Positions 1 to 64,000 of a stretch of 64,000 bases of DNA are shown here, piece after piece. Each line of letters begins with the position of its first letter. The first letter of the stretch is position 1. The notes beneath the pieces are model-generated. The model did no database searches, was not told the DNA's origin, and saw nothing but the letters and a program-made list of their open reading frames with translations. Position numbers and translations under genes: made by a program. This stretch comes from Oscillospiraceae bacterium (GTDB lineage: Bacteria > Bacillota > Clostridia > Oscillospirales > Ruminococcaceae). The DNA lies in assembly GCA_017472965.1 (NCBI GenBank), contig JAFUNR010000010.1:124001-188000 (forward strand). Reading direction: 5' to 3'.

Positions 1-504
1 TCGCAGGTTCGGCAGGACTTCAACTGCTTTGGCGGCTATGGTCAGCAGGGAGTCGGCTACGATGTGCCCAATCTGCTGGACGAGCTTCATCAGTTGCTTT
101 TCCACGAAGAAAAGCTGGATGCGGTACTTATCGGCGTGGGCGCACTTGGTCGTGCCATCGCTCAGTGGGTCTCCCGCGAGGCACAGGGGTTCCGGCTCGT
201 AGCGGCATTTGATGCCAACCCGGAGTTGTTCGGCCAGACGATCTGCGGCACTCCCATTCTCCCCGTAGAACAGCTTTCTGCCTTCTGTGCAGAGCATCAA
301 CCCAAGGTAGCGGTACTTTGTCTGCCCCGTGAGCCTTCCCGCAATCTGGCGCCGACTCTGATCGAGTGCGGCATACGCGGTTTTATGAATTTCAGCCATT
401 TTGATCTTTCTGTGGGGCATCCCGAGATCATTGTGGAAAATGTGCATCTCGGCGACAGTCTGATGAGTCTCGGCTACCGTGTGCGCGAGGATATCGGCGA
501 CTGA
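1..504 (+). CDS. rex: Redox-sensing transcriptional repressor Rex (5' truncated by window edge)
   Basis: This is the C-terminal 167 residues of Rex; the reading frame is open from base 1, so the winged-helix DNA-binding half lies outside the window. The visible part is the Rossmann NAD(H)-sensing domain with the nucleotide loop GVGALGRAIAQ and the family-typical stretch GIRGFMNFSHFDL, ending in the swapped helix region NVHLGDSLMSLGYRV. Rex proteins sense the NADH/NAD+ ratio and repress fermentation genes when NADH is low. A matching operator lies in front of adhE at 22852-22869, so the regulator and a probable target are in one window. tdk follows after a 21-base gap and may be cotranscribed. 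Confidence 0.93.
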   Translation, partial: SQVRQDFNCFGGYGQQGVGYDVPNLLDELHQLLFHEEKLDAVLIGVGALGRAIAQWVSREAQGFRLVAAFDANPELFGQTICGTPILPVEQLSAFCAEHQPKVAVLCLPREPSRNLAPTLIECGIRGFMNFSHFDLSVGHPEIIVENVHLGDSLMSLGYRVREDIGD

Positions 505-525
505 GCCTGGAAAGGATTCTGACAC

Positions 526-1146
526 ATGGCTAAACTGTATTTCCGCTACGGCGCAATGAACAGCGGCAAAAGCACTGCGCTGATGCAGGTGGCGCACAAT
601 TACGAAGAACGGGGCATGCGTGTGCTAATCTGCAAGCCCTCCGTTGATACCAAAGGCGGCGACCGGCTAGTGAGCCGTCTGGGCGTCAGCCGGCAGGTGG
701 ATCTGTCGCTTCTGCCGGATGACGATGCGTTTGAACTGGTCTGTCGTGATATCGAGATTCACGGCCCCCTCGCCTGTGTACTGGTGGACGAAAGCCAGTT
801 TTTGCAGCCGGTTCAGGCCGAGCAGCTTTTCTGGCTGACCGTTCACAAAAATGTGCCTGTTATCTGCTACGGCCTGCGCAGTGATTTTTCCACAAGAGGC
901 TTCCCCGGCAGCACCCGCCTGCTGGAACTGGCTCACAACATCGAAGAGATGAAGACCATCTGCACCTGCGGCCGCAAAGCGCTTTTCAATGGGCGTAAGA
1001 TCAACGGCGAATATGTATTTGAGGGCGCACAGGTGGCTATCGACCTGCAGGACAATGTGGAATACCAGAGCATGTGTCCGCAGTGCTATTTTGCCGAGCG
1101 GGAAAAATTTTACAAAAACCGTAAAAATTCGCAAAAAGAGGGTTGA
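526..1146 (+). CDS. tdk: Thymidine kinase
   Basis: Type II thymidine kinase of 206 residues, close to the usual bacterial length. It phosphorylates thymidine with ATP in nucleotide salvage. The P-loop GAMNSGKSTALM is at residues 9-20, the DESQF metal/substrate motif is near residue 89, and the C-terminal zinc site shows two CxxC-type pairs (CTCG and CPQC). The start is the ATG at 526, eight bases after an AAGGA-type ribosome site. The gene sits just behind rex. Its stop codon lies inside the -35 box of the following tRNA promoter. Confidence 0.95.
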   Translation: MAKLYFRYGAMNSGKSTALMQVAHNYEERGMRVLICKPSVDTKGGDRLVSRLGVSRQVDLSLLPDDDAFELVCRDIEIHGPLACVLVDESQFLQPVQAEQLFWLTVHKNVPVICYGLRSDFSTRGFPGSTRLLELAHNIEEMKTICTCGRKALFNGRKINGEYVFEGAQVAIDLQDNVEYQSMCPQCYFAEREKFYKNRKNSQKEG

Positions 1147-1171
1147 CAAACCCAAGCCGATGTGGTATTAT
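1143..1171 (+). promoter_or_regulatory. tRNA-Leu promoter, -35 overlapping the tdk stop codon
   Basis: The -35 TTGACA is at 1143-1148 and the -10 TATTAT at 1166-1171, with a 17-base spacer. The TGA stop of tdk (1144-1146) lies inside the -35 hexamer. The same arrangement precedes the second tRNA-Leu copy. Confidence 0.8.
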
Positions 1172-1177
1172 TATCAA

Positions 1178-1197
1178 GCCGTCAGAAAACAGACGGC
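1178..1197 (+). other. 5' leader hairpin of pre-tRNA-Leu
   Basis: GCCGTC (1178-1183) pairs with GACGGC (1192-1197) around an eight-base A-rich loop. It begins about where transcription should start and ends five bases before the mature tRNA. The identical stem is present in front of the second tRNA-Leu copy, with one change in the loop. Confidence 0.55.
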
Positions 1198-1202
1198 AAT
1201 AT

Positions 1203-1289
1203 GCGGATGTGGCGGAATTGGCAGACGCGCTAGATTCAGGTTCTAGTGAAAGCAATTTCATGGGGGTTCAAGTCCCTTCATCCGCACCA
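1203..1289 (+). tRNA. tRNA-Leu (anticodon CAG)
   Basis: This is an 87-base class II tRNA with encoded CCA. The acceptor stem GCGGATG pairs with CATCCGC (1279-1285), followed by discriminator A and CCA. The anticodon stem CTAGA/TCTAG encloses loop TTCAGGT, giving anticodon CAG that reads CUG. A long variable arm and T-loop GTTCAAGTC are visible. The mature sequence is identical to the copy at 57845-57931 on the other strand. Confidence 0.97.
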
Positions 1290-1294
1290 ACAAG

Positions 1295-1325
1295 GCGACG
1301 CACTTTTGTGCGTCGCTTTTGTTTT
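1295..1325 (+). terminator. Intrinsic terminator after tRNA-Leu
   Basis: The perfect stem GCGACGCAC/GTGCGTCGC has a TTTT loop and is followed by TTTTGTTTT. Confidence 0.88.
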
Positions 1326-1412
1326 ATAACAGAGCCCGCCTATCCCCTGCCCCGTTTGCAGCTTCTCGAACCAATTTCATTCCAATAGTTAATACCGGGA
1401 GGAAGCATCACT

Positions 1413-2084
1413 ATGCCGAAGATTTTAATCGTAGAGGATGATACAGATATCGTGGAGAGCCTGTCCGTTCTGCTGCAGGAGGAAGGTTACTCTGTTTGTC
1501 AGGCATTCAACGCGAAAACCGCCCTTCGTATATTGTACGACGAAAATATCGATTTGCTCCTCCTTGACATCTCTCTTCCGGACGGAAACGGATACTCGTT
1601 ATGTACTGCGGCCAAACAATCAACAAACACTCCTGTTATTTTTCTCACCGCAATGACGGATGAACCCAGCATCATTACCGGCTTTCAACTCGGAGCAGAC
1701 GACTATATCACCAAACCCTTTAAACCGATGGAACTGATTTATCGTATCAGAAACGCTTTACGGAAAAGCGGAAAAGTCCCCTCTGTCTTTCAGGTTGAGG
1801 ATTTGCACATTGATGTATCCAAAGGCGTTGTAACAAAAGCAGGAGCAGAAGTTATTCTTTCCGCACTGGAATACAGATTACTTTTGATATTTCTAAACCA
1901 TTTTGGAGAAACACTTTCACGCAGAACACTGCTTCACGAAATATGGGATATTGCAGGAGATTATGTCAACGACAACACTTTGACTGTGTATATCAAACGG
2001 CTTCGTGATAAGATAGAATCGGATCCCGCCAATCCTGTAATCCTGAAAACTGTTCGCGGTCTTGGATACAGAATAGGTGATTGA
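1413..2084 (+). CDS. OmpR-family response regulator
   Basis: This 223-residue protein has an N-terminal receiver domain (residues 1-115) and a C-terminal winged-helix DNA-binding domain (about 125-222). Acidic pocket residues are visible in VEDDTD, the phospho-acceptor Asp in LLLLDISLPDG, and the conserved Lys in YITKPFKP. The DNA-binding part shows LSALEYRLL and the C-terminal TVRGLGYRI. The start follows a GGGAGG ribosome site. The gene is followed at once by a histidine kinase and an ABC exporter, so it probably activates that exporter. The block is visibly AT-richer than the genes around it. Confidence 0.93.
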   Translation: MPKILIVEDDTDIVESLSVLLQEEGYSVCQAFNAKTALRILYDENIDLLLLDISLPDGNGYSLCTAAKQSTNTPVIFLTAMTDEPSIITGFQLGADDYITKPFKPMELIYRIRNALRKSGKVPSVFQVEDLHIDVSKGVVTKAGAEVILSALEYRLLLIFLNHFGETLSRRTLLHEIWDIAGDYVNDNTLTVYIKRLRDKIESDPANPVILKTVRGLGYRIGD

Positions 2085-2085
2085 T

Positions 2086-3090
2086 ATGAATTTGTTCAGA
2101 AATAAAGAAATCAAGGTATTTCTATTTCATTATCTTCTTCTTGCCACCGCTGCCTCTGTGGCTGCATCATTTATCAGTGTCTGGGCGGTAATTCTGATAT
2201 TCGGCGTCTGCGTGATGAGTGCTTTGCTTTTTATTGTATTCACAGGAAAACGCTATCAGGCCATCTCGGACTTGAATGCCAAAATTGACGGCATTCTGCA
2301 CGGGGAATCCAATATCAGTCTGATCCCCGATGAAGAAGGAGAACTTGCTGTTCTTTGCAGTGAATTAAGCAAAATGACTTTGCGTATGAGGGATCAGGCT
2401 GATCGGTTGGAAAAAGATAAGCGATACCTGAGCGATTCCCTTGCGGACATTTCGCATCAGTTACGCACGCCGCTGACATCCATTCGTATGCTTGTATCCG
2501 GGCTTGCAAATGAAGAACAAAGCACCGGGCAACAGGCGAAGGTCAGAAAAGTTAACACTTTGCTGGATCGAACCGAATGGATGATTGCCACATTGCTGAA
2601 AATCGCAAGACTGGAATCCGGAACGGTACAGTTTTCTGATGAATTCATTCCAATCGATTCATTGATCAACGATACTCTGGAACCGTTGGAAATACTTATG
2701 GACATAAAAAATATTCACTTGTCGTGCGATATAAAAAACAATGCAGGTTTTACCGGTGATCGCCTTTGGAGCACCGAAGCAATTGGAAATATATTAAAAA
2801 ACTGCATTGAGCATTGCCCTAATGGCGGTAAACTGGAAATACACTCCACAGAAAATCCACTCTATACAGAGGTTATTATTTCAGATAACGGAACAGGATT
2901 TGACGAAAAAGATATTCCTCATTTATTTGACCGGTTCTATCGCGGAAGTAATTCTACAAAAGAAAGTGCAGGAATCGGATTGAATCTTTCCAGAATGATT
3001 ATTTCAAAGCTGAACGGAGTTATCACTGCCGCAAACAAAGCTTGCGGCGGAGCACAGTTTACAATACGCATTTACAAGGGAGCCATATAG
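2086..3090 (+). CDS. Sensor histidine kinase
   Basis: This 334-residue membrane kinase has two hydrophobic segments near the N-terminus (about residues 12-65) with almost no extracellular loop between them. Next come a HAMP-like linker, the dimerisation box with phospho-acceptor His in DISHQLRTPLTS, and an ATPase domain with an N-box (NILKNCIEH) and G-boxes DNGTGF and GIGLNLS. I start at ATG 2086, six bases after AGGTGA, rather than at the GTG nine bases upstream that overlaps the response regulator. The short sensor region is like kinases that sense envelope stress or antimicrobial peptides through a partner ABC transporter; that role is inferred. Confidence 0.92.
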   Translation: MNLFRNKEIKVFLFHYLLLATAASVAASFISVWAVILIFGVCVMSALLFIVFTGKRYQAISDLNAKIDGILHGESNISLIPDEEGELAVLCSELSKMTLRMRDQADRLEKDKRYLSDSLADISHQLRTPLTSIRMLVSGLANEEQSTGQQAKVRKVNTLLDRTEWMIATLLKIARLESGTVQFSDEFIPIDSLINDTLEPLEILMDIKNIHLSCDIKNNAGFTGDRLWSTEAIGNILKNCIEHCPNGGKLEIHSTENPLYTEVIISDNGTGFDEKDIPHLFDRFYRGSNSTKESAGIGLNLSRMIISKLNGVITAANKACGGAQFTIRIYKGAI

Positions 3091-3107
3091 GCTCCCTTAT
3101 TGTTTTA
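3076..3107 (+). terminator. Terminator overlapping the histidine kinase stop codon
   Basis: The stem AAGGGAGCC/GGCTCCCTT encloses ATATA and is followed by ATTGTTTTATT. The TAG stop of the kinase lies inside the hairpin, so the ABC genes downstream need their own promoter. Confidence 0.75.
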
Positions 3108-3117
3108 TTACAATATT

Positions 3118-3160
3118 GTCACGCAAAAGTCATGTAACTGATTTATGAAACTGCTATACT
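3118..3160 (+). promoter_or_regulatory. Probable response-regulator-dependent promoter of the ABC exporter
   Basis: A clear -10 TATACT (3155-3160) has no good -35 at 17 bases. In its place two GTCA half-sites (3118-3121 and 3129-3132) stand 11 bases apart, the spacing of OmpR-type direct repeats. Activation by the neighbouring regulator is inferred. Confidence 0.4.
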
Positions 3161-3196
3161 GTATTCCAAATTAATATATCAAAAAGGAGATTGCTC

Positions 3197-3877
3197 ATGG
3201 AGATTTTAAAAGTGGAGAATCTTTGTAAAGTCTATGGAAAGGACAGCAATCAGGTACAGGCTTTGAACGATATATCATTCAGCGTCGAAAAGGGAGAGTT
3301 TGTTGCAGTCATCGGACAGTCCGGTTCCGGCAAATCCACGCTGCTGCATTTGATCGGCGGTGTGGATAAACCCACCTCCGGACATATTTTTGTCGACGGA
3401 CAGGATGTGTATAAAAAGAACAAAGAACAGCTGGCTATTTTCCGTCGCCGTCAAGTCGGACTGATTTATCAGTTCTACAACCTTATCCCAGTCCTGAATG
3501 TGGTGGAGAACATGACTTTGCCGCTGAAACTGGATGGACAGAAAATAAACCATGCGCGTGTTAATGAACTGCTTGAGGTTCTTGGACTTGCTGACCGTAA
3601 ACAGCATTTACCGAGTCAGCTTTCAGGCGGTCAGCAACAGCGTGTATCGATCGGCAGAGCGCTTATCAACGCTCCTGCATTGGTGTTAGCCGACGAACCA
3701 ACCGGAAATCTTGACAGCAAGAGCAGTCAGGAGATCATGGAGCTGCTGAAATATTCCAACAAAAAATACAAACAGACATTGATCGTGATTACACACGATG
3801 AAAACATTGCACTGCAGGCGGACCGAATCATCAGAATCGCGGATGGTAAAATCGTTTCTGACGAGAAAACATATTGA
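3197..3877 (+). CDS. ABC transporter ATP-binding protein (MacB/BceA type)
   Basis: This 226-residue ATPase has Walker A GQSGSGKST near residue 40, a Q-loop in GLIYQFYNLIP, the signature LSGGQQQRVSIGRAL and Walker B LVLADEPTGNLDS, followed by the switch His in VITHDE. The NLDS ending of Walker B and the small size are typical of MacB/LolD/BceA ATPases that work with FtsX-type permeases. The start is ATG 3197 after AAGGAG; a TTG six bases upstream overlaps that site. It is translated 12 bases before the permease gene. Its likely job is peptide-antibiotic or lipid handling, inferred from the kinase pair upstream. Confidence 0.93.
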   Translation: MEILKVENLCKVYGKDSNQVQALNDISFSVEKGEFVAVIGQSGSGKSTLLHLIGGVDKPTSGHIFVDGQDVYKKNKEQLAIFRRRQVGLIYQFYNLIPVLNVVENMTLPLKLDGQKINHARVNELLEVLGLADRKQHLPSQLSGGQQQRVSIGRALINAPALVLADEPTGNLDSKSSQEIMELLKYSNKKYKQTLIVITHDENIALQADRIIRIADGKIVSDEKTY

Positions 3878-3889
3878 GGAGGGTTCGCT

Positions 3890-5794
3890 ATGTGGAATGC
3901 TTACAGTGCCGGTTATATAAAAAACAATAAAACCGGCAACAGGTTTATTATGACAATCTCCTTTTTGGCAGCTATGATGCTTAGCCTCGTGAGTGGTTTA
4001 TTCTACAATCTGTGGGCAGATCAGGTCAAGCAAACCGCTGCCAAAAGCGGAACTGCGGGGGTGGAGTTCACCCCGGTGGTCATCGCATACATCGTAATAT
4101 TCACCCTCGCCTGCCTTGCACTTATTATGATGATCCACCATGCGTTTGCGGCAACGATGACAAATCGTATCCACCAGCTGGGCATTTTGCAAAGCATTGG
4201 CGCTACACCCCGACAAATCAAATCTGCGCTTGTCAATGAAGTGGTGGTTTTGTCTTTGCCGGCTGTCATTGCGGGAAACATTGTCGGCATTGGCTTATGC
4301 TGGGCTGTTATGGCATTCATTATCGATTCGACCGCTAATTTGCGTGATTACACCCTGACCTTCACCTATCATCCCATTGTGTTTATCGGCTCGTTTGTTT
4401 TTTCGATGCTCACTGCCGCAATATCAGCGTGGATCCCCGCCAGAAAGCTCAGCCGTATTGCACCGTTAGAAGCAATACGCTACGGAAATGAGCCTGTTGT
4501 CAAGAAGGTGAAAAAATATCGCATTCATTCTGCTGTTTTTGGCATTTACGGTGCGCTGGCACGCAAATCTCTGTTTGTAAGGCGTAAGGCTATGCGAGTC
4601 GGTACAATGTCCATTTTTCTGGCGGTATTTGCCTGCATCTCCATTCTGAACATGCTCGGCGTATCCGGTCTCAGCACACAAAAAACATACTTTGACCGTT
4701 ATAAGAATAACTGGGACTTTCTCGTTACTGTCAAAGGTGACACTTATAGCAAGGATCTGCTGAATGTTATCAGAAATACAGAAGATATAGCGGGCTGTAT
4801 TGTTCATCGAATCGTAAACAGTGACACAAAAATTCCTGCGGATCTTCTCAGCGCTGATGTTCAAAAGCTGGGTCTCGAAAACCTGAGCAGCAGCTTTGCG
4901 GTCAGCGAAGCAGATGCATATAACACAAAAGTGCCGATTTTTATTTTGGATGATAAAAGCTTCGCAGAATATCACGGTGAAGCAAACGATGCCAATGTGG
5001 TTGCAGTCAATATTATTTGGGATAGTGTCAACTCGGAGAGAACGGATCGCCGGTATATCCCCTTCCTGAATGAGAGCAAGGAAATTGTTTTGAATATCAA
5101 TGGAAAGGATATCTCCGTTTCAGCGTTTGGCGATGCCCTGCCCGTATTGAGAGAAGAATTAACGCAGTACGCATTGACACTCGTTATGTCCGAAAGTCAT
5201 TATGCATCCCTTGGTTTTGATTTGGTTGCTGAAGAAATAGTTTACACCCTTAAAATGACAGACGAAAGCAAGAACGATGTGCTTGAGGAAAAATTACGGG
5301 GATTGCTGGAAACATATCCTGACTACGCTTTTGAAAGTCGCATGCAGGAGCTTGCAGACGAACTGCAGATACAGCAGGGGCTGCGAATGATCGTCTATCT
5401 GTTCACCGGAATACTGACCTGCATCGGCCTTGTCAACATTTTTGCATCCACTTTGGGGCAGATCCATCAGCGTAAGCGTGAATTCGCAAGATACTTTGCG
5501 GTTGGTTTAACGCCAAAAGGTGCAGCAAAAATTTTAGCACGGGAAGCAGCCATTGTCGCGTTCCGTCCGATCCTGCTGACCATTGCGGTAAATATTCCAC
5601 TGATGGCAGTGATGCTGGATGCCGGAGGAATATCCGCAGACGATTTCATTGCCCAGCGTATGCCTTTGCTCCCTGCCCTTCTGCTCTTTGCGGCAGTTAC
5701 CGGTTTTGTTGCACTGGCCTACTATCTGGGCGGCAAAAAAATCTGCAATATGAATCTTATCGAAGCAATCAGAGACGATACACTTTCCATGTGA
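3890..5794 (+). CDS. FtsX-like ABC transporter permease
   Basis: This 634-residue membrane protein has two FtsX modules. The first hydrophobic segment (about residues 20-40) is followed after only about 20 residues by three more helices (about 60-190), including the FtsX signature QLGILQSIGATPRQIK. A helix near 240 leads into a large soluble region (about 270-500), and three helices close the protein, again with an FtsX-like loop (KREFARYFAVGLTPKGA). The first module therefore lacks the long extracellular domain found in MacB-like proteins. It partners the ATPase upstream. Confidence 0.9.
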   Translation: MWNAYSAGYIKNNKTGNRFIMTISFLAAMMLSLVSGLFYNLWADQVKQTAAKSGTAGVEFTPVVIAYIVIFTLACLALIMMIHHAFAATMTNRIHQLGILQSIGATPRQIKSALVNEVVVLSLPAVIAGNIVGIGLCWAVMAFIIDSTANLRDYTLTFTYHPIVFIGSFVFSMLTAAISAWIPARKLSRIAPLEAIRYGNEPVVKKVKKYRIHSAVFGIYGALARKSLFVRRKAMRVGTMSIFLAVFACISILNMLGVSGLSTQKTYFDRYKNNWDFLVTVKGDTYSKDLLNVIRNTEDIAGCIVHRIVNSDTKIPADLLSADVQKLGLENLSSSFAVSEADAYNTKVPIFILDDKSFAEYHGEANDANVVAVNIIWDSVNSERTDRRYIPFLNESKEIVLNINGKDISVSAFGDALPVLREELTQYALTLVMSESHYASLGFDLVAEEIVYTLKMTDESKNDVLEEKLRGLLETYPDYAFESRMQELADELQIQQGLRMIVYLFTGILTCIGLVNIFASTLGQIHQRKREFARYFAVGLTPKGAAKILAREAAIVAFRPILLTIAVNIPLMAVMLDAGGISADDFIAQRMPLLPALLLFAAVTGFVALAYYLGGKKICNMNLIEAIRDDTLSM

Positions 5795-5810
5795 GCTTTG
5801 TCACAAGTGC

Positions 5811-5850
5811 AAAAGGAAGCAGACGCACCAACGCATCTGCTTCCTTTTTC
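5811..5850. terminator. Bidirectional terminator between convergent genes
   Basis: The stem GGAAGCAGA/TCTGCTTCC is flanked by A-rich sequence on the left and TTTTTC on the right, so it can serve both the ABC permease and the aldo-keto reductase. Confidence 0.75.
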
Positions 5851-7027
5851 AGAATTTCATAAATTTACCCGCCGCTTTGCGGACAAAGCGGTACAGCGGA
5901 GTCTCCAGTTCCTTTTCCACTTCCTTCAGTTTTTGGCGGATCGCAATACTCTGCGGACAGTGTTTTTCGCATTTTCCGCAGCCGATACAGTTGGAGGCTG
6001 CCGTAGAGTTTTTCCGGAGTGCCGTGCAGATCATGTAATCAACAAAGGCCGCAAACCTGCCTTCGGAATAGCGGCGGTTATACGCCGCAAAGGTACCGGG
6101 AATATCCACGCCTTTCGGACAGGGCATACAGTAGCCGCAGCCGGTGCAGCCCACCTTCATTCCCGCATTGATCTCCCTGACCACCCGCTGCAGCATATCT
6201 TCCTCCTGCGGGCCGAGCATGCCGACCTCCGAGGTAGATGCGGTCAGAATATTCTCCTGCACCATTGCGGCGGAATTCATGCCCGAAAGCACCACGGTGA
6301 CCTCCGGCTGATTCCACAGCCAGCGGAACGCCCACTGTGCGGGCGTATTCTTCACCTTGTACTCATGGAATATTTTAAGCGCACCCGCCGGAAGTCTTTT
6401 GACAAGCTTGCCGCCGCGAAGCGGTTCCATAATGATGACGGTCATTCCCTTTGCGCTTGCATAACGCAGCCCTTTGCGCCCCGCCTGCGAGTTCTCATCC
6501 ATATAATTATACTGGATCTGACAGAAATCCCAATCGTAGGCATCCACCAGTTCACAAAAACCCTCGGCGTTTCCGTGATAGGAAAAGCCGAGCTGACGGA
6601 TCGCCCCGCTCGCCTTTTTCCGCTGCAGCCATTCGACGATCCCCAGTGCTTTCAGCCGGCTCCATGCACCGGTATCGGGCAGCATGTGCATCAGGTAATA
6701 ATCCACATGATCGGTACGCAGCCGCCGCAGCTGTTCATCAAACAGCTTATCCAGCGCATCTGTCGTTTTGATCAGGTAATGCGGCAGCTTGGTCGCAATA
6801 TATACCTGATCGCGGATCCCGTTCTTTTCCAGGATCTGCCCCAGTGCAGACTCGCTTCCCGGATAAATATACGCCGTATCAAAGTAATTCACGCCGCCCC
6901 TGAAGGCCGCCATGATCTCTGCTTCGGTTTCCTCCATATCGATCAGGCCCAGCTTCTGCGGAAAACGCATACAGCCAAAGCCCAAGACTGAAAGCCGGTT
7001 CCCGTAACGGTCGGTTCTGTATTTCAT
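5849..7027 (-). CDS. Aldo/keto reductase with C-terminal 4Fe-4S ferredoxin domain
   Basis: This 392-residue protein has an aldo-keto reductase barrel (residues 1-270), with conserved pieces GFGCMRFP, DTAYIYPGSE and DYYLMHM. A C-terminal ferredoxin-like part carries two cysteine clusters, CTGCGYCMPCPKGVDIP and CIGCGKCEKHCPQSI. Such fused enzymes are common in anaerobes and are thought to pass electrons between NAD(P)H or ferredoxin and a carbonyl substrate; the substrate is unknown. The start is ATG 7027 after GGAGGG; a longer frame upstream has no ribosome site. It is a single-gene unit with its own promoter. Confidence 0.92.
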   Translation of the reverse strand: MKYRTDRYGNRLSVLGFGCMRFPQKLGLIDMEETEAEIMAAFRGGVNYFDTAYIYPGSESALGQILEKNGIRDQVYIATKLPHYLIKTTDALDKLFDEQLRRLRTDHVDYYLMHMLPDTGAWSRLKALGIVEWLQRKKASGAIRQLGFSYHGNAEGFCELVDAYDWDFCQIQYNYMDENSQAGRKGLRYASAKGMTVIIMEPLRGGKLVKRLPAGALKIFHEYKVKNTPAQWAFRWLWNQPEVTVVLSGMNSAAMVQENILTASTSEVGMLGPQEEDMLQRVVREINAGMKVGCTGCGYCMPCPKGVDIPGTFAAYNRRYSEGRFAAFVDYMICTALRKNSTAASNCIGCGKCEKHCPQSIAIRQKLKEVEKELETPLYRFVRKAAGKFMKF

Positions 7028-7057
7028 ATCATCCCTCCAAAAGCGGCATTTTGTTTT

Positions 7058-7086
7058 AATATAACACATATTCCATGATCTATCAA
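7058..7086 (-). promoter_or_regulatory. Promoter of the aldo/keto reductase
   Basis: On the minus strand, -35 TTGATA (7081-7086) and -10 TATATT (7058-7063) are separated by 17 bases, about 30 bases before the start codon. Confidence 0.7.
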
Positions 7087-7111
7087 CCAATATTGAACGC
7101 AAATTCCGGCA

Positions 7112-7150
7112 GAGAAAAAGCGGCGTACCGAAACCCGTTCGGTACGCCGC
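7112..7150 (-). terminator. Terminator of the melA-like/UroD-like operon
   Basis: The 13-base perfect stem GCGGCGTACCGAA/TTCGGTACGCCGC has a four-base loop and is followed on the minus strand by TTTTTCTC. Confidence 0.88.
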
Positions 7151-7162
7151 TCTTTATGTTTT

Positions 7163-8236
7163 TTACAGCTTTACATCACGCAAGAGCTGTTCGCCTTCCC
7201 GCTGTGTACTGCAGCGAACACTGAAAACAGTCTTTGCCGGATCCAGCTCACGGAAGCGGGCGCGGATCTCCTCCGGTGTCCAATCGTAGATCCAGACACT
7301 CTTGCCGGCAGACTGGATCTTTTTGAGCAGCTCCATCCACTCGATAGAACGGGGTTGTCCGTCACCGGGCACCCACTGGATGCAATCGATGCCGGGGATT
7401 GCCAGCAGCTCGTCCAGATGCTGCAGCGCGCCCTTGCCATCCAGATGGTATACACAGTGATCCAGATGCTCCACCTCCTGCCGGACATAGGGCAGAAAGA
7501 ATTTTCGACCCTGCTCCGGACTGAGCATACAGGAGTAATCGCAGCTCACCACCGCAAAACGGCCTTTTTCCAGATAGGTTGGCGCCCAGCCAAGGCTGCC
7601 GCGCTGCGCCATGCGGCCGTCTGCATAAAGCGCTTCAAACACCGGCACATAGGCAGCGGCGATCTCATCCAGCACCCGGCTCAGATTTTCCGGATCGTCA
7701 ATGACATCCATGCAGACATCCATCGGATCACGCAGCGCACACAGTGCATCGAGATGCGTATGGTAATCCAGCATCCCCAACAGGCATTTGTTCTCCGACC
7801 AGTCGGCCAGCCTGCGGTAGACCCTGCGCACCATATCAAATGCGCCGCCCTCCGATATATCCAGAGCAGCTGAATACTGTGCCAGCTCACCGTCCCATAT
7901 CGGCTTGGACCATGTGGTGTGCTCGCCGCGGCGGGCCTCCAGTCTTGCACCGAGAAACGCGCCGTATACATCCGGGCCAAGAGTGATCTCCAGCCACGGC
8001 ATAGCTTCACCGCCATACCATGTGCTTTCCATCGAGGCTTCCAGCTTCGGCAGATGCACATCCCACTCATCATTCATGCAGGCAAAATAATTTGCTGCGG
8101 GGGAAAGTCCGTAAGGCTTATACTCTGTACCGTCTTTGGGTGCGGTAACACACATAGTCGGACGGTCGAGGACCTCTTTTTCCCAGAAGGCACGCCAGTA
8201 GCGTTTCGCTTCATTCAGATCCGGTTTGTAAATCAT
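7163..8236 (-). CDS. Uroporphyrinogen decarboxylase/MetE-fold family protein, substrate unknown
   Basis: This 357-residue soluble protein resembles the UroD/cobalamin-independent methyltransferase superfamily: an N-terminal helical part, a central WAPTYLEKGR/SCDYSCMLSP region, then HLDGKGALQHLDELLAIPGIDCIQWVPG near residues 270-300, typical of UroD-like barrels. The haem enzyme's substrate residues are not evident, so it is unlikely to be HemE. The start is ATG 8236 after GGGG; a GTG nine bases upstream falls next to that site. It is 38 bases downstream of the GH4 galactosidase in the same transcript, which suggests a role tied to glycoside catabolism. Family placement is from pattern memory and moderately sure. 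Confidence 0.65.
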   Translation of the reverse strand: MIYKPDLNEAKRYWRAFWEKEVLDRPTMCVTAPKDGTEYKPYGLSPAANYFACMNDEWDVHLPKLEASMESTWYGGEAMPWLEITLGPDVYGAFLGARLEARRGEHTTWSKPIWDGELAQYSAALDISEGGAFDMVRRVYRRLADWSENKCLLGMLDYHTHLDALCALRDPMDVCMDVIDDPENLSRVLDEIAAAYVPVFEALYADGRMAQRGSLGWAPTYLEKGRFAVVSCDYSCMLSPEQGRKFFLPYVRQEVEHLDHCVYHLDGKGALQHLDELLAIPGIDCIQWVPGDGQPRSIEWMELLKKIQSAGKSVWIYDWTPEEIRARFRELDPAKTVFSVRCSTQREGEQLLRDVKL

Positions 8237-8274
8237 GAATATCACCCCATATTACCGTGCGGCGTGACTGAGGT

Positions 8275-9582
8275 TTAGTGGAACTTGGGCAGCCAGTCGC
8301 CGTGGGCCTCGATCAGAGCATCGCACAAGGCGCGGGTATCATCGATGGAAAGCTCGCTGGAGGTGTGAGGATCCATCAGCGCTGCCATGTAGATATACTC
8401 CTTCTTGAGAGTCTCGGCAGCCTTGATGGTCAGCAGCTGAACATTGATGTTGGTACGGTTGACCGCTGCACACTGCTCGGGCAGATCGCCCACATAGCAG
8501 GGGTTGAAACCGTTGCGGTCCACCATGACGGGAACCTCAACACAGGCATTCTGCGGCAGATTGGTGATCAGACCGGTATTCAGCACATTGCCATGGATAC
8601 GGTAGGGCTCATCGAACATGGCAGCCTTGATGATGTAAGAGGCGAACTCGTGGGTCTTTTTATGCTCGATTTTTGCCTCATCCAGCAGACTGGCGCGCAT
8701 TTCGTTCCAGCCCTTGATCTGATTGATGCAGCGGCGGGGATACTCATCCAGAGGGATCTTGTAGCGATCGATCAGCTCGGGATACTTATCCTTGATGAAC
8801 CAGGGAGTATACTCGCTGGAATGCTCGCTGGATTCGGTGACATAGTAGCCGAACTGGCGCATCAGCTCCAGACGGACCAGATCCTGCATTTCGGTGTTAT
8901 AGGCAGGATCGAAAGCACGGCGCTTGATCTCAGGATACAGGTCGTTGCCCTGCAGATCCTCCACCTTCAGCAGCCATGCCTGATGGTTGATGCCGGCGAT
9001 CTCCCAGCGGTTGTTATCCAGATATTCATCCATCCCCAGCTCCTTGAGCAGATGGGGCACACAGGCCTGCACGGAATGGCACAGGCCGACGGTCTGCACA
9101 TTGGTGAAGCGCTGCATATAGCCGGCCAGCATGGACATGGGATTGGTATAGTTAAGGAACAGAGCGTTGGGGCACCAGCGCTCCATATCGTCGGCGTAAG
9201 CCTTCATGACGGGAATGGTGCGCAGAGCGCGGAAGATACCGCCGATGCCCAGCGTATCAGCGATGGTCTGACGCAGGCCGAACTTCTTGGGCACCTCGAA
9301 ATCGGTCACAGTGCACGGCTCGTACAGGCCGACCTGAATGGCATTGATGACAAAATCCGCGCCGCGGAAAGCAGTTTCGCGATCCAGCGTCTGATAGATG
9401 TGTGCACGGCCGTTCATGGTCTTGTTGATATTGGTCAGGATCTGGTAGGAATCATCCAGACGCTGCGGGTCAATATCGAACAGATACACATCGAACTCGC
9501 CCAGCTCGGGGGTAAGGATGCAGTCGCCGATGACATTGCGGGCGAATACAGTGCTGCCCGCGCCGATGAATGTGATCTTCAT
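8275..9582 (-). CDS. melA: Alpha-galactosidase, glycoside hydrolase family 4
   Basis: This 435-residue cytoplasmic GH4 enzyme uses NAD+ and a divalent metal to cleave glycosides by oxidation-elimination. The NAD loop FIGAGSTVFARN is at the N-terminus. The metal/catalytic cysteine lies in GLCHSVQ, and a conserved His in AGINHQAW. CHSVQ is the form seen in alpha-galactosidases (MelA) rather than alpha-glucosidases, but substrate is not proven by this. The start is ATG 9582 after AAAGGAG; a longer frame upstream has no support. It is followed by the UroD-like gene and is divergent from an AraC regulator. Confidence 0.87.
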   Translation of the reverse strand: MKITFIGAGSTVFARNVIGDCILTPELGEFDVYLFDIDPQRLDDSYQILTNINKTMNGRAHIYQTLDRETAFRGADFVINAIQVGLYEPCTVTDFEVPKKFGLRQTIADTLGIGGIFRALRTIPVMKAYADDMERWCPNALFLNYTNPMSMLAGYMQRFTNVQTVGLCHSVQACVPHLLKELGMDEYLDNNRWEIAGINHQAWLLKVEDLQGNDLYPEIKRRAFDPAYNTEMQDLVRLELMRQFGYYVTESSEHSSEYTPWFIKDKYPELIDRYKIPLDEYPRRCINQIKGWNEMRASLLDEAKIEHKKTHEFASYIIKAAMFDEPYRIHGNVLNTGLITNLPQNACVEVPVMVDRNGFNPCYVGDLPEQCAAVNRTNINVQLLTIKAAETLKKEYIYMAALMDPHTSSELSIDDTRALCDALIEAHGDWLPKFH

Positions 9583-9700
9583 AGCTTTTTCTCCTTTTTG
9601 CATTACCGGTCGGACAGTGGTGCCGGCCTTCTTCTTTTTTATCATACCAAAAAAGCCGTTTTATGACTACGGCTTGATGTTGTGAGGATTTGTCATAATG

Positions 9701-9729
9701 TTGCATTTTTGTTTTTGAAGTGATATACT
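9701..9729 (+). promoter_or_regulatory. Promoter of the AraC-family gene
   Basis: -35 TTGCAT (9701-9706), a 17-base spacer and -10 TATACT (9724-9729). It lies in the 179-base gap shared with melA; the melA promoter itself is less clear. Confidence 0.7.
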
Positions 9730-9761
9730 TTCCTCAAAACATTTCTGCTGGAGGTACTGGT

Positions 9762-10592
9762 ATGGAACAATACCGTGCGCCGTACCGGACCGGAACCGGT
9801 TCCGCACTGGAGCTGAGCCTTTGCGGTTTTGAGCGCAATGCAACACTGCACGGATACGGCCCGTTCAAGCGCGATCACTATCTGATCCACTGCGTTGTGG
9901 AAGGCTGCGGCTTTTTCGAGGTCGGCGGCACCCGCTACCCGGTCAGAAGCGGCGAGGCTTTTCTTATCCGTCCGGACGAATCCACCTTTTATATCGCCGA
10001 TAAAGATGATCCGTGGAGCTACGCCTGGGTGGGTTTTTCCGGCAGCGAGGCTGCAGATATTCTGGAGATGCTGGGCGGCGGACCGATCCTTCAATGCACA
10101 GATCTTACCGGCGCGGAAAGCTGTGTACGCCGGCTGATGCGCTATCTGAATACGGAATGCAATCCGTTTCTTCTGCAAAGCGAGCTTTACCACTTTTTCT
10201 CTTTTTTCGCGCTGGCATCCCAAAGCACGCGGACCTCGTCGCCTGCCGCCGTCGCCAAGGCCTTTTTCAAACAAAATCACACCTATCCCATCACAGTGGA
10301 ACAGGCCGCAGCTTATGCAGGCGTTTCCCGCAGTCACCTGTTCCGGCTTTTCCGTCAGGCATACGGTATGGCACCGCAGGATTACCTTTGCCGGCTGCGA
10401 TTACAGCATGCGGCACAGCTGCTGCAAAGCGGCGCCTGTGTTGCAGAGGCTGCCTACTCTGCCGGCTTTTCCGATCTGCCGCATTTTTCCCGCCGGTTCC
10501 GGCGGGAATACGGCACGGCGCCTTCGCGGTATGCGGGTACACTGCCCGATGCAAAATCCCAGGAAGAAACCAAACCGGATAACACCCAATAA
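9762..10592 (+). CDS. AraC-family transcriptional regulator
   Basis: This 276-residue protein has an N-terminal cupin-like sensing domain (about residues 20-150, with YLIHCVVEGCGFF and VRSGEAFLIRPDE). A C-terminal pair of helix-turn-helix motifs (about 175-270) includes AAAYAGVSRSHLFRLFRQAYG and AYSAGFSDLPHFSRRFRREYG. The ATG at 9762 follows GGAGG; an in-frame start 42 bases upstream lies too close to the promoter. Because it is divergent from melA and the UroD-like gene, it probably activates them in response to a galactoside. Confidence 0.9.
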   Translation: MEQYRAPYRTGTGSALELSLCGFERNATLHGYGPFKRDHYLIHCVVEGCGFFEVGGTRYPVRSGEAFLIRPDESTFYIADKDDPWSYAWVGFSGSEAADILEMLGGGPILQCTDLTGAESCVRRLMRYLNTECNPFLLQSELYHFFSFFALASQSTRTSSPAAVAKAFFKQNHTYPITVEQAAAYAGVSRSHLFRLFRQAYGMAPQDYLCRLRLQHAAQLLQSGACVAEAAYSAGFSDLPHFSRRFRREYGTAPSRYAGTLPDAKSQEETKPDNTQ

Positions 10593-10597
10593 AACAC

Positions 10598-10637
10598 GTG
10601 AGCGGCTGCAGAACTGCAGCCGCTCACGGCGTTTTTA
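10598..10637 (+). terminator. Terminator after the AraC-family gene
   Basis: A 14-base inverted repeat beginning GTGAGCGGCTGCAG is followed by GGCGTTTTTA. It may also act on the convergent Sel1 gene. Confidence 0.75.
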
Positions 10638-10672
10638 TCAATATTCATCTCCGGCGCTGCGAACAATGCAGC

Positions 10673-13600
10673 TTATGCCTTGTCCTCTTCTTCCTTCTGC
10701 GCCCGCATTGCCCGCATAAACCAGCGCACAGATTCTTTGCGGTCCATCGGTACGAGTTCGCCGCTCCTGTACAATTCGCTCAGCCGGTACATCGCCTTGA
10801 TATGTCCCTGTTCTGCGGCGGCACGGTACCAGCGGGCGGCTTCCTCTCCGTTCATCGCTATTCCTGTCCCCTGCTCGTACAGCATGCCCAGAATCCACTG
10901 CGCCTCGTCATCGCCCTGTCCGGCAGAGGCCGAGATCCATTTTGCCGCTTCGGCAGCATTCTCCGCCACGCCCTGACCGACCAAAAGCATCCGGCCGTAT
11001 ATGCACTGCGCCTTCGCATCGCCCTGTTCGGCAGCAGCATGAAGCCATTCTGCCGCTTTGGCGTCATCCTGCGTCACGCCTTCCCCGCGCAGATACAGCA
11101 GCCCGAGATCGAACTGTGCCGCGGCAACGCCCTGAACGGCCGCCGCCATACACCATTTTGCTGCTTCGGCGTCGTCCTGCTCCACGCCGCAGCCGCTCCG
11201 GTACAGACCTGCCAAGCCGAACTGCGCTACCGGAAGTCCCTGCAGCGCAGCGGCCCGAAGCCACTTTGCCGCAGCGGAAAGATCCTGAGACGACTCTTCC
11301 TCCATGGAAAGAAATTTGCCCATCCAGTACTGTGCAGCGGCATTCCCCTGCTCCGCCGCTTCGCGGAAGCATTCCACAGCTCCGGAGAGATCGCCTTTCT
11401 CATAAAGCGCAGCGCCACGCTCCACCAGCTGTGCCGTAGATGCCTCCCGCTCGGCCCGCAGCACCGTCAGCAGCTTGTCCGCTTTTTCTGCCCCGGCAAA
11501 AAACGCATCCATCGCCCAGCGCATAGCGAGTTCAAGGTCTTTCTCCACGCCTCTTCCCACGCCATACATGACCGCAAGATTGTATTTGGCAGCCGCGCTG
11601 CCCTGATATGCCGCAAGACGGTACCACTTTTCCGCCCCGGCGGCATTTTTCTCCACGCCTTCGCCATTCAGATACCGTCCCGCCAGATCGAACTGCGCTT
11701 CCGGAAGCCCCTGCATCGCCGCCGCGTACAGCAGCTGTGCAGCCTTTGCCAGGTCTTTTTCCATGCCTTTGCCATTGGAATACAATTCGCTCAGAGCATA
11801 CTGCGCCATGGCATTGCCCTGCGCACCTGCTTTTTCAAAGCAGACCGCCGCCCGTGAATAGTCTTCCGCTTCGACACAGCGCAGGCCTCTTTCATAAATG
11901 TCCTTCGTTTGCTGTGCGCGCTCCATACGCAGCGTTTCCAGCAATGCGGCAGCATCCTCCGAGCCGCCGCACAGGGCTTCCATAGCATGGTATCCGGCTT
12001 TTTCCGTATCTTTGTCCACGCCTTCCCCGTAGGTATAAATGGCCGCAAGCGAGCTATGCGCCGATGTGTCGCCCTGCCCTGCAGCAGCGTTCAGCCAGCG
12101 AAGCGCTTCGGAATAATCTTTTTCCACACCAAGGCCAAGGAAGTATGTCTCACCCAGCCGGTTCTGCGCCTGCGCCAGCCCCTGTTCGGCGGAGGCACGG
12201 TACCAGCGGAACGCCTCCTGTGCATCCTCCTTCACGCCACGGCCTTCTGTGTACAGCTCGCCGAGCACATACTGCGCCTGTACATGGCCGAGCTGTGCGG
12301 CAGCCCTGAAGCAATCCGCCGCGGCAGAGTATTCCTCTTTTTCCAAAAATTCTGTGCCGCGCCGATATTCCTTTTCGGGAATATCCTTTCTGGCTGCGGC
12401 AATTTTTTCCAGCAGCTCTTCGGCATCCGCGTGACCTGCTTCGCGAGCCTTGAGCGCCCAGCGCCCGGCGGCAGCCAGATCCTGTCTGACGCCATCGCCC
12501 TCCGCATACATAGCTCCCAGATTGAACTGCGCCTGTACATCGCCCTGCTCTGCCGCAGCACGGAACCATTCGGCGGCCTCGGCAAGATCCTTTTTCACGC
12601 CTTCACCGTGATAACACATCAGCCCCAGATTGAACTGTGCCTCTGCATGGCCCTGCTGTGCGGCAGCACGGTACCAGCGGGCTGCTTCGGTTTTATTCTG
12701 CTCCACACCCCTGCCTTCGTCATACATCACTGCCAGCTTGTACTGGGCCTTCATATGACCCTTTTGGGCAGCAGCGGCAAACCAGACAGCGGCCTCGCCG
12801 TCATTTTTCTCCGTGCCTTCACCTTTCTGATACATGAGAGCAAGGTTGTAACAGGCGCTCTCGTAGCCCTGCTTTGCGGCGGTCAGATACCAGCGAAGGG
12901 CCTCTGCCTCATTTTTCTCCACGCCCTCGCCGCGCTTATACATACGCGCCAGATTGAACTGACCCTTTGCCAGCCCCTGTTCCGCACTGCGAAGGAACCA
13001 CTGGGCAGCCTCGGCATCGTTTTTCTCCACGCCCAGACCTTTTCTATATAAAAGGCCGATATTGAACTGGGCGTAGGAATAATTCTGCTCTGCAGAAAGG
13101 CTGTACCACCGCATCGCCTCGGCAAGATCCTGCTGCGTACCGTCGCCATTTTCATAATAAAGACCTGTTTTGAACTGCGCAGTCCGCAGGCCCTGCTGCG
13201 CCGAAGCCATAAACAAGCGGAAAGCCTCGGCCTTATCCTGCTCTACGCCTTCACCTTTTTCATGCAGCAGCGCAAGACTGTACTGTGCATCACGGTCGCC
13301 CTGCTGCGCCGCAGCAGAAAACCAGCGGAAGGCCTCCTGTGCATTCTTTTGCGTGCCCTCACCTTTTTTGTACATCAAAGCCAGATTGTACTGTGCAAAG
13401 GTATGGCCGCTTTCCGCTGCAGCCAGATACCATTTCACAGCTTCCTGCTTATCCTGCGCCACACCGCTGCCTTTATCATATAACTGCGCCAGATTGTACT
13501 GTGAGGACGTATGCCCCTGCTGCGCCGCACAAAGATACCACCTGGCAGCTTCGGCACAGTTCGCTTCCACTCCCCGCCCGTTTTTGTACATCAGAGCAAG

Positions 13601-14119
13601 GTTATGCTGTGCAGACTTATGTCCCTGCTTTGCTGCCTCACGATACCAGCGAAGGGCTTCTGTATCATCTTTTTCCACCCCATCGCCGCAATCATACATA
13701 TAGGCAAGACAGAACTGCGCCCGCGCATGTCCCTGATTGGCAGCAGCAAGATACCAGCGGGCCGCTTCGGCTTTATTTTTCTCCACACCCTCGCCATTAT
13801 CATACAACAGCGCAAGATTAAAGCAGGCACTTGTATGCCCCTGCTCTGCAGCAGCAAGATACCAACGCCGTGCTTCGGCATAATTCCGCTCCACACCCTC
13901 ACCATTATCATACAACAGCGCAAGATTGTACTGAGCCCGCGCATGCCCCTGACCGGCAGCGATCCGGTATTGCTCAGCCGCCGCAGCATGCAGCCCCTGC
14001 TGATACAAATTGTAACCGCGGGAGCAGATCTCCTCTGCAGTCAGGTCAACCGTTTTCTGCAGATTCAGCGGAGCCGTTTCGCCGCCGCGTTTTTTCTTTC
14101 CAAAATCAAACGGACTCAT
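10673..14119 (-). CDS. Giant Sel1-repeat (TPR-like) protein
   Basis: This protein of 1148 residues is built almost entirely of Sel1-like repeats of about 36 residues. I count 26 copies of the core pattern (A-x-x-x-L-A-x-x-Y-x-x-G-x-G-V), from about residue 55 to the end. Three longer units break the array near residues 575, 770 and 925, each starting with an ERG-like helix. No signal peptide or membrane segment is visible; the N-terminus is short and basic. Sel1 arrays are helical scaffolds for protein-protein contact, so no enzymatic role is proposed. ATG 14119 is chosen over a TTG 21 bases upstream. The gene stands alone. Confidence 0.9.
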   Translation of the reverse strand: MSPFDFGKKKRGGETAPLNLQKTVDLTAEEICSRGYNLYQQGLHAAAAEQYRIAAGQGHARAQYNLALLYDNGEGVERNYAEARRWYLAAAEQGHTSACFNLALLYDNGEGVEKNKAEAARWYLAAANQGHARAQFCLAYMYDCGDGVEKDDTEALRWYREAAKQGHKSAQHNLALMYKNGRGVEANCAEAARWYLCAAQQGHTSSQYNLAQLYDKGSGVAQDKQEAVKWYLAAAESGHTFAQYNLALMYKKGEGTQKNAQEAFRWFSAAAQQGDRDAQYSLALLHEKGEGVEQDKAEAFRLFMASAQQGLRTAQFKTGLYYENGDGTQQDLAEAMRWYSLSAEQNYSYAQFNIGLLYRKGLGVEKNDAEAAQWFLRSAEQGLAKGQFNLARMYKRGEGVEKNEAEALRWYLTAAKQGYESACYNLALMYQKGEGTEKNDGEAAVWFAAAAQKGHMKAQYKLAVMYDEGRGVEQNKTEAARWYRAAAQQGHAEAQFNLGLMCYHGEGVKKDLAEAAEWFRAAAEQGDVQAQFNLGAMYAEGDGVRQDLAAAGRWALKAREAGHADAEELLEKIAAARKDIPEKEYRRGTEFLEKEEYSAAADCFRAAAQLGHVQAQYVLGELYTEGRGVKEDAQEAFRWYRASAEQGLAQAQNRLGETYFLGLGVEKDYSEALRWLNAAAGQGDTSAHSSLAAIYTYGEGVDKDTEKAGYHAMEALCGGSEDAAALLETLRMERAQQTKDIYERGLRCVEAEDYSRAAVCFEKAGAQGNAMAQYALSELYSNGKGMEKDLAKAAQLLYAAAMQGLPEAQFDLAGRYLNGEGVEKNAAGAEKWYRLAAYQGSAAAKYNLAVMYGVGRGVEKDLELAMRWAMDAFFAGAEKADKLLTVLRAEREASTAQLVERGAALYEKGDLSGAVECFREAAEQGNAAAQYWMGKFLSMEEESSQDLSAAAKWLRAAALQGLPVAQFGLAGLYRSGCGVEQDDAEAAKWCMAAAVQGVAAAQFDLGLLYLRGEGVTQDDAKAAEWLHAAAEQGDAKAQCIYGRMLLVGQGVAENAAEAAKWISASAGQGDDEAQWILGMLYEQGTGIAMNGEEAARWYRAAAEQGHIKAMYRLSELYRSGELVPMDRKESVRWFMRAMRAQKEEEDKA

Positions 14120-14162
14120 AAATTCGTTCTGCCCTTTCAAAGCTTCCGCAGGCGTTTATTCA

Positions 14163-15272
14163 TCACATCACCAGCAGCGTTTTGATATTTTTTCCGGCTT
14201 CCGCATCTGCAAACGCCTGATTGACCTGCTCCACAGGGTAACGACTGCCCAGCGCATGGATGGCGTCGTGACATTCGGGATGTGCACACAGAAAGTCGAG
14301 ATACTCCCGCACATCAACCACGGAATACTGGGAGGAACCGATGATCTGCAATGCCTTGAATGTGATCATCTGCGGCTGGATGGTAATGCCGCCGCTGTTG
14401 GAATACTGACCGGGAATGAGATATACGCCGCGATTGCGCAGGATCTCCATCCCCTGCGGCACTGCGGCAGGTGCGCCGGAGGCCTCAAAGCACAGGTCAA
14501 CACCAAGACCGCCGTTTTCCTTTTGCAGAAGCTCTGTCACCGCCGCGGCGCCGGCTTCCTCAAGCACCAGCACCTCGTCTGCACCCAGCCTGTGCGCCAT
14601 TTCTTCTCTGACAGGATCCTTCACCGCCGTAATGGCATACAGCCTTTTGACCCCCAACGCCTTCAGGTACAGCAGTGCAAAGCATCCCACAGGGCCAAGA
14701 CCCTGTACCACAGCTGCGTTGATGTGATTCAGATCGATATTGGCGCGGCGGGCCAGCGCAAAGGCATGGATCGCCGTAGGACCGGGACAGGCAAAAGTGG
14801 CAACCATGGCCGGATCCAGCTGTGCCGGAATCGGGATCAGATTGGCCAGCGGCGTATAGTTTACCTGTGCATAGCCGCCGTACAGATAGGGCGGCGTATC
14901 GATGCTGCCGCCGTTTGTCACCTGCATATTGACACAGTTGGCATCATCGCCCGCAAGGCAAAGGGCGCACTCGCCGCAGGGCACGGCGATATCGGCAATG
15001 ACATTGTCCCCGATATGCAGACCGTATTTTTCCGCTTCGGCGATGTCGCAGTCCTCCAGTCTGCCCACAAACTCATGACCGATCACCGTCGGCGGCTGCA
15101 CAAACAGCTTTCCTTTATGAAAATGTACATCCGTACCGCAGACACCGCTGGCGATCAGACTGCTGCGGCCATAGCCGGCAGGAGTCTCGGCAACAGGAAA
15201 TTCACGGACTTCAAACGACAGCTCCGGCCCCATGAAAACGGCGGCCTTGGCCTTATTGCAATTTACACACAT
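14163..15272 (-). CDS. Zinc-dependent alcohol/polyol dehydrogenase (MDR family)
   Basis: This 369-residue medium-chain dehydrogenase has the catalytic zinc ligand region GVCGTDVHFHKG followed by GHEFVGRLED. The structural zinc loop CGECALCLAGDDANC has its four cysteines. The NAD(P)-binding turn VVQGLGPVGCFALLYLKALG is in the middle. It should oxidise an alcohol or reduce an aldehyde; the substrate is unknown. The start is ATG 15272 after AAAGGAG. It lies 22 bases downstream of the glycyl radical enzyme on the same strand, so the two are probably cotranscribed and it may process the aldehyde that enzyme makes. Confidence 0.9.
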   Translation of the reverse strand: MCVNCNKAKAAVFMGPELSFEVREFPVAETPAGYGRSSLIASGVCGTDVHFHKGKLFVQPPTVIGHEFVGRLEDCDIAEAEKYGLHIGDNVIADIAVPCGECALCLAGDDANCVNMQVTNGGSIDTPPYLYGGYAQVNYTPLANLIPIPAQLDPAMVATFACPGPTAIHAFALARRANIDLNHINAAVVQGLGPVGCFALLYLKALGVKRLYAITAVKDPVREEMAHRLGADEVLVLEEAGAAAVTELLQKENGGLGVDLCFEASGAPAAVPQGMEILRNRGVYLIPGQYSNSGGITIQPQMITFKALQIIGSSQYSVVDVREYLDFLCAHPECHDAIHALGSRYPVEQVNQAFADAEAGKNIKTLLVM

Positions 15273-15294
15273 CGTTGGTTCTCCTTTAAACTCA

Positions 15295-17451
15295 TCATTC
15301 GTGCTGCGTTCTGTTGAGAATATCGCGCTGCACATCCGGCGCAAGCCTGACATACACCGCCGAAAAACCGGAAACACGCACCACCATGGCAGGATATTTT
15401 TCGGGATGCTCCATCGCATCCTCGAGCGTTTGGCGGGAGGTGGCATTGATCTGCATCTCCTGCCCGCCCTTGGCGAAATACACCCGCAGCAGCGCAGCAA
15501 GGCGCGGACGGTTTTCGTCGTTAAACATCTCCGGTGAGAATTTCTGATTGATCACCGTGCCGCAGGCGACCTTGGTATAATCCGGCCTCGTCACACTGTT
15601 GACGGTTGCCGTAGGACCGTTTACATCACGTCCGTAGGTGGGCGATGCCGCATCGGAAAGCGGCTGCCCCTGGCGACGGCCATCCGGCGTGGCAGCGATG
15701 GTATAGCCGGCATGGATATTGCTGGTATTGGCCGCCATGGCGACATAGAAGCCGCCGCCGTCCGGCGTGCGGTATTTATCGAACTCCGAGGACAGAAAAT
15801 CTGTAAACCACACGGCGTATTTATCCACAAACCAATCGTCATTGCCATACTTCGGCGCGGCAAGAAGCTTTTTGTGCAGCTCTTCGTGACCGGCGAAATC
15901 ATCCGCCAGCGCCTGCCGCAGCTCCTCCAGCGTGGCAGCCTTTTCCTCAAAGATCACGCGCTCGATGGCCGCCAGCGAATCCGCCGTTGTTCCCACGCCC
16001 ATCAGTGCAGCGCCATGCACCGAGGGATACACCGCGCCGCCGTCATTGATATCCATCCCACGGCTGATGCAATCCCGGCAGAAGCAGGAAAGAAACGGCG
16101 AGGTGTACTCCTTTGGTTCAAGCGCCGTATTCACCGCAAGAAAGCCGTCCACATATTTCTTCACCCCGGCGGCCAGCTGCACTTCCAGCCGGCGCTGCAG
16201 CTCTTCCATGCTGTCGATCGTTTCCACCGGACCGGTATCAAGGCCGAAGCTGCCGTCAAACGCACTCTCGCCTCTGTTCAGCAGGTAACTGAAATACCGC
16301 GGCGCATCAAAGCGGCCGTCGCTCCACGGCGGCTGCATACCGGTGATGAAGTTTTCGATACACCCCACCATACAGTAATCGTACACATCCTTTTCGGCAT
16401 AGCCGAAGCGCAGCAGCGCGGGGATGTTGACCTCATCATTCATCAGTGCGGGATAGCCCAGCCCCGTACCAATGGTCTGCAGGCATTCATCCAGAAAATC
16501 ATCCGGTGTATCCCGGGAGATACGGGCAGAGAGATTCGGCCCGGGAATGCTGCAGTTGCCCACGGCACGCAGCACACAATAGCTCAGTTCGTTGACATCG
16601 CATCTGCCGTCCATGGAAGTACCGCCAATGCAGATATTCACCACATCGTCGCCGCCGTAAAACACCGTGCGCTCATACTGTTTGATGAATACATTTTCCA
16701 GAAGCTCTGTGGCTTCATCCGGTGTCAGCGTTCCATTTTTCACATCCTGCTTGTAAAAAGGATACAGATATTGATCAATACGGCCCAGCGCCATGGCATA
16801 GCGGCCCTCATACACAAAGCACAGATGGGCAAACCACACCAGCTGCAGCGCCTGTGCAAAGCTCTGCGGCGCCCCTGCCAGCAGCTGCCGGCAGTTTGCA
16901 GCGATAAAGGCAGCATTTTCAGCGCTTTGTCCATCCGACTGCTGCGCAAGAGACTCCGCCACAGCGGCATAATTTTCGATCATACCGCGCATGCCGTCCA
17001 GTGCTGTGGCCATTTCATCAAGGAATGCAGCTCTCTCCTTTTCGGCGGCGTGGATACGCTTTGATTCCTCTATGCGGGCAAAAAGCCCCGGCAGACCGAC
17101 AGTGACCAGCGTGCGGTAATCCGGTGCGAAATGGTCGGCATTCTCCGGAAAAGTTCGCTCACGGTATCTCCCTGAAAATGCCTGTGCAAGGTTTTTCTGC
17201 TGTTCATCCAGCACACACCACAGCGGGCGCAGGCTGCCTGCAATCCGGTCATTCCGGTATATGTAAGCGCCCGGTGTACGCAGTAGCGCCCGTGCCGCCG
17301 CGGCACGCACTGCACCTGTCGAAGCCCCCGCTGGCAGCATGGCTGCACCCGCCGCTTTGAAATACTCGCGTGCGCACTCGCAGGCGCACTCAGCCTGCGT
17401 GCGTACAGACAGTTCGTTTTTCAGGTTTACCGTGATGGGATGGATCATCAT
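15295..17451 (-). CDS. Glycyl radical enzyme (pyruvate formate-lyase/dehydratase family), substrate unknown
   Basis: This 718-residue protein has the PFL-like barrel. The active-site thiyl Cys and general-base Glu are in MVGCIENF (about residue 360), and the C-terminal radical loop is VVRVSGFSAVYV about 25 residues from the end. The GC-x-E pair is typical of dehydratase and lyase members rather than pyruvate formate-lyase itself, which has paired cysteines. It is shorter than most diol dehydratases (about 780-850). The start is ATG 17451, six bases after AGGAGG. No radical-SAM activating enzyme is adjacent; a zinc dehydrogenase follows. Substrate could not be assigned. Confidence 0.9.
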   Translation of the reverse strand: MMIHPITVNLKNELSVRTQAECACECAREYFKAAGAAMLPAGASTGAVRAAAARALLRTPGAYIYRNDRIAGSLRPLWCVLDEQQKNLAQAFSGRYRERTFPENADHFAPDYRTLVTVGLPGLFARIEESKRIHAAEKERAAFLDEMATALDGMRGMIENYAAVAESLAQQSDGQSAENAAFIAANCRQLLAGAPQSFAQALQLVWFAHLCFVYEGRYAMALGRIDQYLYPFYKQDVKNGTLTPDEATELLENVFIKQYERTVFYGGDDVVNICIGGTSMDGRCDVNELSYCVLRAVGNCSIPGPNLSARISRDTPDDFLDECLQTIGTGLGYPALMNDEVNIPALLRFGYAEKDVYDYCMVGCIENFITGMQPPWSDGRFDAPRYFSYLLNRGESAFDGSFGLDTGPVETIDSMEELQRRLEVQLAAGVKKYVDGFLAVNTALEPKEYTSPFLSCFCRDCISRGMDINDGGAVYPSVHGAALMGVGTTADSLAAIERVIFEEKAATLEELRQALADDFAGHEELHKKLLAAPKYGNDDWFVDKYAVWFTDFLSSEFDKYRTPDGGGFYVAMAANTSNIHAGYTIAATPDGRRQGQPLSDAASPTYGRDVNGPTATVNSVTRPDYTKVACGTVINQKFSPEMFNDENRPRLAALLRVYFAKGGQEMQINATSRQTLEDAMEHPEKYPAMVVRVSGFSAVYVRLAPDVQRDILNRTQHE

Positions 17452-17477
17452 ACACACCTCCTGAATGATCTATTTTG

Positions 17478-17506
17478 ATTTTACGGTCTGGATGCCCAAA
17501 ATGCAA
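17478..17506 (-). promoter_or_regulatory. Promoter of the glycyl radical enzyme operon
   Basis: On the minus strand, -35 TTGCAT (17501-17506), a 17-base spacer and -10 TAAAAT (17478-17483). Confidence 0.6.
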
Positions 17507-17524
17507 TAGCTTGTGTCAAAAATC

Positions 17525-17553
17525 TTGACAACGAAACATGAAAATGGTATCTT
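17525..17553 (+). promoter_or_regulatory. Promoter of the ArsC/Spx-like gene
   Basis: -35 TTGACA (17525-17530), a 17-base spacer and -10 TATCTT (17548-17553). It is back-to-back with the promoter of the glycyl radical enzyme operon. Confidence 0.7.
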
Positions 17554-17607
17554 AAGAGCGTTCGTGCCGGCTGCCGGCTGTTATCTTCACTTGGAAAGGA
17601 AAACAAC

Positions 17608-17961
17608 ATGATCCTTTTTCTGGAATACCCTCCCTGCTCCACCTGCCAGAAAGCCAGGGCATGGCTGCAGCAGCATAATATCGTTTTCGAAAGCCGCCAT
17701 ATCAAGCTGCAGAACCCTACTCTGGAAGAGCTGCGTGAATGGCATTCCCGCAGCGGTCTGCCGCTGAAGCGTTTTTTCAATACCAGCGGTCTGCTTTACA
17801 AAGAGCTGCAGCTGAAAGATAAGCTGCCCGGCATGAATGAGGAGGAGCAGCTTGCGCTGCTTGCCACTGACGGTATGCTCGTCAAGCGGCCGATCCTTAT
17901 CACCGAAAAAGCCGTGATCCCCGGCTTTCGTGCCGCGGAATGGGAGACAGCACTGCGGTGA
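17608..17961 (+). CDS. ArsC/Spx-family thioredoxin-fold protein
   Basis: This 117-residue protein of the ArsC/Spx/YffB family has the thioredoxin-like N-terminal motif CSTC at residues 10-13. The typical central stretch GLPLKRFFNTSG and the late segment MLVKRPILI are also present. Arsenate reductases of this family use the first Cys with an Arg triad, Spx proteins bind RNA polymerase, and many relatives have no known role. No arsenic genes are nearby, so arsenate reduction is not supported by context. The start follows GGAAAGG. The gene is monocistronic with a strong terminator. Confidence 0.88.
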   Translation: MILFLEYPPCSTCQKARAWLQQHNIVFESRHIKLQNPTLEELREWHSRSGLPLKRFFNTSGLLYKELQLKDKLPGMNEEEQLALLATDGMLVKRPILITEKAVIPGFRAAEWETALR

Positions 17962-18016
17962 GTTTCCATTTCCTTCCGTAAAGTCTCCTTACTTTACGCA
18001 CTTATCAGATAAAGAA

Positions 18017-18066
18017 AACCAGGCCGGAAGCTGCATTTCACAGCACTTCCGACCCGGTTTTTTCTT
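18017..18066. terminator. Bidirectional terminator between convergent genes
   Basis: A long imperfect stem (CCGGAAG/CTTCCG core, flanked by AACC and GGTT) is followed by TTTTTTC on the plus strand. It serves the ArsC-like gene and possibly the esterase. Confidence 0.7.
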
Positions 18067-19029
18067 TTACTCATTGACAATGAACTGCATGCAGATATCG
18101 CCGCCTTCGCGGGGTACTTCGTGGGCGAAATCCGGATAGATCACCACTTCCTTTTCGCAGGTCAGGTGATTATACATGGCAAACTGTGTAGAAGGCGGGC
18201 AGATGTTATCCATCAGACCGGTATGCATCTGCAGCTTCGCCTTGATGTGCGGAGCAAGATGCACCAGATCGATGTAGCCCAGACGGGTGAATATTTCATC
18301 TTCATGGGTGTGGGTGGGATCGAAGTTGCGGAAGTAATCCTTAATGTCCGCGTAGGCGTTGACAGCAAGATCCATCTCCCATACGCGTTTGTAATCGCAC
18401 AGGAAGGGCACCATGGGAACAGCTTTGTACAGTGTGGGCGTCAGCGCTGCACAGGCGATGGTCAGTGCGCCGCCCTGCGAGCCTCCGGTGGCGGAAACGC
18501 GGGTCTCATCCACATAATCCAGCCCCATAACGATACGGGCCACAAGGGCTGTATCCAGATATACATTGCGATAGTATATCTTGTCGGGATCCGGCTCATC
18601 AATGCCGCGCATGATCAGACCGGACTGAGTGGAACCGCCCACACTGCCGCGATCCTCGGATTGCCCCCGCTGACCACGGGTATCCATAGCACACACCACA
18701 TAGCCCATGGAAGCCCAGCTCAGCTTTTCATTCCAGCTGCCGCAGTTGCCGCCGTAACCGTGGAACTGCAGCAGCGCCGGCGCAGGCTTTTCGATTTTTT
18801 CGGGACGGACAAAACGACAGTGCACACGGCTGCCGCCCACACCGGTGAACCACAGATCATAAAACAGATATCCGGGCACGCTGAAATCAGCCTTGACAAA
18901 TTCAGCCTGCGGATCGAGCTCATCCAGTTCGGCAAGAGCACGGGCCCAGTATTCATCATGGTCGGCCGGTCTGGGATTGATACCGGTATAGGTTTTGAGC
19001 TGTGCCAAGGGCATATCGAGCATCGGCAT
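18067..19029 (-). CDS. Acetyl xylan esterase / cephalosporin-C deacetylase family (AXE1)
   Basis: This 320-residue alpha/beta hydrolase of the AXE1 family removes acetyl groups from xylo-oligosaccharides and related sugars in the cytoplasm. HGYGGNCGSW marks the oxyanion region (about residue 90), GGSQGG carries the nucleophile Ser (about residue 180), an Asp lies in TGLMDNICPP, and the catalytic His is in DFAHEVP near the C-terminus. The RGQ tripeptide typical of the family is present in DTRGQRGQ. Length matches family members of about 320 residues. The start is ATG 19029 after AAGGAGG. No signal peptide is visible. Confidence 0.92.
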   Translation of the reverse strand: MPMLDMPLAQLKTYTGINPRPADHDEYWARALAELDELDPQAEFVKADFSVPGYLFYDLWFTGVGGSRVHCRFVRPEKIEKPAPALLQFHGYGGNCGSWNEKLSWASMGYVVCAMDTRGQRGQSEDRGSVGGSTQSGLIMRGIDEPDPDKIYYRNVYLDTALVARIVMGLDYVDETRVSATGGSQGGALTIACAALTPTLYKAVPMVPFLCDYKRVWEMDLAVNAYADIKDYFRNFDPTHTHEDEIFTRLGYIDLVHLAPHIKAKLQMHTGLMDNICPPSTQFAMYNHLTCEKEVVIYPDFAHEVPREGGDICMQFIVNE

Positions 19030-19082
19030 GGTAAAGTCCTCCTTCTTTCGACAGAATACCGAATATTCCATCTGTTGCGTCT

Positions 19083-19110
19083 ATTTTAACATATTATTAT
19101 AAAAATTCAA
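19083..19110 (-). promoter_or_regulatory. Promoter of the acetyl esterase
   Basis: On the minus strand, -35 TTGAAT (19105-19110) and -10 TAAAAT (19083-19088) with a 16-base spacer. Confidence 0.55.
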
Positions 19111-19118
19111 GAAAAATC

Positions 19119-19147
19119 TTGACACACCCTGTCCGGCATGGTATGAT
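19119..19147 (+). promoter_or_regulatory. Promoter of the lysine riboswitch transcript
   Basis: -35 TTGACA (19119-19124), a 17-base spacer and -10 TATGAT (19142-19147). Confidence 0.8.
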
Positions 19148-19216
19148 ACCTGCGTTCCATGCGGTAACCACGGGGTTTCCGCATATTTTTCCGGTTAAAA
19201 ATCAAATACGATCCAT

Positions 19217-19386
19217 GGAATGATGGAGGAGCGGCGAGCCACAAGTATCCCTTGCAGGAATGGCATCTCAAAGGGTGAACAGGGCCGCTGCCGAAGCAAA
19301 CAGGGCGTGCCATCGACCTGTTCGCTGGGGCGGTGCAGCAGATGCACCGCACTGTCACAAGTAATTGTGGAGAGCTGTCATCTCGA
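19217..19386 (+). promoter_or_regulatory. Lysine riboswitch (L box)
   Basis: The leader carries the conserved L-box blocks in order: GGAGGAGCGGCGAG, ACAAGTATCCC, AAAGGGTGAA, the core GCTGCCGAAGCAAAC, GCTGGGGCGGTGCA with its returning arm TGCACCGCACTGTCAC, and the closing GTGGAGAGCTGTCATC. A terminator follows at 19418. Lysine binding should favour termination, so the transporter gene downstream is expressed when lysine is scarce. Boundaries are approximate. Confidence 0.9.
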
Positions 19387-19417
19387 TTCACGAAGGCACA
19401 GTAAGCTGTGCTCTCTG

Positions 19418-19464
19418 ACACGAAACGACAAGCCGTGCCTGTGTTTCGTGTTTTTTCTTTTTCC
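19418..19464 (+). terminator. Riboswitch-controlled terminator
   Basis: The stem CACGAAAC (19419-19426)/GTTTCGTG (19443-19450) is followed by TTTTTTCTTTTTCC. It lies between the lysine aptamer and the transporter start codon. Confidence 0.85.
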
Positions 19465-19494
19465 GGAGATTATTTTGAGAAAGGAATTGCAAAC

Positions 19495-21030
19495 ATGGAA
19501 GTTTACGCAACATTCTGGTCTTTGCTTCCCCCGGTGATCGCCATTGCGCTGGCGCTCATCACAAAGGAGGTCTACTCCTCTCTGTTTATCGGCATTGTCT
19601 CCGGCGCACTGCTGTACAGCGGCTTTGATATCGTTGCCGCCTTTGAGCACATCTTTTTCGGTCAGGCCGAAATCGATGGCGAAACCGTCATTTACGGTCT
19701 GATCCCGCAGATCTCCGACGGTTGGAACGCCGGTATTCTGGTATTCCTCGTGGTTCTGGGCGGCATGGTCGTGCTGATGAACCGCGCCGGCGGCTCTGCT
19801 GCATTCGGCCGCTGGGCCATCACCCATGTCAAGACCAAGGCCGGCGCGCAGCTGGCCTGCGTTGTGCTGGGTGTGCTGATTTTCATCGACGACTACTTCA
19901 ACTGCCTGACCGTGGGCAGCGTCATGCGTCCTCTGACCGATAAGCACGGGATCAGCCGCGAAAAGCTCGCCTATCTGATCGATGCCACCGCCGCACCGAT
20001 ATGCATTATTGCTCCCATCTCCAGCTGGGCCGCCGCCGTTACCGGCTTTGTGGACGGTGTAGATGGCCTGACTCTCTTTATCCGCGCCATCCCCTACAAC
20101 CTGTATGCTCTGCTGACCATCGCCATGATGCTTATGCTGGCGGTGATGAACTTTGATTTCGGCCCCATGGATCTGGCCGAGCGCGCCGCCCGTGCAGGTG
20201 CTGTGATCGATGAAAACGATGCGGAAGAAGCCAAAGCCAACCCCAAGGGCCGCGTGATCCATCTGGTGCTGCCCATTCTGCTGCTGATCGTTTTCTGTGT
20301 CATCGGCATGATCTATACCGGCGGCTTCTTTGAAGGCACAAGCTTCGTTGATGCTTTCTCCGGTTCCGATGCCTCTGTCGGTCTGGTTTACGGATCCGTC
20401 ATCGCCATGATCCTGACCATGATCTTCTACATGATCACCCGTGTACTGAGTTTCAAGGATTGCATGAGCAGCATCCCCGAGGGTTTCAAATCCATGGTTC
20501 CCGCCATTCTGATCCTTGCCTTTGCATGGACCCTGAAGGGTATGACCGACAGTCTGGGTGCCCGCGATTTCGTCGCTGCCCTTGTGAAGGAATCCGCCAC
20601 CGGCGTACTTGCACTGATCCCTGCCGTTTTCTTCCTTGTAGCCTGCTTCATGGCCTTTGCCACCGGCACAAGCTGGGGAACCTTCGGCATCCTGATCCCC
20701 ATCGCGGTGGACGCATTCAATGCCAACATGAACAATGAGCTGATGATCATCGCCATCTCCGCCTGCATGGCCGGCGCTGTCTGCGGTGATCACTGCTCGC
20801 CCATCTCCGATACCACCATCATGGCTTCCGCCGGCGCCAAGTGCGAACACATCAGACATGTTTCCACTCAGCTGCCCTACGCTCTGACGATGGCGGGGAT
20901 CTCGCTGGCAGGTTATCTGCTGGCAGGCTTTGTGCAGAATGCATGGATCGTGCTGCCCGTGATGCTGGCCGTGACCTTCGGCGTGCTGGTTGTCATCCGT
21001 TCCGTGCGCAGCAGAAAATCTGCCGAATAA
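19495..21030 (+). CDS. lysW: NhaC-superfamily transporter, predicted lysine uptake protein
   Basis: This 511-residue integral membrane protein has about 12 hydrophobic segments and NhaC/MleN antiporter features such as LIFIDDYFNCLTVG (paired Asp in a helix), TAAPICIIAPISSW and ATGTSWGTFGILIP. Its sequence alone would be called a Na+/H+ antiporter. However, a lysine riboswitch sits directly upstream, and NhaC-like proteins under L-box control have been predicted to import lysine (LysW). The start is ATG 19495 after AAAGGA; the longer in-frame extension runs back into the riboswitch terminator. Substrate is inferred from regulation. Confidence 0.85.
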   Translation: MEVYATFWSLLPPVIAIALALITKEVYSSLFIGIVSGALLYSGFDIVAAFEHIFFGQAEIDGETVIYGLIPQISDGWNAGILVFLVVLGGMVVLMNRAGGSAAFGRWAITHVKTKAGAQLACVVLGVLIFIDDYFNCLTVGSVMRPLTDKHGISREKLAYLIDATAAPICIIAPISSWAAAVTGFVDGVDGLTLFIRAIPYNLYALLTIAMMLMLAVMNFDFGPMDLAERAARAGAVIDENDAEEAKANPKGRVIHLVLPILLLIVFCVIGMIYTGGFFEGTSFVDAFSGSDASVGLVYGSVIAMILTMIFYMITRVLSFKDCMSSIPEGFKSMVPAILILAFAWTLKGMTDSLGARDFVAALVKESATGVLALIPAVFFLVACFMAFATGTSWGTFGILIPIAVDAFNANMNNELMIIAISACMAGAVCGDHCSPISDTTIMASAGAKCEHIRHVSTQLPYALTMAGISLAGYLLAGFVQNAWIVLPVMLAVTFGVLVVIRSVRSRKSAE

Positions 21031-21047
21031 AACGCTCTTTCCTTTTT

Positions 21048-21082
21048 GGAGCCGCCGGGCTTTTCGGCGGCTCCTCTTTTTT
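21048..21082 (+). terminator. Terminator after the lysine transporter
   Basis: The perfect stem GGAGCCGCCG/CGGCGGCTCC has a seven-base loop and is followed by TCTTTTTT. Confidence 0.88.
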
Positions 21083-21111
21083 CGAAAATTTTTCGTTTTC
21101 CATCGAAACGC

Positions 21112-21140
21112 TTGACCGCATATTCCGGAACTGGTATTGT
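21112..21140 (+). promoter_or_regulatory. Promoter of the GH28-like gene
   Basis: -35 TTGACC (21112-21117), a 17-base spacer and -10 TATTGT (21135-21140). Confidence 0.6.
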
Positions 21141-21206
21141 AGTAATGTATAAAGAGCTTTTTCGGCTCAACGCAGCTTGCAGCCGAAGGTAAAACGGGAG
21201 GATATT

Positions 21207-22331
21207 ATGAATTTTTTGAAAAACGGCTCGGAATACATTCAAAGCATGATCGCAGCCGCCTGCGAACAGGGCACCCGACAGATCACTGTGACCGGCAAAT
21301 ACGAGATCGAATCGCCCATCCGGCTTCCCTCGGATTTTACTCTTTTACTGGAAAACTGCCACCTGCGCATGGCTGATGGCAGCTTCTGCAATATGATCAT
21401 CAATGAGCACTGCCGCACCCCCGAGGGCCAAACCGCGGAGGGTACCGACCGCAACATCCGCATCCTCGGCACAGGACGGGTCATTCTTGACGGCGGCGAG
21501 TACAACGGACTTTCGGAGCGCAATTCGTTGAAGGAAGGCCGCCCCCATATCAGTCACAACAACCTGATCCTTTTTACCAATGTGGACGGCTTTGACATCC
21601 GCGGGCTGCATCTGTGCCGCCAGCGCTGGTGGGCCATGAACTTCATTTTCTGCCGCAACGGCAGCATCCGGGATATCGATTTCCGTGCCGACAGCCGCTG
21701 GATCGACAGTGAGGGCATCACCCACGATACGCTCGGCACACGCGCACACGGAGCCGCGGAAAAAGCGAATGTCGACTATGAAGGTATTATCATCAAAAAC
21801 GCTGACGGCATCGACCTGCGCAGCGGCTGCCACGATATCCTGATCGAAAACATCACCGGTTTCACCGAAGACGATACCGTTGCGCTGACCGGTCTGCACG
21901 GCATGATGGAGCAGATGTTCGAGGTGCCGGGGCTCGATCCCGACATCCACAATGTCATCATCCGCAATGTTATGTCAAGCGCTTTCTGCGCCAACATCCG
22001 GCTGCTGAACCAAAGCGGCATCCGGCTTTACAACATCCTGATCGATGGTATGATGGATACCTCCGCCAACAGCCCCTATATGGAACGCGGCGGCAGCGGC
22101 ATCCGCATCGGCGACAATCACCTGTACGGTACACGCCATGCCACACCGGACGAAACCTTCAACATCACCGTGCGCAATGTGTACAGCCGCGCGGGTGCGG
22201 TGATGCGCCTTGCCGGAGCTATGCGCGACTGTCTGTTTGAGAATATCCGTTCCTTTGACGAGGGCGACGGTGCGGTCATGCTGCTCGAAAATAACGCAAG
22301 TGTGGATATCACCCCCTTCTTCCGCAACTGA
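21207..22331 (+). CDS. GH28-like right-handed beta-helix protein (polygalacturonase family)
   Basis: This 374-residue parallel beta-helix protein is without a signal peptide. GH28-type landmarks are visible: KNADGIDLRSGCHDIL corresponds to the NTDGID region, and FTEDDTVAL to the paired-Asp GDDxIAL motif that holds the catalytic acids. Repeated N-x-x-I-R-N-V rungs (for example NVIIRNVMSSAF and NITVRNVYSR) follow. A cytoplasmic location suggests action on imported pectic or other uronic oligosaccharides. The start is ATG 21207 after GGAGG. It is not in an operon with a transporter; substrate cannot be fixed from sequence. Confidence 0.78.
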   Translation: MNFLKNGSEYIQSMIAAACEQGTRQITVTGKYEIESPIRLPSDFTLLLENCHLRMADGSFCNMIINEHCRTPEGQTAEGTDRNIRILGTGRVILDGGEYNGLSERNSLKEGRPHISHNNLILFTNVDGFDIRGLHLCRQRWWAMNFIFCRNGSIRDIDFRADSRWIDSEGITHDTLGTRAHGAAEKANVDYEGIIIKNADGIDLRSGCHDILIENITGFTEDDTVALTGLHGMMEQMFEVPGLDPDIHNVIIRNVMSSAFCANIRLLNQSGIRLYNILIDGMMDTSANSPYMERGGSGIRIGDNHLYGTRHATPDETFNITVRNVYSRAGAVMRLAGAMRDCLFENIRSFDEGDGAVMLLENNASVDITPFFRN

Positions 22332-22676
22332 AAACATTTGATATTCGGACAAAAAGGAACTTCCATGGGCTAAAATCGACACGCAGCACCAAAGGCCGTA
22401 CCGTGGCAGCTGCATGGAAACTGTTTTATGTACAAGGAGCCGAGAGCGCCGACATCAGCCGCTATCTGCTGATAGATCTGCCCTGCGTGGCGTATTTCAC
22501 CGGTCTGGCCACCGCCGCGATATCAGATTCCATATACCTCTATGCCAAATCAGCATTTCCGTCGACACAAGGATCGTGCTATACTTTTTCCTGTAAGGCG
22601 GCTGCAGCCAGAATGCCGTCTTATGCGTATTCTCCAACGCAAAACCTTTTTTGTCTTTCTCCATTATAAAAGGAAA
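22332..22676. other. Long intergenic stretch, no convincing gene
   Basis: About 345 bases after the GH28-like stop contain no reading frame with a ribosome site and family signature. One 88-codon frame (22403-22669) is open, but I recognise nothing in its translation and it ends in low-complexity sequence. A -10-like TATACT at 22580-22585 lacks a good -35. The stretch may be a 3' untranslated region, a decayed gene or a small RNA locus ending at the terminator at 22677. Confidence 0.5.
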
Positions 22677-22724
22677 CCGGGTACTGTGCTTTCATGTGCA
22701 GTGCCCGGATTTTCTTTTCATCTT
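22677..22724 (+). terminator. Strong intrinsic terminator in intergenic region
   Basis: CCGGGTACTGTGC pairs with GTGCAGTGCCCGG (22677-22708, 13 positions including G-T pairs) and is followed by ATTTTCTTTTC. It lies 345 bases beyond the GH28-like gene, with no recognised gene between. Confidence 0.75.
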
Positions 22725-22771
22725 TGTAATATATCACAAATATTCACACAGAAATACTGCAATTCTGCCCA

Positions 22772-22816
22772 TTGACGAATCAACCGTTTTGTGATATATC
22801 GATTTTGATATATCAC
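22772..22816 (+). promoter_or_regulatory. adhE promoter with overlapping palindromic operator
   Basis: -35 TTGACG (22772-22777), a 17-base spacer and -10 TATATC (22795-22800). The -10 lies inside a perfect inverted repeat, GTGATATATC (22791-22800) and GATATATCAC (22807-22816), separated by six bases. A protein bound there would block RNA polymerase. The cognate regulator is unknown. Confidence 0.6.
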
Positions 22817-22851
22817 TATCAGTATTTGGCATTTCCCTTTTCGGGTTTTGT

Positions 22852-22869
22852 TTGTTAAAATATTAACAT
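22852..22869 (+). promoter_or_regulatory. Rex operator upstream of adhE
   Basis: The site TTGTTAAAATATTAACAT matches the Rex consensus TTGTTAA-N4-TTAACAA in 13 of its 14 fixed positions, with correct symmetry and spacing. It lies 38 bases before the adhE start codon and downstream of the -10 element, where a roadblock or start-site occlusion is possible. Confidence 0.82.
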
Positions 22870-22907
22870 ACCAATCAAACAAAACCTACACGAAAAGGAG
22901 CTCACCA

Positions 22908-25529
22908 ATGGAACAGAATCTGAACCGTCCTCTGGTCGACAGCGTGGAAAGCCTGAACGAGGCGATCGCGCGTCTGCGCAAAGCGCAGCAGATCTTCGCC
23001 ACCTATACGCAGGAGCAGGTGGACGCCATTTTCCGCGCTGCCGCTCTGGCTGCCAACCGCCAGCGCATCGCACTGGCAAAGATGGCCGTTGCCGAGACCG
23101 GCATGGGTGTTGTGGAAGACAAGGTCATCAAAAACCACTACGCCGCCGAATATATTTATAACTATTATAAAGATGTCAAGACCTGCGGCATCATTAAAGA
23201 GGATAAGGTAATGGGAACCATGACGATCGCCGAGCCCATCGGCGTGATCGCGGCGGTCATCCCCACCACAAACCCCACCTCCACCGCCATTTTCAAAACT
23301 CTGCTGGCGCTGAAGACCCGCAACGGTATTCTGATCAGCCCGCATCCCCGTGCAAAGAACTGCACCGCCGCCGCTGCACGCACGGTTCTGGAGGCAGCTG
23401 TCGCTGCCGGTGCACCCGCCGGTATCATCGACTGGATCGATGTGCCCAGCCTGGATATGACCAACACTCTGATGAAGGAAGCAGACATCATTCTGGCCAC
23501 CGGCGGCCCCGGCATGGTCAAATCCGCTTACTCCAGCGGTAAACCCGCACTGGGTGTCGGCGCAGGCAATGTGCCCGCCATCATCACCGAAACCGCGGAT
23601 ATCAAGCTGGCTGTCAACTCCATCATCCACTCCAAGACCTTTGATAACGGCATGATCTGTGCTTCCGAGCAATCCGTCATCGTTATGGATAAGGTTTACG
23701 ATGCTGTCCGCGCCGAGTTTGCCGCCCGCGGCTGCTTCTTCCTCGATCCCGCCCAGACAGAGAAGGTCCGCAAGACCATCATCATCAACGGCTCTCTGAA
23801 TGCCCGCATCGTCGGTCAGAAGCCGGTCACCATTGCCAAGCTGGCCGGAGTCACCGTGCCCGAAAACACCAAGATCCTGATCGGCGAGGTGGAGAGCGCC
23901 GAGGTCAGCGAGGAATTCGCCCACGAGAAGCTCTCCCCCGTTCTGGCCATGTACCGTGCATCCAGCTTTGAGGATGCGCTGGATAAGGCCGATCAGATGG
24001 TCAAAGACGGCGGCTACGGCCACACCTCCAGCATCTATCTGGATACCATCACTGACCGTGAGCGGCTGAACGCCTTCTCTGCCCGCATGAAAACCTGCCG
24101 TATCGTGGTGAACACACCGTCCACCTTCGGCGGTCTGGGCGACCTGTACAACTTTGATACCGTCCCCTCTCTGACCCTGGGCTGCGGTTCCTGGGGCGGC
24201 AACAGCACCTCGGAGAACGTGGGCTGCAAACACCTGCTGAACTATAAAGTAGTCGCTGAGAGGAGAGAAAATATGCTTTGGTTCCGTGCCCCTGAAAAGG
24301 TTTACATCAAGAAAGGCTGCCTGAATGTCGCTCTGGACGAACTGCGCACCGTTCTGGGCAAGAAAAAAGTCTTCCTTGTCACCGATAATTTCCTGTATAC
24401 CAACGGCTACACCAAGCCCATCACCGACAAGCTGGATGCCATGGGCATTCTGCATACCACCTTCTCCAATGTGGAGCCGGATCCCACGCTGGCCTGCGCC
24501 AAGGAGGGCGCCGCACAGATGACTGCCTTCCAGCCGGACTGCATCATCGCTCTGGGCGGCGGCTCTGCCATGGATGCCGCCAAGATCATGTGGGTGATGT
24601 ACGAGCATCCCGAGGTGGACTTCATGGATATGGCCATGCGTTTTGTGGATATCCGCAAGCGTATCTACACCTTCCCCAAGATGGGAGAAAAGGCCTATTT
24701 CATTGCTATTCCCACCTCTGCCGGCACCGGCAGTGAGGTCACCCCCTTCGCCGTTATCACCGATCAGGATACCGGTGTCAAATATCCGCTGGCCGATTAT
24801 GAGCTGATGCCCAACATGGCTATTGTGGATGCGGATTTCCACATGACCGCTCCCAAGGGTCTGACCAGTGCTTCCGGTATCGATGCCGTCTCCCATGCAC
24901 TGGAAGCCTACGCCTCCGTGATGGCCACCGATTACACCGACAGCCTTGCTCTGCGCAGCCTGAAGATGATCTTTGAGTACCTGCCCCGCGCTTATGACAA
25001 CGGTGCCAACGATCCCGTTGCCCGCGAGAAAATGGCCAACGCCGCCACCATGGCCGGTATGTCCTTTGCCAACGCTTTTCTGGGTGTATGTCATTCCATG
25101 GCACATAAGCTGGGTGCCTTCCATCACCTGCCCCACGGCGTTGCCAACGCACTGATGCTTGACGAGGTACTGCGATTCAATGCCTCTGAAGTTCCCACCA
25201 AGATGGGCACCTTCTCCCAGTACGATCACCCCCATACGCTGGCCCGTTATGCCGAGGTCGCCGATTATCTGGGTGTCAGGGGTGAAAACGATGAGGCCAA
25301 GCTGGAGGGTCTGATCGCCCTGTTTGACGAGCTGAAGAAAAAGGTCGGCATCAAGAGCTGCATCCGTGACTACGGTGTGGATGAGCAGGTCTTCCTGGAA
25401 AATCTGGACGAGATGGTGGAGCAGGCCTTTGACGACCAGTGCACCGGCGCCAACCCCCGTTACCCGCTGATGAGCGAGATCCGTCAGATGTATCTGAACG
25501 CCTATTACGGCACCCACGAGACCGTGTGA
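22908..25529 (+). CDS. adhE: Bifunctional acetaldehyde-CoA/alcohol dehydrogenase
   Basis: This 873-residue fusion enzyme converts acetyl-CoA to acetaldehyde and then ethanol, consuming two NADH. The N-terminal aldehyde dehydrogenase half (residues 1-440) shows IPTTNPTSTAIFK and the catalytic Cys in NGMICASEQS. The C-terminal iron-dependent alcohol dehydrogenase half (about 460-873) shows GGGSAMDAAK, the PTSAGTGSEVTPFAV loop and iron-binding histidines in CHSMAHKLGAFHHLPHG. AdhE normally forms long filaments (spirosomes). The start is ATG 22908 after AAAGGAG. A Rex box and a second palindrome precede it, so NADH-dependent control is likely. Confidence 0.97.
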   Translation: MEQNLNRPLVDSVESLNEAIARLRKAQQIFATYTQEQVDAIFRAAALAANRQRIALAKMAVAETGMGVVEDKVIKNHYAAEYIYNYYKDVKTCGIIKEDKVMGTMTIAEPIGVIAAVIPTTNPTSTAIFKTLLALKTRNGILISPHPRAKNCTAAAARTVLEAAVAAGAPAGIIDWIDVPSLDMTNTLMKEADIILATGGPGMVKSAYSSGKPALGVGAGNVPAIITETADIKLAVNSIIHSKTFDNGMICASEQSVIVMDKVYDAVRAEFAARGCFFLDPAQTEKVRKTIIINGSLNARIVGQKPVTIAKLAGVTVPENTKILIGEVESAEVSEEFAHEKLSPVLAMYRASSFEDALDKADQMVKDGGYGHTSSIYLDTITDRERLNAFSARMKTCRIVVNTPSTFGGLGDLYNFDTVPSLTLGCGSWGGNSTSENVGCKHLLNYKVVAERRENMLWFRAPEKVYIKKGCLNVALDELRTVLGKKKVFLVTDNFLYTNGYTKPITDKLDAMGILHTTFSNVEPDPTLACAKEGAAQMTAFQPDCIIALGGGSAMDAAKIMWVMYEHPEVDFMDMAMRFVDIRKRIYTFPKMGEKAYFIAIPTSAGTGSEVTPFAVITDQDTGVKYPLADYELMPNMAIVDADFHMTAPKGLTSASGIDAVSHALEAYASVMATDYTDSLALRSLKMIFEYLPRAYDNGANDPVAREKMANAATMAGMSFANAFLGVCHSMAHKLGAFHHLPHGVANALMLDEVLRFNASEVPTKMGTFSQYDHPHTLARYAEVADYLGVRGENDEAKLEGLIALFDELKKKVGIKSCIRDYGVDEQVFLENLDEMVEQAFDDQCTGANPRYPLMSEIRQMYLNAYYGTHETV

Positions 25530-25569
25530 CCGCCGCTGAATAAAGAAAGTAAGAAAGGAAAACTGACTT

Positions 25570-26319
25570 ATGAATCTGGACAGAATCATTGCGGTGCGCA
25601 CCTCCAAGACCGTTTACCGCGACGGCGACAAAGTCATCAAGGTGTTTGACAACAACTACTCCAAGGCTGATGTGCTCAATGAAGCCCTGAATGCCGCCCG
25701 CGTGGAGGAGACCGGCCTGAATATCCCCAAAATTCTGGAAGTGACCAAGATCGAGGGCAAATGGGCCATCATCTCGGAGTATATCCCCGGCAAATCCCTT
25801 TCCCAGCTGATCAAGGAAAACCCCGAAAAGAAGGACGAGTACCTTGAACTGATGGTGGATGTACAGATGGAGATCCACCGCCAGAAATGCCCGCTGCTGA
25901 ACCGGCTGAAGGATAAGATGCAGCGCAAGATCTCCATGGCAGAGCTGGATGCCACCACCCGCTACGACCTGCACGCCCGTCTGGATGCCATGCCCAAGCA
26001 CGACAAGGTCTGCCACGGCGATCTGACCCCCTCCAACATTGTCATCACACCGGAGGGAATCCCCTATATCATCGACTGGGCACACGCCACGCAGGGCAAC
26101 GGCGCCGCCGATGCCGCCCGCAGCTACCTGACCTTCTGGCTGAACGGCGATATCTCCGGTGCGGAGAAGTACCTGAACCTGTACTGCAAAAAGAGCGACA
26201 CCGCCAAGCAGTATGTGCAGAAGTGGCTGCCCATCGTGGCTGCCTCCCAGTCCGTCAAGGGCAAGCCCGAAGAGCGCCAGTTCCTGCTGAACTGGGTCGG
26301 CGTGGTGGATTACCAATAA
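25570..26319 (+). CDS. Aminoglycoside phosphotransferase/choline-kinase-like protein kinase fold
   Basis: This 249-residue protein of the APH/choline-kinase fold has an N-terminal lobe (KVIKVFDN, then ISEYIPGKSLSQL as hinge) and the catalytic loop VCHGDLTPSNIVI with its Asp and Asn. The metal-binding Asp is in YIIDWAHA. The Brenner-type HGDxxxxN motif is complete, so the protein should be an active kinase. Its substrate is unknown; antibiotic resistance is not supported by context. It starts 40 bases after adhE and about 100 bases before the hydrogenase-sensor genes, which include a phosphatase. An opposing kinase/phosphatase pair is therefore possible. Confidence 0.82.
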   Translation: MNLDRIIAVRTSKTVYRDGDKVIKVFDNNYSKADVLNEALNAARVEETGLNIPKILEVTKIEGKWAIISEYIPGKSLSQLIKENPEKKDEYLELMVDVQMEIHRQKCPLLNRLKDKMQRKISMAELDATTRYDLHARLDAMPKHDKVCHGDLTPSNIVITPEGIPYIIDWAHATQGNGAADAARSYLTFWLNGDISGAEKYLNLYCKKSDTAKQYVQKWLPIVAASQSVKGKPEERQFLLNWVGVVDYQ

Positions 26320-26341
26320 TTTCTGCTGTCAGACTTTACCA

Positions 26342-26372
26342 ATGGAGCCGGCTCCTCTTGTGCCGGCTCCAT
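26342..26372 (+). other. Intercistronic hairpin without clear U-tract
   Basis: The perfect stem ATGGAGCCGG/CCGGCTCCAT has an 11-base loop and is followed by CCCTCTGTT, a poor U-tract. It could be a weak terminator or an RNA-processing hairpin between the kinase gene and the hydrogenase-sensor genes. Confidence 0.5.
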
Positions 26373-26420
26373 CCCTCTGTTAAAATAACACATAGAATAA
26401 AGATAGAATTGGAGATCATT

Positions 26421-26660
26421 ATGAAAATCACGGTTTGTATCGGTTCCTCCTGCCATCTGAAAGGCTCCCGCCAGATCGTCGAGGAGCTGCAGTACCTGAT
26501 CGCGCAGAACAATCTGCAGGATGTCGTCGATCTGGGCGGCACCTTCTGCATGGGCAACTGCCAGAAAGGCGTTTGCGTTACTCTGGATGACACCTTCTTC
26601 TCTCTCACTCCCGACACCACCAAGGAATTCTTTGAAAAGGAAGTCCTGACCCGCGTATGA
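26421..26660 (+). CDS. Small thioredoxin-like [2Fe-2S] protein (NuoE C-terminal type)
   Basis: This 79-residue protein corresponds to the thioredoxin-fold [2Fe-2S] domain of NuoE/HydC. Four cysteines are placed as in that family, with CIGSSC near the N-terminus and CMGNC near residue 45. It probably carries a single [2Fe-2S] cluster and moves electrons to or from the hydrogenase-like protein encoded downstream. Its stop overlaps the next start as ATGA. The neighbouring gene is a paralogue with the same spacing of cysteines. No NuoF-like flavoprotein is nearby, so it is not part of a classical bifurcating hydrogenase here. Confidence 0.85.
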   Translation: MKITVCIGSSCHLKGSRQIVEELQYLIAQNNLQDVVDLGGTFCMGNCQKGVCVTLDDTFFSLTPDTTKEFFEKEVLTRV

Positions 26661-26926
26661 TCGTGCAGGTCTGTGTCGGTTCCTCCTGCCATCTGAAAGG
26701 ATCGCCGGAGGTAGTCGACCTTTTGCGCAAACATCTCGCCGCCGACAAGCTGGAGGACGATGTGATCCTGATGGGTGCATTCTGCATCGGCAAATGCAAC
26801 CGCGAAGGCGTTACCGTCCAGCTGGACGACGAGATCGTCTGTGGTGTGAACAGAGAGAATTTTTTGGATTTTTACCGTCAGCACATCCGCGAGCCTCTGC
26901 TGAACGGAGGTGCCTCCAATGGCTGA
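26657..26926 (+). CDS. Second small thioredoxin-like [2Fe-2S] protein
   Basis: This 89-residue paralogue of the preceding protein shares the N-terminal block CVGSSCHLKGS almost residue for residue and the second pair CIGKC. It is ten residues longer at the C-terminus. It is translationally coupled at both ends: ATGA overlap with the upstream gene and an eight-base overlap with the sensory hydrogenase. Retention of two tandem copies, rather than one, suggests two sequential electron-transfer steps or a heterodimer; this is inference. Confidence 0.85.
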   Translation: MIVQVCVGSSCHLKGSPEVVDLLRKHLAADKLEDDVILMGAFCIGKCNREGVTVQLDDEIVCGVNRENFLDFYRQHIREPLLNGGASNG

Positions 26927-28595
26927 TTTTCTGAAGCTGAAAAAATCCAACTGCAAAAACTGCTATAAATGCATCCGGCACTGTCCGGTCAAATCCATCC
27001 GCTTCTCCGGCAATCAGGCCCATATCGTGGGCAACGAGTGCATTCTGTGCGGCCGCTGTTTTGTTGTTTGCCCCCAGAACGCCAAGGAGATCACCGATGC
27101 CACCGAGACCGTCAAGGTGCTGCTGGCCGGCGACGATCCGGTTTATGTCAGCCTTGCTCCTTCCTTTATCGCCAACTATGACGATGTGGGTATCGAAGAA
27201 ATGCGCCGTGCGCTGAAGCTGCTCGGCTTTGCCGATGTGGAGGAAACTGCCATCGGCGCCACAATCGTCAAGCGGGAATACGAGCGTATGCTGCACGAGG
27301 ATAAACGGGATATCGTCATCTCCTCCTGCTGCCATTCCATCAATCTGATGATCCAGAAGTATTTCCCCGGCGCGCTGCAGTATCTGGCCAATGTCCAGAG
27401 CCCCATGCTGGCGCACTGCGCCGACATCAAGCGGCGGCATCCGGGTGCCAAAACAGTCTTTATCGGTCCCTGCCTTGCCAAAAAGGACGAAGCAGACTAC
27501 TATAAAGGCATCACCGACGCCGTCATGACCTACGACGAGCTGACCCGCTGGCTGGAGGCCGAGCACATCACGCTGGAGCACCGCGTTGACAAAACCGAGG
27601 CCAGCCGCGCCCGTCTTTTCCCCACCACCGGCGGCATCCTCAAGACTATGGCCTGTGATGAGCCCGGTTACTCCTACATTGCGCTGGACGGCATCGAAAA
27701 CTGCATGACCGCGCTGCGCGACATTGAAGCCGGTAAGGTGCACAATTGCTTTATCGAAATGTCCGCCTGCGTAGGCAGCTGTATCGGCGGTCCCGTCATG
27801 GAAAAGAACCATCACGAGCCTGTCGGTGATTACATCCGCATCAACCGTTATGCCGGTAAAGAGGATTTCGATGTGGCGCAGCCCGCAGCTTCCTCTTTGC
27901 ACAAAAGCATCGTCTATATCGAAAAGGAAGCCAAATACCCCAGCGAGACGGAGATCTGTTCCATTCTGCGCCAGATGGGCAAGTTCAAGCCCAGCGACGA
28001 GCTGAACTGCGGCTCCTGCGGATATGACAGCTGCCGCGCCAAGGCCGTCGCCATTTATCAGGGAAAAGCCGATGTTTCCATGTGTCTGCCCTTCCTGAAG
28101 GATCGTGCGGAAAGCTTCTCCGACAATGTGCTGAACAACACGCTGAACGGCATTGTTGTGGTCAATGACAAGCTGGAGGTACAGCAGATCAACCGTGCCG
28201 CCATCAAAATGATGAATCTGCGTGCCGCTGCGGATGTACTGGGCGAACCTGTGGTGCGTATTCTGGACCCGATCGCCTTCCTGCAGGTACAGAACACCGG
28301 CCGGAGCATCAATGACCAGCTGACCTTCCTGGCAGAATATAACCGCTATGTGGAGCAAACCATCGTCAACGACAGCGAAAACCATCTGCTCATCTGTTTT
28401 CTGCGTGATGTCACCGAAGAGCAGATGCAGCGCGAAAAGCGGGAGCAGCTGAACCGCAAAACCATTGAAACCGCCGATAATGTGGTGGAAAAGCAGATGC
28501 GTATCGTACAGGAGATCGCATCTCTGCTGGGCGAAACGGCCGCTGAAACCAAGATCGCCCTGACCAAGCTGAAGGAGTCGATCGGCAATGAATAA
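26919..28595 (+). CDS. Sensory [FeFe] hydrogenase with PAS domain (group C type)
   Basis: This 558-residue protein contains, in order, two [4Fe-4S] ferredoxin motifs (CKNCYKCIRHCP and CILCGRCFVVCP, residues 12-55) and an H-cluster domain (about 75-320). Then come a four-Cys iron-sulfur motif CGSCGYDSC...C (about 370-395), a PAS domain (about 405-510) and a C-terminal helix. H-cluster cysteines are in SSCCHS, FIGPCLAKKDE and SACVGSCIGGP. These differ from catalytic enzymes (TSCCP and MACxGGCxxGGG) in the way known for putative H2-sensing members. ATG 26919 follows GGAGG and overlaps the upstream gene. The PAS part likely relays H2 or redox state to the downstream phosphatase. Confidence 0.88.
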   Translation: MADFLKLKKSNCKNCYKCIRHCPVKSIRFSGNQAHIVGNECILCGRCFVVCPQNAKEITDATETVKVLLAGDDPVYVSLAPSFIANYDDVGIEEMRRALKLLGFADVEETAIGATIVKREYERMLHEDKRDIVISSCCHSINLMIQKYFPGALQYLANVQSPMLAHCADIKRRHPGAKTVFIGPCLAKKDEADYYKGITDAVMTYDELTRWLEAEHITLEHRVDKTEASRARLFPTTGGILKTMACDEPGYSYIALDGIENCMTALRDIEAGKVHNCFIEMSACVGSCIGGPVMEKNHHEPVGDYIRINRYAGKEDFDVAQPAASSLHKSIVYIEKEAKYPSETEICSILRQMGKFKPSDELNCGSCGYDSCRAKAVAIYQGKADVSMCLPFLKDRAESFSDNVLNNTLNGIVVVNDKLEVQQINRAAIKMMNLRAAADVLGEPVVRILDPIAFLQVQNTGRSINDQLTFLAEYNRYVEQTIVNDSENHLLICFLRDVTEEQMQREKREQLNRKTIETADNVVEKQMRIVQEIASLLGETAAETKIALTKLKESIGNE

Positions 28596-29760
28596 TCTTT
28601 GTGCCGACATCGGCTTCCGCAGCGTCAACCACATCGGCGAGGAGCTGTGCGGTGACCACATCGATGTGGTGGAACAGAGCGACGATTCCTGTGTGGTCGT
28701 TCTTGCAGACGGTCTGGGCAGCGGCGTCAAGGCCAGCATTCTGTCCACGCTGACCTCCAAGATCATCTCCACCATGCTTGCCGCCGGTCTTTCCATTGAG
28801 GATTGTGTCGAGACCATCGCCGCCACCCTGCCGGTGTGCTCGGTGCGCGGTGTGGCTTACTCCACCTTCACCATTATCCACCTTGTCAACAATGAGGAAG
28901 CGGATATCATCCAGTATGACAATCCCCTGCTCATCATGCTGCGCGGCGGCCGCAACTACGACTACCCCCGCACCGAGATGAATATCGGCGGCAAAAAGAT
29001 CTACCGTTCGCGGGTACACCTGCGGGAAAACGATGTTTTCATCGCCATGAGCGACGGCTGTATCCACGCAGGCGTGGGAATGTCGCTGAATTTCGGCTGG
29101 GACCGGCGGGAGATCATCGATTTCATGGAGGGGATCGTCGATGTGGGCTACACCGCCAAGACGCTGGCCACCATGCTGCTGGAGGAATGCAACAAGCTGT
29201 ACAACTATCGTCCCGGCGATGATACCACCGTATGTGCGGTGCGCATCCGCCGGCGCGAGCCGATGAATATGCTGTTCGGCCCGCCCTCCAACCGGGACGA
29301 CTGCAACAAAATGATGGCTCTCTTTTTCGCCAAAGAGGGAAAACACATCGTATGCGGCGGCTCCACCAGCGCCATGGTATCCGAATACCTGCGCAAGCCG
29401 CTGCGTGCGAAGCTGGATTTCACCGATCCGGAGATCCCGCCCACCGCAGAGATCGACGGCGTGGATCTTGTCACCGAGGGTGTTATCACCGTCAACAAGG
29501 TGCTGACCTACGCCAAGGATTATCTGGAGGATAACCGCAGCTACGAACACTGGAGCTTTAAAAAAGACGGCGCTTCCCAGATCGCGCAGCTGCTTTTTGA
29601 AGAAGCCACCGATATCAACTTCTATGTGGGCCGTGCCATCAATCCCGCCCACCAGAACCCCAACCTGCCCATCACTTTCAGCATCAAAATGAATCTGGTC
29701 AGCGAGCTTTCCGATTGTCTGCGCCGGATGGGCAAACGCATCAAGGTCAGTTATTTCTGA
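28588..29760 (+). CDS. SpoIIE-type PP2C serine/threonine phosphatase
   Basis: This 390-residue protein has an N-terminal PP2C/SpoIIE phosphatase domain (residues 1-235). Metal-binding acidic residues are in GDHID, VLADGLGSGVKAS, MSDGCIHAG and GDDTTVCAV. A further 150 residues (about 240-390) containing GGSTSAMVSEYLRKPL have no function I recognise. There is no membrane segment, unlike SpoIIE itself. It overlaps the sensory hydrogenase gene by eight bases and precedes a second hydrogenase, so it probably dephosphorylates a regulator in response to H2. The target is not in the window unless it is a substrate of the APH-like kinase. Confidence 0.88.
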   Translation: MNNLCADIGFRSVNHIGEELCGDHIDVVEQSDDSCVVVLADGLGSGVKASILSTLTSKIISTMLAAGLSIEDCVETIAATLPVCSVRGVAYSTFTIIHLVNNEEADIIQYDNPLLIMLRGGRNYDYPRTEMNIGGKKIYRSRVHLRENDVFIAMSDGCIHAGVGMSLNFGWDRREIIDFMEGIVDVGYTAKTLATMLLEECNKLYNYRPGDDTTVCAVRIRRREPMNMLFGPPSNRDDCNKMMALFFAKEGKHIVCGGSTSAMVSEYLRKPLRAKLDFTDPEIPPTAEIDGVDLVTEGVITVNKVLTYAKDYLEDNRSYEHWSFKKDGASQIAQLLFEEATDINFYVGRAINPAHQNPNLPITFSIKMNLVSELSDCLRRMGKRIKVSYF

Positions 29761-29787
29761 CAAAACATATCACGAAGGGAGACGGCT

Positions 29788-31221
29788 ATGTCATCCATAC
29801 GCAAATTTGACACCAAAGTCCAACATCTGAAATATAAGGTACTGCGCGAGGTTGCGCGGCTTGCCTGGAACGACGAGCTGCTGGAACATGCTCTGGATAT
29901 TCCCAAGACCATCGCGCCCGGCAAGGTGCCCACCCACCGCTGCTGTGTTTACAAGGAACGCGCCATTCTGGCCGAGCGTGTCAAGCTGGCTATGGGCGGT
30001 GACAAAACCAACCCCAATGTGATCGAGATCATCGATATCGCCTGTGATGAATGCCCCATGGGCGGCTACGAAGTGACCACCGCATGCCGCGGCTGTCTCG
30101 CCCACCGGTGCGAGGATGTATGTAAACGCGGCGCCATCAGCTTTGACCACAACCATGTCGCCCACATCGATAAGAGCAAGTGTGTGGAGTGCGGCCAGTG
30201 TGCCAAGGTGTGCCCGTTCGGTGCGATCAGCAATTTCCAGCGCCCCTGCGTGCGCAGCTGCAAGGTAAAGGCGATCTCGATGGATGAAAACAAGGCCGCC
30301 AGCATCGACAACAACAAATGCATCTCCTGCGGTGCCTGCGTTTATCAGTGCCCCTTCGGTGCGATCAATGACAAATCCTTCATTCTGGATGTCATCGACA
30401 TCATAAAAAAGAGTGAGGGTTCCAAAAAACACAAGGTCTATGCCGTGATCGCACCGTCTATCTCCAGCCAGTTCACCTATGCCCGTCTGGGTCAGGTGGT
30501 GGCCGGCATTAAAGCACTGGGTTTCCACACCGTCATTGAAGCAGCACTGGGCGCCGACATGGTCGCCATGGCCGAAAGCCGTGAACTGGTGGAAAAAGGC
30601 TTCCTGACCAGCAGCTGCTGCCCGGCATTCGTTGCATACATTGAGAAAAACTTTCCCGCTATGGTGGAGCACATCTCCCACAACCCCTCCCCTGCCGCCG
30701 CGCTGGGTAAATTCATCAAGCAGACCGACCCCTCTGCCAAGGTCATCTTCATCGGCCCATGCACTGCCAAAAAGATGGAGTTCCAGAAAGAAGCCGTCCG
30801 TCCTTACATTGACAGTGTCATCACCTTTGAAGAGCTGCAGGCGCTGATCGACAGCCGCGATCTGGATATCGCCGGTATGGAGGATGATGTGCTGGACAAT
30901 GCCTCCTACTTCGGGCGCATCTTCGCCCGCAGCGGCGGTCTGTGCGATGCTGTAACGCAGGCGCTGAAAGAACAGAACATCGATTTCAAGCTGAAGGCGC
31001 TACCCTGCGATGGTATTGAAGCCTGCCGTATGGCTCTGCTGAAGGCAAGCAAAAAAGTTTTAGATGCCAACTTTATTGAAGGCATGGCCTGCGTGGGCGG
31101 CTGTATCGGCGGCGCCGGCTGCCTGACTCACGGCGAAAAGAACAAGGCCGAGGTGGACAAATACGGCAGCGAAGCTCATGAAAAAACCATCAGCGATGCC
31201 ATCAGTCTGCTGAATTTCTGA
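29788..31221 (+). CDS. [FeFe] hydrogenase, group B type
   Basis: This 477-residue iron-iron hydrogenase has several ferredoxin-type cysteine motifs in its N-terminal half, including CRGCLAHRCEDVC, CVECGQCAKVCPFGA and CISCGACVYQCPFGA (about residues 90-195). It has a complete H-cluster domain with TSSCCPAFVAYIE (P1), FIGPCTAKKMEF (P2) and EGMACVGGCIGGAG (P3). Unlike the protein encoded upstream, the P1 proline is retained, so catalytic H2 turnover is plausible. The architecture fits the poorly characterised group B. It starts 27 bases after the phosphatase gene. No maturation genes (hydE, hydF, hydG) are in the window. Confidence 0.9.
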   Translation: MSSIRKFDTKVQHLKYKVLREVARLAWNDELLEHALDIPKTIAPGKVPTHRCCVYKERAILAERVKLAMGGDKTNPNVIEIIDIACDECPMGGYEVTTACRGCLAHRCEDVCKRGAISFDHNHVAHIDKSKCVECGQCAKVCPFGAISNFQRPCVRSCKVKAISMDENKAASIDNNKCISCGACVYQCPFGAINDKSFILDVIDIIKKSEGSKKHKVYAVIAPSISSQFTYARLGQVVAGIKALGFHTVIEAALGADMVAMAESRELVEKGFLTSSCCPAFVAYIEKNFPAMVEHISHNPSPAAALGKFIKQTDPSAKVIFIGPCTAKKMEFQKEAVRPYIDSVITFEELQALIDSRDLDIAGMEDDVLDNASYFGRIFARSGGLCDAVTQALKEQNIDFKLKALPCDGIEACRMALLKASKKVLDANFIEGMACVGGCIGGAGCLTHGEKNKAEVDKYGSEAHEKTISDAISLLNF

Positions 31222-31233
31222 AATCATCCTACA

Positions 31234-31274
31234 CAAAAAAACGGAAGCTCTTTTCACGGAGCTTCCGTTTTTTA
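31234..31274. terminator. Bidirectional terminator after hydrogenase cluster
   Basis: The stem ACGGAAGCTC/GAGCTTCCGT is flanked by AAAAAA and TTTTTT, serving the hydrogenase operon and the convergent alkD-like operon. Confidence 0.88.
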
Positions 31275-31283
31275 CACATAATT

Positions 31284-31982
31284 TCATCGGCGGCAGGCAC
31301 GAAGAAAATCCTTCTGTTCCTGTGTCAGCTGATAGCTTTCGCAGGCCTTTTGCACCGTTTTGCCGTGTACCCATACAGGCAGCCGCCGCTGCACGATCCA
31401 CGGCAGCGCCGCATTCCACTGATGTACCAGTGCCATGCTGAAATACCACGCCGCCGCCATGCGGACATAGTATTCCTCTTTGCAGGGACCGGTGAGCACA
31501 GCCTGTGCGACCTGAGACAGATGCTCTTCCTCAAACGCCGTTTGTACAAAACACAGCATTGTCACCATACCGAAGCGCACCGTATAGCACCGATCGCTTT
31601 GCAGCCAGCGAGCCGCGGCAGCCTGTGCCTGCTGCGGATACCCGTCCAAAAGCACCGCGGCGCGGCCGTCACAGGTGGCCCAGTTGTCGATGTAAGGCAA
31701 AAAAGCTTCCACCTGCGCAAGACGGGTCCCGATATCGTTTTTCTGCAGCGCCAGCAGCTCCATGTGCAGATTGTTTTCCTCGTAATACGCATGGGGCAGC
31801 TGTACAAGAAACTGCTGCACCTCCGCCGGACGGGTGCGGATCAGCTGCTTTGCATAACGACGCAAAGCCGGCGTGCGCACACCAAGAACCGTCATTTTAT
31901 CCACTGTCGGCAGCAGAGCGGACTGAAAATCCCGGTATTTTTCATCCGTCAGCGCGGCAAGCTCCCGCTGAATACGGGTCAC
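31284..31982 (-). CDS. DNA alkylation repair protein (AlkD-like)
   Basis: This 232-residue all-helical protein of the AlkD HEAT-like family has family landmarks VLGVRTPALRRYAK near residue 33, PYIDNWATCDGRAA near residue 95, and YYVRMAAAWYFSMAL near residue 170. AlkD-type glycosylases remove 3-methyladenine and 7-methylguanine by stacking rather than base flipping. Start codon GTG 31982 overlaps the stop of the upstream GH78 gene by four bases (GTGA), so translation is coupled. The functional link between a glycosidase and a repair protein is not obvious. Confidence 0.88.
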   Translation of the reverse strand: MTRIQRELAALTDEKYRDFQSALLPTVDKMTVLGVRTPALRRYAKQLIRTRPAEVQQFLVQLPHAYYEENNLHMELLALQKNDIGTRLAQVEAFLPYIDNWATCDGRAAVLLDGYPQQAQAAAARWLQSDRCYTVRFGMVTMLCFVQTAFEEEHLSQVAQAVLTGPCKEEYYVRMAAAWYFSMALVHQWNAALPWIVQRRLPVWVHGKTVQKACESYQLTQEQKDFLRACRR

Positions 31983-34360
31983 AGATCCGTCACCTCACGG
32001 CTGACGATACCGGCAGCGCTACCCACCGCGCCCCGCATCCAGCGCAGACCGCACAGATGTGCCTGCTTTTGCATGGCGGCTTTTTGGGTATCCGGCGGGA
32101 TCACCGTACGGGTATCCAGATCAAACACTCTTGGAATATCCAATCCCAGAATATCCCGCATCAGATGAACTGCCGTATGCGCCGCAAAGCCGTGGCAGCG
32201 GCTGGTATTGCCCAGCTCACGGGTCTCCCACAGGGTACCGGGGCCTTCCGACAGCTGAGGCAGATACAGTGCCTTCAGCTCCCGCAGAAGGTTATCGTAC
32301 TCGCCCCATTTTGCCAGCAGATCCATACGGATACAAAGCCCGATGAACAAACCGCTTGCGCCGATCTGCGTGCTGGGCGGCACAAGCGGCGCCGGCCCCA
32401 TGGCGCGCACCACAGCGCGGGCAACCGCGGGGATCTCCTCTTTTGCATAAAGCTCTGCCCAGAGCATGGTATACTGGCAAGCCTCGCTGTAGCGGTCATT
32501 CATTTTCAGCTTGCCATCCTCATACCGCAGGCTATCCGGGAAAAACGGCTTATCCAGAAAATCACTGCCATCGTTGACCGCCAGTGCACCCCGCAGCACT
32601 TTACGGATGCGGCTGCCCTCTTCGGCCCAATCGGCACGGTGATACAGCTGTCCCAGCCGGATGAGCATAAACGCATACAGTGCATTGGCCGCCGTAGAAA
32701 TGGGCAGCGTATTCTGCGGATGATTCGACTGCGACCAGTCGATAAAGACAAAGGGCATATCCTGCAGCAGGCCGCTTTCACCGATATACCGCTTGCTGCC
32801 GGCAACAAAATCCTCCACACGCTTCTGATGATCCAGCGCCAGCTGCAAATCGCCGCTGCGCTCCACATATTCCACCAACTCCAACATCAGCCAGAAGGAC
32901 CAGGTAGTGATGGCCGGTGCACCGGGCAGCTTGTTGGCCGGATATACCTCCGGGAAGAAATTGTTGGCTGCACCGATGCCGTCACCGTAGGGCGCAAGCA
33001 GGAAGTTTTCGATAAAGGCCTTCTCCACCGAAAGATCTCCCCAGAGCAGAGCCGCCGCACGGGCAGTCCACAGCGAATCGCACAGCCAGCCGCCGCGTTC
33101 GCGCTCGGGACAATCCATAAAGATATCCAGCGTATTGAGCTGCAGCGTGCGGCGTGCGGCGGCATACAGCCGGTTGACATCCTCATCCGAGCAATGGAAA
33201 TTACCGCAGCCGTTATCGGGATAGCAGAACTCCCGCACATGGATATCACTGACACTGCAATCTCCCACTGTCTCGCCATCCTGTGCACGGAAGATGAAAC
33301 GGAGATGCCGCGCCATCGCCGGCTCCATGGAAAGGAACCGCGTGGTACCCGCCGGCAGATACAGCCGTGTGACAGGATTTGCACCGTCAATCATATTGCT
33401 TTTACGGTCATATTCCTTGATAAACTCCTGATGGATCACATCCAGCAGACAGGGTTTTTCGCAGCTGACGGTAAAACCGATAAAACCAAGCAGCGGTGCA
33501 CCGAAATCAAAGACAGCACAGGGACTTTCGCCACTGACAGTACCGGTGAAGGAAACGCCGTCCTGCATCCATTTTGCCGATGCACGCAGCGCTCCGTCCA
33601 CCGTCTGCACATAATCGTACAGGGGACGGGCAGACAGCTTCTGATAGTAATCCTTATAGATCCGCTCGAACCACAGCGGCGGGATCAGAATGCTTCTGTC
33701 GATACAGCTGCCGAATAACGCGGTCAGCCGTGCTCCGGTGCACTTCTTCAGCGTGGGCAATGCCATACGGCGGGGCAGCAGCCCGGGCATGGGAGCAGTG
33801 CAGACCGCAGCCTTCTGCCAATCCAGCTGCGGTACATCTGCCGCAGTACCGGTACGCCATGCGGTATAGGCTGCATCCAGATGGTAGACCTCTGTATTCT
33901 GGCGGCAGTGGGAGATTTTCTCGCTGTATTCATCCCGCTGGGTCAGACGCACCGCATCCCACGCCTCATCGGTGGCAAACACAGAGACACCATCCATGAA
34001 CAGCTCTGCCAGCAGCATGGAGCTTTCGCAGGTCTGGTCGTTGGAGTATCCGCCAAGGCAGCCCACCGAAGCGGATGTCTCCACCGCAAAATGATTTTCA
34101 CCCGTGTGCAGATACGGCAGAATGTCCAGCATATCCACCCGCAGATGACCGTGAGCGGTACGCGCCGGCCCGTGCATAACAAAAACACCGTTGACATACA
34201 ACCGGTAGACGCTGCGGGCGGTGATATGCAGCACGGCAGCAGCCGGCAGAGCATCCAGCACAAGATCTCTGCGGAAGCCGGCCTGTACATTCAGCGTTTC
34301 CTCCAGTCCCTTCAGAAAAACGGGTCTGGCATGAACAAAAAACTTTTCGCTCTGTTCCAT
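31979..34360 (-). CDS. Alpha-L-rhamnosidase-like protein (GH78-related)
   Basis: This 793-residue multidomain protein has N-terminal beta-sandwich parts (about residues 15-370) and an (alpha/alpha)6-barrel (about 400-730). The barrel carries the GH78-like motif DCPERERGGWLCDS, comparable to the [14 protein letters not shown] of the second GH78 gene in this window. The Arg-Glu pair and following Asp are kept, but the W-T-G-D core reads W-L-C-D. No signal peptide is visible, so imported rhamnosides would be the substrate. The start is ATG 34360 after AAAGGAT. It is the second gene of a three-gene unit with DUF1653 and alkD-like genes. Confidence 0.82.
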   Translation of the reverse strand: MEQSEKFFVHARPVFLKGLEETLNVQAGFRRDLVLDALPAAAVLHITARSVYRLYVNGVFVMHGPARTAHGHLRVDMLDILPYLHTGENHFAVETSASVGCLGGYSNDQTCESSMLLAELFMDGVSVFATDEAWDAVRLTQRDEYSEKISHCRQNTEVYHLDAAYTAWRTGTAADVPQLDWQKAAVCTAPMPGLLPRRMALPTLKKCTGARLTALFGSCIDRSILIPPLWFERIYKDYYQKLSARPLYDYVQTVDGALRASAKWMQDGVSFTGTVSGESPCAVFDFGAPLLGFIGFTVSCEKPCLLDVIHQEFIKEYDRKSNMIDGANPVTRLYLPAGTTRFLSMEPAMARHLRFIFRAQDGETVGDCSVSDIHVREFCYPDNGCGNFHCSDEDVNRLYAAARRTLQLNTLDIFMDCPERERGGWLCDSLWTARAAALLWGDLSVEKAFIENFLLAPYGDGIGAANNFFPEVYPANKLPGAPAITTWSFWLMLELVEYVERSGDLQLALDHQKRVEDFVAGSKRYIGESGLLQDMPFVFIDWSQSNHPQNTLPISTAANALYAFMLIRLGQLYHRADWAEEGSRIRKVLRGALAVNDGSDFLDKPFFPDSLRYEDGKLKMNDRYSEACQYTMLWAELYAKEEIPAVARAVVRAMGPAPLVPPSTQIGASGLFIGLCIRMDLLAKWGEYDNLLRELKALYLPQLSEGPGTLWETRELGNTSRCHGFAAHTAVHLMRDILGLDIPRVFDLDTRTVIPPDTQKAAMQKQAHLCGLRWMRGAVGSAAGIVSREVTDL

Positions 34361-34387
34361 CTTTTCATCCTTTCGTTTCACTTTGCC

Positions 34388-34615
34388 TTAATCGTCGCCG
34401 ATGCGGGTAAAGCGCATTACTTCCCCGCCCTCATGCAGCACCGTCTCGTTCCACATGGCGGCAGGCCGCACCCACAGACCACCCTCGCCGTAAAGAGCCT
34501 GATAAACCACCATCGGTTCCAGTGTTTCCGAGTGAGAAGCCACACCGATCAAACGGTACTCCCCGCCCTTGAAATGCCGATAACGACCCGGCTGAAGCGT
34601 ATCCTTTGCATCCAT
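34388..34615 (-). CDS. DUF1653 family small protein
   Basis: This 75-residue protein matches the DUF1653 pattern: PGRYRHFKGGEYRLIGVASHS at the start, MVVYQALYGEGGLWVRP in the middle, and a C-terminal VMRF. The function of the family is unknown. It is often a stand-alone small protein in Firmicutes and proteobacteria. The true start is ATG 34615 after GGAGGG; a much longer open frame upstream runs into the yunB gene in another frame and is not coding. It is first in the operon with GH78 and alkD-like genes. Confidence 0.85.
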   Translation of the reverse strand: MDAKDTLQPGRYRHFKGGEYRLIGVASHSETLEPMVVYQALYGEGGLWVRPAAMWNETVLHEGGEVMRFTRIGDD

Positions 34616-34660
34616 CTTCCGTTCCCTCCTGCATTGCTGTGCAGATATATTCCTGTTGTC

Positions 34661-34689
34661 ATAATAACAGACTTTTCTGCAGATTGCAA
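34661..34689 (-). promoter_or_regulatory. Promoter of the DUF1653-GH78-alkD operon
   Basis: On the minus strand, -35 TTGCAA (34684-34689), a 17-base spacer and -10 TATTAT (34661-34666). Confidence 0.65.
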
Positions 34690-34818
34690 GCAGTGCGGCA
34701 CGCTTTGCACCTTGACACTGCAGAGAATATGTGATATACCTCACAAATGGTCTGCGGTTTGTACATCGCTCTGCCGCAGCGCAAAGTTGTGAAAAACCGT
34801 ACGCCGACAGAGTATGGT

Positions 34819-35541
34819 CTATACCGTGCCGGCTGCTGTGCCGGCATAGAAATCCGGAACCTCGCCCACAATGACTGTCTGGGCTAAAATCATATCGCTG
34901 ATGACGGTCTGGCTGGTGTGATAACCGGCGGAGAAGGTCTCCACCACCACTGTCATGCGGAGCACCAGATTGTGCATGGTCTGGTTGAAGCCGGCCCCCT
35001 CCAGTGAGCTTAAAAAGGACGATTCCACATACGAAGCCGGCTGGATATAGAACCCGATGAGCGGCCCGCGCCCCGCCAGAAAATTGGATCCCAGCACCGT
35101 ACCCAGCGGAACACGCACCTTTTTCAGGCTCATGCGTTCCAGCGCGGCATTGGCCGCCAGTGTGAGCCGTGCAGAAACATCGTTCACCGCAGCAGGATCC
35201 ACCTCCACCGAGGTAACCGCCCCGGAGGAATCCCGTACAACCTTCGCCAACTGCTGATAACTGACCGGCCATGCGGCAAGCTCCTCGTTACAAGCCTGAT
35301 TGATGGTTGTAACCGCCAGATATTTGGCCTGTACCAATGCAAACTCCCGTATCACCGGCCCAAAGGCTCTGTCGATTGCCGCAAGCAGCGCTGCCGTAAG
35401 AAAAAGAACAGTCAGAATAAATACAAACAGCCGTCGCTTAAAGCGTGACGGCTGTTTTTTTCGCATTTGTTTTGATGCGGCGGGCCGGTATCCCGCCGCA
35501 GAATAACGCCGCATACTGCGGCCTGCAGATTTGCCCGTCAT
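34819..35541 (-). CDS. yunB: Sporulation protein YunB
   Basis: This 240-residue protein has a basic N-terminus, one transmembrane helix (about residues 37-56, FVFILTVLFLTAALLAAI) and an extracytoplasmic domain. It contains typical YunB segments VPLGTVLGSNFLAGRGP, IQPASYVESSF and GYHTSQTVISDMILAQTVIVG. In Bacillus it is made in the mother cell under sigma-E control and is needed for normal sporulation. Its presence suggests that the host forms spores or descends from a spore former. It lies 55 bases downstream of pcp. The start is ATG 35541 behind a G-rich ribosome site. Confidence 0.9.
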   Translation of the reverse strand: MTGKSAGRSMRRYSAAGYRPAASKQMRKKQPSRFKRRLFVFILTVLFLTAALLAAIDRAFGPVIREFALVQAKYLAVTTINQACNEELAAWPVSYQQLAKVVRDSSGAVTSVEVDPAAVNDVSARLTLAANAALERMSLKKVRVPLGTVLGSNFLAGRGPLIGFYIQPASYVESSFLSSLEGAGFNQTMHNLVLRMTVVVETFSAGYHTSQTVISDMILAQTVIVGEVPDFYAGTAAGTV

Positions 35542-35596
35542 CGTCCCCGCCCCTTTCCTGCTGCATTGTATGCAGCAACAAAAGAAAGCAGAACCA

Positions 35597-36190
35597 TTAC
35601 ATCACAGCAATGGCCGCGCAAAGGCCTTTTTGGATATCCTGCAGAGTCATGCTGGGTACACCCTCGGCGGCCTGCTGCGGTAAAAAGGGCACATGAATAA
35701 AGGCAGCCCGCACCGGTGTTCCCGTATAGTGGTGCAGCACTGTATACAGCAGGTCGTTGCACACGAACGCGCCCGCGCTGTAGGAAACCTGCCCCGGCAG
35801 ACCGACCTCTGTGATCGCCTGTGCCATAGCGCGTACCGGCAGCGTGGAAAAGTATGCGGCAGGGCCATCTGCGGCCACAGGCTCATCCACAGGTGCAGCA
35901 CCGGCATTATCCGCAATACGGCCAAACCGCAGGTTGATGGCCACAAGCTCCGGCGTGATGGCCGCACGGCCGCCCGCCTGCCCTACGCACAGTACGGCAT
36001 CCGGCTGAAGCTGCGCAGCCGCAGCAAGCACCGTTTCACCAGCCTTGCCAAACACCGTGGGGACTTCCAGCTTTGTCAGCTGCCAGTCACCGATGACATC
36101 GGGCAGCATCTTGACAGCCTCCCACGAGGGGTTGATGCTCTCGCCACCAAAAGGATCAAATCCGGTGATCAGCAGTTTTTTCGGATTCAT
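35597..36190 (-). CDS. pcp: Pyroglutamyl-peptidase I
   Basis: This 197-residue cysteine peptidase removes N-terminal pyroglutamate from peptides. The family start LLITGFDPFGGESINPS is at residues 6-22. The catalytic Glu is in VPTVFG-adjacent sequence, the nucleophile Cys in SAGAFVCNDLLYTVLHH, and the catalytic His in FIHVPFLP. Length (usual 200-215) and order of motifs fit. It is cytoplasmic and lies upstream of yunB on the same strand. Confidence 0.95.
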   Translation of the reverse strand: MNPKKLLITGFDPFGGESINPSWEAVKMLPDVIGDWQLTKLEVPTVFGKAGETVLAAAAQLQPDAVLCVGQAGGRAAITPELVAINLRFGRIADNAGAAPVDEPVAADGPAAYFSTLPVRAMAQAITEVGLPGQVSYSAGAFVCNDLLYTVLHHYTGTPVRAAFIHVPFLPQQAAEGVPSMTLQDIQKGLCAAIAVM

Positions 36191-36245
36191 ACAGATACCT
36201 CTTTTCTGCAGGATATATTTGCATTTACTGTATCTTTCACCATTT

Positions 36246-36287
36246 GTTAAAAAGACAGCAGACGCACTACAGGCCGCCTGCTGTCTT
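36246..36287 (-). terminator. Terminator of the hprK-pfkA operon
   Basis: On the minus strand, AAGACAGCAG pairs with CTGCTGTCTT and is followed by TTTTAAC. It lies just after pfkA. Confidence 0.75.
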
Positions 36288-36295
36288 GTACCTCT

Positions 36296-37267
36296 TTACA
36301 GAGAGATGGTCTTGGAGATCAGACCCAGCTTGGGATCCATGGATTTCTTCATGGCAAGCGCCTCGGTAATGCTGTAGTCGGTGATCTCGTCATCCTTGAT
36401 GCCGACCACGCGGTTATAGGCGCCCATCTCCAGCAGTTCGATGGCGCGGAATCCCATCTGGCTGGCGGTGGTACGGTCGCGCACGGTGGGACAGCCGCCG
36501 CGCTGCACATGACCCAGAATGGTGGCGCGGCTTTCGATGCCGGTGTTTTCCTCAATGTATTTGGCCAGCTCCTGCGCATGGCCGATACCCTCGGCGACCA
36601 CAATGATAAAATGCTTTTTACCGGTCTTCTGGGTCTTGACCATGCGGTCGATGACATCCTTCTGCAGATCGTAGGGAATCTCCGGCACAAGGCAAGCCAG
36701 AGCGCCGGTGGCAATGCCCACATTCATAGTGATGTAACCCGCACCGCGACCCATCAGCTCGATGACGCTGCAGCGGTCATGGGACTGTGTGGTATCACGC
36801 AGCTTATCGATCATCTCCACGGCGGTATTCATAGCGGTATCGTAACCGATGGTGTACTCGCTGCAGGCGATATCATTATCAATGGTGCCGGGCAAACCGA
36901 TACAGGGAATGCCCTGCTTGGCCAGCGCCATAGCACCGCGGAAGGATCCGTCGCCGCCAATGACCACGACCGCATCGATGCCGAACTTGCGGCAGGTGTC
37001 CGCAGCCTTCTTCTGACCGGCTTCAGTGGTAAACGCCTTGCAGCGGGCGGTGTACAGCACAGTACCGCCGCGATGGATGATCTCGGACACGCTGCGCAGA
37101 TCCATTTCGCGGATCTCTTCATTGATCAGGCCGTTATAGCCGCGCTCGATACCTACCATACGGAAGCCCTTGGCAATACCGGTACGCACTACGGCACGGA
37201 TAGCGGCATTCATACCGGGCGCATCACCGCCGCTGGTCAGAACGCCGATTGTTTTGATCTCTGCCAT
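36296..37267 (-). CDS. pfkA: ATP-dependent 6-phosphofructokinase
   Basis: This 323-residue enzyme converts fructose 6-phosphate to fructose 1,6-bisphosphate. The ATP site GVLTSGGDAPGMNAAIRA is at the N-terminus, GGDGSFRGAM near residue 105, and the catalytic loop GLPGTIDNDI near 123. GGDG followed by Ser is the ATP-dependent form, whereas PPi-dependent enzymes have Asp in that position. Length is that of the classical PfkA. The start is ATG 37267 after GGGGGG. Its own promoter lies upstream, so it can be made apart from dnaE. Confidence 0.96.
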   Translation of the reverse strand: MAEIKTIGVLTSGGDAPGMNAAIRAVVRTGIAKGFRMVGIERGYNGLINEEIREMDLRSVSEIIHRGGTVLYTARCKAFTTEAGQKKAADTCRKFGIDAVVVIGGDGSFRGAMALAKQGIPCIGLPGTIDNDIACSEYTIGYDTAMNTAVEMIDKLRDTTQSHDRCSVIELMGRGAGYITMNVGIATGALACLVPEIPYDLQKDVIDRMVKTQKTGKKHFIIVVAEGIGHAQELAKYIEENTGIESRATILGHVQRGGCPTVRDRTTASQMGFRAIELLEMGAYNRVVGIKDDEITDYSITEALAMKKSMDPKLGLISKTISL

Positions 37268-37354
37268 TTTATAAATTCCCCCCTGAGAATTCAGTCTTTC
37301 ACATCTTTTATCAGCAATGGCTGATGTATGTTTTAAAAAACATTCCAGTATATC

Positions 37355-37383
37355 ATTATACCGAATCAATGCGTAAAATTCAA
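37355..37383 (-). promoter_or_regulatory. pfkA promoter
   Basis: On the minus strand, -35 TTGAAT (37378-37383), a 17-base spacer and -10 TATAAT (37355-37360), in the 169-base gap between dnaE and pfkA. Confidence 0.72.
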
Positions 37384-37436
37384 CCTTTTTCGGGAGAAAT
37401 CCTTGGCTTTTTTGTTTCCGCGGTACAGTTGAGAAA

Positions 37437-40400
37437 TCATTTCAGCACCACATTGCCCTTGCCCAGAAGGTTTTCCAGCTCGCCCAGCAGCAGGTCGGCA
37501 GGCTCTACCCAAAGCGACTGCGGCGCACGGGCATATTTCTCCCGATCAGTCAGATACAGCATCACAGGTGTCGGCCCGTTGAAAATGCTCAGCAGATTTT
37601 TCACCCGCTCGAAAACCTCGCCGCTCATATCCGGCAGACGCAGGTAAAGCGTCTGTTTTTTTTCAGCGGCACGGTCGGCATCGCCTGGTCGGTAGGCGTG
37701 CGCACCGACAACAGAATCCGCCAGCAGCTTGGCGGGCTCCTCCTCCTTGACAGAAACGCGGCCCTGCAGCACAACAACGGCATTTTCAGCCACGGCATCC
37801 ATACAGGCACGCAGCACCTTGGGGAACACCACCACCTCCATACTGCCGGAAAGATCCTCCACCGTCAGAAATGCCATGGTTGCATCGGATTTGGTTGTAA
37901 GATAACGGAACTTGACAATAATTCCTACGATGGTCACGCTTTGACCGTCCAGTTTGTGACCGTCCTCGCCGGTGATCGCTGCGATCGTATGGCTGGCGGT
38001 CTTTTCGATCATGGGGCGATAGGCATCCAGAGGATGACCGGACAGATACAGGCCGCTCATCTCTTTTTCCATCTGCAAACGCTCCTGCGGAGTATATTCC
38101 GTCACATCGGGCAGCACAAACTCATCCGAGACAGGTGCATCCTCCTCCATCGCGCCGAACAGACTGAGCTGTCCGTCCAGATTGCGGCGGGATTCCCCCT
38201 CCACACTTTTCAGTATGCTTTCCAGACCTGTGACCATACGACGGCGGTTGGGATCAAGCTCATCAAAGGCTCCCGCCTTGATGAAGCTTTCCACCGCACG
38301 ACGGTTCATTTCCGTGCCGTGCAGGCGCTTGCAAAAATCGTACAGAGATGTGAACGGACGCTCGGCGCGGGCGGCAATAGCGGATTCGATCAGGCTGCGG
38401 CCCACATTTTTCAGTGCAAGCAGGCCAAAACGCAGATCCTGACCCTCGACCGTAAAACCAAGGCCGCTTCGGTTGATATCCGGCGGCAGGATACGGATGC
38501 CCAGACGGTGGCATTCCGCGGTGTATTCGATGACCTTATCGGTATTACCCAGCACACTGGTCAGCAGTGCTGCCATGAACTGGCGGCAGTAATGGCATTT
38601 CAGGTAGGCAGTCTGATACGCCACAAAAGCATAGGCCGCAGCATGGGATTTGTTGAAAGCATAGCTGGCAAAGCTGGACATATCGTCATAGATGGCGTTG
38701 GCGACATTCTCCGGAATGCCGTTGTTGACGCAGCCGATACAGGCGTTGCCCTCCTCGGTACTGCCGTAAACAAAACGCTTGCGCTCCTTTTCCATGACAT
38801 CGTGCTTTTTCTTGCTCATGGCGCGGCGTACAAGGTCAGCCTGACCGTAGCTGTAGCCGGCAAGCTCACGACAGATCTGCATGACCTGCTCCTGATAGAC
38901 GATAACACCGTTGGTTACATCCAGAATGGGACGCAGCTTTTCGGTGGAATAGCTGATATGGGAGGGATCGTGCCGGTTGCGGATGTAGACCGGAATGGAA
39001 TCCATCGGACCGGGACGGTACAGCGAAATAACTGCGATGAGATCCTCCACATCGCGCGGCTTCAGACCCATCAGCACCTGACGCATACCGCCGCTTTCAA
39101 ACTGGAAGGTGCCGCAGGTATCGCCGGCGGAAAGCATCTCAAACACAGCTTTGTCATCAAGGGATGCTTTTTCGATGGAGAAAGCGGGATCTTCCGTCTG
39201 ACGGATCAGATTCTCCGCATCACGGATGACTGTAAGAGTGCGCAGACCAAGGAAATCCATCTTGAGCAGACCCAGCTCCTCGATGGTGGTCATGGTGAAC
39301 TGGGTGATGATCTGGCCGTCGGTGCAGGAAAGCGGTACATACTCCTGTGCAGCCTCGGGCGTGATGACAACGCCCGCCGCATGGGTAGAAGAATGCCGCG
39401 GCATACCCTCCACCTTGATGGAAAGATCGATCAGCTCCTTGACCTGCGGGTCGCTGTTATACATAGCCGCCAGCTCCGGAGAAACCTTGAGCGCCTTTTC
39501 CAGCGTCATTTTCAGCTCCATGGGAACCAGCTTGGCAACCTTGTCCACGGCCTGATAGCTCATATCCAGCACACGGCCCACATCACGGATAGCAAGCCGC
39601 GCCGCCATAGTGCCGAAGGTAATGATCTGCGCCACATGATCCGCACCGTATTTGCGCACCACATAGTCGATGACCTCCTGCCGGCGTTCATAGCAGAAGT
39701 CGATATCAAAGTCCGGCATGCTGACGCGCTCGGGATTGAGGAAGCGCTCGAACAGCAGGCTGTATTTCATGGGGTCAATTCCGGTGATACCGATGCAGTA
39801 TGCAGCAATAGAGCCGGCGCCGCTGCCGCGTCCCGGGCCCACAGGAATGCCCTGACTGCGGGCATAATTGATAAAATCAAAGACGATGAGATAGTAGTTG
39901 ATGTACCCCATACGGTCGATGATGGAGATTTCGTAATCCAGACGCTCCTGATACTCCGGCGGGATATCGGGGCCGTAATGGCGCTCCAGTCCCTTCTGGC
40001 ACAGGTCGATAAAGTATTCCCGGTTGTCGCGGCCATCCGGCGCTTTGAAATAGGGCAGCTTTGTCACACCGAATTCAAAATCGAAGCAGCACATATCCGC
40101 AATACGATTGGTGTTTTCACATGCCTCGGGAACAATGGAAAAAAGCTCGTACATCTCTTCGGTGGATTTGACGTAGAACTCATCCGTACCAAATTCCAGC
40201 CGATCGGGGTCATTGATGGTTTTGTTGGTGGAAATGCATACAAGAATGCGCTGCATCTTGCTGTCCTCTTTGGTGAGGTAGTGCGCATCGTTGGTGGCAG
40301 CCATAGGGATGCCGCAATCCCGCGCCAGTTTGATCAGCTGAGGAAGCACGCGCTGCTGTTCCTCCAGACCATGATCCTGCAGTTCAATGTAAAACCGGTC

Positions 40401-40913
40401 CGGCCCGAATAATTCTTTATAATAAAGAGCGATACGCTTCGCCTCGTCGTAGTTGCCGTTGAGCAGCGCCTGCGGGATCTCGCCCGCAAGACACGCAGAA
40501 AGACAGATAAGGCCCTCGTGATGCTTTTCCAGCAGCTCACGGTCGATACGGGGCTTGGAATAAAAGCCGTCCACAAAACCAGCGGAGACAAGTTTGATCA
40601 GATTTTTATAGCCCGTTTCATTTTCGCACAGCAAAAGAAGATGATTGGAGCCATCCAGCTTGTGCACCTTATCAAAACGGGTACGGGTAGCCATATAGAC
40701 CTCGCAGCCGATGATAGGCTTGATACCCGCCTTTTTTGCCGCTTTGTAAAAATCCACACTGCCGTACATAGCACCGTGGTCGGTGATGGCGATGGCAGTC
40801 TGCCCCAACTCTTTGACGCGCTGCATCAGCTTATCAATGCGGCAGGCGCCATCCAGCAGGCTGTATTCGGTATGGATATGCAGATGTGTAAAACGGCGGT
40901 CTGTATCAGCCAT
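37437..40913 (-). CDS. dnaE: DNA polymerase III subunit alpha (DnaE)
   Basis: This 1158-residue replicative-type polymerase has an N-terminal PHP domain (HLHIHTEYSLLDGACR, residues 8-23) and a palm domain with the catalytic aspartates in MPDFDIDFCYERR near residue 400. Fingers include GPGRGSGAGSIAAYC and SSTHAAGVVI. A helix-hairpin-helix region follows, and near the C-terminus an OB fold (SVTIVGIIVKFR). It lacks the exonuclease insertion of PolC, so it is the DnaE form. Firmicutes carry both, with DnaE extending primers. It lies between whiA and pfkA, as in many Clostridia. Confidence 0.96.
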   Translation of the reverse strand: MADTDRRFTHLHIHTEYSLLDGACRIDKLMQRVKELGQTAIAITDHGAMYGSVDFYKAAKKAGIKPIIGCEVYMATRTRFDKVHKLDGSNHLLLLCENETGYKNLIKLVSAGFVDGFYSKPRIDRELLEKHHEGLICLSACLAGEIPQALLNGNYDEAKRIALYYKELFGPDRFYIELQDHGLEEQQRVLPQLIKLARDCGIPMAATNDAHYLTKEDSKMQRILVCISTNKTINDPDRLEFGTDEFYVKSTEEMYELFSIVPEACENTNRIADMCCFDFEFGVTKLPYFKAPDGRDNREYFIDLCQKGLERHYGPDIPPEYQERLDYEISIIDRMGYINYYLIVFDFINYARSQGIPVGPGRGSGAGSIAAYCIGITGIDPMKYSLLFERFLNPERVSMPDFDIDFCYERRQEVIDYVVRKYGADHVAQIITFGTMAARLAIRDVGRVLDMSYQAVDKVAKLVPMELKMTLEKALKVSPELAAMYNSDPQVKELIDLSIKVEGMPRHSSTHAAGVVITPEAAQEYVPLSCTDGQIITQFTMTTIEELGLLKMDFLGLRTLTVIRDAENLIRQTEDPAFSIEKASLDDKAVFEMLSAGDTCGTFQFESGGMRQVLMGLKPRDVEDLIAVISLYRPGPMDSIPVYIRNRHDPSHISYSTEKLRPILDVTNGVIVYQEQVMQICRELAGYSYGQADLVRRAMSKKKHDVMEKERKRFVYGSTEEGNACIGCVNNGIPENVANAIYDDMSSFASYAFNKSHAAAYAFVAYQTAYLKCHYCRQFMAALLTSVLGNTDKVIEYTAECHRLGIRILPPDINRSGLGFTVEGQDLRFGLLALKNVGRSLIESAIAARAERPFTSLYDFCKRLHGTEMNRRAVESFIKAGAFDELDPNRRRMVTGLESILKSVEGESRRNLDGQLSLFGAMEEDAPVSDEFVLPDVTEYTPQERLQMEKEMSGLYLSGHPLDAYRPMIEKTASHTIAAITGEDGHKLDGQSVTIVGIIVKFRYLTTKSDATMAFLTVEDLSGSMEVVVFPKVLRACMDAVAENAVVVLQGRVSVKEEEPAKLLADSVVGAHAYRPGDADRAAEKKQTLYLRLPDMSGEVFERVKNLLSIFNGPTPVMLYLTDREKYARAPQSLWVEPADLLLGELENLLGKGNVVLK

Positions 40914-40971
40914 GAGAGGATCCGTTCCTTTCAAAAAATTGCGTGTATGTAACCGGCAATACGGTAAATGG

Positions 40972-41901
40972 TCAAACGGTTTCCGGCATCTGTTCCTTAC
41001 GGCGCAGCGCATCAGCGGTATCCACCAGCTTTTTCATACGGTGTGAAAGTCCGCTTTTGCTTACCGGAGGCTGCATCAGCGCAGCGAGTTCGGCAAGCGT
41101 TGCCTCCGGATTCTGCAGCCGTGCCAGCGCCGCACAGCGCAGCTGCTCCGGCAGGGCTTCCAGTGCATCATGCGTCTGCAGATACCGGATCGCTGCCAGA
41201 ACCTTTTCGTTGGCAGCAAGCGTTTTATCGATGTTGGCGGTCTCGCAGTTGGTGATACGATTCGCCTGATTGCGATAGGTCTTGTATATTTTGGCGTTCA
41301 TGATCTCCATGGCGTTGTGTCCTGCGCCCATGGCGGCAAGCAGGTCCTCCACCTGTTCACTGGCGCTGAGATACAGAACGTCGTTTGCATTTTTACGAAT
41401 ACGGCGCGGCTCAAGTCCGTCGGCAGCCAGCAGCTGCGCAAGTTCATCCAGCCGGGCAGAATTCTGGGTGACGAACTCCAGATGATACTCCTTTGCCGGG
41501 TCCGCCACAATACCGCCGCACAGAAACGCTCCAGCCAGAAACGCACCGCGGCAGGAAGCGCAGCGCAGCAGCTTTGACAATGCACCGGATGAATACAGAT
41601 CTGCCTTGCAGCGCTGTGCAAAGCTTTTAAGCTGTACACTTCCCTGTTCATCATCTGTCGCAAGGGAGAGCTTGTCCCGTCCGTGCACCCAATATGTACC
41701 GGCGTGCAGCGTAATTCCCTGTGCCGCAAACATGGTGCGCAGATAGCGGGCCGCCAGTTCGTTTTCGGTGTGGAACTCCAGTTTTTCCGGCGTAAAGGTA
41801 TGAGAAAAACAAGCTGCGCCAAAGCAGAACGCCCGGGCGCAGCAGGGCTTTTCAATGATGTGAGCGCAGAGCTCTTTTTTCACCTGTGCGGAAAAAGTCA
41901 T
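40972..41901 (-). CDS. whiA: DNA-binding protein WhiA
   Basis: This 309-residue protein has the WhiA start MTFSAQVKKELCAH, a degenerate LAGLIDADG-homing-endonuclease domain with CRGAFLAGAFLCGG near residue 110, and a C-terminal helix-turn-helix (SKSGLSHRMKKLVDTADALR). WhiA is a transcription factor required for sporulation in actinomycetes and linked to cell division and nucleoid organisation in Firmicutes. The start is ATG 41901; an ATG 21 bases upstream is possible. It follows murB after 37 bases. The rapZ and yvcK genes that usually precede whiA are absent here. Confidence 0.93.
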   Translation of the reverse strand: MTFSAQVKKELCAHIIEKPCCARAFCFGAACFSHTFTPEKLEFHTENELAARYLRTMFAAQGITLHAGTYWVHGRDKLSLATDDEQGSVQLKSFAQRCKADLYSSGALSKLLRCASCRGAFLAGAFLCGGIVADPAKEYHLEFVTQNSARLDELAQLLAADGLEPRRIRKNANDVLYLSASEQVEDLLAAMGAGHNAMEIMNAKIYKTYRNQANRITNCETANIDKTLAANEKVLAAIRYLQTHDALEALPEQLRCAALARLQNPEATLAELAALMQPPVSKSGLSHRMKKLVDTADALRRKEQMPETV

Positions 41902-41938
41902 CCATCCGTTACCTTCATCCATGCACCCGATGCGCACA

Positions 41939-42850
41939 TTATTTTACCACCCGGATCTCACGCTCCAGCGTATAACCGGTTTTTTCTTTGACAATGGCCG
42001 CAACACGATCCGTCAATGCGATCACATCGGCGCAAGATGCACCGCCGATGTTGATAACAAAGCCGGCATGCTTTTCGCTGACCTGTGCACCACCGACCGT
42101 CATGCCCTTCAGTCCGCACTGATCGATGAGCGCAGCAGCAAACGCCCCCTGCGGACGCTTGAAAGTGCTGCCTGCGCTGGGCCATTCCAGCGGCTGTTTT
42201 TCTTTCCGGCGGGCGGCAAGCTCCGTCATACGGCCAGCGATAGCCGCGGGATCATCCCGGCAAAGTGTAAAGGTCGCAGCCAGTACAGCGCAGCCATTTC
42301 TCTCAAAAACAGAATGCCGGTATGCAAAATCGCACTCCTCACCTGAAAAAGTCACAAGCTCCCCTGTGGGGGTGACGGCACGCACACTGTGCACCACATC
42401 CTTCATCTCGCCGCCATAGGCTCCGGCATTCATGTAAATCGCGCCGCCCACAGCGCCCGGGATCCCATAGGCAAATTCCAGCCCGGCCAGACCCTCCATC
42501 TGCACTGTCCTGCACAGCGTCGCAAGGTGCACGCCAGCGCCGGCGGTCACGGTACAGCCTTCCACTTCAAGACTGTTCAGTGCAGAAAAATCAACTACCG
42601 CCCCGGCAAACCCCTCATCGGCAAACAGAGTATTGGAGCCTTTTCCCAGGCAATACCGCCGCACGCCGGCCTGCTCCAGCAGCGCCAGTAGCCGCACAGC
42701 CTGTGTCTCGTCCGCCGGACAACACAGCAAAGCTGCCGGCCCGCCGATTTTAAAGGTGGTGAGCGGCGCAAGGGGGGCATCCCATCGAAAAGAAATACCC
42801 TCGCTGTTCAGTTTTTCACAAAGCGGCTGACGCCAGGCATAATCACTCAT
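41939..42850 (-). CDS. murB: UDP-N-acetylenolpyruvoylglucosamine reductase
   Basis: This 303-residue FAD enzyme reduces UDP-GlcNAc-enolpyruvate to UDP-MurNAc with NADPH in peptidoglycan synthesis. FAD-binding pieces are TTFKIGGPAALLCCP, YCLGKGSNTLFAD and LEFAYGIPGAVGGAIYMNAGAYG. The catalytic Ser is in WPSAGSTFKRP, and the closing ISEKHAGFVIN-type region is VSEKHAGFVINIGG. Length fits the type II (Gram-positive) form. The start is ATG 42850, six bases after GGAGG. Confidence 0.96.
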   Translation of the reverse strand: MSDYAWRQPLCEKLNSEGISFRWDAPLAPLTTFKIGGPAALLCCPADETQAVRLLALLEQAGVRRYCLGKGSNTLFADEGFAGAVVDFSALNSLEVEGCTVTAGAGVHLATLCRTVQMEGLAGLEFAYGIPGAVGGAIYMNAGAYGGEMKDVVHSVRAVTPTGELVTFSGEECDFAYRHSVFERNGCAVLAATFTLCRDDPAAIAGRMTELAARRKEKQPLEWPSAGSTFKRPQGAFAAALIDQCGLKGMTVGGAQVSEKHAGFVINIGGASCADVIALTDRVAAIVKEKTGYTLEREIRVVK

Positions 42851-42956
42851 GAAAACCTCCGGAATTGGGGAATCGGTTGTAAAAAGCCTTTGCCGGGCAC
42901 TTTCGCACCCGGCCGGCATATCTTTTTATCAATACGGTACGCAAACACGATCCGGT

Positions 42957-43916
42957 TTATGCTTCCTGCTTGCCCAGCATGGCAGCACCAACGATACCGG
43001 CATCGTTAAACAGCTCGGCACAGACGATGCGGGTACGGCTGATGTTATTGCGGGCGTAATCTTCTTCATCCACATAGGCCTGAATGGGATCGATCAGGGC
43101 ACTTCCCTGCTTGGACACACCACCGCCGATGCAGACAATCTCCGGCTGGAAAATGTTGATCAGGTTGGTCAGACCGCAGGCCACATATTCCAGATAGTTG
43201 GCGACCACAGCCTTGGCCAACTCATCACCGGCATGCAGTGCATCAAAAGCGGTCTTTGCACCGACCTCGGACAAATCGCCATCCACCAGCTTCCACATCA
43301 TATTGTCGGGGTTCTGCTTCATAGCCTCGACGGTATCCTCGGCCAGTGCACGGGCGGAGGCGTACTTCTCCCAGCAGCCGTTACGACCGCACATGCAGGG
43401 ACGGCCGTCCTTGACGATGACCATATGGCCCAGCTCACCACCGGCATGGTTGCTGCCGGAATACAGCTTGCCATCCAGAATAATGCCTGCGCCCACACCG
43501 GTACCCAGCGTGATAGCGATGGCATTCGTTGCACCCTTCAGCGCACCGGCAGCGTATTCACCGTAGGCGGCGGCATTGGCATCATTTTCCACATAGACCT
43601 TACAGCCCAGCAGCGCTTCCATATTCTTGCCCAGATACCAGTCACGGTAGCCGAAGTTTGCATTGAATCCCACAAAACCGGTGATGGGATTGACCGCGCC
43701 GGGGGTGCCGATGCCCACCCAGCCGATATCGGCCATGGTCAACCCTTTTTCAGCCGCAAGCTCGGTGCACAGCTTTGCCATATCCGCCTCGACTTCGGCG
43801 GCAGGACGGGGCAATGCAGTGGGGCAGGATTTGGATGCAACGATCTCAAAGTCCTCGTTCACCAGACCGGCGGCAATGTTGGTGCCGCCCAGATCGATAC
43901 CGATGTAGTATTTCAT
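42957..43916 (-). CDS. glk: ROK-family glucokinase
   Basis: This 319-residue sugar kinase has the ROK phosphate-binding loop GIDLGGTNIAAG at residues 5-16, the catalytic Asp in YVENDANAAAYGEY and the zinc-binding ROK motif HMVIVKDGRPCMCGRNGCWE. This fits glucose phosphorylation to glucose 6-phosphate, the step before glycolysis. Its place in a cluster with hprK and pfkA supports a central-carbon role. The start is ATG 43916 after GGAAG. In many related genomes hprK is followed directly by murB, so glk looks inserted. Confidence 0.92.
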   Translation of the reverse strand: MKYYIGIDLGGTNIAAGLVNEDFEIVASKSCPTALPRPAAEVEADMAKLCTELAAEKGLTMADIGWVGIGTPGAVNPITGFVGFNANFGYRDWYLGKNMEALLGCKVYVENDANAAAYGEYAAGALKGATNAIAITLGTGVGAGIILDGKLYSGSNHAGGELGHMVIVKDGRPCMCGRNGCWEKYASARALAEDTVEAMKQNPDNMMWKLVDGDLSEVGAKTAFDALHAGDELAKAVVANYLEYVACGLTNLINIFQPEIVCIGGGVSKQGSALIDPIQAYVDEEDYARNNISRTRIVCAELFNDAGIVGAAMLGKQEA

Positions 43917-44005
43917 ATGCGTGTACTTCCTTTTCATTTATTTTTAAGAATAGACAGAGTTCCGGCGAAATATGCCTGCCGGACAGGCAGGAAACCCTTG
44001 ATTTA

Positions 44006-44935
44006 TCAGGAGATATCGTTGGTCAGGCCCAAGCGCTCGATCAGTTCTTCGGCGGCATTGTAGCCCAGCTTCTTCTGACGGTTGCTGATGGCAGCGGCCT
44101 CCAGAATGATGGAGAGATTGCGGCCGGGACGCACCGGAATGACAGAAAGCGGCAGTTCCACACCCATGATATCGGTGACCTCATGCTCAAGACCGGTACG
44201 GCTGTAATTCTTCTGGCCATCCCAGTTTTCCAGCTGCACCACCATATCCACCTTTTCGCTGGGCTTGATGGCACCATCGCCAAAGACACGGGCGATATTC
44301 AGAATGCCGATACCGCGCAGCTCGACAAAATGACGAATATTTTCGGGAGCACTTGCCACGATGGAACGGTTGGAGACCTTGCGCAGCTCCACTGCATCGT
44401 CCGCGATCAGGCGGTGTCCGCGCTTGACCAGCTCGATGGCAGCCTCGCTTTTACCGACGCCGCTCTCACCCATGATCAGAATGCCCTCGCCGTACACCTC
44501 CACCATAACACCGTGACGGGTAATGCGGGGCGCAAGTTCCACCGTCATCATGGAGTTCATGGCGGTGATCAGCTGCGTGGTGTTTTCGGAGGAATGCAGC
44601 AGCGGTATGCTGTATTCTTTTGCATATTCCACCATCTCATCAAAAACAGGAATACTGCGGGTGACGATGACTGCCGGCGGCTTGACCGCAAACAGCGTGC
44701 GGATATGGCTGCGGCGTTCCTCGGCGGAGATCTCTTTCAGATAGGACATTTCCACCATGCCGCAAACCTGCACACGGGTGGTATCAAAGAATTTGTTGTA
44801 GCCTGCCAGCAGCAGACCGGGGCGGTTGACATCCGCGGAATAGATCAGCACTTTATCCAGTTCGCAGGGACTGTAGATCACTTCCACATTCAGGTTGGTC
44901 AGGGCTTTTTTCAGGCTTACCGAAAAATTCTGCAT
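44006..44935 (-). CDS. hprK: HPr kinase/phosphorylase
   Basis: This 309-residue enzyme phosphorylates and dephosphorylates Ser-46 of HPr, the signal for carbon catabolite repression in Firmicutes. The Walker A loop MGESGVGKSEAAIELVKRGH is at about residue 153. LIADDAVELR follows, and RGIGILNIARVFG and VTDIMGVELPLSVIPVRPGRN are the kinase/phosphorylase signature regions. The N-terminal domain (1-130) is as expected. It is the first gene of the hprK-glk-murB-whiA-dnaE-pfkA series. CcpA and HPr genes are not in the window. Confidence 0.96.
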   Translation of the reverse strand: MQNFSVSLKKALTNLNVEVIYSPCELDKVLIYSADVNRPGLLLAGYNKFFDTTRVQVCGMVEMSYLKEISAEERRSHIRTLFAVKPPAVIVTRSIPVFDEMVEYAKEYSIPLLHSSENTTQLITAMNSMMTVELAPRITRHGVMVEVYGEGILIMGESGVGKSEAAIELVKRGHRLIADDAVELRKVSNRSIVASAPENIRHFVELRGIGILNIARVFGDGAIKPSEKVDMVVQLENWDGQKNYSRTGLEHEVTDIMGVELPLSVIPVRPGRNLSIILEAAAISNRQKKLGYNAAEELIERLGLTNDIS

Positions 44936-44987
44936 AGCACTCCATCCTTTCCCGCCGCTGCAGCGGCCATTTCCTTATACAAAGTTA

Positions 44988-45016
44988 ATTATACCCTACC
45001 TGCTCTTTTGGCGCAA
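44988..45016 (-). promoter_or_regulatory. hprK promoter
   Basis: On the minus strand, -35 TTGCGC (45011-45016), a 17-base spacer and -10 TATAAT (44988-44993). Confidence 0.65.
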
Positions 45017-45133
45017 GTCTTTTCCCTGTTTTTCTTTTTGTAAAGCTGATTTCTGCCGGCTGAAGTCACCTTCGCTTTCCAGTGCAAACTGTCCGTCTCA
45101 CGGATACAATGCAAAATTTTTGTATTCAAACTA

Positions 45134-45162
45134 TTGACATTCGACCAAAACAGGTATATAAT
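45134..45162 (+). promoter_or_regulatory. serC-serA promoter
   Basis: This is a full consensus promoter: TTGACA (45134-45139), a 17-base spacer and TATAAT (45157-45162). Such strength fits control by later attenuation. The expected start near 45169 leaves about 270 bases of leader before serC. Confidence 0.85.
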
Positions 45163-45196
45163 GCCAAGTAAATTCTTCCCCGAAAGGAAAACGACC

Positions 45197-45313
45197 ATGA
45201 CTGCTGTCTGTTTCAAAAAGTCATCGTCCCGATCTTGCGGCGCTGCTTCGGCTGCGTCTTGCTGCGGTGTGATGCTTTTGCACGAAAGGGCGTTTTCCAT
45301 TCGTACACCTTGA
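45197..45313 (+). CDS. Ser/Cys-rich leader peptide upstream of serC
   Basis: This 38-residue frame starts at ATG 45197, seven bases after AAAGGA, and ends with TGA at 45311. It encodes seven serines, six of them within residues 9-21 (KSSSRSCGAASAASCC), and four cysteines. It lies between a consensus promoter and a strong terminator, directly ahead of the serine-synthesis genes. This is the layout of a ribosome-mediated attenuator: stalling at Ser or Cys codons when the charged tRNA is low would prevent termination. I know of no described serC leader peptide of this type. Translation is inferred from the ribosome site and composition only. Confidence 0.6.
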   Translation: MTAVCFKKSSSRSCGAASAASCCGVMLLHERAFSIRTP

Positions 45314-45348
45314 CTCGATTCCGGGTCATCGTTCACCACATCCATACA

Positions 45349-45391
45349 GCAGGGTGCAGGCGATTGTTCCTGTAGCCTGCTTTTTGTTTTT
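45349..45391 (+). terminator. Attenuator terminator between leader peptide and serC
   Basis: GCAGG-G-TGCAGG (45349-45360) pairs with CCTGTA-G-CCTGC (45369-45380), giving 11 pairs and one mismatch around an eight-base loop. It is followed by TTTTTGTTTTT. An upstream segment, TTGCAC at 45278-45283 inside the leader frame, can pair with GTGCAG of the terminator 5' arm and is a candidate antiterminator strand. Confidence 0.8.
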
Positions 45392-45436
45392 CACAATGCA
45401 TAAATATTGGTGATCACATATTAGGAGGAAACTGTT

Positions 45437-46525
45437 ATGGATCGCGTTTACAATTTCTCTGCCGGCCCGTCGATGCTTCCGCTGGAGGTATTGGAAAAAG
45501 CGCAGAAGGAGCTGCTGAATTACAATGGCTGCGGCTCCAGCGTGCTGGAAATGAGCCATCGCTCCAAGCCGTTTGAAGCCATCGTGAATAACGCTGAAGC
45601 CACGCTGCGGCGGATCATGCACATTCCCGATGAGTATGCAGTGCTGTTTTTGCAGGGCGGTGCCTCGCTTCAGTTTTCCATGGTTCCGATGAACCTGACT
45701 GCGCAGGGTGCTACGACCGCCTATGCCGTGACCGGACAGTTTGCCAAAAAGGCATGGGAAGAAGGTGCCCGCTGGGGCAACGCCGTGGCAGTGACCAATG
45801 GCAAAATCGACAATTTTGCCGCCATTCCCGCTGTCACGCCCGAGCTCATCCCGCAGGATGCCGCCTATCTGCACATCACCGGTAATAACACGGTATACGG
45901 CACTGCGTACAACACACTGCCCGACACCGGCAGCGTACCACTGGTGGCAGACTGGTCCTCTGCCATTCTCGGCAAGGTCATCGATGTGAAAAAGCACGCG
46001 CTGATCTATGCCGGTGCACAGAAAAACATGGGCCCCGCCGGTCTGACTGTGGTCATCCTGCGCAAGGAGCTTCTGGAGCGCACATTGGATCCCATCGTGC
46101 CCACCATGCTGCAGTATGCCATCCATGCAGACAAGGGCTCCATGTACAACACCCCGCCCTGCTTCTCCATTTACATGGCAGGCCTGGTATTTGAGTGGGT
46201 GGAGAAAAATGGCGGCGTAGAGGCCATGGAGCAGCGCAATGCCGCCCGTGCCGCCGCACTGTACAAAGCACTGGAGAGTTGTGATCATTTCCGTCCCCTG
46301 GCAGCAAAAAAGGATCGTTCCATTATGAATGTGACCTTTACGCTGGATACGCCTGAGATGACTGCAGAGTTCCTCGCCATGGCACAGGGACGCGGTCTGA
46401 CCAGCCTGAAAGGCTATCGCACTGTGGGTGGCTGCCGTGCATCGCTGTACAACGGTATGCCGGACGAAGGTGTCGCTGCGCTGATCGACTGTATCTGCGC
46501 ATTTGAGATCGGCAAGCGCACCTGA
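45437..46525 (+). CDS. serC: Phosphoserine aminotransferase
   Basis: This 362-residue PLP enzyme converts 3-phosphohydroxypyruvate and glutamate to phosphoserine. The family start YNFSAGPSMLPLEVLEKAQ is at residues 4-22, MSHRSKPF follows, and the PLP-binding Lys lies in LIYAGAQKNMGPAGLTVVI near residue 196. The C-terminal VGGCRASLYNGMP is typical. Length equals that of other bacterial SerC. The start follows AGGAGG. It is transcribed with serA after a leader that looks like an attenuator. Confidence 0.97.
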   Translation: MDRVYNFSAGPSMLPLEVLEKAQKELLNYNGCGSSVLEMSHRSKPFEAIVNNAEATLRRIMHIPDEYAVLFLQGGASLQFSMVPMNLTAQGATTAYAVTGQFAKKAWEEGARWGNAVAVTNGKIDNFAAIPAVTPELIPQDAAYLHITGNNTVYGTAYNTLPDTGSVPLVADWSSAILGKVIDVKKHALIYAGAQKNMGPAGLTVVILRKELLERTLDPIVPTMLQYAIHADKGSMYNTPPCFSIYMAGLVFEWVEKNGGVEAMEQRNAARAAALYKALESCDHFRPLAAKKDRSIMNVTFTLDTPEMTAEFLAMAQGRGLTSLKGYRTVGGCRASLYNGMPDEGVAALIDCICAFEIGKRT

Positions 46526-46553
46526 CGCTGTGCCCAAGGAAAGGAAGCAAGTC

Positions 46554-47729
46554 ATGTTCACCGTAAAAACCTTCAATGCCATTTCCAATATCATCCGCCA
46601 GCATCTGGATGATGAAACCTATACCATTGATGCAGATGCATTTACCTACGATGCTGCGCTGGTGCGCAGCGCCGATCTGCATGAGACAGCTTTTCCGCAG
46701 CGGCTGCTGGCCATTGCCCGTGCCGGCGCAGGCTACAACAACATCCCGTTGGAGCGCTGCGCTGAACAGGGCATTGTGGTCTTCAACACCCCCGGTGCCA
46801 ACGCCAACGCCGTCAAAGAGCTGGTACTGTGCGGTCTGCTGCTGGCCGGCCGTCAGGTGGTGCCCGCCATCCAGTGGCTGGAAAGCGCCTATGCCAACGG
46901 CATCACCGGTCTGGGCGCACTGGCAGAAAAACAGAAGAAATATTTTGTCGGCCCCGAGCTTGCAGGCAAAAAGCTGGGTGTGGTCGGTCTGGGCGCTATC
47001 GGCGTACAGGTGGCCAACGCCGCTGCCAATGGTCTGAACATGGATGTACTGGGCTACGATCCCTATATGTCCGTGGAGGCTGCATGGCACCTGACCCGCA
47101 GCGTACGCCATGCCGACACACTGGATCAGATCTTTGCCGAGTGCGATTACATCACCCTGCATCTGCCGCTGAAGGACAATACCCGCGGTATGGTGAATGC
47201 CGAACGACTGGCCGCGATCAAACCCGGGGCCGTGCTGCTGAACTTTGCCCGCGGCGGGCTGGTGGATACCGATGCACTGCTGGACGCTCTGGCGTGCGGC
47301 AAACTGGCACGCTATGTAACAGACTTCCCTGACGATGCGCTGGTGGGCAAAAAGAATATCATCACCCTGCCTCATCTGGGCGCATCCACACCGGAGAGTG
47401 AGGAGAACTGCGCCGCCATGGCTGCAAAGCAGCTGGCGGATTATCTGGAACACGGCGATATTGTCAACTCGGTGAATTTCCCTGCCTGCAGTATGCCGCG
47501 CACCGGCGCATGGCGGCTGTGCATTCTGAACCGCAATATCACCGGTATGGTAGGCAAGATCACCGCCGTGCTGGCTGCCGAGGGACACAACATCGACAAC
47601 ATGCTCAACAAGAGCCGCGGCGACTGGGCCTGTACCTTGATCGACACCGGTACAGAACCCTCTCCCGCCTGCATTGCAGCGCTGGAAGATATTGACGGCG
47701 TGGTGCGCGTACGCACACTGGGCCGCTGA
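46554..47729 (+). CDS. serA: D-3-phosphoglycerate dehydrogenase
   Basis: This 391-residue enzyme oxidises 3-phosphoglycerate to 3-phosphohydroxypyruvate, the first step to serine. The NAD loop VVGLGAIGVQVANAAANGL is near residue 145, the substrate Arg in LLNFARGGLVDTDALL, and the catalytic His in TLPHLGASTPESEENCA. A C-terminal ACT domain (about 320-391, ILNRNITGMVGKITAVLA) probably binds serine for feedback inhibition. This is the short form without the intervening domain. It begins 28 bases after serC. The start is ATG 46554 after AAGGAAAGGAAG. Confidence 0.95.
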   Translation: MFTVKTFNAISNIIRQHLDDETYTIDADAFTYDAALVRSADLHETAFPQRLLAIARAGAGYNNIPLERCAEQGIVVFNTPGANANAVKELVLCGLLLAGRQVVPAIQWLESAYANGITGLGALAEKQKKYFVGPELAGKKLGVVGLGAIGVQVANAAANGLNMDVLGYDPYMSVEAAWHLTRSVRHADTLDQIFAECDYITLHLPLKDNTRGMVNAERLAAIKPGAVLLNFARGGLVDTDALLDALACGKLARYVTDFPDDALVGKKNIITLPHLGASTPESEENCAAMAAKQLADYLEHGDIVNSVNFPACSMPRTGAWRLCILNRNITGMVGKITAVLAAEGHNIDNMLNKSRGDWACTLIDTGTEPSPACIAALEDIDGVVRVRTLGR

Positions 47730-47742
47730 AATCAAAAAAGAA

Positions 47743-47782
47743 CACGGACGCTCTGTCATCGACAGAGTGTCCGTGCTTTTTT
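47743..47782. terminator. Bidirectional terminator after serA
   Basis: The 15-base perfect stem CACGGACGCTCTGTC/GACAGAGTGTCCGTG (one G-T pair) has a three-base loop and A- and T-rich flanks. It serves serCA and the convergent ECF operon. Confidence 0.88.
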
Positions 47783-47785
47783 CAA

Positions 47786-48304
47786 TCAGGTTTTGCGGGT
47801 GGCTTTTTCCGCCAGCCGAAGGATGGATACCATTGGCACGATCAGTGTGCCGGCGATAAAATTGCTGACGCCATGGATGACATCATAAGGCAGACCGGCA
47901 ATGATCCATGCAACGGTCCCCTGCCAGTCCAGGCCGAAAAACAGCGCCTGTGCCGGGGCATACAGCGTGCCGTACAAAAAGCCGTGCAGTGAGCATACCG
48001 CCATGTAGACAAAAGGGGCAAGCTTTTTCGGCATATTTTTCGGCAGCAGCATCGTTACGGCCCAAAGCAATGTCCAAATGTACAGATACGGGATCCACCA
48101 TGTATTGAAGCCGTTGAGCAGACCGATCAGTATGACGAACACATACAGTGGATACAACGCCTTTTTCCGGTATACCAGCGTATACGCCATGGTGAGCACG
48201 CCGACCAGATGAATGTTCGGCAGAAACTCCATCACCATTTTGGAAATATACATCAGCGCTCCGAGCATACCGAATATGGCGATCTCTTTGATCTTCAGCT
48301 TCAC
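47786..48304 (-). CDS. ECF transporter S component, predicted cobalamin/cobinamide
   Basis: This 172-residue membrane protein has about six hydrophobic helices, the size and layout of substrate-specific (S) components of energy-coupling-factor transporters. The N-terminal EIAIFGMLGALMYISKM carries the Ala-x-x-x-Ala-like helix that contacts the T component. Start codon GTG 48304 overlaps the stop of the lipoprotein gene by four bases. Energising subunits (EcfA, EcfA', EcfT) are not here, so it is probably a group II ECF using shared ones. The substrate is inferred from the cobalamin riboswitch upstream. Confidence 0.82.
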   Translation of the reverse strand: MKLKIKEIAIFGMLGALMYISKMVMEFLPNIHLVGVLTMAYTLVYRKKALYPLYVFVILIGLLNGFNTWWIPYLYIWTLLWAVTMLLPKNMPKKLAPFVYMAVCSLHGFLYGTLYAPAQALFFGLDWQGTVAWIIAGLPYDVIHGVSNFIAGTLIVPMVSILRLAEKATRKT

Positions 48305-48747
48305 TTCTCTACCTTGAGGGCATAGGAAGCGCCGGCCTCGATATCCGTCTTATCCACGCCGCTCATGCCGTATTCGCCATTGATGTAGAAGGCCCAGTAG
48401 GTGCTGTTTTCCTCGTACACGGCGCGGATACCCATGACCTCTTTGACATAAAGGCCGTAATCGCCTTCATCACCCGCGATCAGGTTCAGTTCCTGCAATG
48501 CCTCACCAACCACGGTCTTGTCTGTATTGACGGTCACAGTCGTCTCGTTGCCTTCGCCGTCCACAACGGTAAAGGTGAACTGGTTTGCGCCCTCACCCAG
48601 AACGTCGCCGTTCTTTGCCGTGATCGTCACCGGTTCATACTCCTCTTCGGCGTTGTTGCTGCAGCCGGTCGCAAACAGTGCCGCAGCCGCAAGCAGCACC
48701 ATGCAAAGGATGAACAGCAACGCACGGTTCATGCGTGTCTTTTTCAT
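48301..48747 (-). CDS. DUF4430 (transcobalamin-like) lipoprotein
   Basis: This 148-residue protein has a lipoprotein signal peptide: basic MKKTRMNR, a hydrophobic core and the lipobox FATGC with Cys near residue 30. The mature domain (about 40-148) is of the DUF4430/transcobalamin C-terminal type, ending in TYWAFYINGEYGMSGVDK and IEAGASYALKVEK. That fold resembles the beta domain of human intrinsic factor and transcobalamin. It is the first gene after a cobalamin riboswitch and overlaps an ECF S component. I infer a surface-anchored corrinoid-capturing protein that feeds the S component. The start is ATG 48747 after AAAGGAG. Confidence 0.82.
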   Translation of the reverse strand: MKKTRMNRALLFILCMVLLAAAALFATGCSNNAEEEYEPVTITAKNGDVLGEGANQFTFTVVDGEGNETTVTVNTDKTVVGEALQELNLIAGDEGDYGLYVKEVMGIRAVYEENSTYWAFYINGEYGMSGVDKTDIEAGASYALKVEK

Positions 48748-48799
48748 TTTGCATTCTCCTTTTATTCTTTTTTTGATTGCGCTTTTTGCCCACCGGCAC

Positions 48800-48988
48800 T
48801 CGCGGATCGGGGCAAAAGCTTTTGCTGCACGGATATTCCGACTGGATGCCTGTGCGTTTCCGGTCTTCTCAGAACAGCTGTTCCAATGACGTTTCCCCGC
48901 TGATTGCGGCTGCGGGTCAGAAAACGCTGTTTTTTTGCATCTTACGGCGACGGGCTCGTACAGGCTTTTCACCTGTTTCCCCATACAG
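48800..48988 (-). promoter_or_regulatory. Cobalamin riboswitch
   Basis: On the minus strand the leader has the conserved B12-box blocks in order: GGGGAAACAGGTGAAAAGCC (48963-48982), GAGCCCGTCGCCGTAA, the GTCATTGG block in place of GCCACTG, and GAAGACCGGAAACGC (48854-48868). Boundaries are approximate. A short palindrome GCAAAAGCTTTTGC follows near 48810. The expression platform is unclear: either translational, through the AAAGGAG at the lipoprotein start, or transcriptional. Confidence 0.88.
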
Positions 48989-48994
48989 CAAAAA

Positions 48995-49036
48995 CAGTAT
49001 AGCACATTGTTTTTGAAAATGCAATGTGCTATACTG
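48995..49036. promoter_or_regulatory. Symmetric divergent promoter in a 15-bp perfect inverted repeat
   Basis: CAGTATAGCACATTG (48995-49009) and CAATGTGCTATACTG (49022-49036) form a perfect inverted repeat with a 12-base spacer. Each arm carries a -10 TATACT pointing outward. The plus -35 is TTGTTT (49007-49012) and the minus -35 TTGCAT (49019-49024), each with a 17-base spacer. The two promoters overlap and drive the riboswitch operon leftward and the acetyltransferase rightward. Confidence 0.72.
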
Positions 49037-49068
49037 GCTTTATCATTAAGACAAGGGGATGACTTTTT

Positions 49069-49836
49069 TTGACTAATACACAGATCCTGCACATTGCGAT
49101 GGAGCAATCTTCCATCGACCTTGGCTGCCGTACAGAGGATTTTCTGAAAGAGGAAAATACCGTTGTGTATTCCACCGCCAGCGCACAGGCGAGGCGATAT
49201 CTGAAGCTGCCGTTCGCCTGTAATCTGGTGAGCTACGGCAGCAATATCGTCGCTTCCGTTTCCCCTGCTCTGAAAGAAACCGTCCGTGCCTACATCGACA
49301 AATACACCTTTTACCACTGCTTTGAAACACCCAATCTGCACGCACTGGACGATGCGCTGCTGCCCTTTGGTCTGCGCAGCTGTTTTATGGCAGAATACTG
49401 GCTGCCGGATGCGGACAGGCTTGCCCCTCTGCCCTGTCCGTATGAAACGCGGCTGCTGACGCCAGAGGATTTTGCAGAGCTGTATCTGCCGCAGTGGAGC
49501 AATGCGCTGAGCACAGCCCGTCCGCAGCTGGATGTACTTGGCATCGGCGCTTACGATGACGGCGAGCTGATCGGTCTGGCAGGCTGCAGTGCCGATTGCG
49601 ATACCATGTGGCAGATCGGCATCGATGTACTGCCCGCCTACCGCCGCCAGGGGGTGGCCAGTGCGCTGACCGCAGCACTGGCGCTGGAATGCCTGCGGCT
49701 TGGCAAGGTGCCGTTTTACTGCTCCGCATGGAGCAACCTGCGATCTGCCCGCAACGCCCTGCGCAGCGGCTTCAGGCCGGCGTGGGTCGAGCTTACCGCC
49801 AGACCGGCACAGGTGGTCGACGGGATGAATTTGTGA
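49069..49836 (+). CDS. GNAT-family N-acetyltransferase
   Basis: This 255-residue protein has a C-terminal GNAT domain (about residues 125-250). The acetyl-CoA loop is in IGIDVLPAYRRQGVASALTAALA (R-R-x-G-x-A), and the late motif SNLRSARNALRSGFRPAW. The N-terminal half (1-120) is of the GNAT_acetyltran type, seen in a group of two-part Firmicutes acetyltransferases. The substrate is unknown. The most plausible start is TTG 49069, ten bases after AAGGGG; no in-frame ATG gives the conserved length. It shares a symmetric promoter region with the cobalamin-riboswitch operon. Confidence 0.85.
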   Translation: MTNTQILHIAMEQSSIDLGCRTEDFLKEENTVVYSTASAQARRYLKLPFACNLVSYGSNIVASVSPALKETVRAYIDKYTFYHCFETPNLHALDDALLPFGLRSCFMAEYWLPDADRLAPLPCPYETRLLTPEDFAELYLPQWSNALSTARPQLDVLGIGAYDDGELIGLAGCSADCDTMWQIGIDVLPAYRRQGVASALTAALALECLRLGKVPFYCSAWSNLRSARNALRSGFRPAWVELTARPAQVVDGMNL

Positions 49837-49923
49837 AAGAGCTGCAGTCTTGAAACCGGACGGTAGATAAATCATTTCTTCCCATACATAATATACTGTA
49901 TATACTGTGTTTTCTCAAATAAA

Positions 49924-49970
49924 ACCCCATGCTTCCGGCATTTGGTCCGGAAACATGGGGCTTATTCTTT
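49924..49970. terminator. Bidirectional terminator
   Basis: CCCCATGCTTCCGG pairs with CCGGAAACATGGGG around a short loop, with AT-rich flanks on both sides. It serves the acetyltransferase and the GH78 operon. Confidence 0.75.
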
Positions 49971-49991
49971 TACGGCTTCATTCCGGCTGCA

Positions 49992-52538
49992 TTAAAGGTG
50001 ATACTCTCCCGCAGCGGCTTCCAGCATTCTGCCGTCCGGCAGACGGATCTCAGCCGTTGTGTTGCCGGGGATGACGATTTTATACCGATAGCCTTCAGTC
50101 GTCCTGATCCAGCCGCATTCAACAGTACCGTATACGCTGTCATAGCTTGCTTTCGCCCGGGTAAAAGAGCCGCCGGGGCGCGGTGCAATCGTAAACCGGT
50201 TTCGGCCCGTCACCTGAATGCCGCACATGACCCGGAACACCCATTCACAGCACGCGCCCTTGGAATAATGATTCAGGGATGCGATCCCTCCCTGCGCCTG
50301 TGTGCCTTCCCAGCTTTCCCATATGGTAGTGGCGCCGGTTTTGGGCATAAACAGCCAACCGGGCATTTCTTCATTTTCCAGCAGACGATACGCTGCACCG
50401 ATATCGATCTCCGCCAGCACATAAAGGATCAGCGGCGTAGAAAGGAATCCGGTACCAACACGCCAGTTATAATGCTCCATAGCCGTCAGCAATCGTTTTT
50501 TTGCATATTCCGTCTGCTGCGCATTTAAAAGGCCAAAATACAGCGGACGCACCAGCTGTGCCTGCCGGTCAGTATCCAGCGAATAGTCCGCCGTCTCCAC
50601 CAGTGCCTGATAGGCCGTCATGCAGCCCTTCTGATACTTTTTATAAAGCGGAACATCCTGCTTTTCGCCCAGCGCCTCGGCGATCTCAGCCATGATCCCC
50701 ATTACATAAGCGGTGTAGGCGGTAGATACCTCCGGATGCGGGGCAACCATATCCGTCCAGTGATTGGGATGGATCTCCGCCGGCTCGGCCCATTCCCCGT
50801 AGCTCTGACCGGCATTGACTGCATATTTTCTCGCTTCACCCTTCAAACCAAGCGGCTTTGCCATAAAGCCGGCTTTGCCGCACCGCCGCATCATAAAGCG
50901 AGCATAGCGTGCCATAGCAGCGTAGTTTTCCCGAAGAAAATCCATATCTCCGAACAGCTTCCAATAGCGGTAAGGAATCAGCACACCTGCATCCGCCCAG
51001 CCCACGCTGCCGTTCATCGTTTCCATATAGAAATCCACGCCGCCCGCCGGGGCGATCTGCGGAAATGCACCGTTTTTACGCTGCCAGTCGGTCAGATCGC
51101 GGACATGCTTGCGGGCAAAGGGCATATAGTTCATCAGGTATCCCGCCGTTACCGCAAACAACTGGCTGTCGCCCGTCCAGCCGTGCCGCTCCCGTGTGGG
51201 GCAGTCGGTGGGGACATCCGCAGAATTGTTTTTCGCACTCCAGAGTGTATTTTCCACAAACCGGTTCAACAGCGCATTGGAGGATTCAAACCGCAGCGTC
51301 GTTTCCAGATCGGAATACACGGCAATGGCGCAAAAATCCTTTGGAGAAAATGTCACATCGGTTTCGATCAGGACATACCGAAAACCAAAAATACCAAATT
51401 TGGTTTTGTAGTGATTTTCGCCATCCCGGCACAGGTACTGCACCTGCTGCAGCGGTGTGGTTTTCCTTCCCATGCTGAGCTGGATATTTTTCTGAGTGAA
51501 CTCTTCATCCTTGCCCATCAGCTCCCCGAAACGCAGGAAAATGCGCTGTCCTGCCTTTGCCTGTACGCAGAATTCCACATACCCCGTCAGATTCTGTCCG
51601 AAATCCAGCACGGTTTTTCCCGACGGCGTACGGATGATTTCGGGTACAAAGCGCTCATGTTCTGTTACAGAGACATTGTTGGAAGCTGTTGGCACCACCG
51701 TGCAGGCGGTCAGCTTCGCTTTTCCGGTATAGGATGGAGCACAGCGTGCATCCACCTCCTCTCCGTCCTGATTGTCGGCAAAACGGATGGGGCCGTCATT
51801 GGACCACTGCCAGCTGCCGTCCGAACAGATAACCGTCACATTCCCATCCGCATCCGTCAGTTCCAGCTGCGCCAGCAGTTTTGTCCGGCTGCCGTACTGA
51901 TTCCGCAATCCCCACGCTCCGCAGGATCCCCGGTACCAGCCGTCCGCCAGCTCAAATGTCAGGGTATTCTCCCCCTCTTTCAGCAGCGGCAGCACATCAT
52001 AGGTCTGGTACTGGATACGCCTGCGGTAATCCGTATGACCGGGCGCAAGTACAAAATCACCGATGCGCCGCCCATTGAGCCTGCCCTCGTAGACACCGCA
52101 TGCCGCGGCATAAAGACGCGCCTTTACCGTATTTCCGATGCAGAAAACCTTACGGAAGCAATCTACCGGATATCGCCGGTTTCGATTCACTTTATAATCA
52201 CCGAAAATCCATTCGGCGTTCCAGTCCGCCGGGTGCAGCAGTCCCATCTCAAAAAAACTGCTGCTCATCCCACCGCTGCGATCCTGTTCGTCCCAGAGCG
52301 TAACGCTCCATTCCACCCGCTGTCCGGAATGCAGCTCTTTGCCTTCGTAGGCGATATGTGACATGGCGGATGACTCCACTCTGCCGCTGTCCCAGACGGT
52401 TTCACCGTCGGTTACCGCGGTGATCCGGTAAGCCTTCTGCCTGCCTGTACCCTCGCAGTTCCAGAACAGTCTGGGGCGGCGGATATCAATACCAAGCGGC
52501 TCTTTCAGATATTCCGTCTTTAGGTTAATTGCTTTCAC
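49992..52538 (-). CDS. Alpha-L-rhamnosidase, GH78
   Basis: This 848-residue enzyme has the N-terminal beta-sandwich domains of GH78 (about residues 1-330) and an (alpha/alpha)6-barrel (about 370-720). The catalytic-region motif is [19 protein letters not shown]-terminal beta domain includes [12 protein letters not shown] and [14 protein letters not shown]. No signal peptide is visible, so it acts on imported rhamnosides. The start is GTG 52538 after GAGGGG; the longer upstream frame overlaps the transporter gene. It overlaps that gene by 14 bases and is third in the GH3-GPH-GH78 operon, which suggests uptake then stepwise cleavage of a glucosyl-rhamnosyl compound. Confidence 0.92.
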
Positions 52539-53979
52539 AGGTATTCCCCTCTTTGCGCTGCCTGATCTCTGCCTGCTCCTTTTCAATGACATTTTCCACC
52601 GAAAGGAAAATCAGCAGAACAGCCAGTACCAGACCGGTAACGGTTTCCAGACCCACAAACCCGAAGGTGATCACATTTTTCACTGTTTCGGACTGAACCG
52701 CCACCAGATCGCCGGCAGCATTCACATAGGGCTGCACATAACCGGCATTCGCCAGCAGACCGTTGAATATACCGGTGCAAACGCCGATCAGCGCACAGGC
52801 GATCACGTTATAGACAGACATGGCAATACCGTCACAGCGGAAGCCGGCCTTCCACTCAATATGATCCAGCACATCCGCGAACAGCGCCATAAATACATAA
52901 GCACAGGGCAGACCGCCGATATTTTTGATGAACTGACCCGCCAGCACGATGACCATGCTGGTTGGGAACATCCAGCAGACGGCGCTGCCAATGGCATAGA
53001 GAATAAATCCAACCAGGGTGACATTGCGTTTGCCGAATTTTTTTGCCAGCGGCCAGACGGCAAAAATGCCGATGCCCATGGGAATGCCGCCCAGAGCAGA
53101 GACCAGCGTCTGCGTGATACCGTCGTTGTAGGTGCCCAGCACATAGTTGCAGAAATAGACAAGGCTCAGGTTTTTGATGGAGCTGCCCAATGTGTAGATC
53201 AGGAAGTAGACATAAATGATGATCATGTACTTATCTGTAAAGATCGTTTTGAGCTGTCCGGCAAAGGATACGCCGGATCGCTCTTCTTCCCCCGCTTCCA
53301 GCGTCACTCTTTCCTTGGTGAAAAAATATTCCAGCAATGTCAGCGGCAGGGCGAGAATCGAAAGAATGCTCATAGTCAGAATCCATTTCTCCCTGTCGAT
53401 CCCCAGCGCAGGCATGATAACCATGGGGAACACAAGTGCCACAAGGATACCGCTCATCATAATGCTGGCGATCTGGTTGAAAACAGACAGTCCGCCGCGC
53501 TGCGTGGTATCCCGGGTGGAAAGCGGAACCATCAGATTATGACTCATGTTGAAAACGGTATAGGCAAAGGAGTAAAACAGGTTATACGACACCATGACCC
53601 AGACCGCCTGCACCGCTTCACCCGCATTGGGAACGGTGAAAAGCAGAATACCCGTCACCGTCACAAGCGGCGCGGAAAGCAGCAGCCACGGACGGGCTTT
53701 ACCCTCTTTGGTGTGGGTACGGTCAATGATATACCCCATGATCACATTGGTGACGGCATCGATGATTTTGGAAACAACGGGAAATACCACCAGAAATGCA
53801 CCGCCCCACAGCGGTGCCAACCCCAGCACATCGGTATAATACACATTCAGATAAGAGCCAAGTACCGCATTGAGCAGCAGCGCTCCGGCGGGCCCGACAA
53901 GATATCCCAGCCATTTTTCACTTTTGGACACTGCGGCAGTATTGATCCTGCCGGCAGGAAGCCTGACTTCTTTTTTCAC
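52525..53979 (-). CDS. GPH-family sugar:cation symporter (MFS superfamily)
   Basis: This 484-residue integral membrane protein has about 12 helices and GPH (MelB/GutA/XynP-like) features. These are an N-terminal [22 protein letters not shown], a D-x-x-x-D-like pair in [27 protein letters not shown], and a central loop near residue 230. GPH carriers import glycosides with Na+ or H+. The start codon is GTG 53979 after GGGGG. It lies between the GH3 and GH78 genes, so its cargo is probably a plant glycoside containing glucose and rhamnose. Confidence 0.9.
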
Positions 53980-53996
53980 GATTCGATCCCCCGTTT

Positions 53997-56339
53997 TTAT
54001 TTTTTCAGCATCGCTCTCAGACCCTTGATGTAATGGCCGTTAGCCATATGAAGCAGACCTTCCGCCAGAGAATCGCTCATCATTCCGCCGCTGCTGATGA
54101 CGACACTGCGCACGGGGCAATCCGTGGCACAGGTGAGCATCATCCGGTAGGCAGGATCGCTCATATCCTTTTTGCCGCCAAAGCTCTTTGCTATGATCCT
54201 CTCCGTCACTTTGTACTGGATTTTCATGACAAGGGACCGGTCTTTCATCTCCATGCAGGTGGAATCCATGTCAAACTGACCTTTTTCCGGTTCCGGCAAA
54301 ACAGGTACCGGATGTCCCATCAGCTTTTCCCATTCCGAACGGGTCGGCTTTCCTGCCAATGTCTCATACCAGCTTCCTGCCTGCCATTCTGGAACGGCCA
54401 GCTCCCCGCCGGCGACTTCGACCGTCTGCTCCAGACGGATATCGCGGCTGGATGCCCCGATTTTCACCGTGTAAAGGCCGCCGGGGACCTTCCAGCCGTC
54501 ACTCCAGACGGCAAAGCTGCGGTCATCCAGCTCAAAATCCACCACTGTCTCCTCTCCCGGTGCAAGCTCGACCCGCTCGAAGCCTTTCAGTTCTTTTTCC
54601 GGCCGGAAAATACCGTTTTGGGGCGGTGCGATATAAAGCTGCACCACCTCGCCGCCGCAAACGCTCCCGATATTTTTAACCCGCACCGATACTCTGCGGC
54701 CCTGCACAGTCAGGTCACTGTATGCGAAAGAGGTATAGGACAGGCCGTGGCCAAAGGGATACCGAACCGTTTTTTTCGCCTTGTCGTAATAGCGGTATCC
54801 CACGTAGATGCCCTCGCGGTATTCGGTGTTCTTTTCGCCGAAGGTGTCTGCCGAAATCACATCTTCATAGGCAAGCGGCCAGGTTTCCGTCAGTCTTCCG
54901 GAGGGATTCTCACTGCCGGTCAACAGGTTGGCCGCAGCCTGTCCGCCCGCCTGTCCGGGCAAACCCATATACAAAATCGCCCTGACCTTATCTGCCCAGG
55001 GAAGCTCCATTGCACTGCCGCCCAACAGCACAACGACCGTATTGGGATTGGCCGCCGTCACAGCCTCCACCAGCGCATTGTAACCTTCCGGCAGGTGCAT
55101 ATGTCCGCGGTCAAAGCCCTCGGATTCATAACTTTCGGGTAAGCCGACCACTACAACAGCGGTTTTGTGCTGCTTTGCTGCTTCTGCGGCGGCTTGCAGA
55201 TCCGCCTGCGTGACATTCCCTTCTGCATCTCCGCAGGGCGTATACGGAACCCCGGGCAAGGCATCCGTGATACTGACCAGCCTTGTCGGATTGATATGAC
55301 TGCTGCCGCTGCCCTGATAGCGCAGTTCCGCCGCCATGCAGCCGATCAACACCGCATCTTTTTCTGCCAAAGGAAGAGCGCCACCCTCATTTTTCAACAG
55401 GACCGCACCCTGCTCGGCTAGCTTTCGAGCCAACTCGTGATGGGCATCCCAATCGATCTGCGGCACAGTGATTTTTCCGCTTTGCTCCACCAGCCGAAGA
55501 ATGCGCTCCACTGCAGCATCCACATCCTTTTCAGCCAAGCTGCCGCTGCGAACCGCCTCCAACGCGGCTTTTTCCATGAATTTCGAACCGCCGGGCATAT
55601 TCAGATCGCAGCCGGCCTTATATCCCTCGATCCGGTCGTTCAGAGCGCCCCAGTCGGTGACCACCAGACCGCAAAAGCCCCATTGCTCACGCAAAATACC
55701 GCTCAGCAGCTCTTTGTTATCGCTGGCATGGACACCGTTGATCTTATTATAGGAGCACATGACCGTGCCCGGTTTTCCCTCTTTGACCGCAAGCTCAAAG
55801 GGTGTCAGATAAATCTCGCGGAATGTCCGCTCATCCAGCCGGCTGTCGCCGTTCTGGCGCTTATACTCCTGATTGTTGGCTGCAAAATGCTTTACACTGG
55901 AGGCCACACCCGTACTCTGCTGTGCACGAATAAAGGCCGCCGCCATTTTTCCGGCAAAATAGGGATCCTCCGAAATATACTCGAAATTTCTGCCGCCAAG
56001 CGGGTTGCGTTTGATATTGCAGCCCGGTCCCAGAACCACCGAAACGCCTGCCGCTGCCCCCTCTTTACCGATGGCCTCGCCTTCCGCAGCATACAGCTCC
56101 CGGTTCCAGCTTGCGCCGGCTGTCACGGCCGTGGGAAAGCAGGTGGCAGGCAAGGAATCGTTGATGCCCAGCATATCTGCATCCGCCGCCTGACACCGCA
56201 GACCGTGTGGCCCGTCGGACATCATGACTGCGGGAATTCCGTACTGCGGCATCGCTTTGGTGTGCCAAAAATCTGCACCGGTACACAGAGAGATCTTATC
56301 CTCCAGAGTCATGCTTGCTATGATTCGCCGGATATCCAT
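53997..56339 (-). CDS. Beta-glucosidase, GH3
   Basis: This 780-residue GH3 enzyme has an N-terminal TIM barrel (residues 1-290) with KHFAANNQE and the catalytic Asp in [13 protein letters not shown]. An alpha/beta sandwich domain follows (about 310-530), with [17 protein letters not shown] carrying the likely acid/base region. A fibronectin III-like domain (about 560-640, [17 protein letters not shown]) and a C-terminal extension of about 100 residues complete it. There is no signal peptide. It is the first gene of the GPH/GH78 operon and divergent from an AraC regulator. The start is ATG 56339 after GGAGGG; the specific beta-linked substrate is unknown. Confidence 0.92.
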
Positions 56340-56402
56340 GGTCAATGCCCTCCAGATACAGTTATTTCACCATAATCATAGCATACGATAACCCTCGCCG
56401 TC

Positions 56403-56431
56403 TTGCACATTTGTTACCGATACTGTATAAT
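56403..56431 (+). promoter_or_regulatory. Promoter of the second AraC-family gene
   Basis: -35 TTGCAC (56403-56408), a 17-base spacer and -10 TATAAT (56426-56431). An inverted repeat GTTAC (56413-56417)/GTAAC (56433-56437) brackets the -10 and could be an autoregulatory site. Confidence 0.65.
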
Positions 56432-56453
56432 TGTAACCAAATGAGGTGATGCT

Positions 56454-57638
56454 ATGGAAAACATCGATCTGCAGTATCTTTGTACTGTCATCGGAAATCT
56501 GTCCGGTATTCCTATCCGGCTGTACCGCGGCAATGTACCGGAATTCTGCCATTCTCTCGTCCGGCTTCCAAGAGATCCGATCGGAGTTTATATCGCAGAT
56601 ATCCGGAATATTCAAACCAATGTGGGATACTTTGTCACAAAACATTTCAACTACTATGGCATCGTCAATGCAAAAGATGTAAAAATCATCATCGGCCCCA
56701 CACGGCAAACCGAAAACACGACACAGGAGCTGCGGGAGCTTGCCTTCCGTGCGGATGTTCCGGCCGAAGAAACCGACGATTTTGTCAACGCCATGAAAAG
56801 CATCGTCCGAATGCCGCTGGAAAGTATTATGCAGATCCTGTGCACCATGAACTATATTCTGAACGGAGAGAAGCTCTCTTTGCATGATATTGCGATCTAT
56901 GATACACAAGAGCCGTCTTTTTTCCAACAGCCGATGCCGCACGGTACGGCTGATATGTCCCGTCCGCACAACCTTCATAACACCTTTGAGCTGGAACAGA
57001 CCGTGATGAACATTGTGCGCAAGGGCGACTCCGCTGCGCTGCAGGAATGGACCGCCTCTGCGCCGGCAGTACGCGGCGGTATTCTTGCCGATGAGCAGCT
57101 GCGTCAGCTGAAAAACACCTTTATCGTCACAACAACACTTGCTTCACGCGCGGCGATCCGCGGCGGCATGGATATCGACGATGCATTCACCCTCAGCGAT
57201 GCTTTCATTCAGAAATGCGAGCTGATCAGTGCCCCGGATAAAATCATAAATCTGCAGTATCAAATGGTCACAGAATTTACCCGGCGGGTCGAGATGATCC
57301 GGCTGGGAAAACAGCCGTCAAAACTTGCCATCGATGTGGCTAATTACATCCAGCATCATCTTTCCGAACCGATCACTGCAGAGGATATCGCCAAAGAGCT
57401 TTATCTGAGCCGACCGTACCTTTCGCGTAAATTCATCGAAGAGACCGGTATCAGTCTGACCGATTACATTCTGAACGAAAAAACGGAGGAGGCCAAACGC
57501 CTTCTCCGTTACTCGGATAAATCCCTGACCGCCATCAGCGGATATCTTGGTTTTTCCTCACAAAGTCATTTTTCCAGAGTGTTCAAAAAATACAGCGGAA
57601 GTACTCCCGGAGAATATCGGGAGAAATTTACAGTGTGA
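56454..57638 (+). CDS. AraC-family transcriptional regulator (YesN-like)
   Basis: This 394-residue regulator has a long N-terminal region (1-290) without a recognised cupin. A C-terminal AraC DNA-binding domain (about 295-394) has two helix-turn-helix units, ITAEDIAKELYLSRPYLSRKF and ISGYLGFSSQSHFSRVFKKYSG. It is cytoplasmic, with no membrane helix or receiver domain. It is divergent from the GH3-GPH-GH78 operon and probably controls it in response to a glycoside. The start is ATG 56454 after GAGGTGAT. Confidence 0.9.
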   Translation: MENIDLQYLCTVIGNLSGIPIRLYRGNVPEFCHSLVRLPRDPIGVYIADIRNIQTNVGYFVTKHFNYYGIVNAKDVKIIIGPTRQTENTTQELRELAFRADVPAEETDDFVNAMKSIVRMPLESIMQILCTMNYILNGEKLSLHDIAIYDTQEPSFFQQPMPHGTADMSRPHNLHNTFELEQTVMNIVRKGDSAALQEWTASAPAVRGGILADEQLRQLKNTFIVTTTLASRAAIRGGMDIDDAFTLSDAFIQKCELISAPDKIINLQYQMVTEFTRRVEMIRLGKQPSKLAIDVANYIQHHLSEPITAEDIAKELYLSRPYLSRKFIEETGISLTDYILNEKTEEAKRLLRYSDKSLTAISGYLGFSSQSHFSRVFKKYSGSTPGEYREKFTV

Positions 57639-57796
57639 AAAATGTATTTCTTCCGCTGCCTGCAGAATCAACGAAACGAGCCTGTGAGCGCACAAGGCAA
57701 TCCCACGAACAGACACTGTACCCGAGCACCCATTCCGCTAAAAACAAGAGAAAAGACGAAAAAACGCTCCACACATGGCAAAGGGCTCCGAAATCA

Positions 57797-57843
57797 CAAA
57801 AAAATCGAGTGTCCGTAACTTAAACCCGTTACGAACACTCGAT
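57797..57843 (-). terminator. Terminator of the second tRNA-Leu
   Basis: On the minus strand, AATCGAGTGTTCGTAAC pairs with GTTACGGACACTCGATT (one mismatch) and is followed by seven T residues. Confidence 0.88.
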
Positions 57844-57844
57844 T

Positions 57845-57931
57845 TGGTGCGGATGAAGGGACTTGAACCCCCATGAAATTGCTTTCACTAGAACCTGAAT
57901 CTAGCGCGTCTGCCAATTCCGCCACATCCGC
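57845..57931 (-). tRNA. tRNA-Leu (anticodon CAG), second copy
   Basis: This 87-base tRNA is identical to that at 1203-1289, including encoded CCA, the CTAGA/TCTAG anticodon stem with CAG, and a long variable arm. Its flanks also match: the same promoter spacing and the same 5' leader hairpin. The downstream terminators differ in sequence. Confidence 0.97.
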
Positions 57932-57936
57932 ATATT

Positions 57937-57956
57937 GCCGTCCGTTTTCTGACGGC
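57937..57956 (-). other. 5' leader hairpin of the second pre-tRNA-Leu
   Basis: On the minus strand, GCCGTC and GACGGC enclose an eight-base loop differing from the first copy by one base (G for A). It ends five bases before the mature tRNA. Confidence 0.55.
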
Positions 57957-57962
57957 TTAATT

Positions 57963-57991
57963 ATAATACCACAACACATCCGGTTTGTCAA
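57963..57991 (-). promoter_or_regulatory. Promoter of the second tRNA-Leu
   Basis: On the minus strand, -35 TTGACA (57986-57991), a 17-base spacer and -10 TATTAT (57963-57968), as in the first copy. Confidence 0.8.
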
Positions 57992-58065
57992 CATCTTTTT
58001 TCGTTTATTTTAGAGATTTCGTGTCATTTTACAGTTTTTTTAATACCATATACGGAATATTTACC

Positions 58066-58094
58066 TTTACAAACCGGATGGAATACCCTATAAT
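58066..58094 (+). promoter_or_regulatory. Promoter of the LysR-family gene
   Basis: -35 TTTACA (58066-58071), a 17-base spacer and -10 TATAAT (58089-58094), 34 bases before the start codon. Confidence 0.7.
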
Positions 58095-58127
58095 TATTTT
58101 ACACCTACTTAAAAGGAGGCTTTCTTG

Positions 58128-59069
58128 ATGGATCTTGCTCACCTGCGTTATGCAGTAGAGATCGCACGCACCCGCTCCATCAGCCAGGCTGCCGAAAACC
58201 TTTATATGGGTCAGCCCAATCTTTCCCGCGCGATCCGCGATCTGGAGGATGAGCTGCAGATTCAGATATTCCGGCGTACCTCCCGCGGAGTTTCCATCAC
58301 ACAGGACGGTGAAGATTTTCTGCGTTACGCCCGAAGCATTGTACTGCAAGCCGATGAAATTGAAAATATCTACAAAAATAAGAAACTTCCAAAGCAGCGG
58401 TTTTCCCTCTGTGCACCACGGGTAAGTTATATATCCGAAGCCTTTACCCGTTTTACACAGCTTGCCGCTGCCAGTCATCCGGAAGAACAGCCCTTCGAGT
58501 TTTTCTACAAGGAAACCAATTCGATGAAGGCGATCAACAAGGTACTGAACGGCGATTACGATCTGGCGATCATTCGCTATCAGACCATCTTTGACAAGTA
58601 TTTCCGCGAAATGTTCGGCGAAAAAAAGCTGACAGCTGAAACCATTGCCGATTTCCCCTATTACGTGACCCTATCCGCCTGTGATCCTCTGGCGAAAAAG
58701 GAAGTTCTTCTTGTGCAGGACCTTGTGCATGGGATCGAAATTCTGCATGCTGACCCGTATGTTCCCTCTCTGCCCACCGCCGACCTGATGAAGGCCGAAT
58801 CCTCCGAGGCGGTCAGCCGCAAGGTGTATGTCTATGAACGCGGCAGCCAGTTCTCACTGCTGGAAAATGTACCGGGTGCTTTCATGTGGCTATCCCGTGT
58901 GCCGGATGATCTTCTGGATAAATACGGACTGGTACAGAAAAGCTGCGCCGACCACACAAGAAGGTATAAAGATGTGCTTATATACCGCAAAAACTACAAG
59001 CTGACCGAACTGGACAATCTGTTTGTTCTGGAACTTTGCCGCAGCAAGCGGGAACATCTGGACACTTGA
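58128..59069 (+). CDS. LysR-family transcriptional regulator
   Basis: This 313-residue protein has an N-terminal winged helix (residues 1-60) with the LysR signature SISQAAENLYMGQPNLSRAI followed by LEDELQIQIFRRTSRGV, a linker helix, and a substrate-binding-type domain (about 90-300). The inducer domain differs enough from well-known members that I cannot suggest a ligand. The start is ATG 58128, seven bases after AAGGAGG; a TTG three bases upstream is closer to that site. It is followed after 13 bases by a PHP-type phosphatase, probably in the same transcript. Confidence 0.92.
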   Translation: MDLAHLRYAVEIARTRSISQAAENLYMGQPNLSRAIRDLEDELQIQIFRRTSRGVSITQDGEDFLRYARSIVLQADEIENIYKNKKLPKQRFSLCAPRVSYISEAFTRFTQLAAASHPEEQPFEFFYKETNSMKAINKVLNGDYDLAIIRYQTIFDKYFREMFGEKKLTAETIADFPYYVTLSACDPLAKKEVLLVQDLVHGIEILHADPYVPSLPTADLMKAESSEAVSRKVYVYERGSQFSLLENVPGAFMWLSRVPDDLLDKYGLVQKSCADHTRRYKDVLIYRKNYKLTELDNLFVLELCRSKREHLDT

Positions 59070-59082
59070 AAAGGAGAAAACC

Positions 59083-59904
59083 ATGTACCCATTATCCAAT
59101 CTGCACACCCACACCAATTTCTGTGACGGGAAGTATTCGCCAGAGGAAATGGTACAAGCTGCCATTCGCGAAAATTTTGTTTCTCTGGGTTTTTCCGGTC
59201 ACAGCTTTACCCCCTGTGATATGAGCTACTGCATGCTGCCGGAGAAAATTCCCCTGTACAAGGCCGAGATCCGCCGCCTGCAGGAAAAGTACAAGGATCA
59301 GATCGAAATTTATCTGGGCACCGAACGGGATTATTACACCGAGCACGGTGAATTCACCGATGACTATGATTATATGCTGGGAAGCGTGCATTACATCCTG
59401 AAAGGCCGCCGCTGCTATGCCATCGACCACGCAGAAAGTGAACAGATTGACGCGGTGCGCGAAGTATACGGCGGTGACTGGTGGGGACTGATCCGTGATT
59501 ATTACGAATTGATGGCCAGACTGCCCGAACGCTTTACGCCGGATGTGATCGGCCATTTCGATGTGATCACCAAATTCAACGAAGGCGGCCGCCTGTTCGA
59601 CGAGGAAGATCCCGTCTATAAGAATGTCGCCATGGAAGCCATGGAGGCCATTCTGCCCCACTGCCGTCTGTTTGAAATGAACACCGGTGCTATTGCCCGC
59701 AAAAAACGCACCACACCTTACATCGCGCCGTTTCTGCTGCGCTTTTTGAAAGAGCACGGCGGCGAGATCTGCATCAACAGCGACTGCCATGACTGGCATT
59801 ATCTTACCTGCGCCTTTGATATGGCCGTGGAGCAGGCCCGGGCCGCCGGCTTCACCCATGCCAAAATCCTGAAAGGCGGCCGTTTTGAGGATGTAAAGCT
59901 ATAA
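59083..59904 (+). CDS. Histidinol-phosphatase, PHP family (HisJ-type)
   Basis: This 273-residue metal-dependent phosphatase has the PHP motifs NLHTHTNFCDGKYSPEEM at residues 6-23, GFSGHSFTP, YLGTERDYY, GSVHYI, GHFDVITKF and INSDCHDWHYL, in the order of HisJ/HisK. It would hydrolyse histidinol phosphate in histidine synthesis, although related PHP enzymes act on other phosphoesters. No other his genes are in the window. The start is ATG 59083 after AAAGGAG. Confidence 0.88.
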   Translation: MYPLSNLHTHTNFCDGKYSPEEMVQAAIRENFVSLGFSGHSFTPCDMSYCMLPEKIPLYKAEIRRLQEKYKDQIEIYLGTERDYYTEHGEFTDDYDYMLGSVHYILKGRRCYAIDHAESEQIDAVREVYGGDWWGLIRDYYELMARLPERFTPDVIGHFDVITKFNEGGRLFDEEDPVYKNVAMEAMEAILPHCRLFEMNTGAIARKKRTTPYIAPFLLRFLKEHGGEICINSDCHDWHYLTCAFDMAVEQARAAGFTHAKILKGGRFEDVKL

Positions 59905-59927
59905 GCGTTTTCTTTATACAAAAACCA

Positions 59928-59970
59928 ACCGTCCGTACTATGCATTCCATGGTACGGACGGTTTTTCTCT
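59928..59970 (+). terminator. Terminator after the PHP phosphatase
   Basis: The perfect stem ACCGTCCGTAC/GTACGGACGGT has a 13-base loop and is followed by TTTTCTCTTTT. Confidence 0.85.
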
Positions 59971-60069
59971 TTTCCTGCATGGAATTATTTTCGCTGTACC
60001 AAAGTGCGGATATCTTCTTCACCAAAATCCTCCCAAAAACATACTATGGCAGGAAGGAGGCGATGCCCA

Positions 60070-60786
60070 ATGAACGAGAAACCTTGTAAACCCATTCCCT
60101 GCCCTGACTATTGCTGTCCCGAACCGGAACCTTGCCCGCCCGACTGTGAACAGCAATGCTACGAGGCATATCGCCGCTGCATGGAGCAACACTCCGGATC
60201 GGACAGCAAAAAGGCCGAAAACAGTGGAACCGGCGACTTCAATGGCAGCGTCAACAACGGAGGTGATTCTGTGAGCAATGATATCTATCCCGGCACCGCA
60301 CTGCGGTGGGGTTCTGCGGGCACCGATGTGGTAAATATGCAGAACCGGCTGAACCGGCTTTCCAATGTGTATACTGCCATCAACAACCAGACTGTGGACG
60401 GTCGTTTCGGGCAGAATATGTACAACTCTGTGGTGCGTTTTCAGCGGCAGCACGGCCTTGTACCGGACGGCGTGATCGGCCGGCAGACATGGAACCGCAT
60501 TGTGACCGTGGATAACGCCCAGACCGGCGGCGATTTCGTTTCCGTCACTACACCGTATCCCGGGTATGTGCTGACACGAGGGGCAACCGGCGACAATGTA
60601 CGCTTTATTCAAAGCTATATGAGCGCCGTGCCCGGCCTGACACCGGTGGCCATCGACGGCAGATTTGGTGCAAACACCGAACAGCTGGTACGCAGCTTCC
60701 AGCAGCGCTACAATCTTGCTGTAGACGGTAAGGTCGGCCCCGCAACATGGGCAGCCATGGTACGGGTATTCAATTCCGTCAACTGA
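60070..60786 (+). CDS. Peptidoglycan-binding protein with Cys/Pro-rich N-terminus
   Basis: This 238-residue protein has two C-terminal PG_binding_1 domains (about residues 75-150 and 160-235). The repeat cores are VDGRFGQNMYNSVVRFQRQHG and IDGRFGANTEQLVRSFQQRYN, each followed by DG and a W-containing turn. The first 40 residues hold nine cysteines among many prolines (PCKPIPCPDYCCPEPEPCPP), and a Ser/Gly/Asn-rich linker follows. No signal peptide is visible despite the cell-wall-type domains. This suggests mother-cell synthesis and disulfide-linked assembly on the spore surface, which is inference. The start is ATG 60070 after AAGGAGG. Confidence 0.85.
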   Translation: MNEKPCKPIPCPDYCCPEPEPCPPDCEQQCYEAYRRCMEQHSGSDSKKAENSGTGDFNGSVNNGGDSVSNDIYPGTALRWGSAGTDVVNMQNRLNRLSNVYTAINNQTVDGRFGQNMYNSVVRFQRQHGLVPDGVIGRQTWNRIVTVDNAQTGGDFVSVTTPYPGYVLTRGATGDNVRFIQSYMSAVPGLTPVAIDGRFGANTEQLVRSFQQRYNLAVDGKVGPATWAAMVRVFNSVN

Positions 60787-60832
60787 TCGTAAAAACTCCG
60801 CATCTGCCATACAGCAGGTGCGGAGTTCCCTT

Positions 60833-61315
60833 TTATTTCAAAATATGCCGGCGCAGCCAGCCCTTCCCCCGCCGCCAGAAATGCCGCAGCGGCCGGCTGA
60901 AATGCCAAAGACAACAGTACATCCGGTATCCGGGGTTCGTCACCGAAATGCGCTTTTCGCCCCGGTAAAAAACAGTGACCAGAGCAATCATCTGATCATA
61001 GCGCAGGCCGTGTTCCATTTCAAACTGATTATCACCGATGCAGGTATAGGTACTGTCCGCTTCAACAATACGATGCAGTACATATTTACCGTCATCCCGC
61101 CGATACAAAGGAAGATCAAATCTGCGCAGCTTTTCCGGCAGCGGCGAAAGCACCACACTGTCGAGCCCTTGCCGCAGCATCGGCAGCATACTGATTCCCC
61201 GCGGTGAAAAACGGACCGATTTACCCGCTGCAAGACTTTCACGGATCAGCGGCATCAAGGTATCCAGCTCTGCAAAATGCTCCTGCGGCCGTTCCTTTTT
61301 CTTTTTGCTGTGCAT
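60833..61315 (-). CDS. S24/S26-family peptidase-like protein
   Basis: This 160-residue protein has the signal-peptidase-type Ser motif RGISMLPMLRQGLDSVVL (about residues 42-60) and a second conserved block GKYVLHRIVEADSTYTCIGDN with the HRI histidine. These resemble the Ser-His (SipW/ER-type) S26 peptidases. Unlike true signal peptidases it has no membrane helix; both ends are basic. Related small S24/S26 proteins in gut Clostridia have no established role. The start is ATG 61315 after GGGAGAA. It is convergent with the peptidoglycan-binding gene. Confidence 0.75.
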   Translation of the reverse strand: MHSKKKKERPQEHFAELDTLMPLIRESLAAGKSVRFSPRGISMLPMLRQGLDSVVLSPLPEKLRRFDLPLYRRDDGKYVLHRIVEADSTYTCIGDNQFEMEHGLRYDQMIALVTVFYRGEKRISVTNPGYRMYCCLWHFSRPLRHFWRRGKGWLRRHILK

Positions 61316-61470
61316 TCGCTGTTCTCCCTTCTGCGCTGTTTTATCTATTATAGCATTTTTCGATTTATCAGGCAACTGCATATCCCTGCACATACGACTT
61401 TATCTTTTTGAATATCTGTCAAAAATCAGACAACACTATCTGTGAAGACAATCAACGGAGGTGAAAAACA

Positions 61471-61662
61471 ATGCGCGTAACAGTTGACAAAAGCGGCTGC
61501 ATCAGCTGCGGTCTTTGCGTCAGCACCTGTCCGGAACTTTTTGCTATGGACAGCAGTGAAAAGGCCGAGGCAATGCTCTCACCCGTGCCGCCCAATCTGG
61601 AGGAATGTGCCCGCAAAGCGGCGGATACCTGCCCGGTGAGCGTGATCGAGGTAACAGAATAA
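61471..61662 (+). CDS. Ferredoxin, single [4Fe-4S] cluster type
   Basis: This 63-residue ferredoxin is of the Thermotoga/Bacillus Fer kind. The cluster ligands are CISCGLCVSTC near residues 10-20 and a distant Cys in ADTCPVSVIEV near residue 54. The second cluster motif is missing, giving one [4Fe-4S]. It serves as a low-potential electron carrier in the cytoplasm. The start is ATG 61471 after GGAGGTG. It is monocistronic with its own terminator. Confidence 0.93.
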   Translation: MRVTVDKSGCISCGLCVSTCPELFAMDSSEKAEAMLSPVPPNLEECARKAADTCPVSVIEVTE

Positions 61663-61677
61663 GCCTGATAACTTACA

Positions 61678-61711
61678 AAAGCTGCCGTTTTTCGCGGCAG
61701 CTTTCTTCTAT
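61678..61711 (+). terminator. Terminator after ferredoxin
   Basis: The stem AAAGCTGCCG/CGGCAGCTTT has a seven-base loop and is followed by CTTCT. Confidence 0.75.
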
Positions 61712-61773
61712 GAATGCGGACTTACGGGCCTGCCGCAGCTCTTTTGCTGCAACACAGACTGACAAATTCAACA

Positions 61774-61814
61774 AAGGCGGCTGCAAAATTTACATTCAGC
61801 AGCCGCCTTTTCGA
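61774..61814 (-). terminator. Terminator of the transcarboxylase-type operon
   Basis: The stem AAAGGCGGCTGC/GCAGCCGCCTTT is separated by a 14-base loop, just after the 5S-type gene; the flanks are AT-rich. Confidence 0.7.
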
Positions 61815-61827
61815 TCAATGATTCAGA

Positions 61828-63225
61828 TTACACAGGATGGGTCTGGTTGGCAAAATCCACATGGTCGCCATCCACGCCCACCAGCTTCTGGTTGCGCTTC
61901 TCAAAGAACTTGGGCGCAACCTGCGGGAACATGGCGTAGGTCAGCACATCCTCTTCCTGACGGATATACTTGCTGGCCTGCTCACGCAGCTTATCCATTT
62001 CGGGAGCCAGCGTATCCGCAAAGCGGCAGGTGATGGGCTCATCATCGCCGATGATCTTCTTACGGAACTCCTCACTGATGGGAGCGGGGGTAGCACCGTA
62101 CTCGCCGCGCACCATGGCCTTGAACTCCTTGGTAACCATCTTATAGCGCTCACCCATCAGCACATTGAACACAGCCTGCGTGCCGACGATCTGGCTGGTA
62201 GGAGTAACCAGAGGCGGATAACCGGAATCCTTACGAACATTGGGGATCTCAGCCAGCACTTCCTCCAGCTTATCCTCCTTGCCGGCATCTTTCAACTGAC
62301 CCAACAGGTTGGAAAGCATGCCGCCGGGAACCTGATACAGCAGAGTATTGGCATCAACACCCAGCATCTTGTGGCTGATACGGCCGTTGTCCACATATTT
62401 CTGACGGACCTTGGCAAAATGATCACGCACAACATTCAGCTTCTTCAGATCCAGACCGGTATCATACTCGGTACCCTGCAGAGCGGCGACCAGACTCTCG
62501 GTAGGCATATGAGAGGTGCCTAGAGACAGCGGAGAGATGGAGGTATCGACGATATCGGCACCTGCCTCGATGCCCTTCAGGATGGACATGGAAGCCAGAC
62601 CGGAGGTGTAGTGAGAATGGATATCCACCGGGATATCGATATCTTTCTTCAGAGCAGCAACCAGCTCAGCAGTGGAATACGGGGTCAACAGACCGGCCAT
62701 ATCCTTGATGCAGATGCTGTGAGCGCCCATCTCCTGCAGAGTCTTGGCGTAGTTTGCGAAATACTCGTTGTTATGCACCGGGCTCAGGGTATAGGAGATA
62801 CAGGCCTGCACATGGGCATTTTCCTTGATAGCCGCCTTGATGGCAGTCTGCAGGTTGCGGGGATCGTTCAGGGCATCAAAAATACGCAGGATATCAATAC
62901 CGTTGGCAACACTCTTCTGCACAAAGTACTCAACAGCATCATCAGCATAGGGACGGTACCCCAGCATATTCTGACCGCGGAACAGCATCTGCAGCTTGGT
63001 GTCGGGCATTTCGCGGCGCAGAGCGCGCAGACGGTCCCACGGATCCTCATCCAGAAAACGGATGCAGGAATCGAAAGTGGCGCCGCCCCAGCATTCCACA
63101 GAGAAGTAACCCACTTCATTCATGGCAGGCAGAATGGGCAGCATATCATCCATGGTCATGCGGGTGGCAAACAGACTCTGATGCGCATCACGCAGGGCCA
63201 CTTCGGTAATTTTTACTTTAGCCAT
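61828..63225 (-). CDS. oadA: Pyruvate/oxaloacetate carboxyltransferase (5S/OadA type)
   Basis: This 465-residue carboxyltransferase has a TIM barrel (residues 1-300). The metal and substrate motif EVALRDAHQSLFATRMTMDD opens it, followed by ECWGGATFDSCIRFL, MLFRGQNMLGYR and the carbamylated-Lys region CIKDMAGLL. A conserved C-terminal domain ends in EEDVLTYAMFPQVAPKFFEKR. No biotin domain is fused, unlike OadA of sodium pumps; biotin is carried by the separate gene upstream. The sequence closely follows the Propionibacterium transcarboxylase 5S subunit as I remember it. It moves CO2 between pyruvate/oxaloacetate and biotin. Confidence 0.93.
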   Translation of the reverse strand: MAKVKITEVALRDAHQSLFATRMTMDDMLPILPAMNEVGYFSVECWGGATFDSCIRFLDEDPWDRLRALRREMPDTKLQMLFRGQNMLGYRPYADDAVEYFVQKSVANGIDILRIFDALNDPRNLQTAIKAAIKENAHVQACISYTLSPVHNNEYFANYAKTLQEMGAHSICIKDMAGLLTPYSTAELVAALKKDIDIPVDIHSHYTSGLASMSILKGIEAGADIVDTSISPLSLGTSHMPTESLVAALQGTEYDTGLDLKKLNVVRDHFAKVRQKYVDNGRISHKMLGVDANTLLYQVPGGMLSNLLGQLKDAGKEDKLEEVLAEIPNVRKDSGYPPLVTPTSQIVGTQAVFNVLMGERYKMVTKEFKAMVRGEYGATPAPISEEFRKKIIGDDEPITCRFADTLAPEMDKLREQASKYIRQEEDVLTYAMFPQVAPKFFEKRNQKLVGVDGDHVDFANQTHPV

Positions 63226-63278
63226 ACTTATTCAATCCTTTCTGTCAAATTCGTTCGCAGCTGGCAACCGGAGCGTTC

Positions 63279-63665
63279 TCAGTTCAGGGTGACCAGAACG
63301 TCGCCGGCATTGGCGGTATCGCCCTTGCGGACATTGACAGAAGCCACAACGCCGTCACTGGGAGCAACGATGTCGTTCTCCATCTTCATGGCCTCCAGAA
63401 TGACCAGCACCTGACCGGACTTGACAGCATCGCCCACGGCGACCTTGACATCCAGAATATTGCCGGGCATCGGAGCGTTGACGGGAGTGGAGCCTGCAGT
63501 GCCGCCGACAACGGGAGCGGCAGGGGCAGCGGCGGGAGCCGGAGCAGCAGCAGGAGCAGGAGCAGCGACAGGAGCGGCAACAGGCGCAGCAGGAGCGACA
63601 CCGTTGGTCTCCTCAACAACGACATTATAAGCGGTACCATTGACCGTGATGGTGTAAGTTTTCAT
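63279..63665 (-). CDS. Biotin carboxyl carrier protein (1.3S type)
   Basis: This 128-residue carrier has a short N-terminal segment (YTITVNGTAYNVVVEE), an Ala/Pro-rich flexible linker (about 25-58) and a C-terminal biotinyl domain (about 60-128). The biotinylated Lys is in EAMKM. This layout matches 1.3S and GcdC/MmdC-type carriers. The start is ATG 63665 after AGGAGG. It lies between the 12S-type and 5S-type genes and should shuttle carboxybiotin between their products. Confidence 0.94.
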   Translation of the reverse strand: MKTYTITVNGTAYNVVVEETNGVAPAAPVAAPVAAPAPAAAPAPAAAPAAPVVGGTAGSTPVNAPMPGNILDVKVAVGDAVKSGQVLVILEAMKMENDIVAPSDGVVASVNVRKGDTANAGDVLVTLN

Positions 63666-63688
63666 CAAGTTCGTCCTCCTATTTCTTA

Positions 63689-64000
63689 TTACAGAGCCAT
63701 GTTGCCGTGCTTCTTCGGCAGACGTTGTACGCGCTTGGAGCTGAGCATGTCCAGAGCGGCAATCACCTGAGCGCGCACACCGGCGGCATCGGTGACCACA
63801 TCGGCCAGGCCGGCAGCGACCAGCGCTTCAGCGCTGCACTCTTCAGCCACATAAGCGGCGGCCAGAGCAGCAGTATCCTTCGCCAGATCCTTGCCTGCAT
63901 CCAACTCTTCCTTGTGCAGAACGGTGACGGCGGCGGTGGGCTCGATGGGAGCGATCACGCCCTTATCGGTAACGACGGTCAGATCGGCATTGCACAGAGC
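63689..64000 (-). CDS. mmdA: Acyl-CoA carboxyltransferase (12S/MmdA type), C-terminal fragment
   Basis: The last 103 codons of a carboxyltransferase run to the window edge in an open frame. The visible part (GVIAPIEPTAAVTVLH and the ending RVQRLPKKHGNMAL) matches the C-terminus of MmdA/PccB/12S proteins, including the typical Lys-Lys-His-Gly-Asn tail. It would transfer CO2 between methylmalonyl-CoA or a similar acyl-CoA and biotin. The start and most of the protein lie beyond base 64000. It is 23 bases upstream of the biotin carrier gene. Confidence 0.88.
   Translation of the reverse strand, partial: ALCNADLTVVTDKGVIAPIEPTAAVTVLHKEELDAGKDLAKDTAALAAAYVAEECSAEALVAAGLADVVTDAAGVRAQVIAALDMLSSKRVQRLPKKHGNMAL

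Follow-up and report, generated by a model that had tools for sequence, protein, structure and literature searches.

Leader-peptide attenuators are known for the trp, his, ilv/leu, thr and phe amino-acid operons. The serC-serA locus considered here, located in a 64,000-nucleotide stretch of an Oscillospiraceae genome (hereafter the window), resembles these systems in that a promoter, a short frame in which codons for the product amino acid are clustered, a predicted antiterminator and a terminator precede a biosynthetic operon. It is unlike them in that the amino acid is serine, the target is serC-serA, the serine codons are UCN only, and the antiterminator strand would occupy the distal portion of the frame.

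Outside Proteobacteria, regular amino-acid leader peptides include one for histidine at hisZ/hisS* in bacilli (PMC2965389, where leader peptides replacing T-boxes are also remarked upon), a Leu-rich one that attenuates ilv-leu in Staphylococcus aureus (PMC5794164) and a uORF candidate at Acholeplasma aroF (PMC8632094), all of which differ from the serC leader in amino acid, gene and lineage. Short frames with Cys codons, as are also found here, precede the cys operons in Mycobacterium (PMC1262725) and cysS in Rhodobacterales (uORFC-8-2, together with a terminator; PMC8632094), but in those cases the Cys codons are the signal and the targets are cys operons or cysS rather than serC-serA. Serine is not mentioned in the accessible portion of the actinobacterial paper (PMC1262725). 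Three systems are related through serine itself. In Paenibacillus polymyxa, the serA Ser T-box likewise detects whether tRNA-Ser is charged and halts transcription ahead of a serine gene, but it binds the tRNA directly via an AGC specifier and has no translated frame (PMC8002221). The serC RNA motif of alpha-proteobacteria (RF00517) is likewise a leader RNA of serC-serA, but two short stems are proposed to hide the ribosome site, and no leader frame is noted in the accessible part of its description (PMC1273637). In sinR of Bacillus subtilis, slow translation of UCN codons likewise serves as a gauge of serine, although the effect is on SinR synthesis itself and not on a terminator (PMC3862929).

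In the open-access literature, to which our search was directed (subscription papers being outside its scope), we found no serine leader-peptide attenuator. We consider it very probable that the serC-serA leader senses charged tRNA-Ser(UCN) through a leader peptide and acts by ribosome-mediated transcription attenuation, and serine specificity would be the new element that it brings to this known mechanism.

Anatomy of the leader and its surroundings

The preliminary description of this region had claimed a full consensus promoter, and we found TTGACA-17-TATAAT at 45134-45162 on the forward strand, matching the consensus at 12 of 12 positions. When at least 9 of 12 matches were required, this was the sole promoter-like site in 44500-46000, a scan for which shuffled sequences give 1.2 sites. 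A ribosome-binding site, AAAGGA (45183-45188), is positioned 8 nt 5' of the ATG of a 38-codon frame plus stop (45197-45313) that encodes MTAVCFKKSSSRSCGAASAASCCGVMLLHERAFSIRTP and has homologous frames in five other genomes. The good ribosome site and the six Ser (residues 9, 10, 11, 13, 18 and 21) and three Cys (14, 22 and 23) reported for residues 9-23 of this frame were all confirmed in the sequence. The terminator with T-run, also noted earlier, is an intrinsic terminator at 45348-45391 (hairpin 45348-45381, T-run to 45391). Its stem has a predicted energy of -20.5 kcal/mol, with 12 pairs and a single mismatch, and a generic terminator scan caught only 45355-45374 (6 pairs) of it. The leader as a whole (45168-45395) gave a fold energy with a z of -2.6 relative to shuffles, 2 of 200 of which were as good.

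The gene order 3' of the terminator, serC followed by serA, was checked with NCBIfam. The phosphoserine transaminase gene serC (45437-46525) matched NF003764 (E 7e-146) and TIGR01364, both above cut-off. The best match of the second gene of the operon, serA (46554-47729), was the phosphoglycerate dehydrogenase model TIGR01327 at E 2e-70, below the cut-off of the model, and we refer to its product as phosphoglycerate dehydrogenase-like. An operon-end terminator was recognized by eye at 47743-47783. All of these features are on the forward strand. The genes after the leader serve the synthesis of serine, for which the proposed control codons stand. Upstream of the leader, hprK (NCBIfam) is encoded on the opposite strand, and there is therefore no other evident gene to which the leader terminator could belong.

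Among the neighbours, a Cobalamin riboswitch (48811-49017, reverse strand) precedes a small lipoprotein-like frame, assigned by eye, and a membrane frame (47786-48304, reverse strand) that by eye resembles an ECF transporter S component and has no NCBIfam match. Elsewhere in the window we observed a Lysine riboswitch (19216-19385, forward strand, 83.7 bits) and two tRNA-Leu(CAG) genes of equal score, oppositely oriented and separated by about 56 kb (1203-1289, forward; 57845-57931, reverse).

We examined whether the leader belongs to a known RNA family. An Rfam search of 45100-45440 at E values up to 10 gave no T-box (RF00230), no serC leader (RF00517) and no other plausible family. The lone match in the leader was to another family on the other strand at E 8.2, which is chance level; apart from this match, nothing was obtained that would speak for the T-box or other known RNA family that the preliminary description had raised as the case against attenuation. 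Control of serC by a T-box or metabolite riboswitch, with the frame being incidental, would suit a genome with 15 T-box matches, 10 of them above cut-off, and one can point to serA under a T-box in P. polymyxa (PMC8002221); with no such family in this leader, however, we give this explanation hardly any credence. At gathering score, T-boxes were also absent from the 40 of 112 serC loci that were scanned (39 leaderless and one, L003, with a leader). By eye, some of eight of the 15 T-boxes of this genome (L113-L120) precede pheS, tyrS, valS, metG or an Lrp-type regulator, and serS was not recognized after any of these eight.

Leader frames in related genomes

Searches for serC were positive in 2 of 2 genomes of the same genus (g1), in 195 of 247 of a family sample and in 4 of 5 of a second genus (g49), the fifth g49 genome giving no serC match. 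The best 80 loci of a scan of genome contigs for serC were taken, and upstream regions were compared for 112 serC loci, in which the family sample is represented by its 30 best loci only. A promoter, a short frame, a Ser block and a terminator precede serC-serA in all six serC-bearing genomes compared of g1 and g49. The frames encode MTAVCFKKSSSRSCGAASAASCCGVMLLHERAFSIRTP in the window, MAMAICKMSSSCSSDTACSVCGCFVMRCLLQMLNRLCK in G001, MKVRFYAISSSCCSDTSSVPALGVRFFHND in G049, MKFRIAAISSSCCSDTSLVPALGVRFFRND in G217, MKLCFTAISSSCCSGTSAVPALGVRFFRND in G247 and MRFANCFTSSCWRGTSGVSVIGVRKSFRCPQLTD in G248. In each locus a TTGACA-type promoter ends 32-35 nt 5' of the ATG, an intrinsic terminator with T-run is present between frame and serC, and serA lies 3' of serC. 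Ser9, encoded by TCA in all, and Ser10 are found at identical codons in 6/6 frames, and Ser11 in 5/6; the G248 leader has only SS, then a single S later. As three of the g49 sequences are closely related, the six loci correspond to about four independent cases.

The comparison of serC upstream regions that had been suggested as a check thus gave the short frame, Ser9 and Ser10 with changes among UCN codons only, the promoter, the terminator and a predicted antiterminator in 6/6 loci, and together with the absence of an Rfam family this supports the proposed ribosome-stalling attenuator. Conservation of the RNA without the frame, the pattern that would point the other way, was not what we saw; the frame is retained, whereas the sequence around it differs to a large extent from one genus to the other. 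When the four g49 leaders are aligned, there are two gaps inside the frame common to all, of 3 nt each.

An intact frame in six genomes would also be expected if its product were a small, functional protein rich in Ser and Cys and the terminator did no more than end that gene. The peptides, on the other hand, have few invariant residues (three columns in a MAFFT alignment, or Met1, Ser9 and Ser10 when counted from the start) and the leader peptide has no NCBIfam match. The frame is directly before serC-serA in 6/6 loci, and in the window no second promoter-like site was found ahead of serC. We regard a small protein as very improbable.

How often such an arrangement occurs before serC was estimated with 110 of the 112 loci, each with 200 nt or more of upstream sequence; L105, which is short, and L003, a duplicate, were left out. 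A terminator within 330 nt of serC was present in 28 of the 110, the six leader loci and 22 of 104 others. When an SD-led frame with at least three UCN codons in six codons was required in addition, 5/6 leader loci and 0/104 others remained, G248 being the leader carrier that failed the strict UCN count. The 104 comparison loci are distinct sequences, with one pair 90% alike. Ser-rich frames that had appeared in a looser count (L007, L014, L016, L064, L068, L088, L100 and L103) were discarded after failing the stricter UCN count. A profile of the six peptides was then run against 396 family genomes; it retrieved at E 1e-12 or better its own six, from which it had been built, and the next match was at 1.5e-4. 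Matches at E ≤0.1 were found in 93 of the 396 genomes, and those in 87 of them, all at 1.5e-4 or worse, were taken as chance. In an order-wide search of 394 genomes at E ≤0.001, the window's own genome alone matched; as the other five carriers are missing from these matches, the 394-genome sample evidently does not contain them.

Predicted alternative pairings

The alternative pairings of the leader are predicted by folding. The terminator 5' arm together with its preceding base (segment 3, 45347-45360) would be common to terminator and antiterminator. The preliminary description had proposed 45278-45283 as its upstream partner. This segment can indeed form 6 pairs with the arm by eye, but the better candidate is 45252-45264 (segment 2, CTGCGTCTTGCTG, within codons 19-23), predicted from stem match, duplex energy and fold, which would form 13 contiguous pairs with 45347-45359. 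We set the shorter segment aside for the longer one, and in folds of the stalled state it is unpaired with the terminator arm. No shuffle of the frame segment out of 150 matched the 13-pair stem of the window. The longest stem was unremarkable in G001, G217 and G247, where 34, 52 and 76 of 150 shuffles equalled it; in G049 and G248 it was equalled in 6 and 10 of 150. Duplex energies were better than the shuffle mean in 6/6 loci, with P values of 0.071 (window), 0.066 (G001), 0.052 (G049), 0.164 (G217), 0.078 (G247) and 0.004 (G248), and a Fisher P of 5e-4 for the window, G001, G049 and G248, the four loci that are not close to one another. The stalled-minus-finished difference in pairing probability had no clear excess over shuffled frames (mean 0.397 versus 0.338, sd 0.051), a result that counts against the model. 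An antiterminator in the leader is likely, and is the least secure part of the model.

We also folded incomplete transcripts, from the front edge of the ribosome to the terminator loop, while the ribosome was moved along the frame. When the ribosome occupied the first Ser codons, the terminator 5' arm was predicted to pair upstream at 0.59-0.91 in the six loci, and this pairing drops once the A site is at codon 15-17 in the window and about 20-25 in the others. In G217 the drop is a modest one, from about 0.68 to 0.45, and in some loci part of the pairing returns further downstream. Without a ribosome, the arm of the incomplete transcript is still partly paired upstream (0.47-0.91), and basal termination is therefore not clearly predicted there. 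In full-leader folds of the window the terminator probability was 0.93 without a ribosome and 0.99 with one at the stop codon, and by ribosome site 0.01 (Ser9), 0.61 (Ser10), 0.10 (Ser11), 0.51 (Arg12), 0.64 (Ser13) and 0.98 (Cys14). The terminator is also predicted to be weak with a ribosome at codons 3-8, so that, judged from the window fold only, the serines do not stand out. When the whole terminator is present and the ribosome is in the Ser block, the predicted equilibrium favours the terminator in 5/6 loci, and the switch in those loci would have to be kinetic.

Serine codons and the proposed mechanism

All 34 serines of the six leaders are encoded by UCN and none by AGY. In contrast, among 96 serines in seven genes of the window 44 are AGY and two TCA, and the UCN:AGY ratios in serC plus serA of the six loci are 17:11, 19:16, 22:8, 27:12, 21:12 and 21:8. 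Multiplied together, the chances of an all-UCN leader in the six loci give 4e-7, a value that overstates the significance because the rows are related. The third positions of the serine codons vary between leaders, with TCG/TCA at codon 10 and TCC/TCT at codon 11, while serine is kept. In the three close g49 genomes there is no synonymous change in the Ser block. Ribosome profiling of serine-starved B. subtilis, as reported in PMC3862929, shows slowing at UCN and not at AGC/AGU.

One might suppose that serC is controlled by translation of the frame but that stalling at particular codons plays no part, as with general slowing or Rho/coupling effects, and the modest antiterminator statistics are in favour of this. 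This would leave unexplained the 34/34 UCN serines, kept while their neighbours drift, as well as the intrinsic terminators with T-runs in 6/6 loci, and we judge it quite improbable.

For the attenuator responding to charged tRNA-Ser(UCN), we infer stalling, regulation by serine and read-through as follows. RNA polymerase would start at about 45169, and a ribosome would follow on the 38-codon frame. When the UCN-reading tRNA-Ser is charged, the ribosome would pass the serine block and disturb 45252-45264; the terminator would then form and transcription would end before serC. When that tRNA-Ser is uncharged, the ribosome would stall at Ser9-Ser13, 45252-45264 would pair with the terminator 5' arm, and polymerase would read through into serC-serA. 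The control codons would be Ser9-Ser10-Ser11-Arg12-Ser13 (TCA TCG TCC CGA TCT, 45221-45235, forward strand), whose serines are all UCN.

Both Ser and Cys codons had initially been proposed as the stall site. A ribosome at Ser9-Ser13, or at Cys14, would leave 45252-45264 free, while a stall at Ser18, Ser21 or Cys22-23 of the window would cover this strand, and the working control codons would therefore be mainly those of the first serine block. A role for Cys is possible, with the reservation that applies to Cys22-23. The same attenuator might instead respond chiefly to cysteine, or to serine and cysteine jointly. Cysteine is made from serine, its codons come after the Ser block, every leader contains Cys, in 5/6 directly after SS or SSS, and in serine-starved B. 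subtilis the density of ribosomes increases at Cys codons as well (PMC3862929). However, the operon makes serine, the Cys positions vary and in the window include Cys22-23 within the antiterminator strand, and the feature common to all six leaders is Ser9-Ser10. We therefore consider cysteine unlikely as the main or joint signal; as a signal it is probably secondary.

We tentatively put forward a more specific possibility, toward which we are nearly evenly divided, that this is the first serine-specific attenuator and that it is isoacceptor-selective. Through its exclusive use of UCN codons, beginning with TCA, which is rare in the window genes counted, it would follow the charging of the tRNA-Ser that decodes UCN and not that of tRNA-Ser as a whole, with the adjacent Cys adding a second input from a downstream product. 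The case would add serine specificity to attenuation, in a lineage where T-boxes occur too, and would link attenuation to the differing sensitivity of UCN and AGY codons to starvation that is already known. If the selectivity is true, the leader would be a natural use of this starvation hierarchy and would give a clean test of isoacceptor-specific sensing.

The history of the leader was considered with a tree of 31 SerC proteins taken from the 112. Inside a 16-row branch of this tree the rows with a leader fall into two groups, and the leaderless L004 and L005 are weakly placed beside g49. There may have been one gain with loss, or two gains; the SSSC.SDT motif common to G001 and G049/G217 suggests a single origin. 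In another leaderless relative, G015 (L085), a terminator is present near serC, and the locus was rejected as a candidate as no frame passes the UCN count. By eye, its terminator-like hairpin is at -88 of serC with a TATAAT directly before it, perhaps reflecting a different control of serC.
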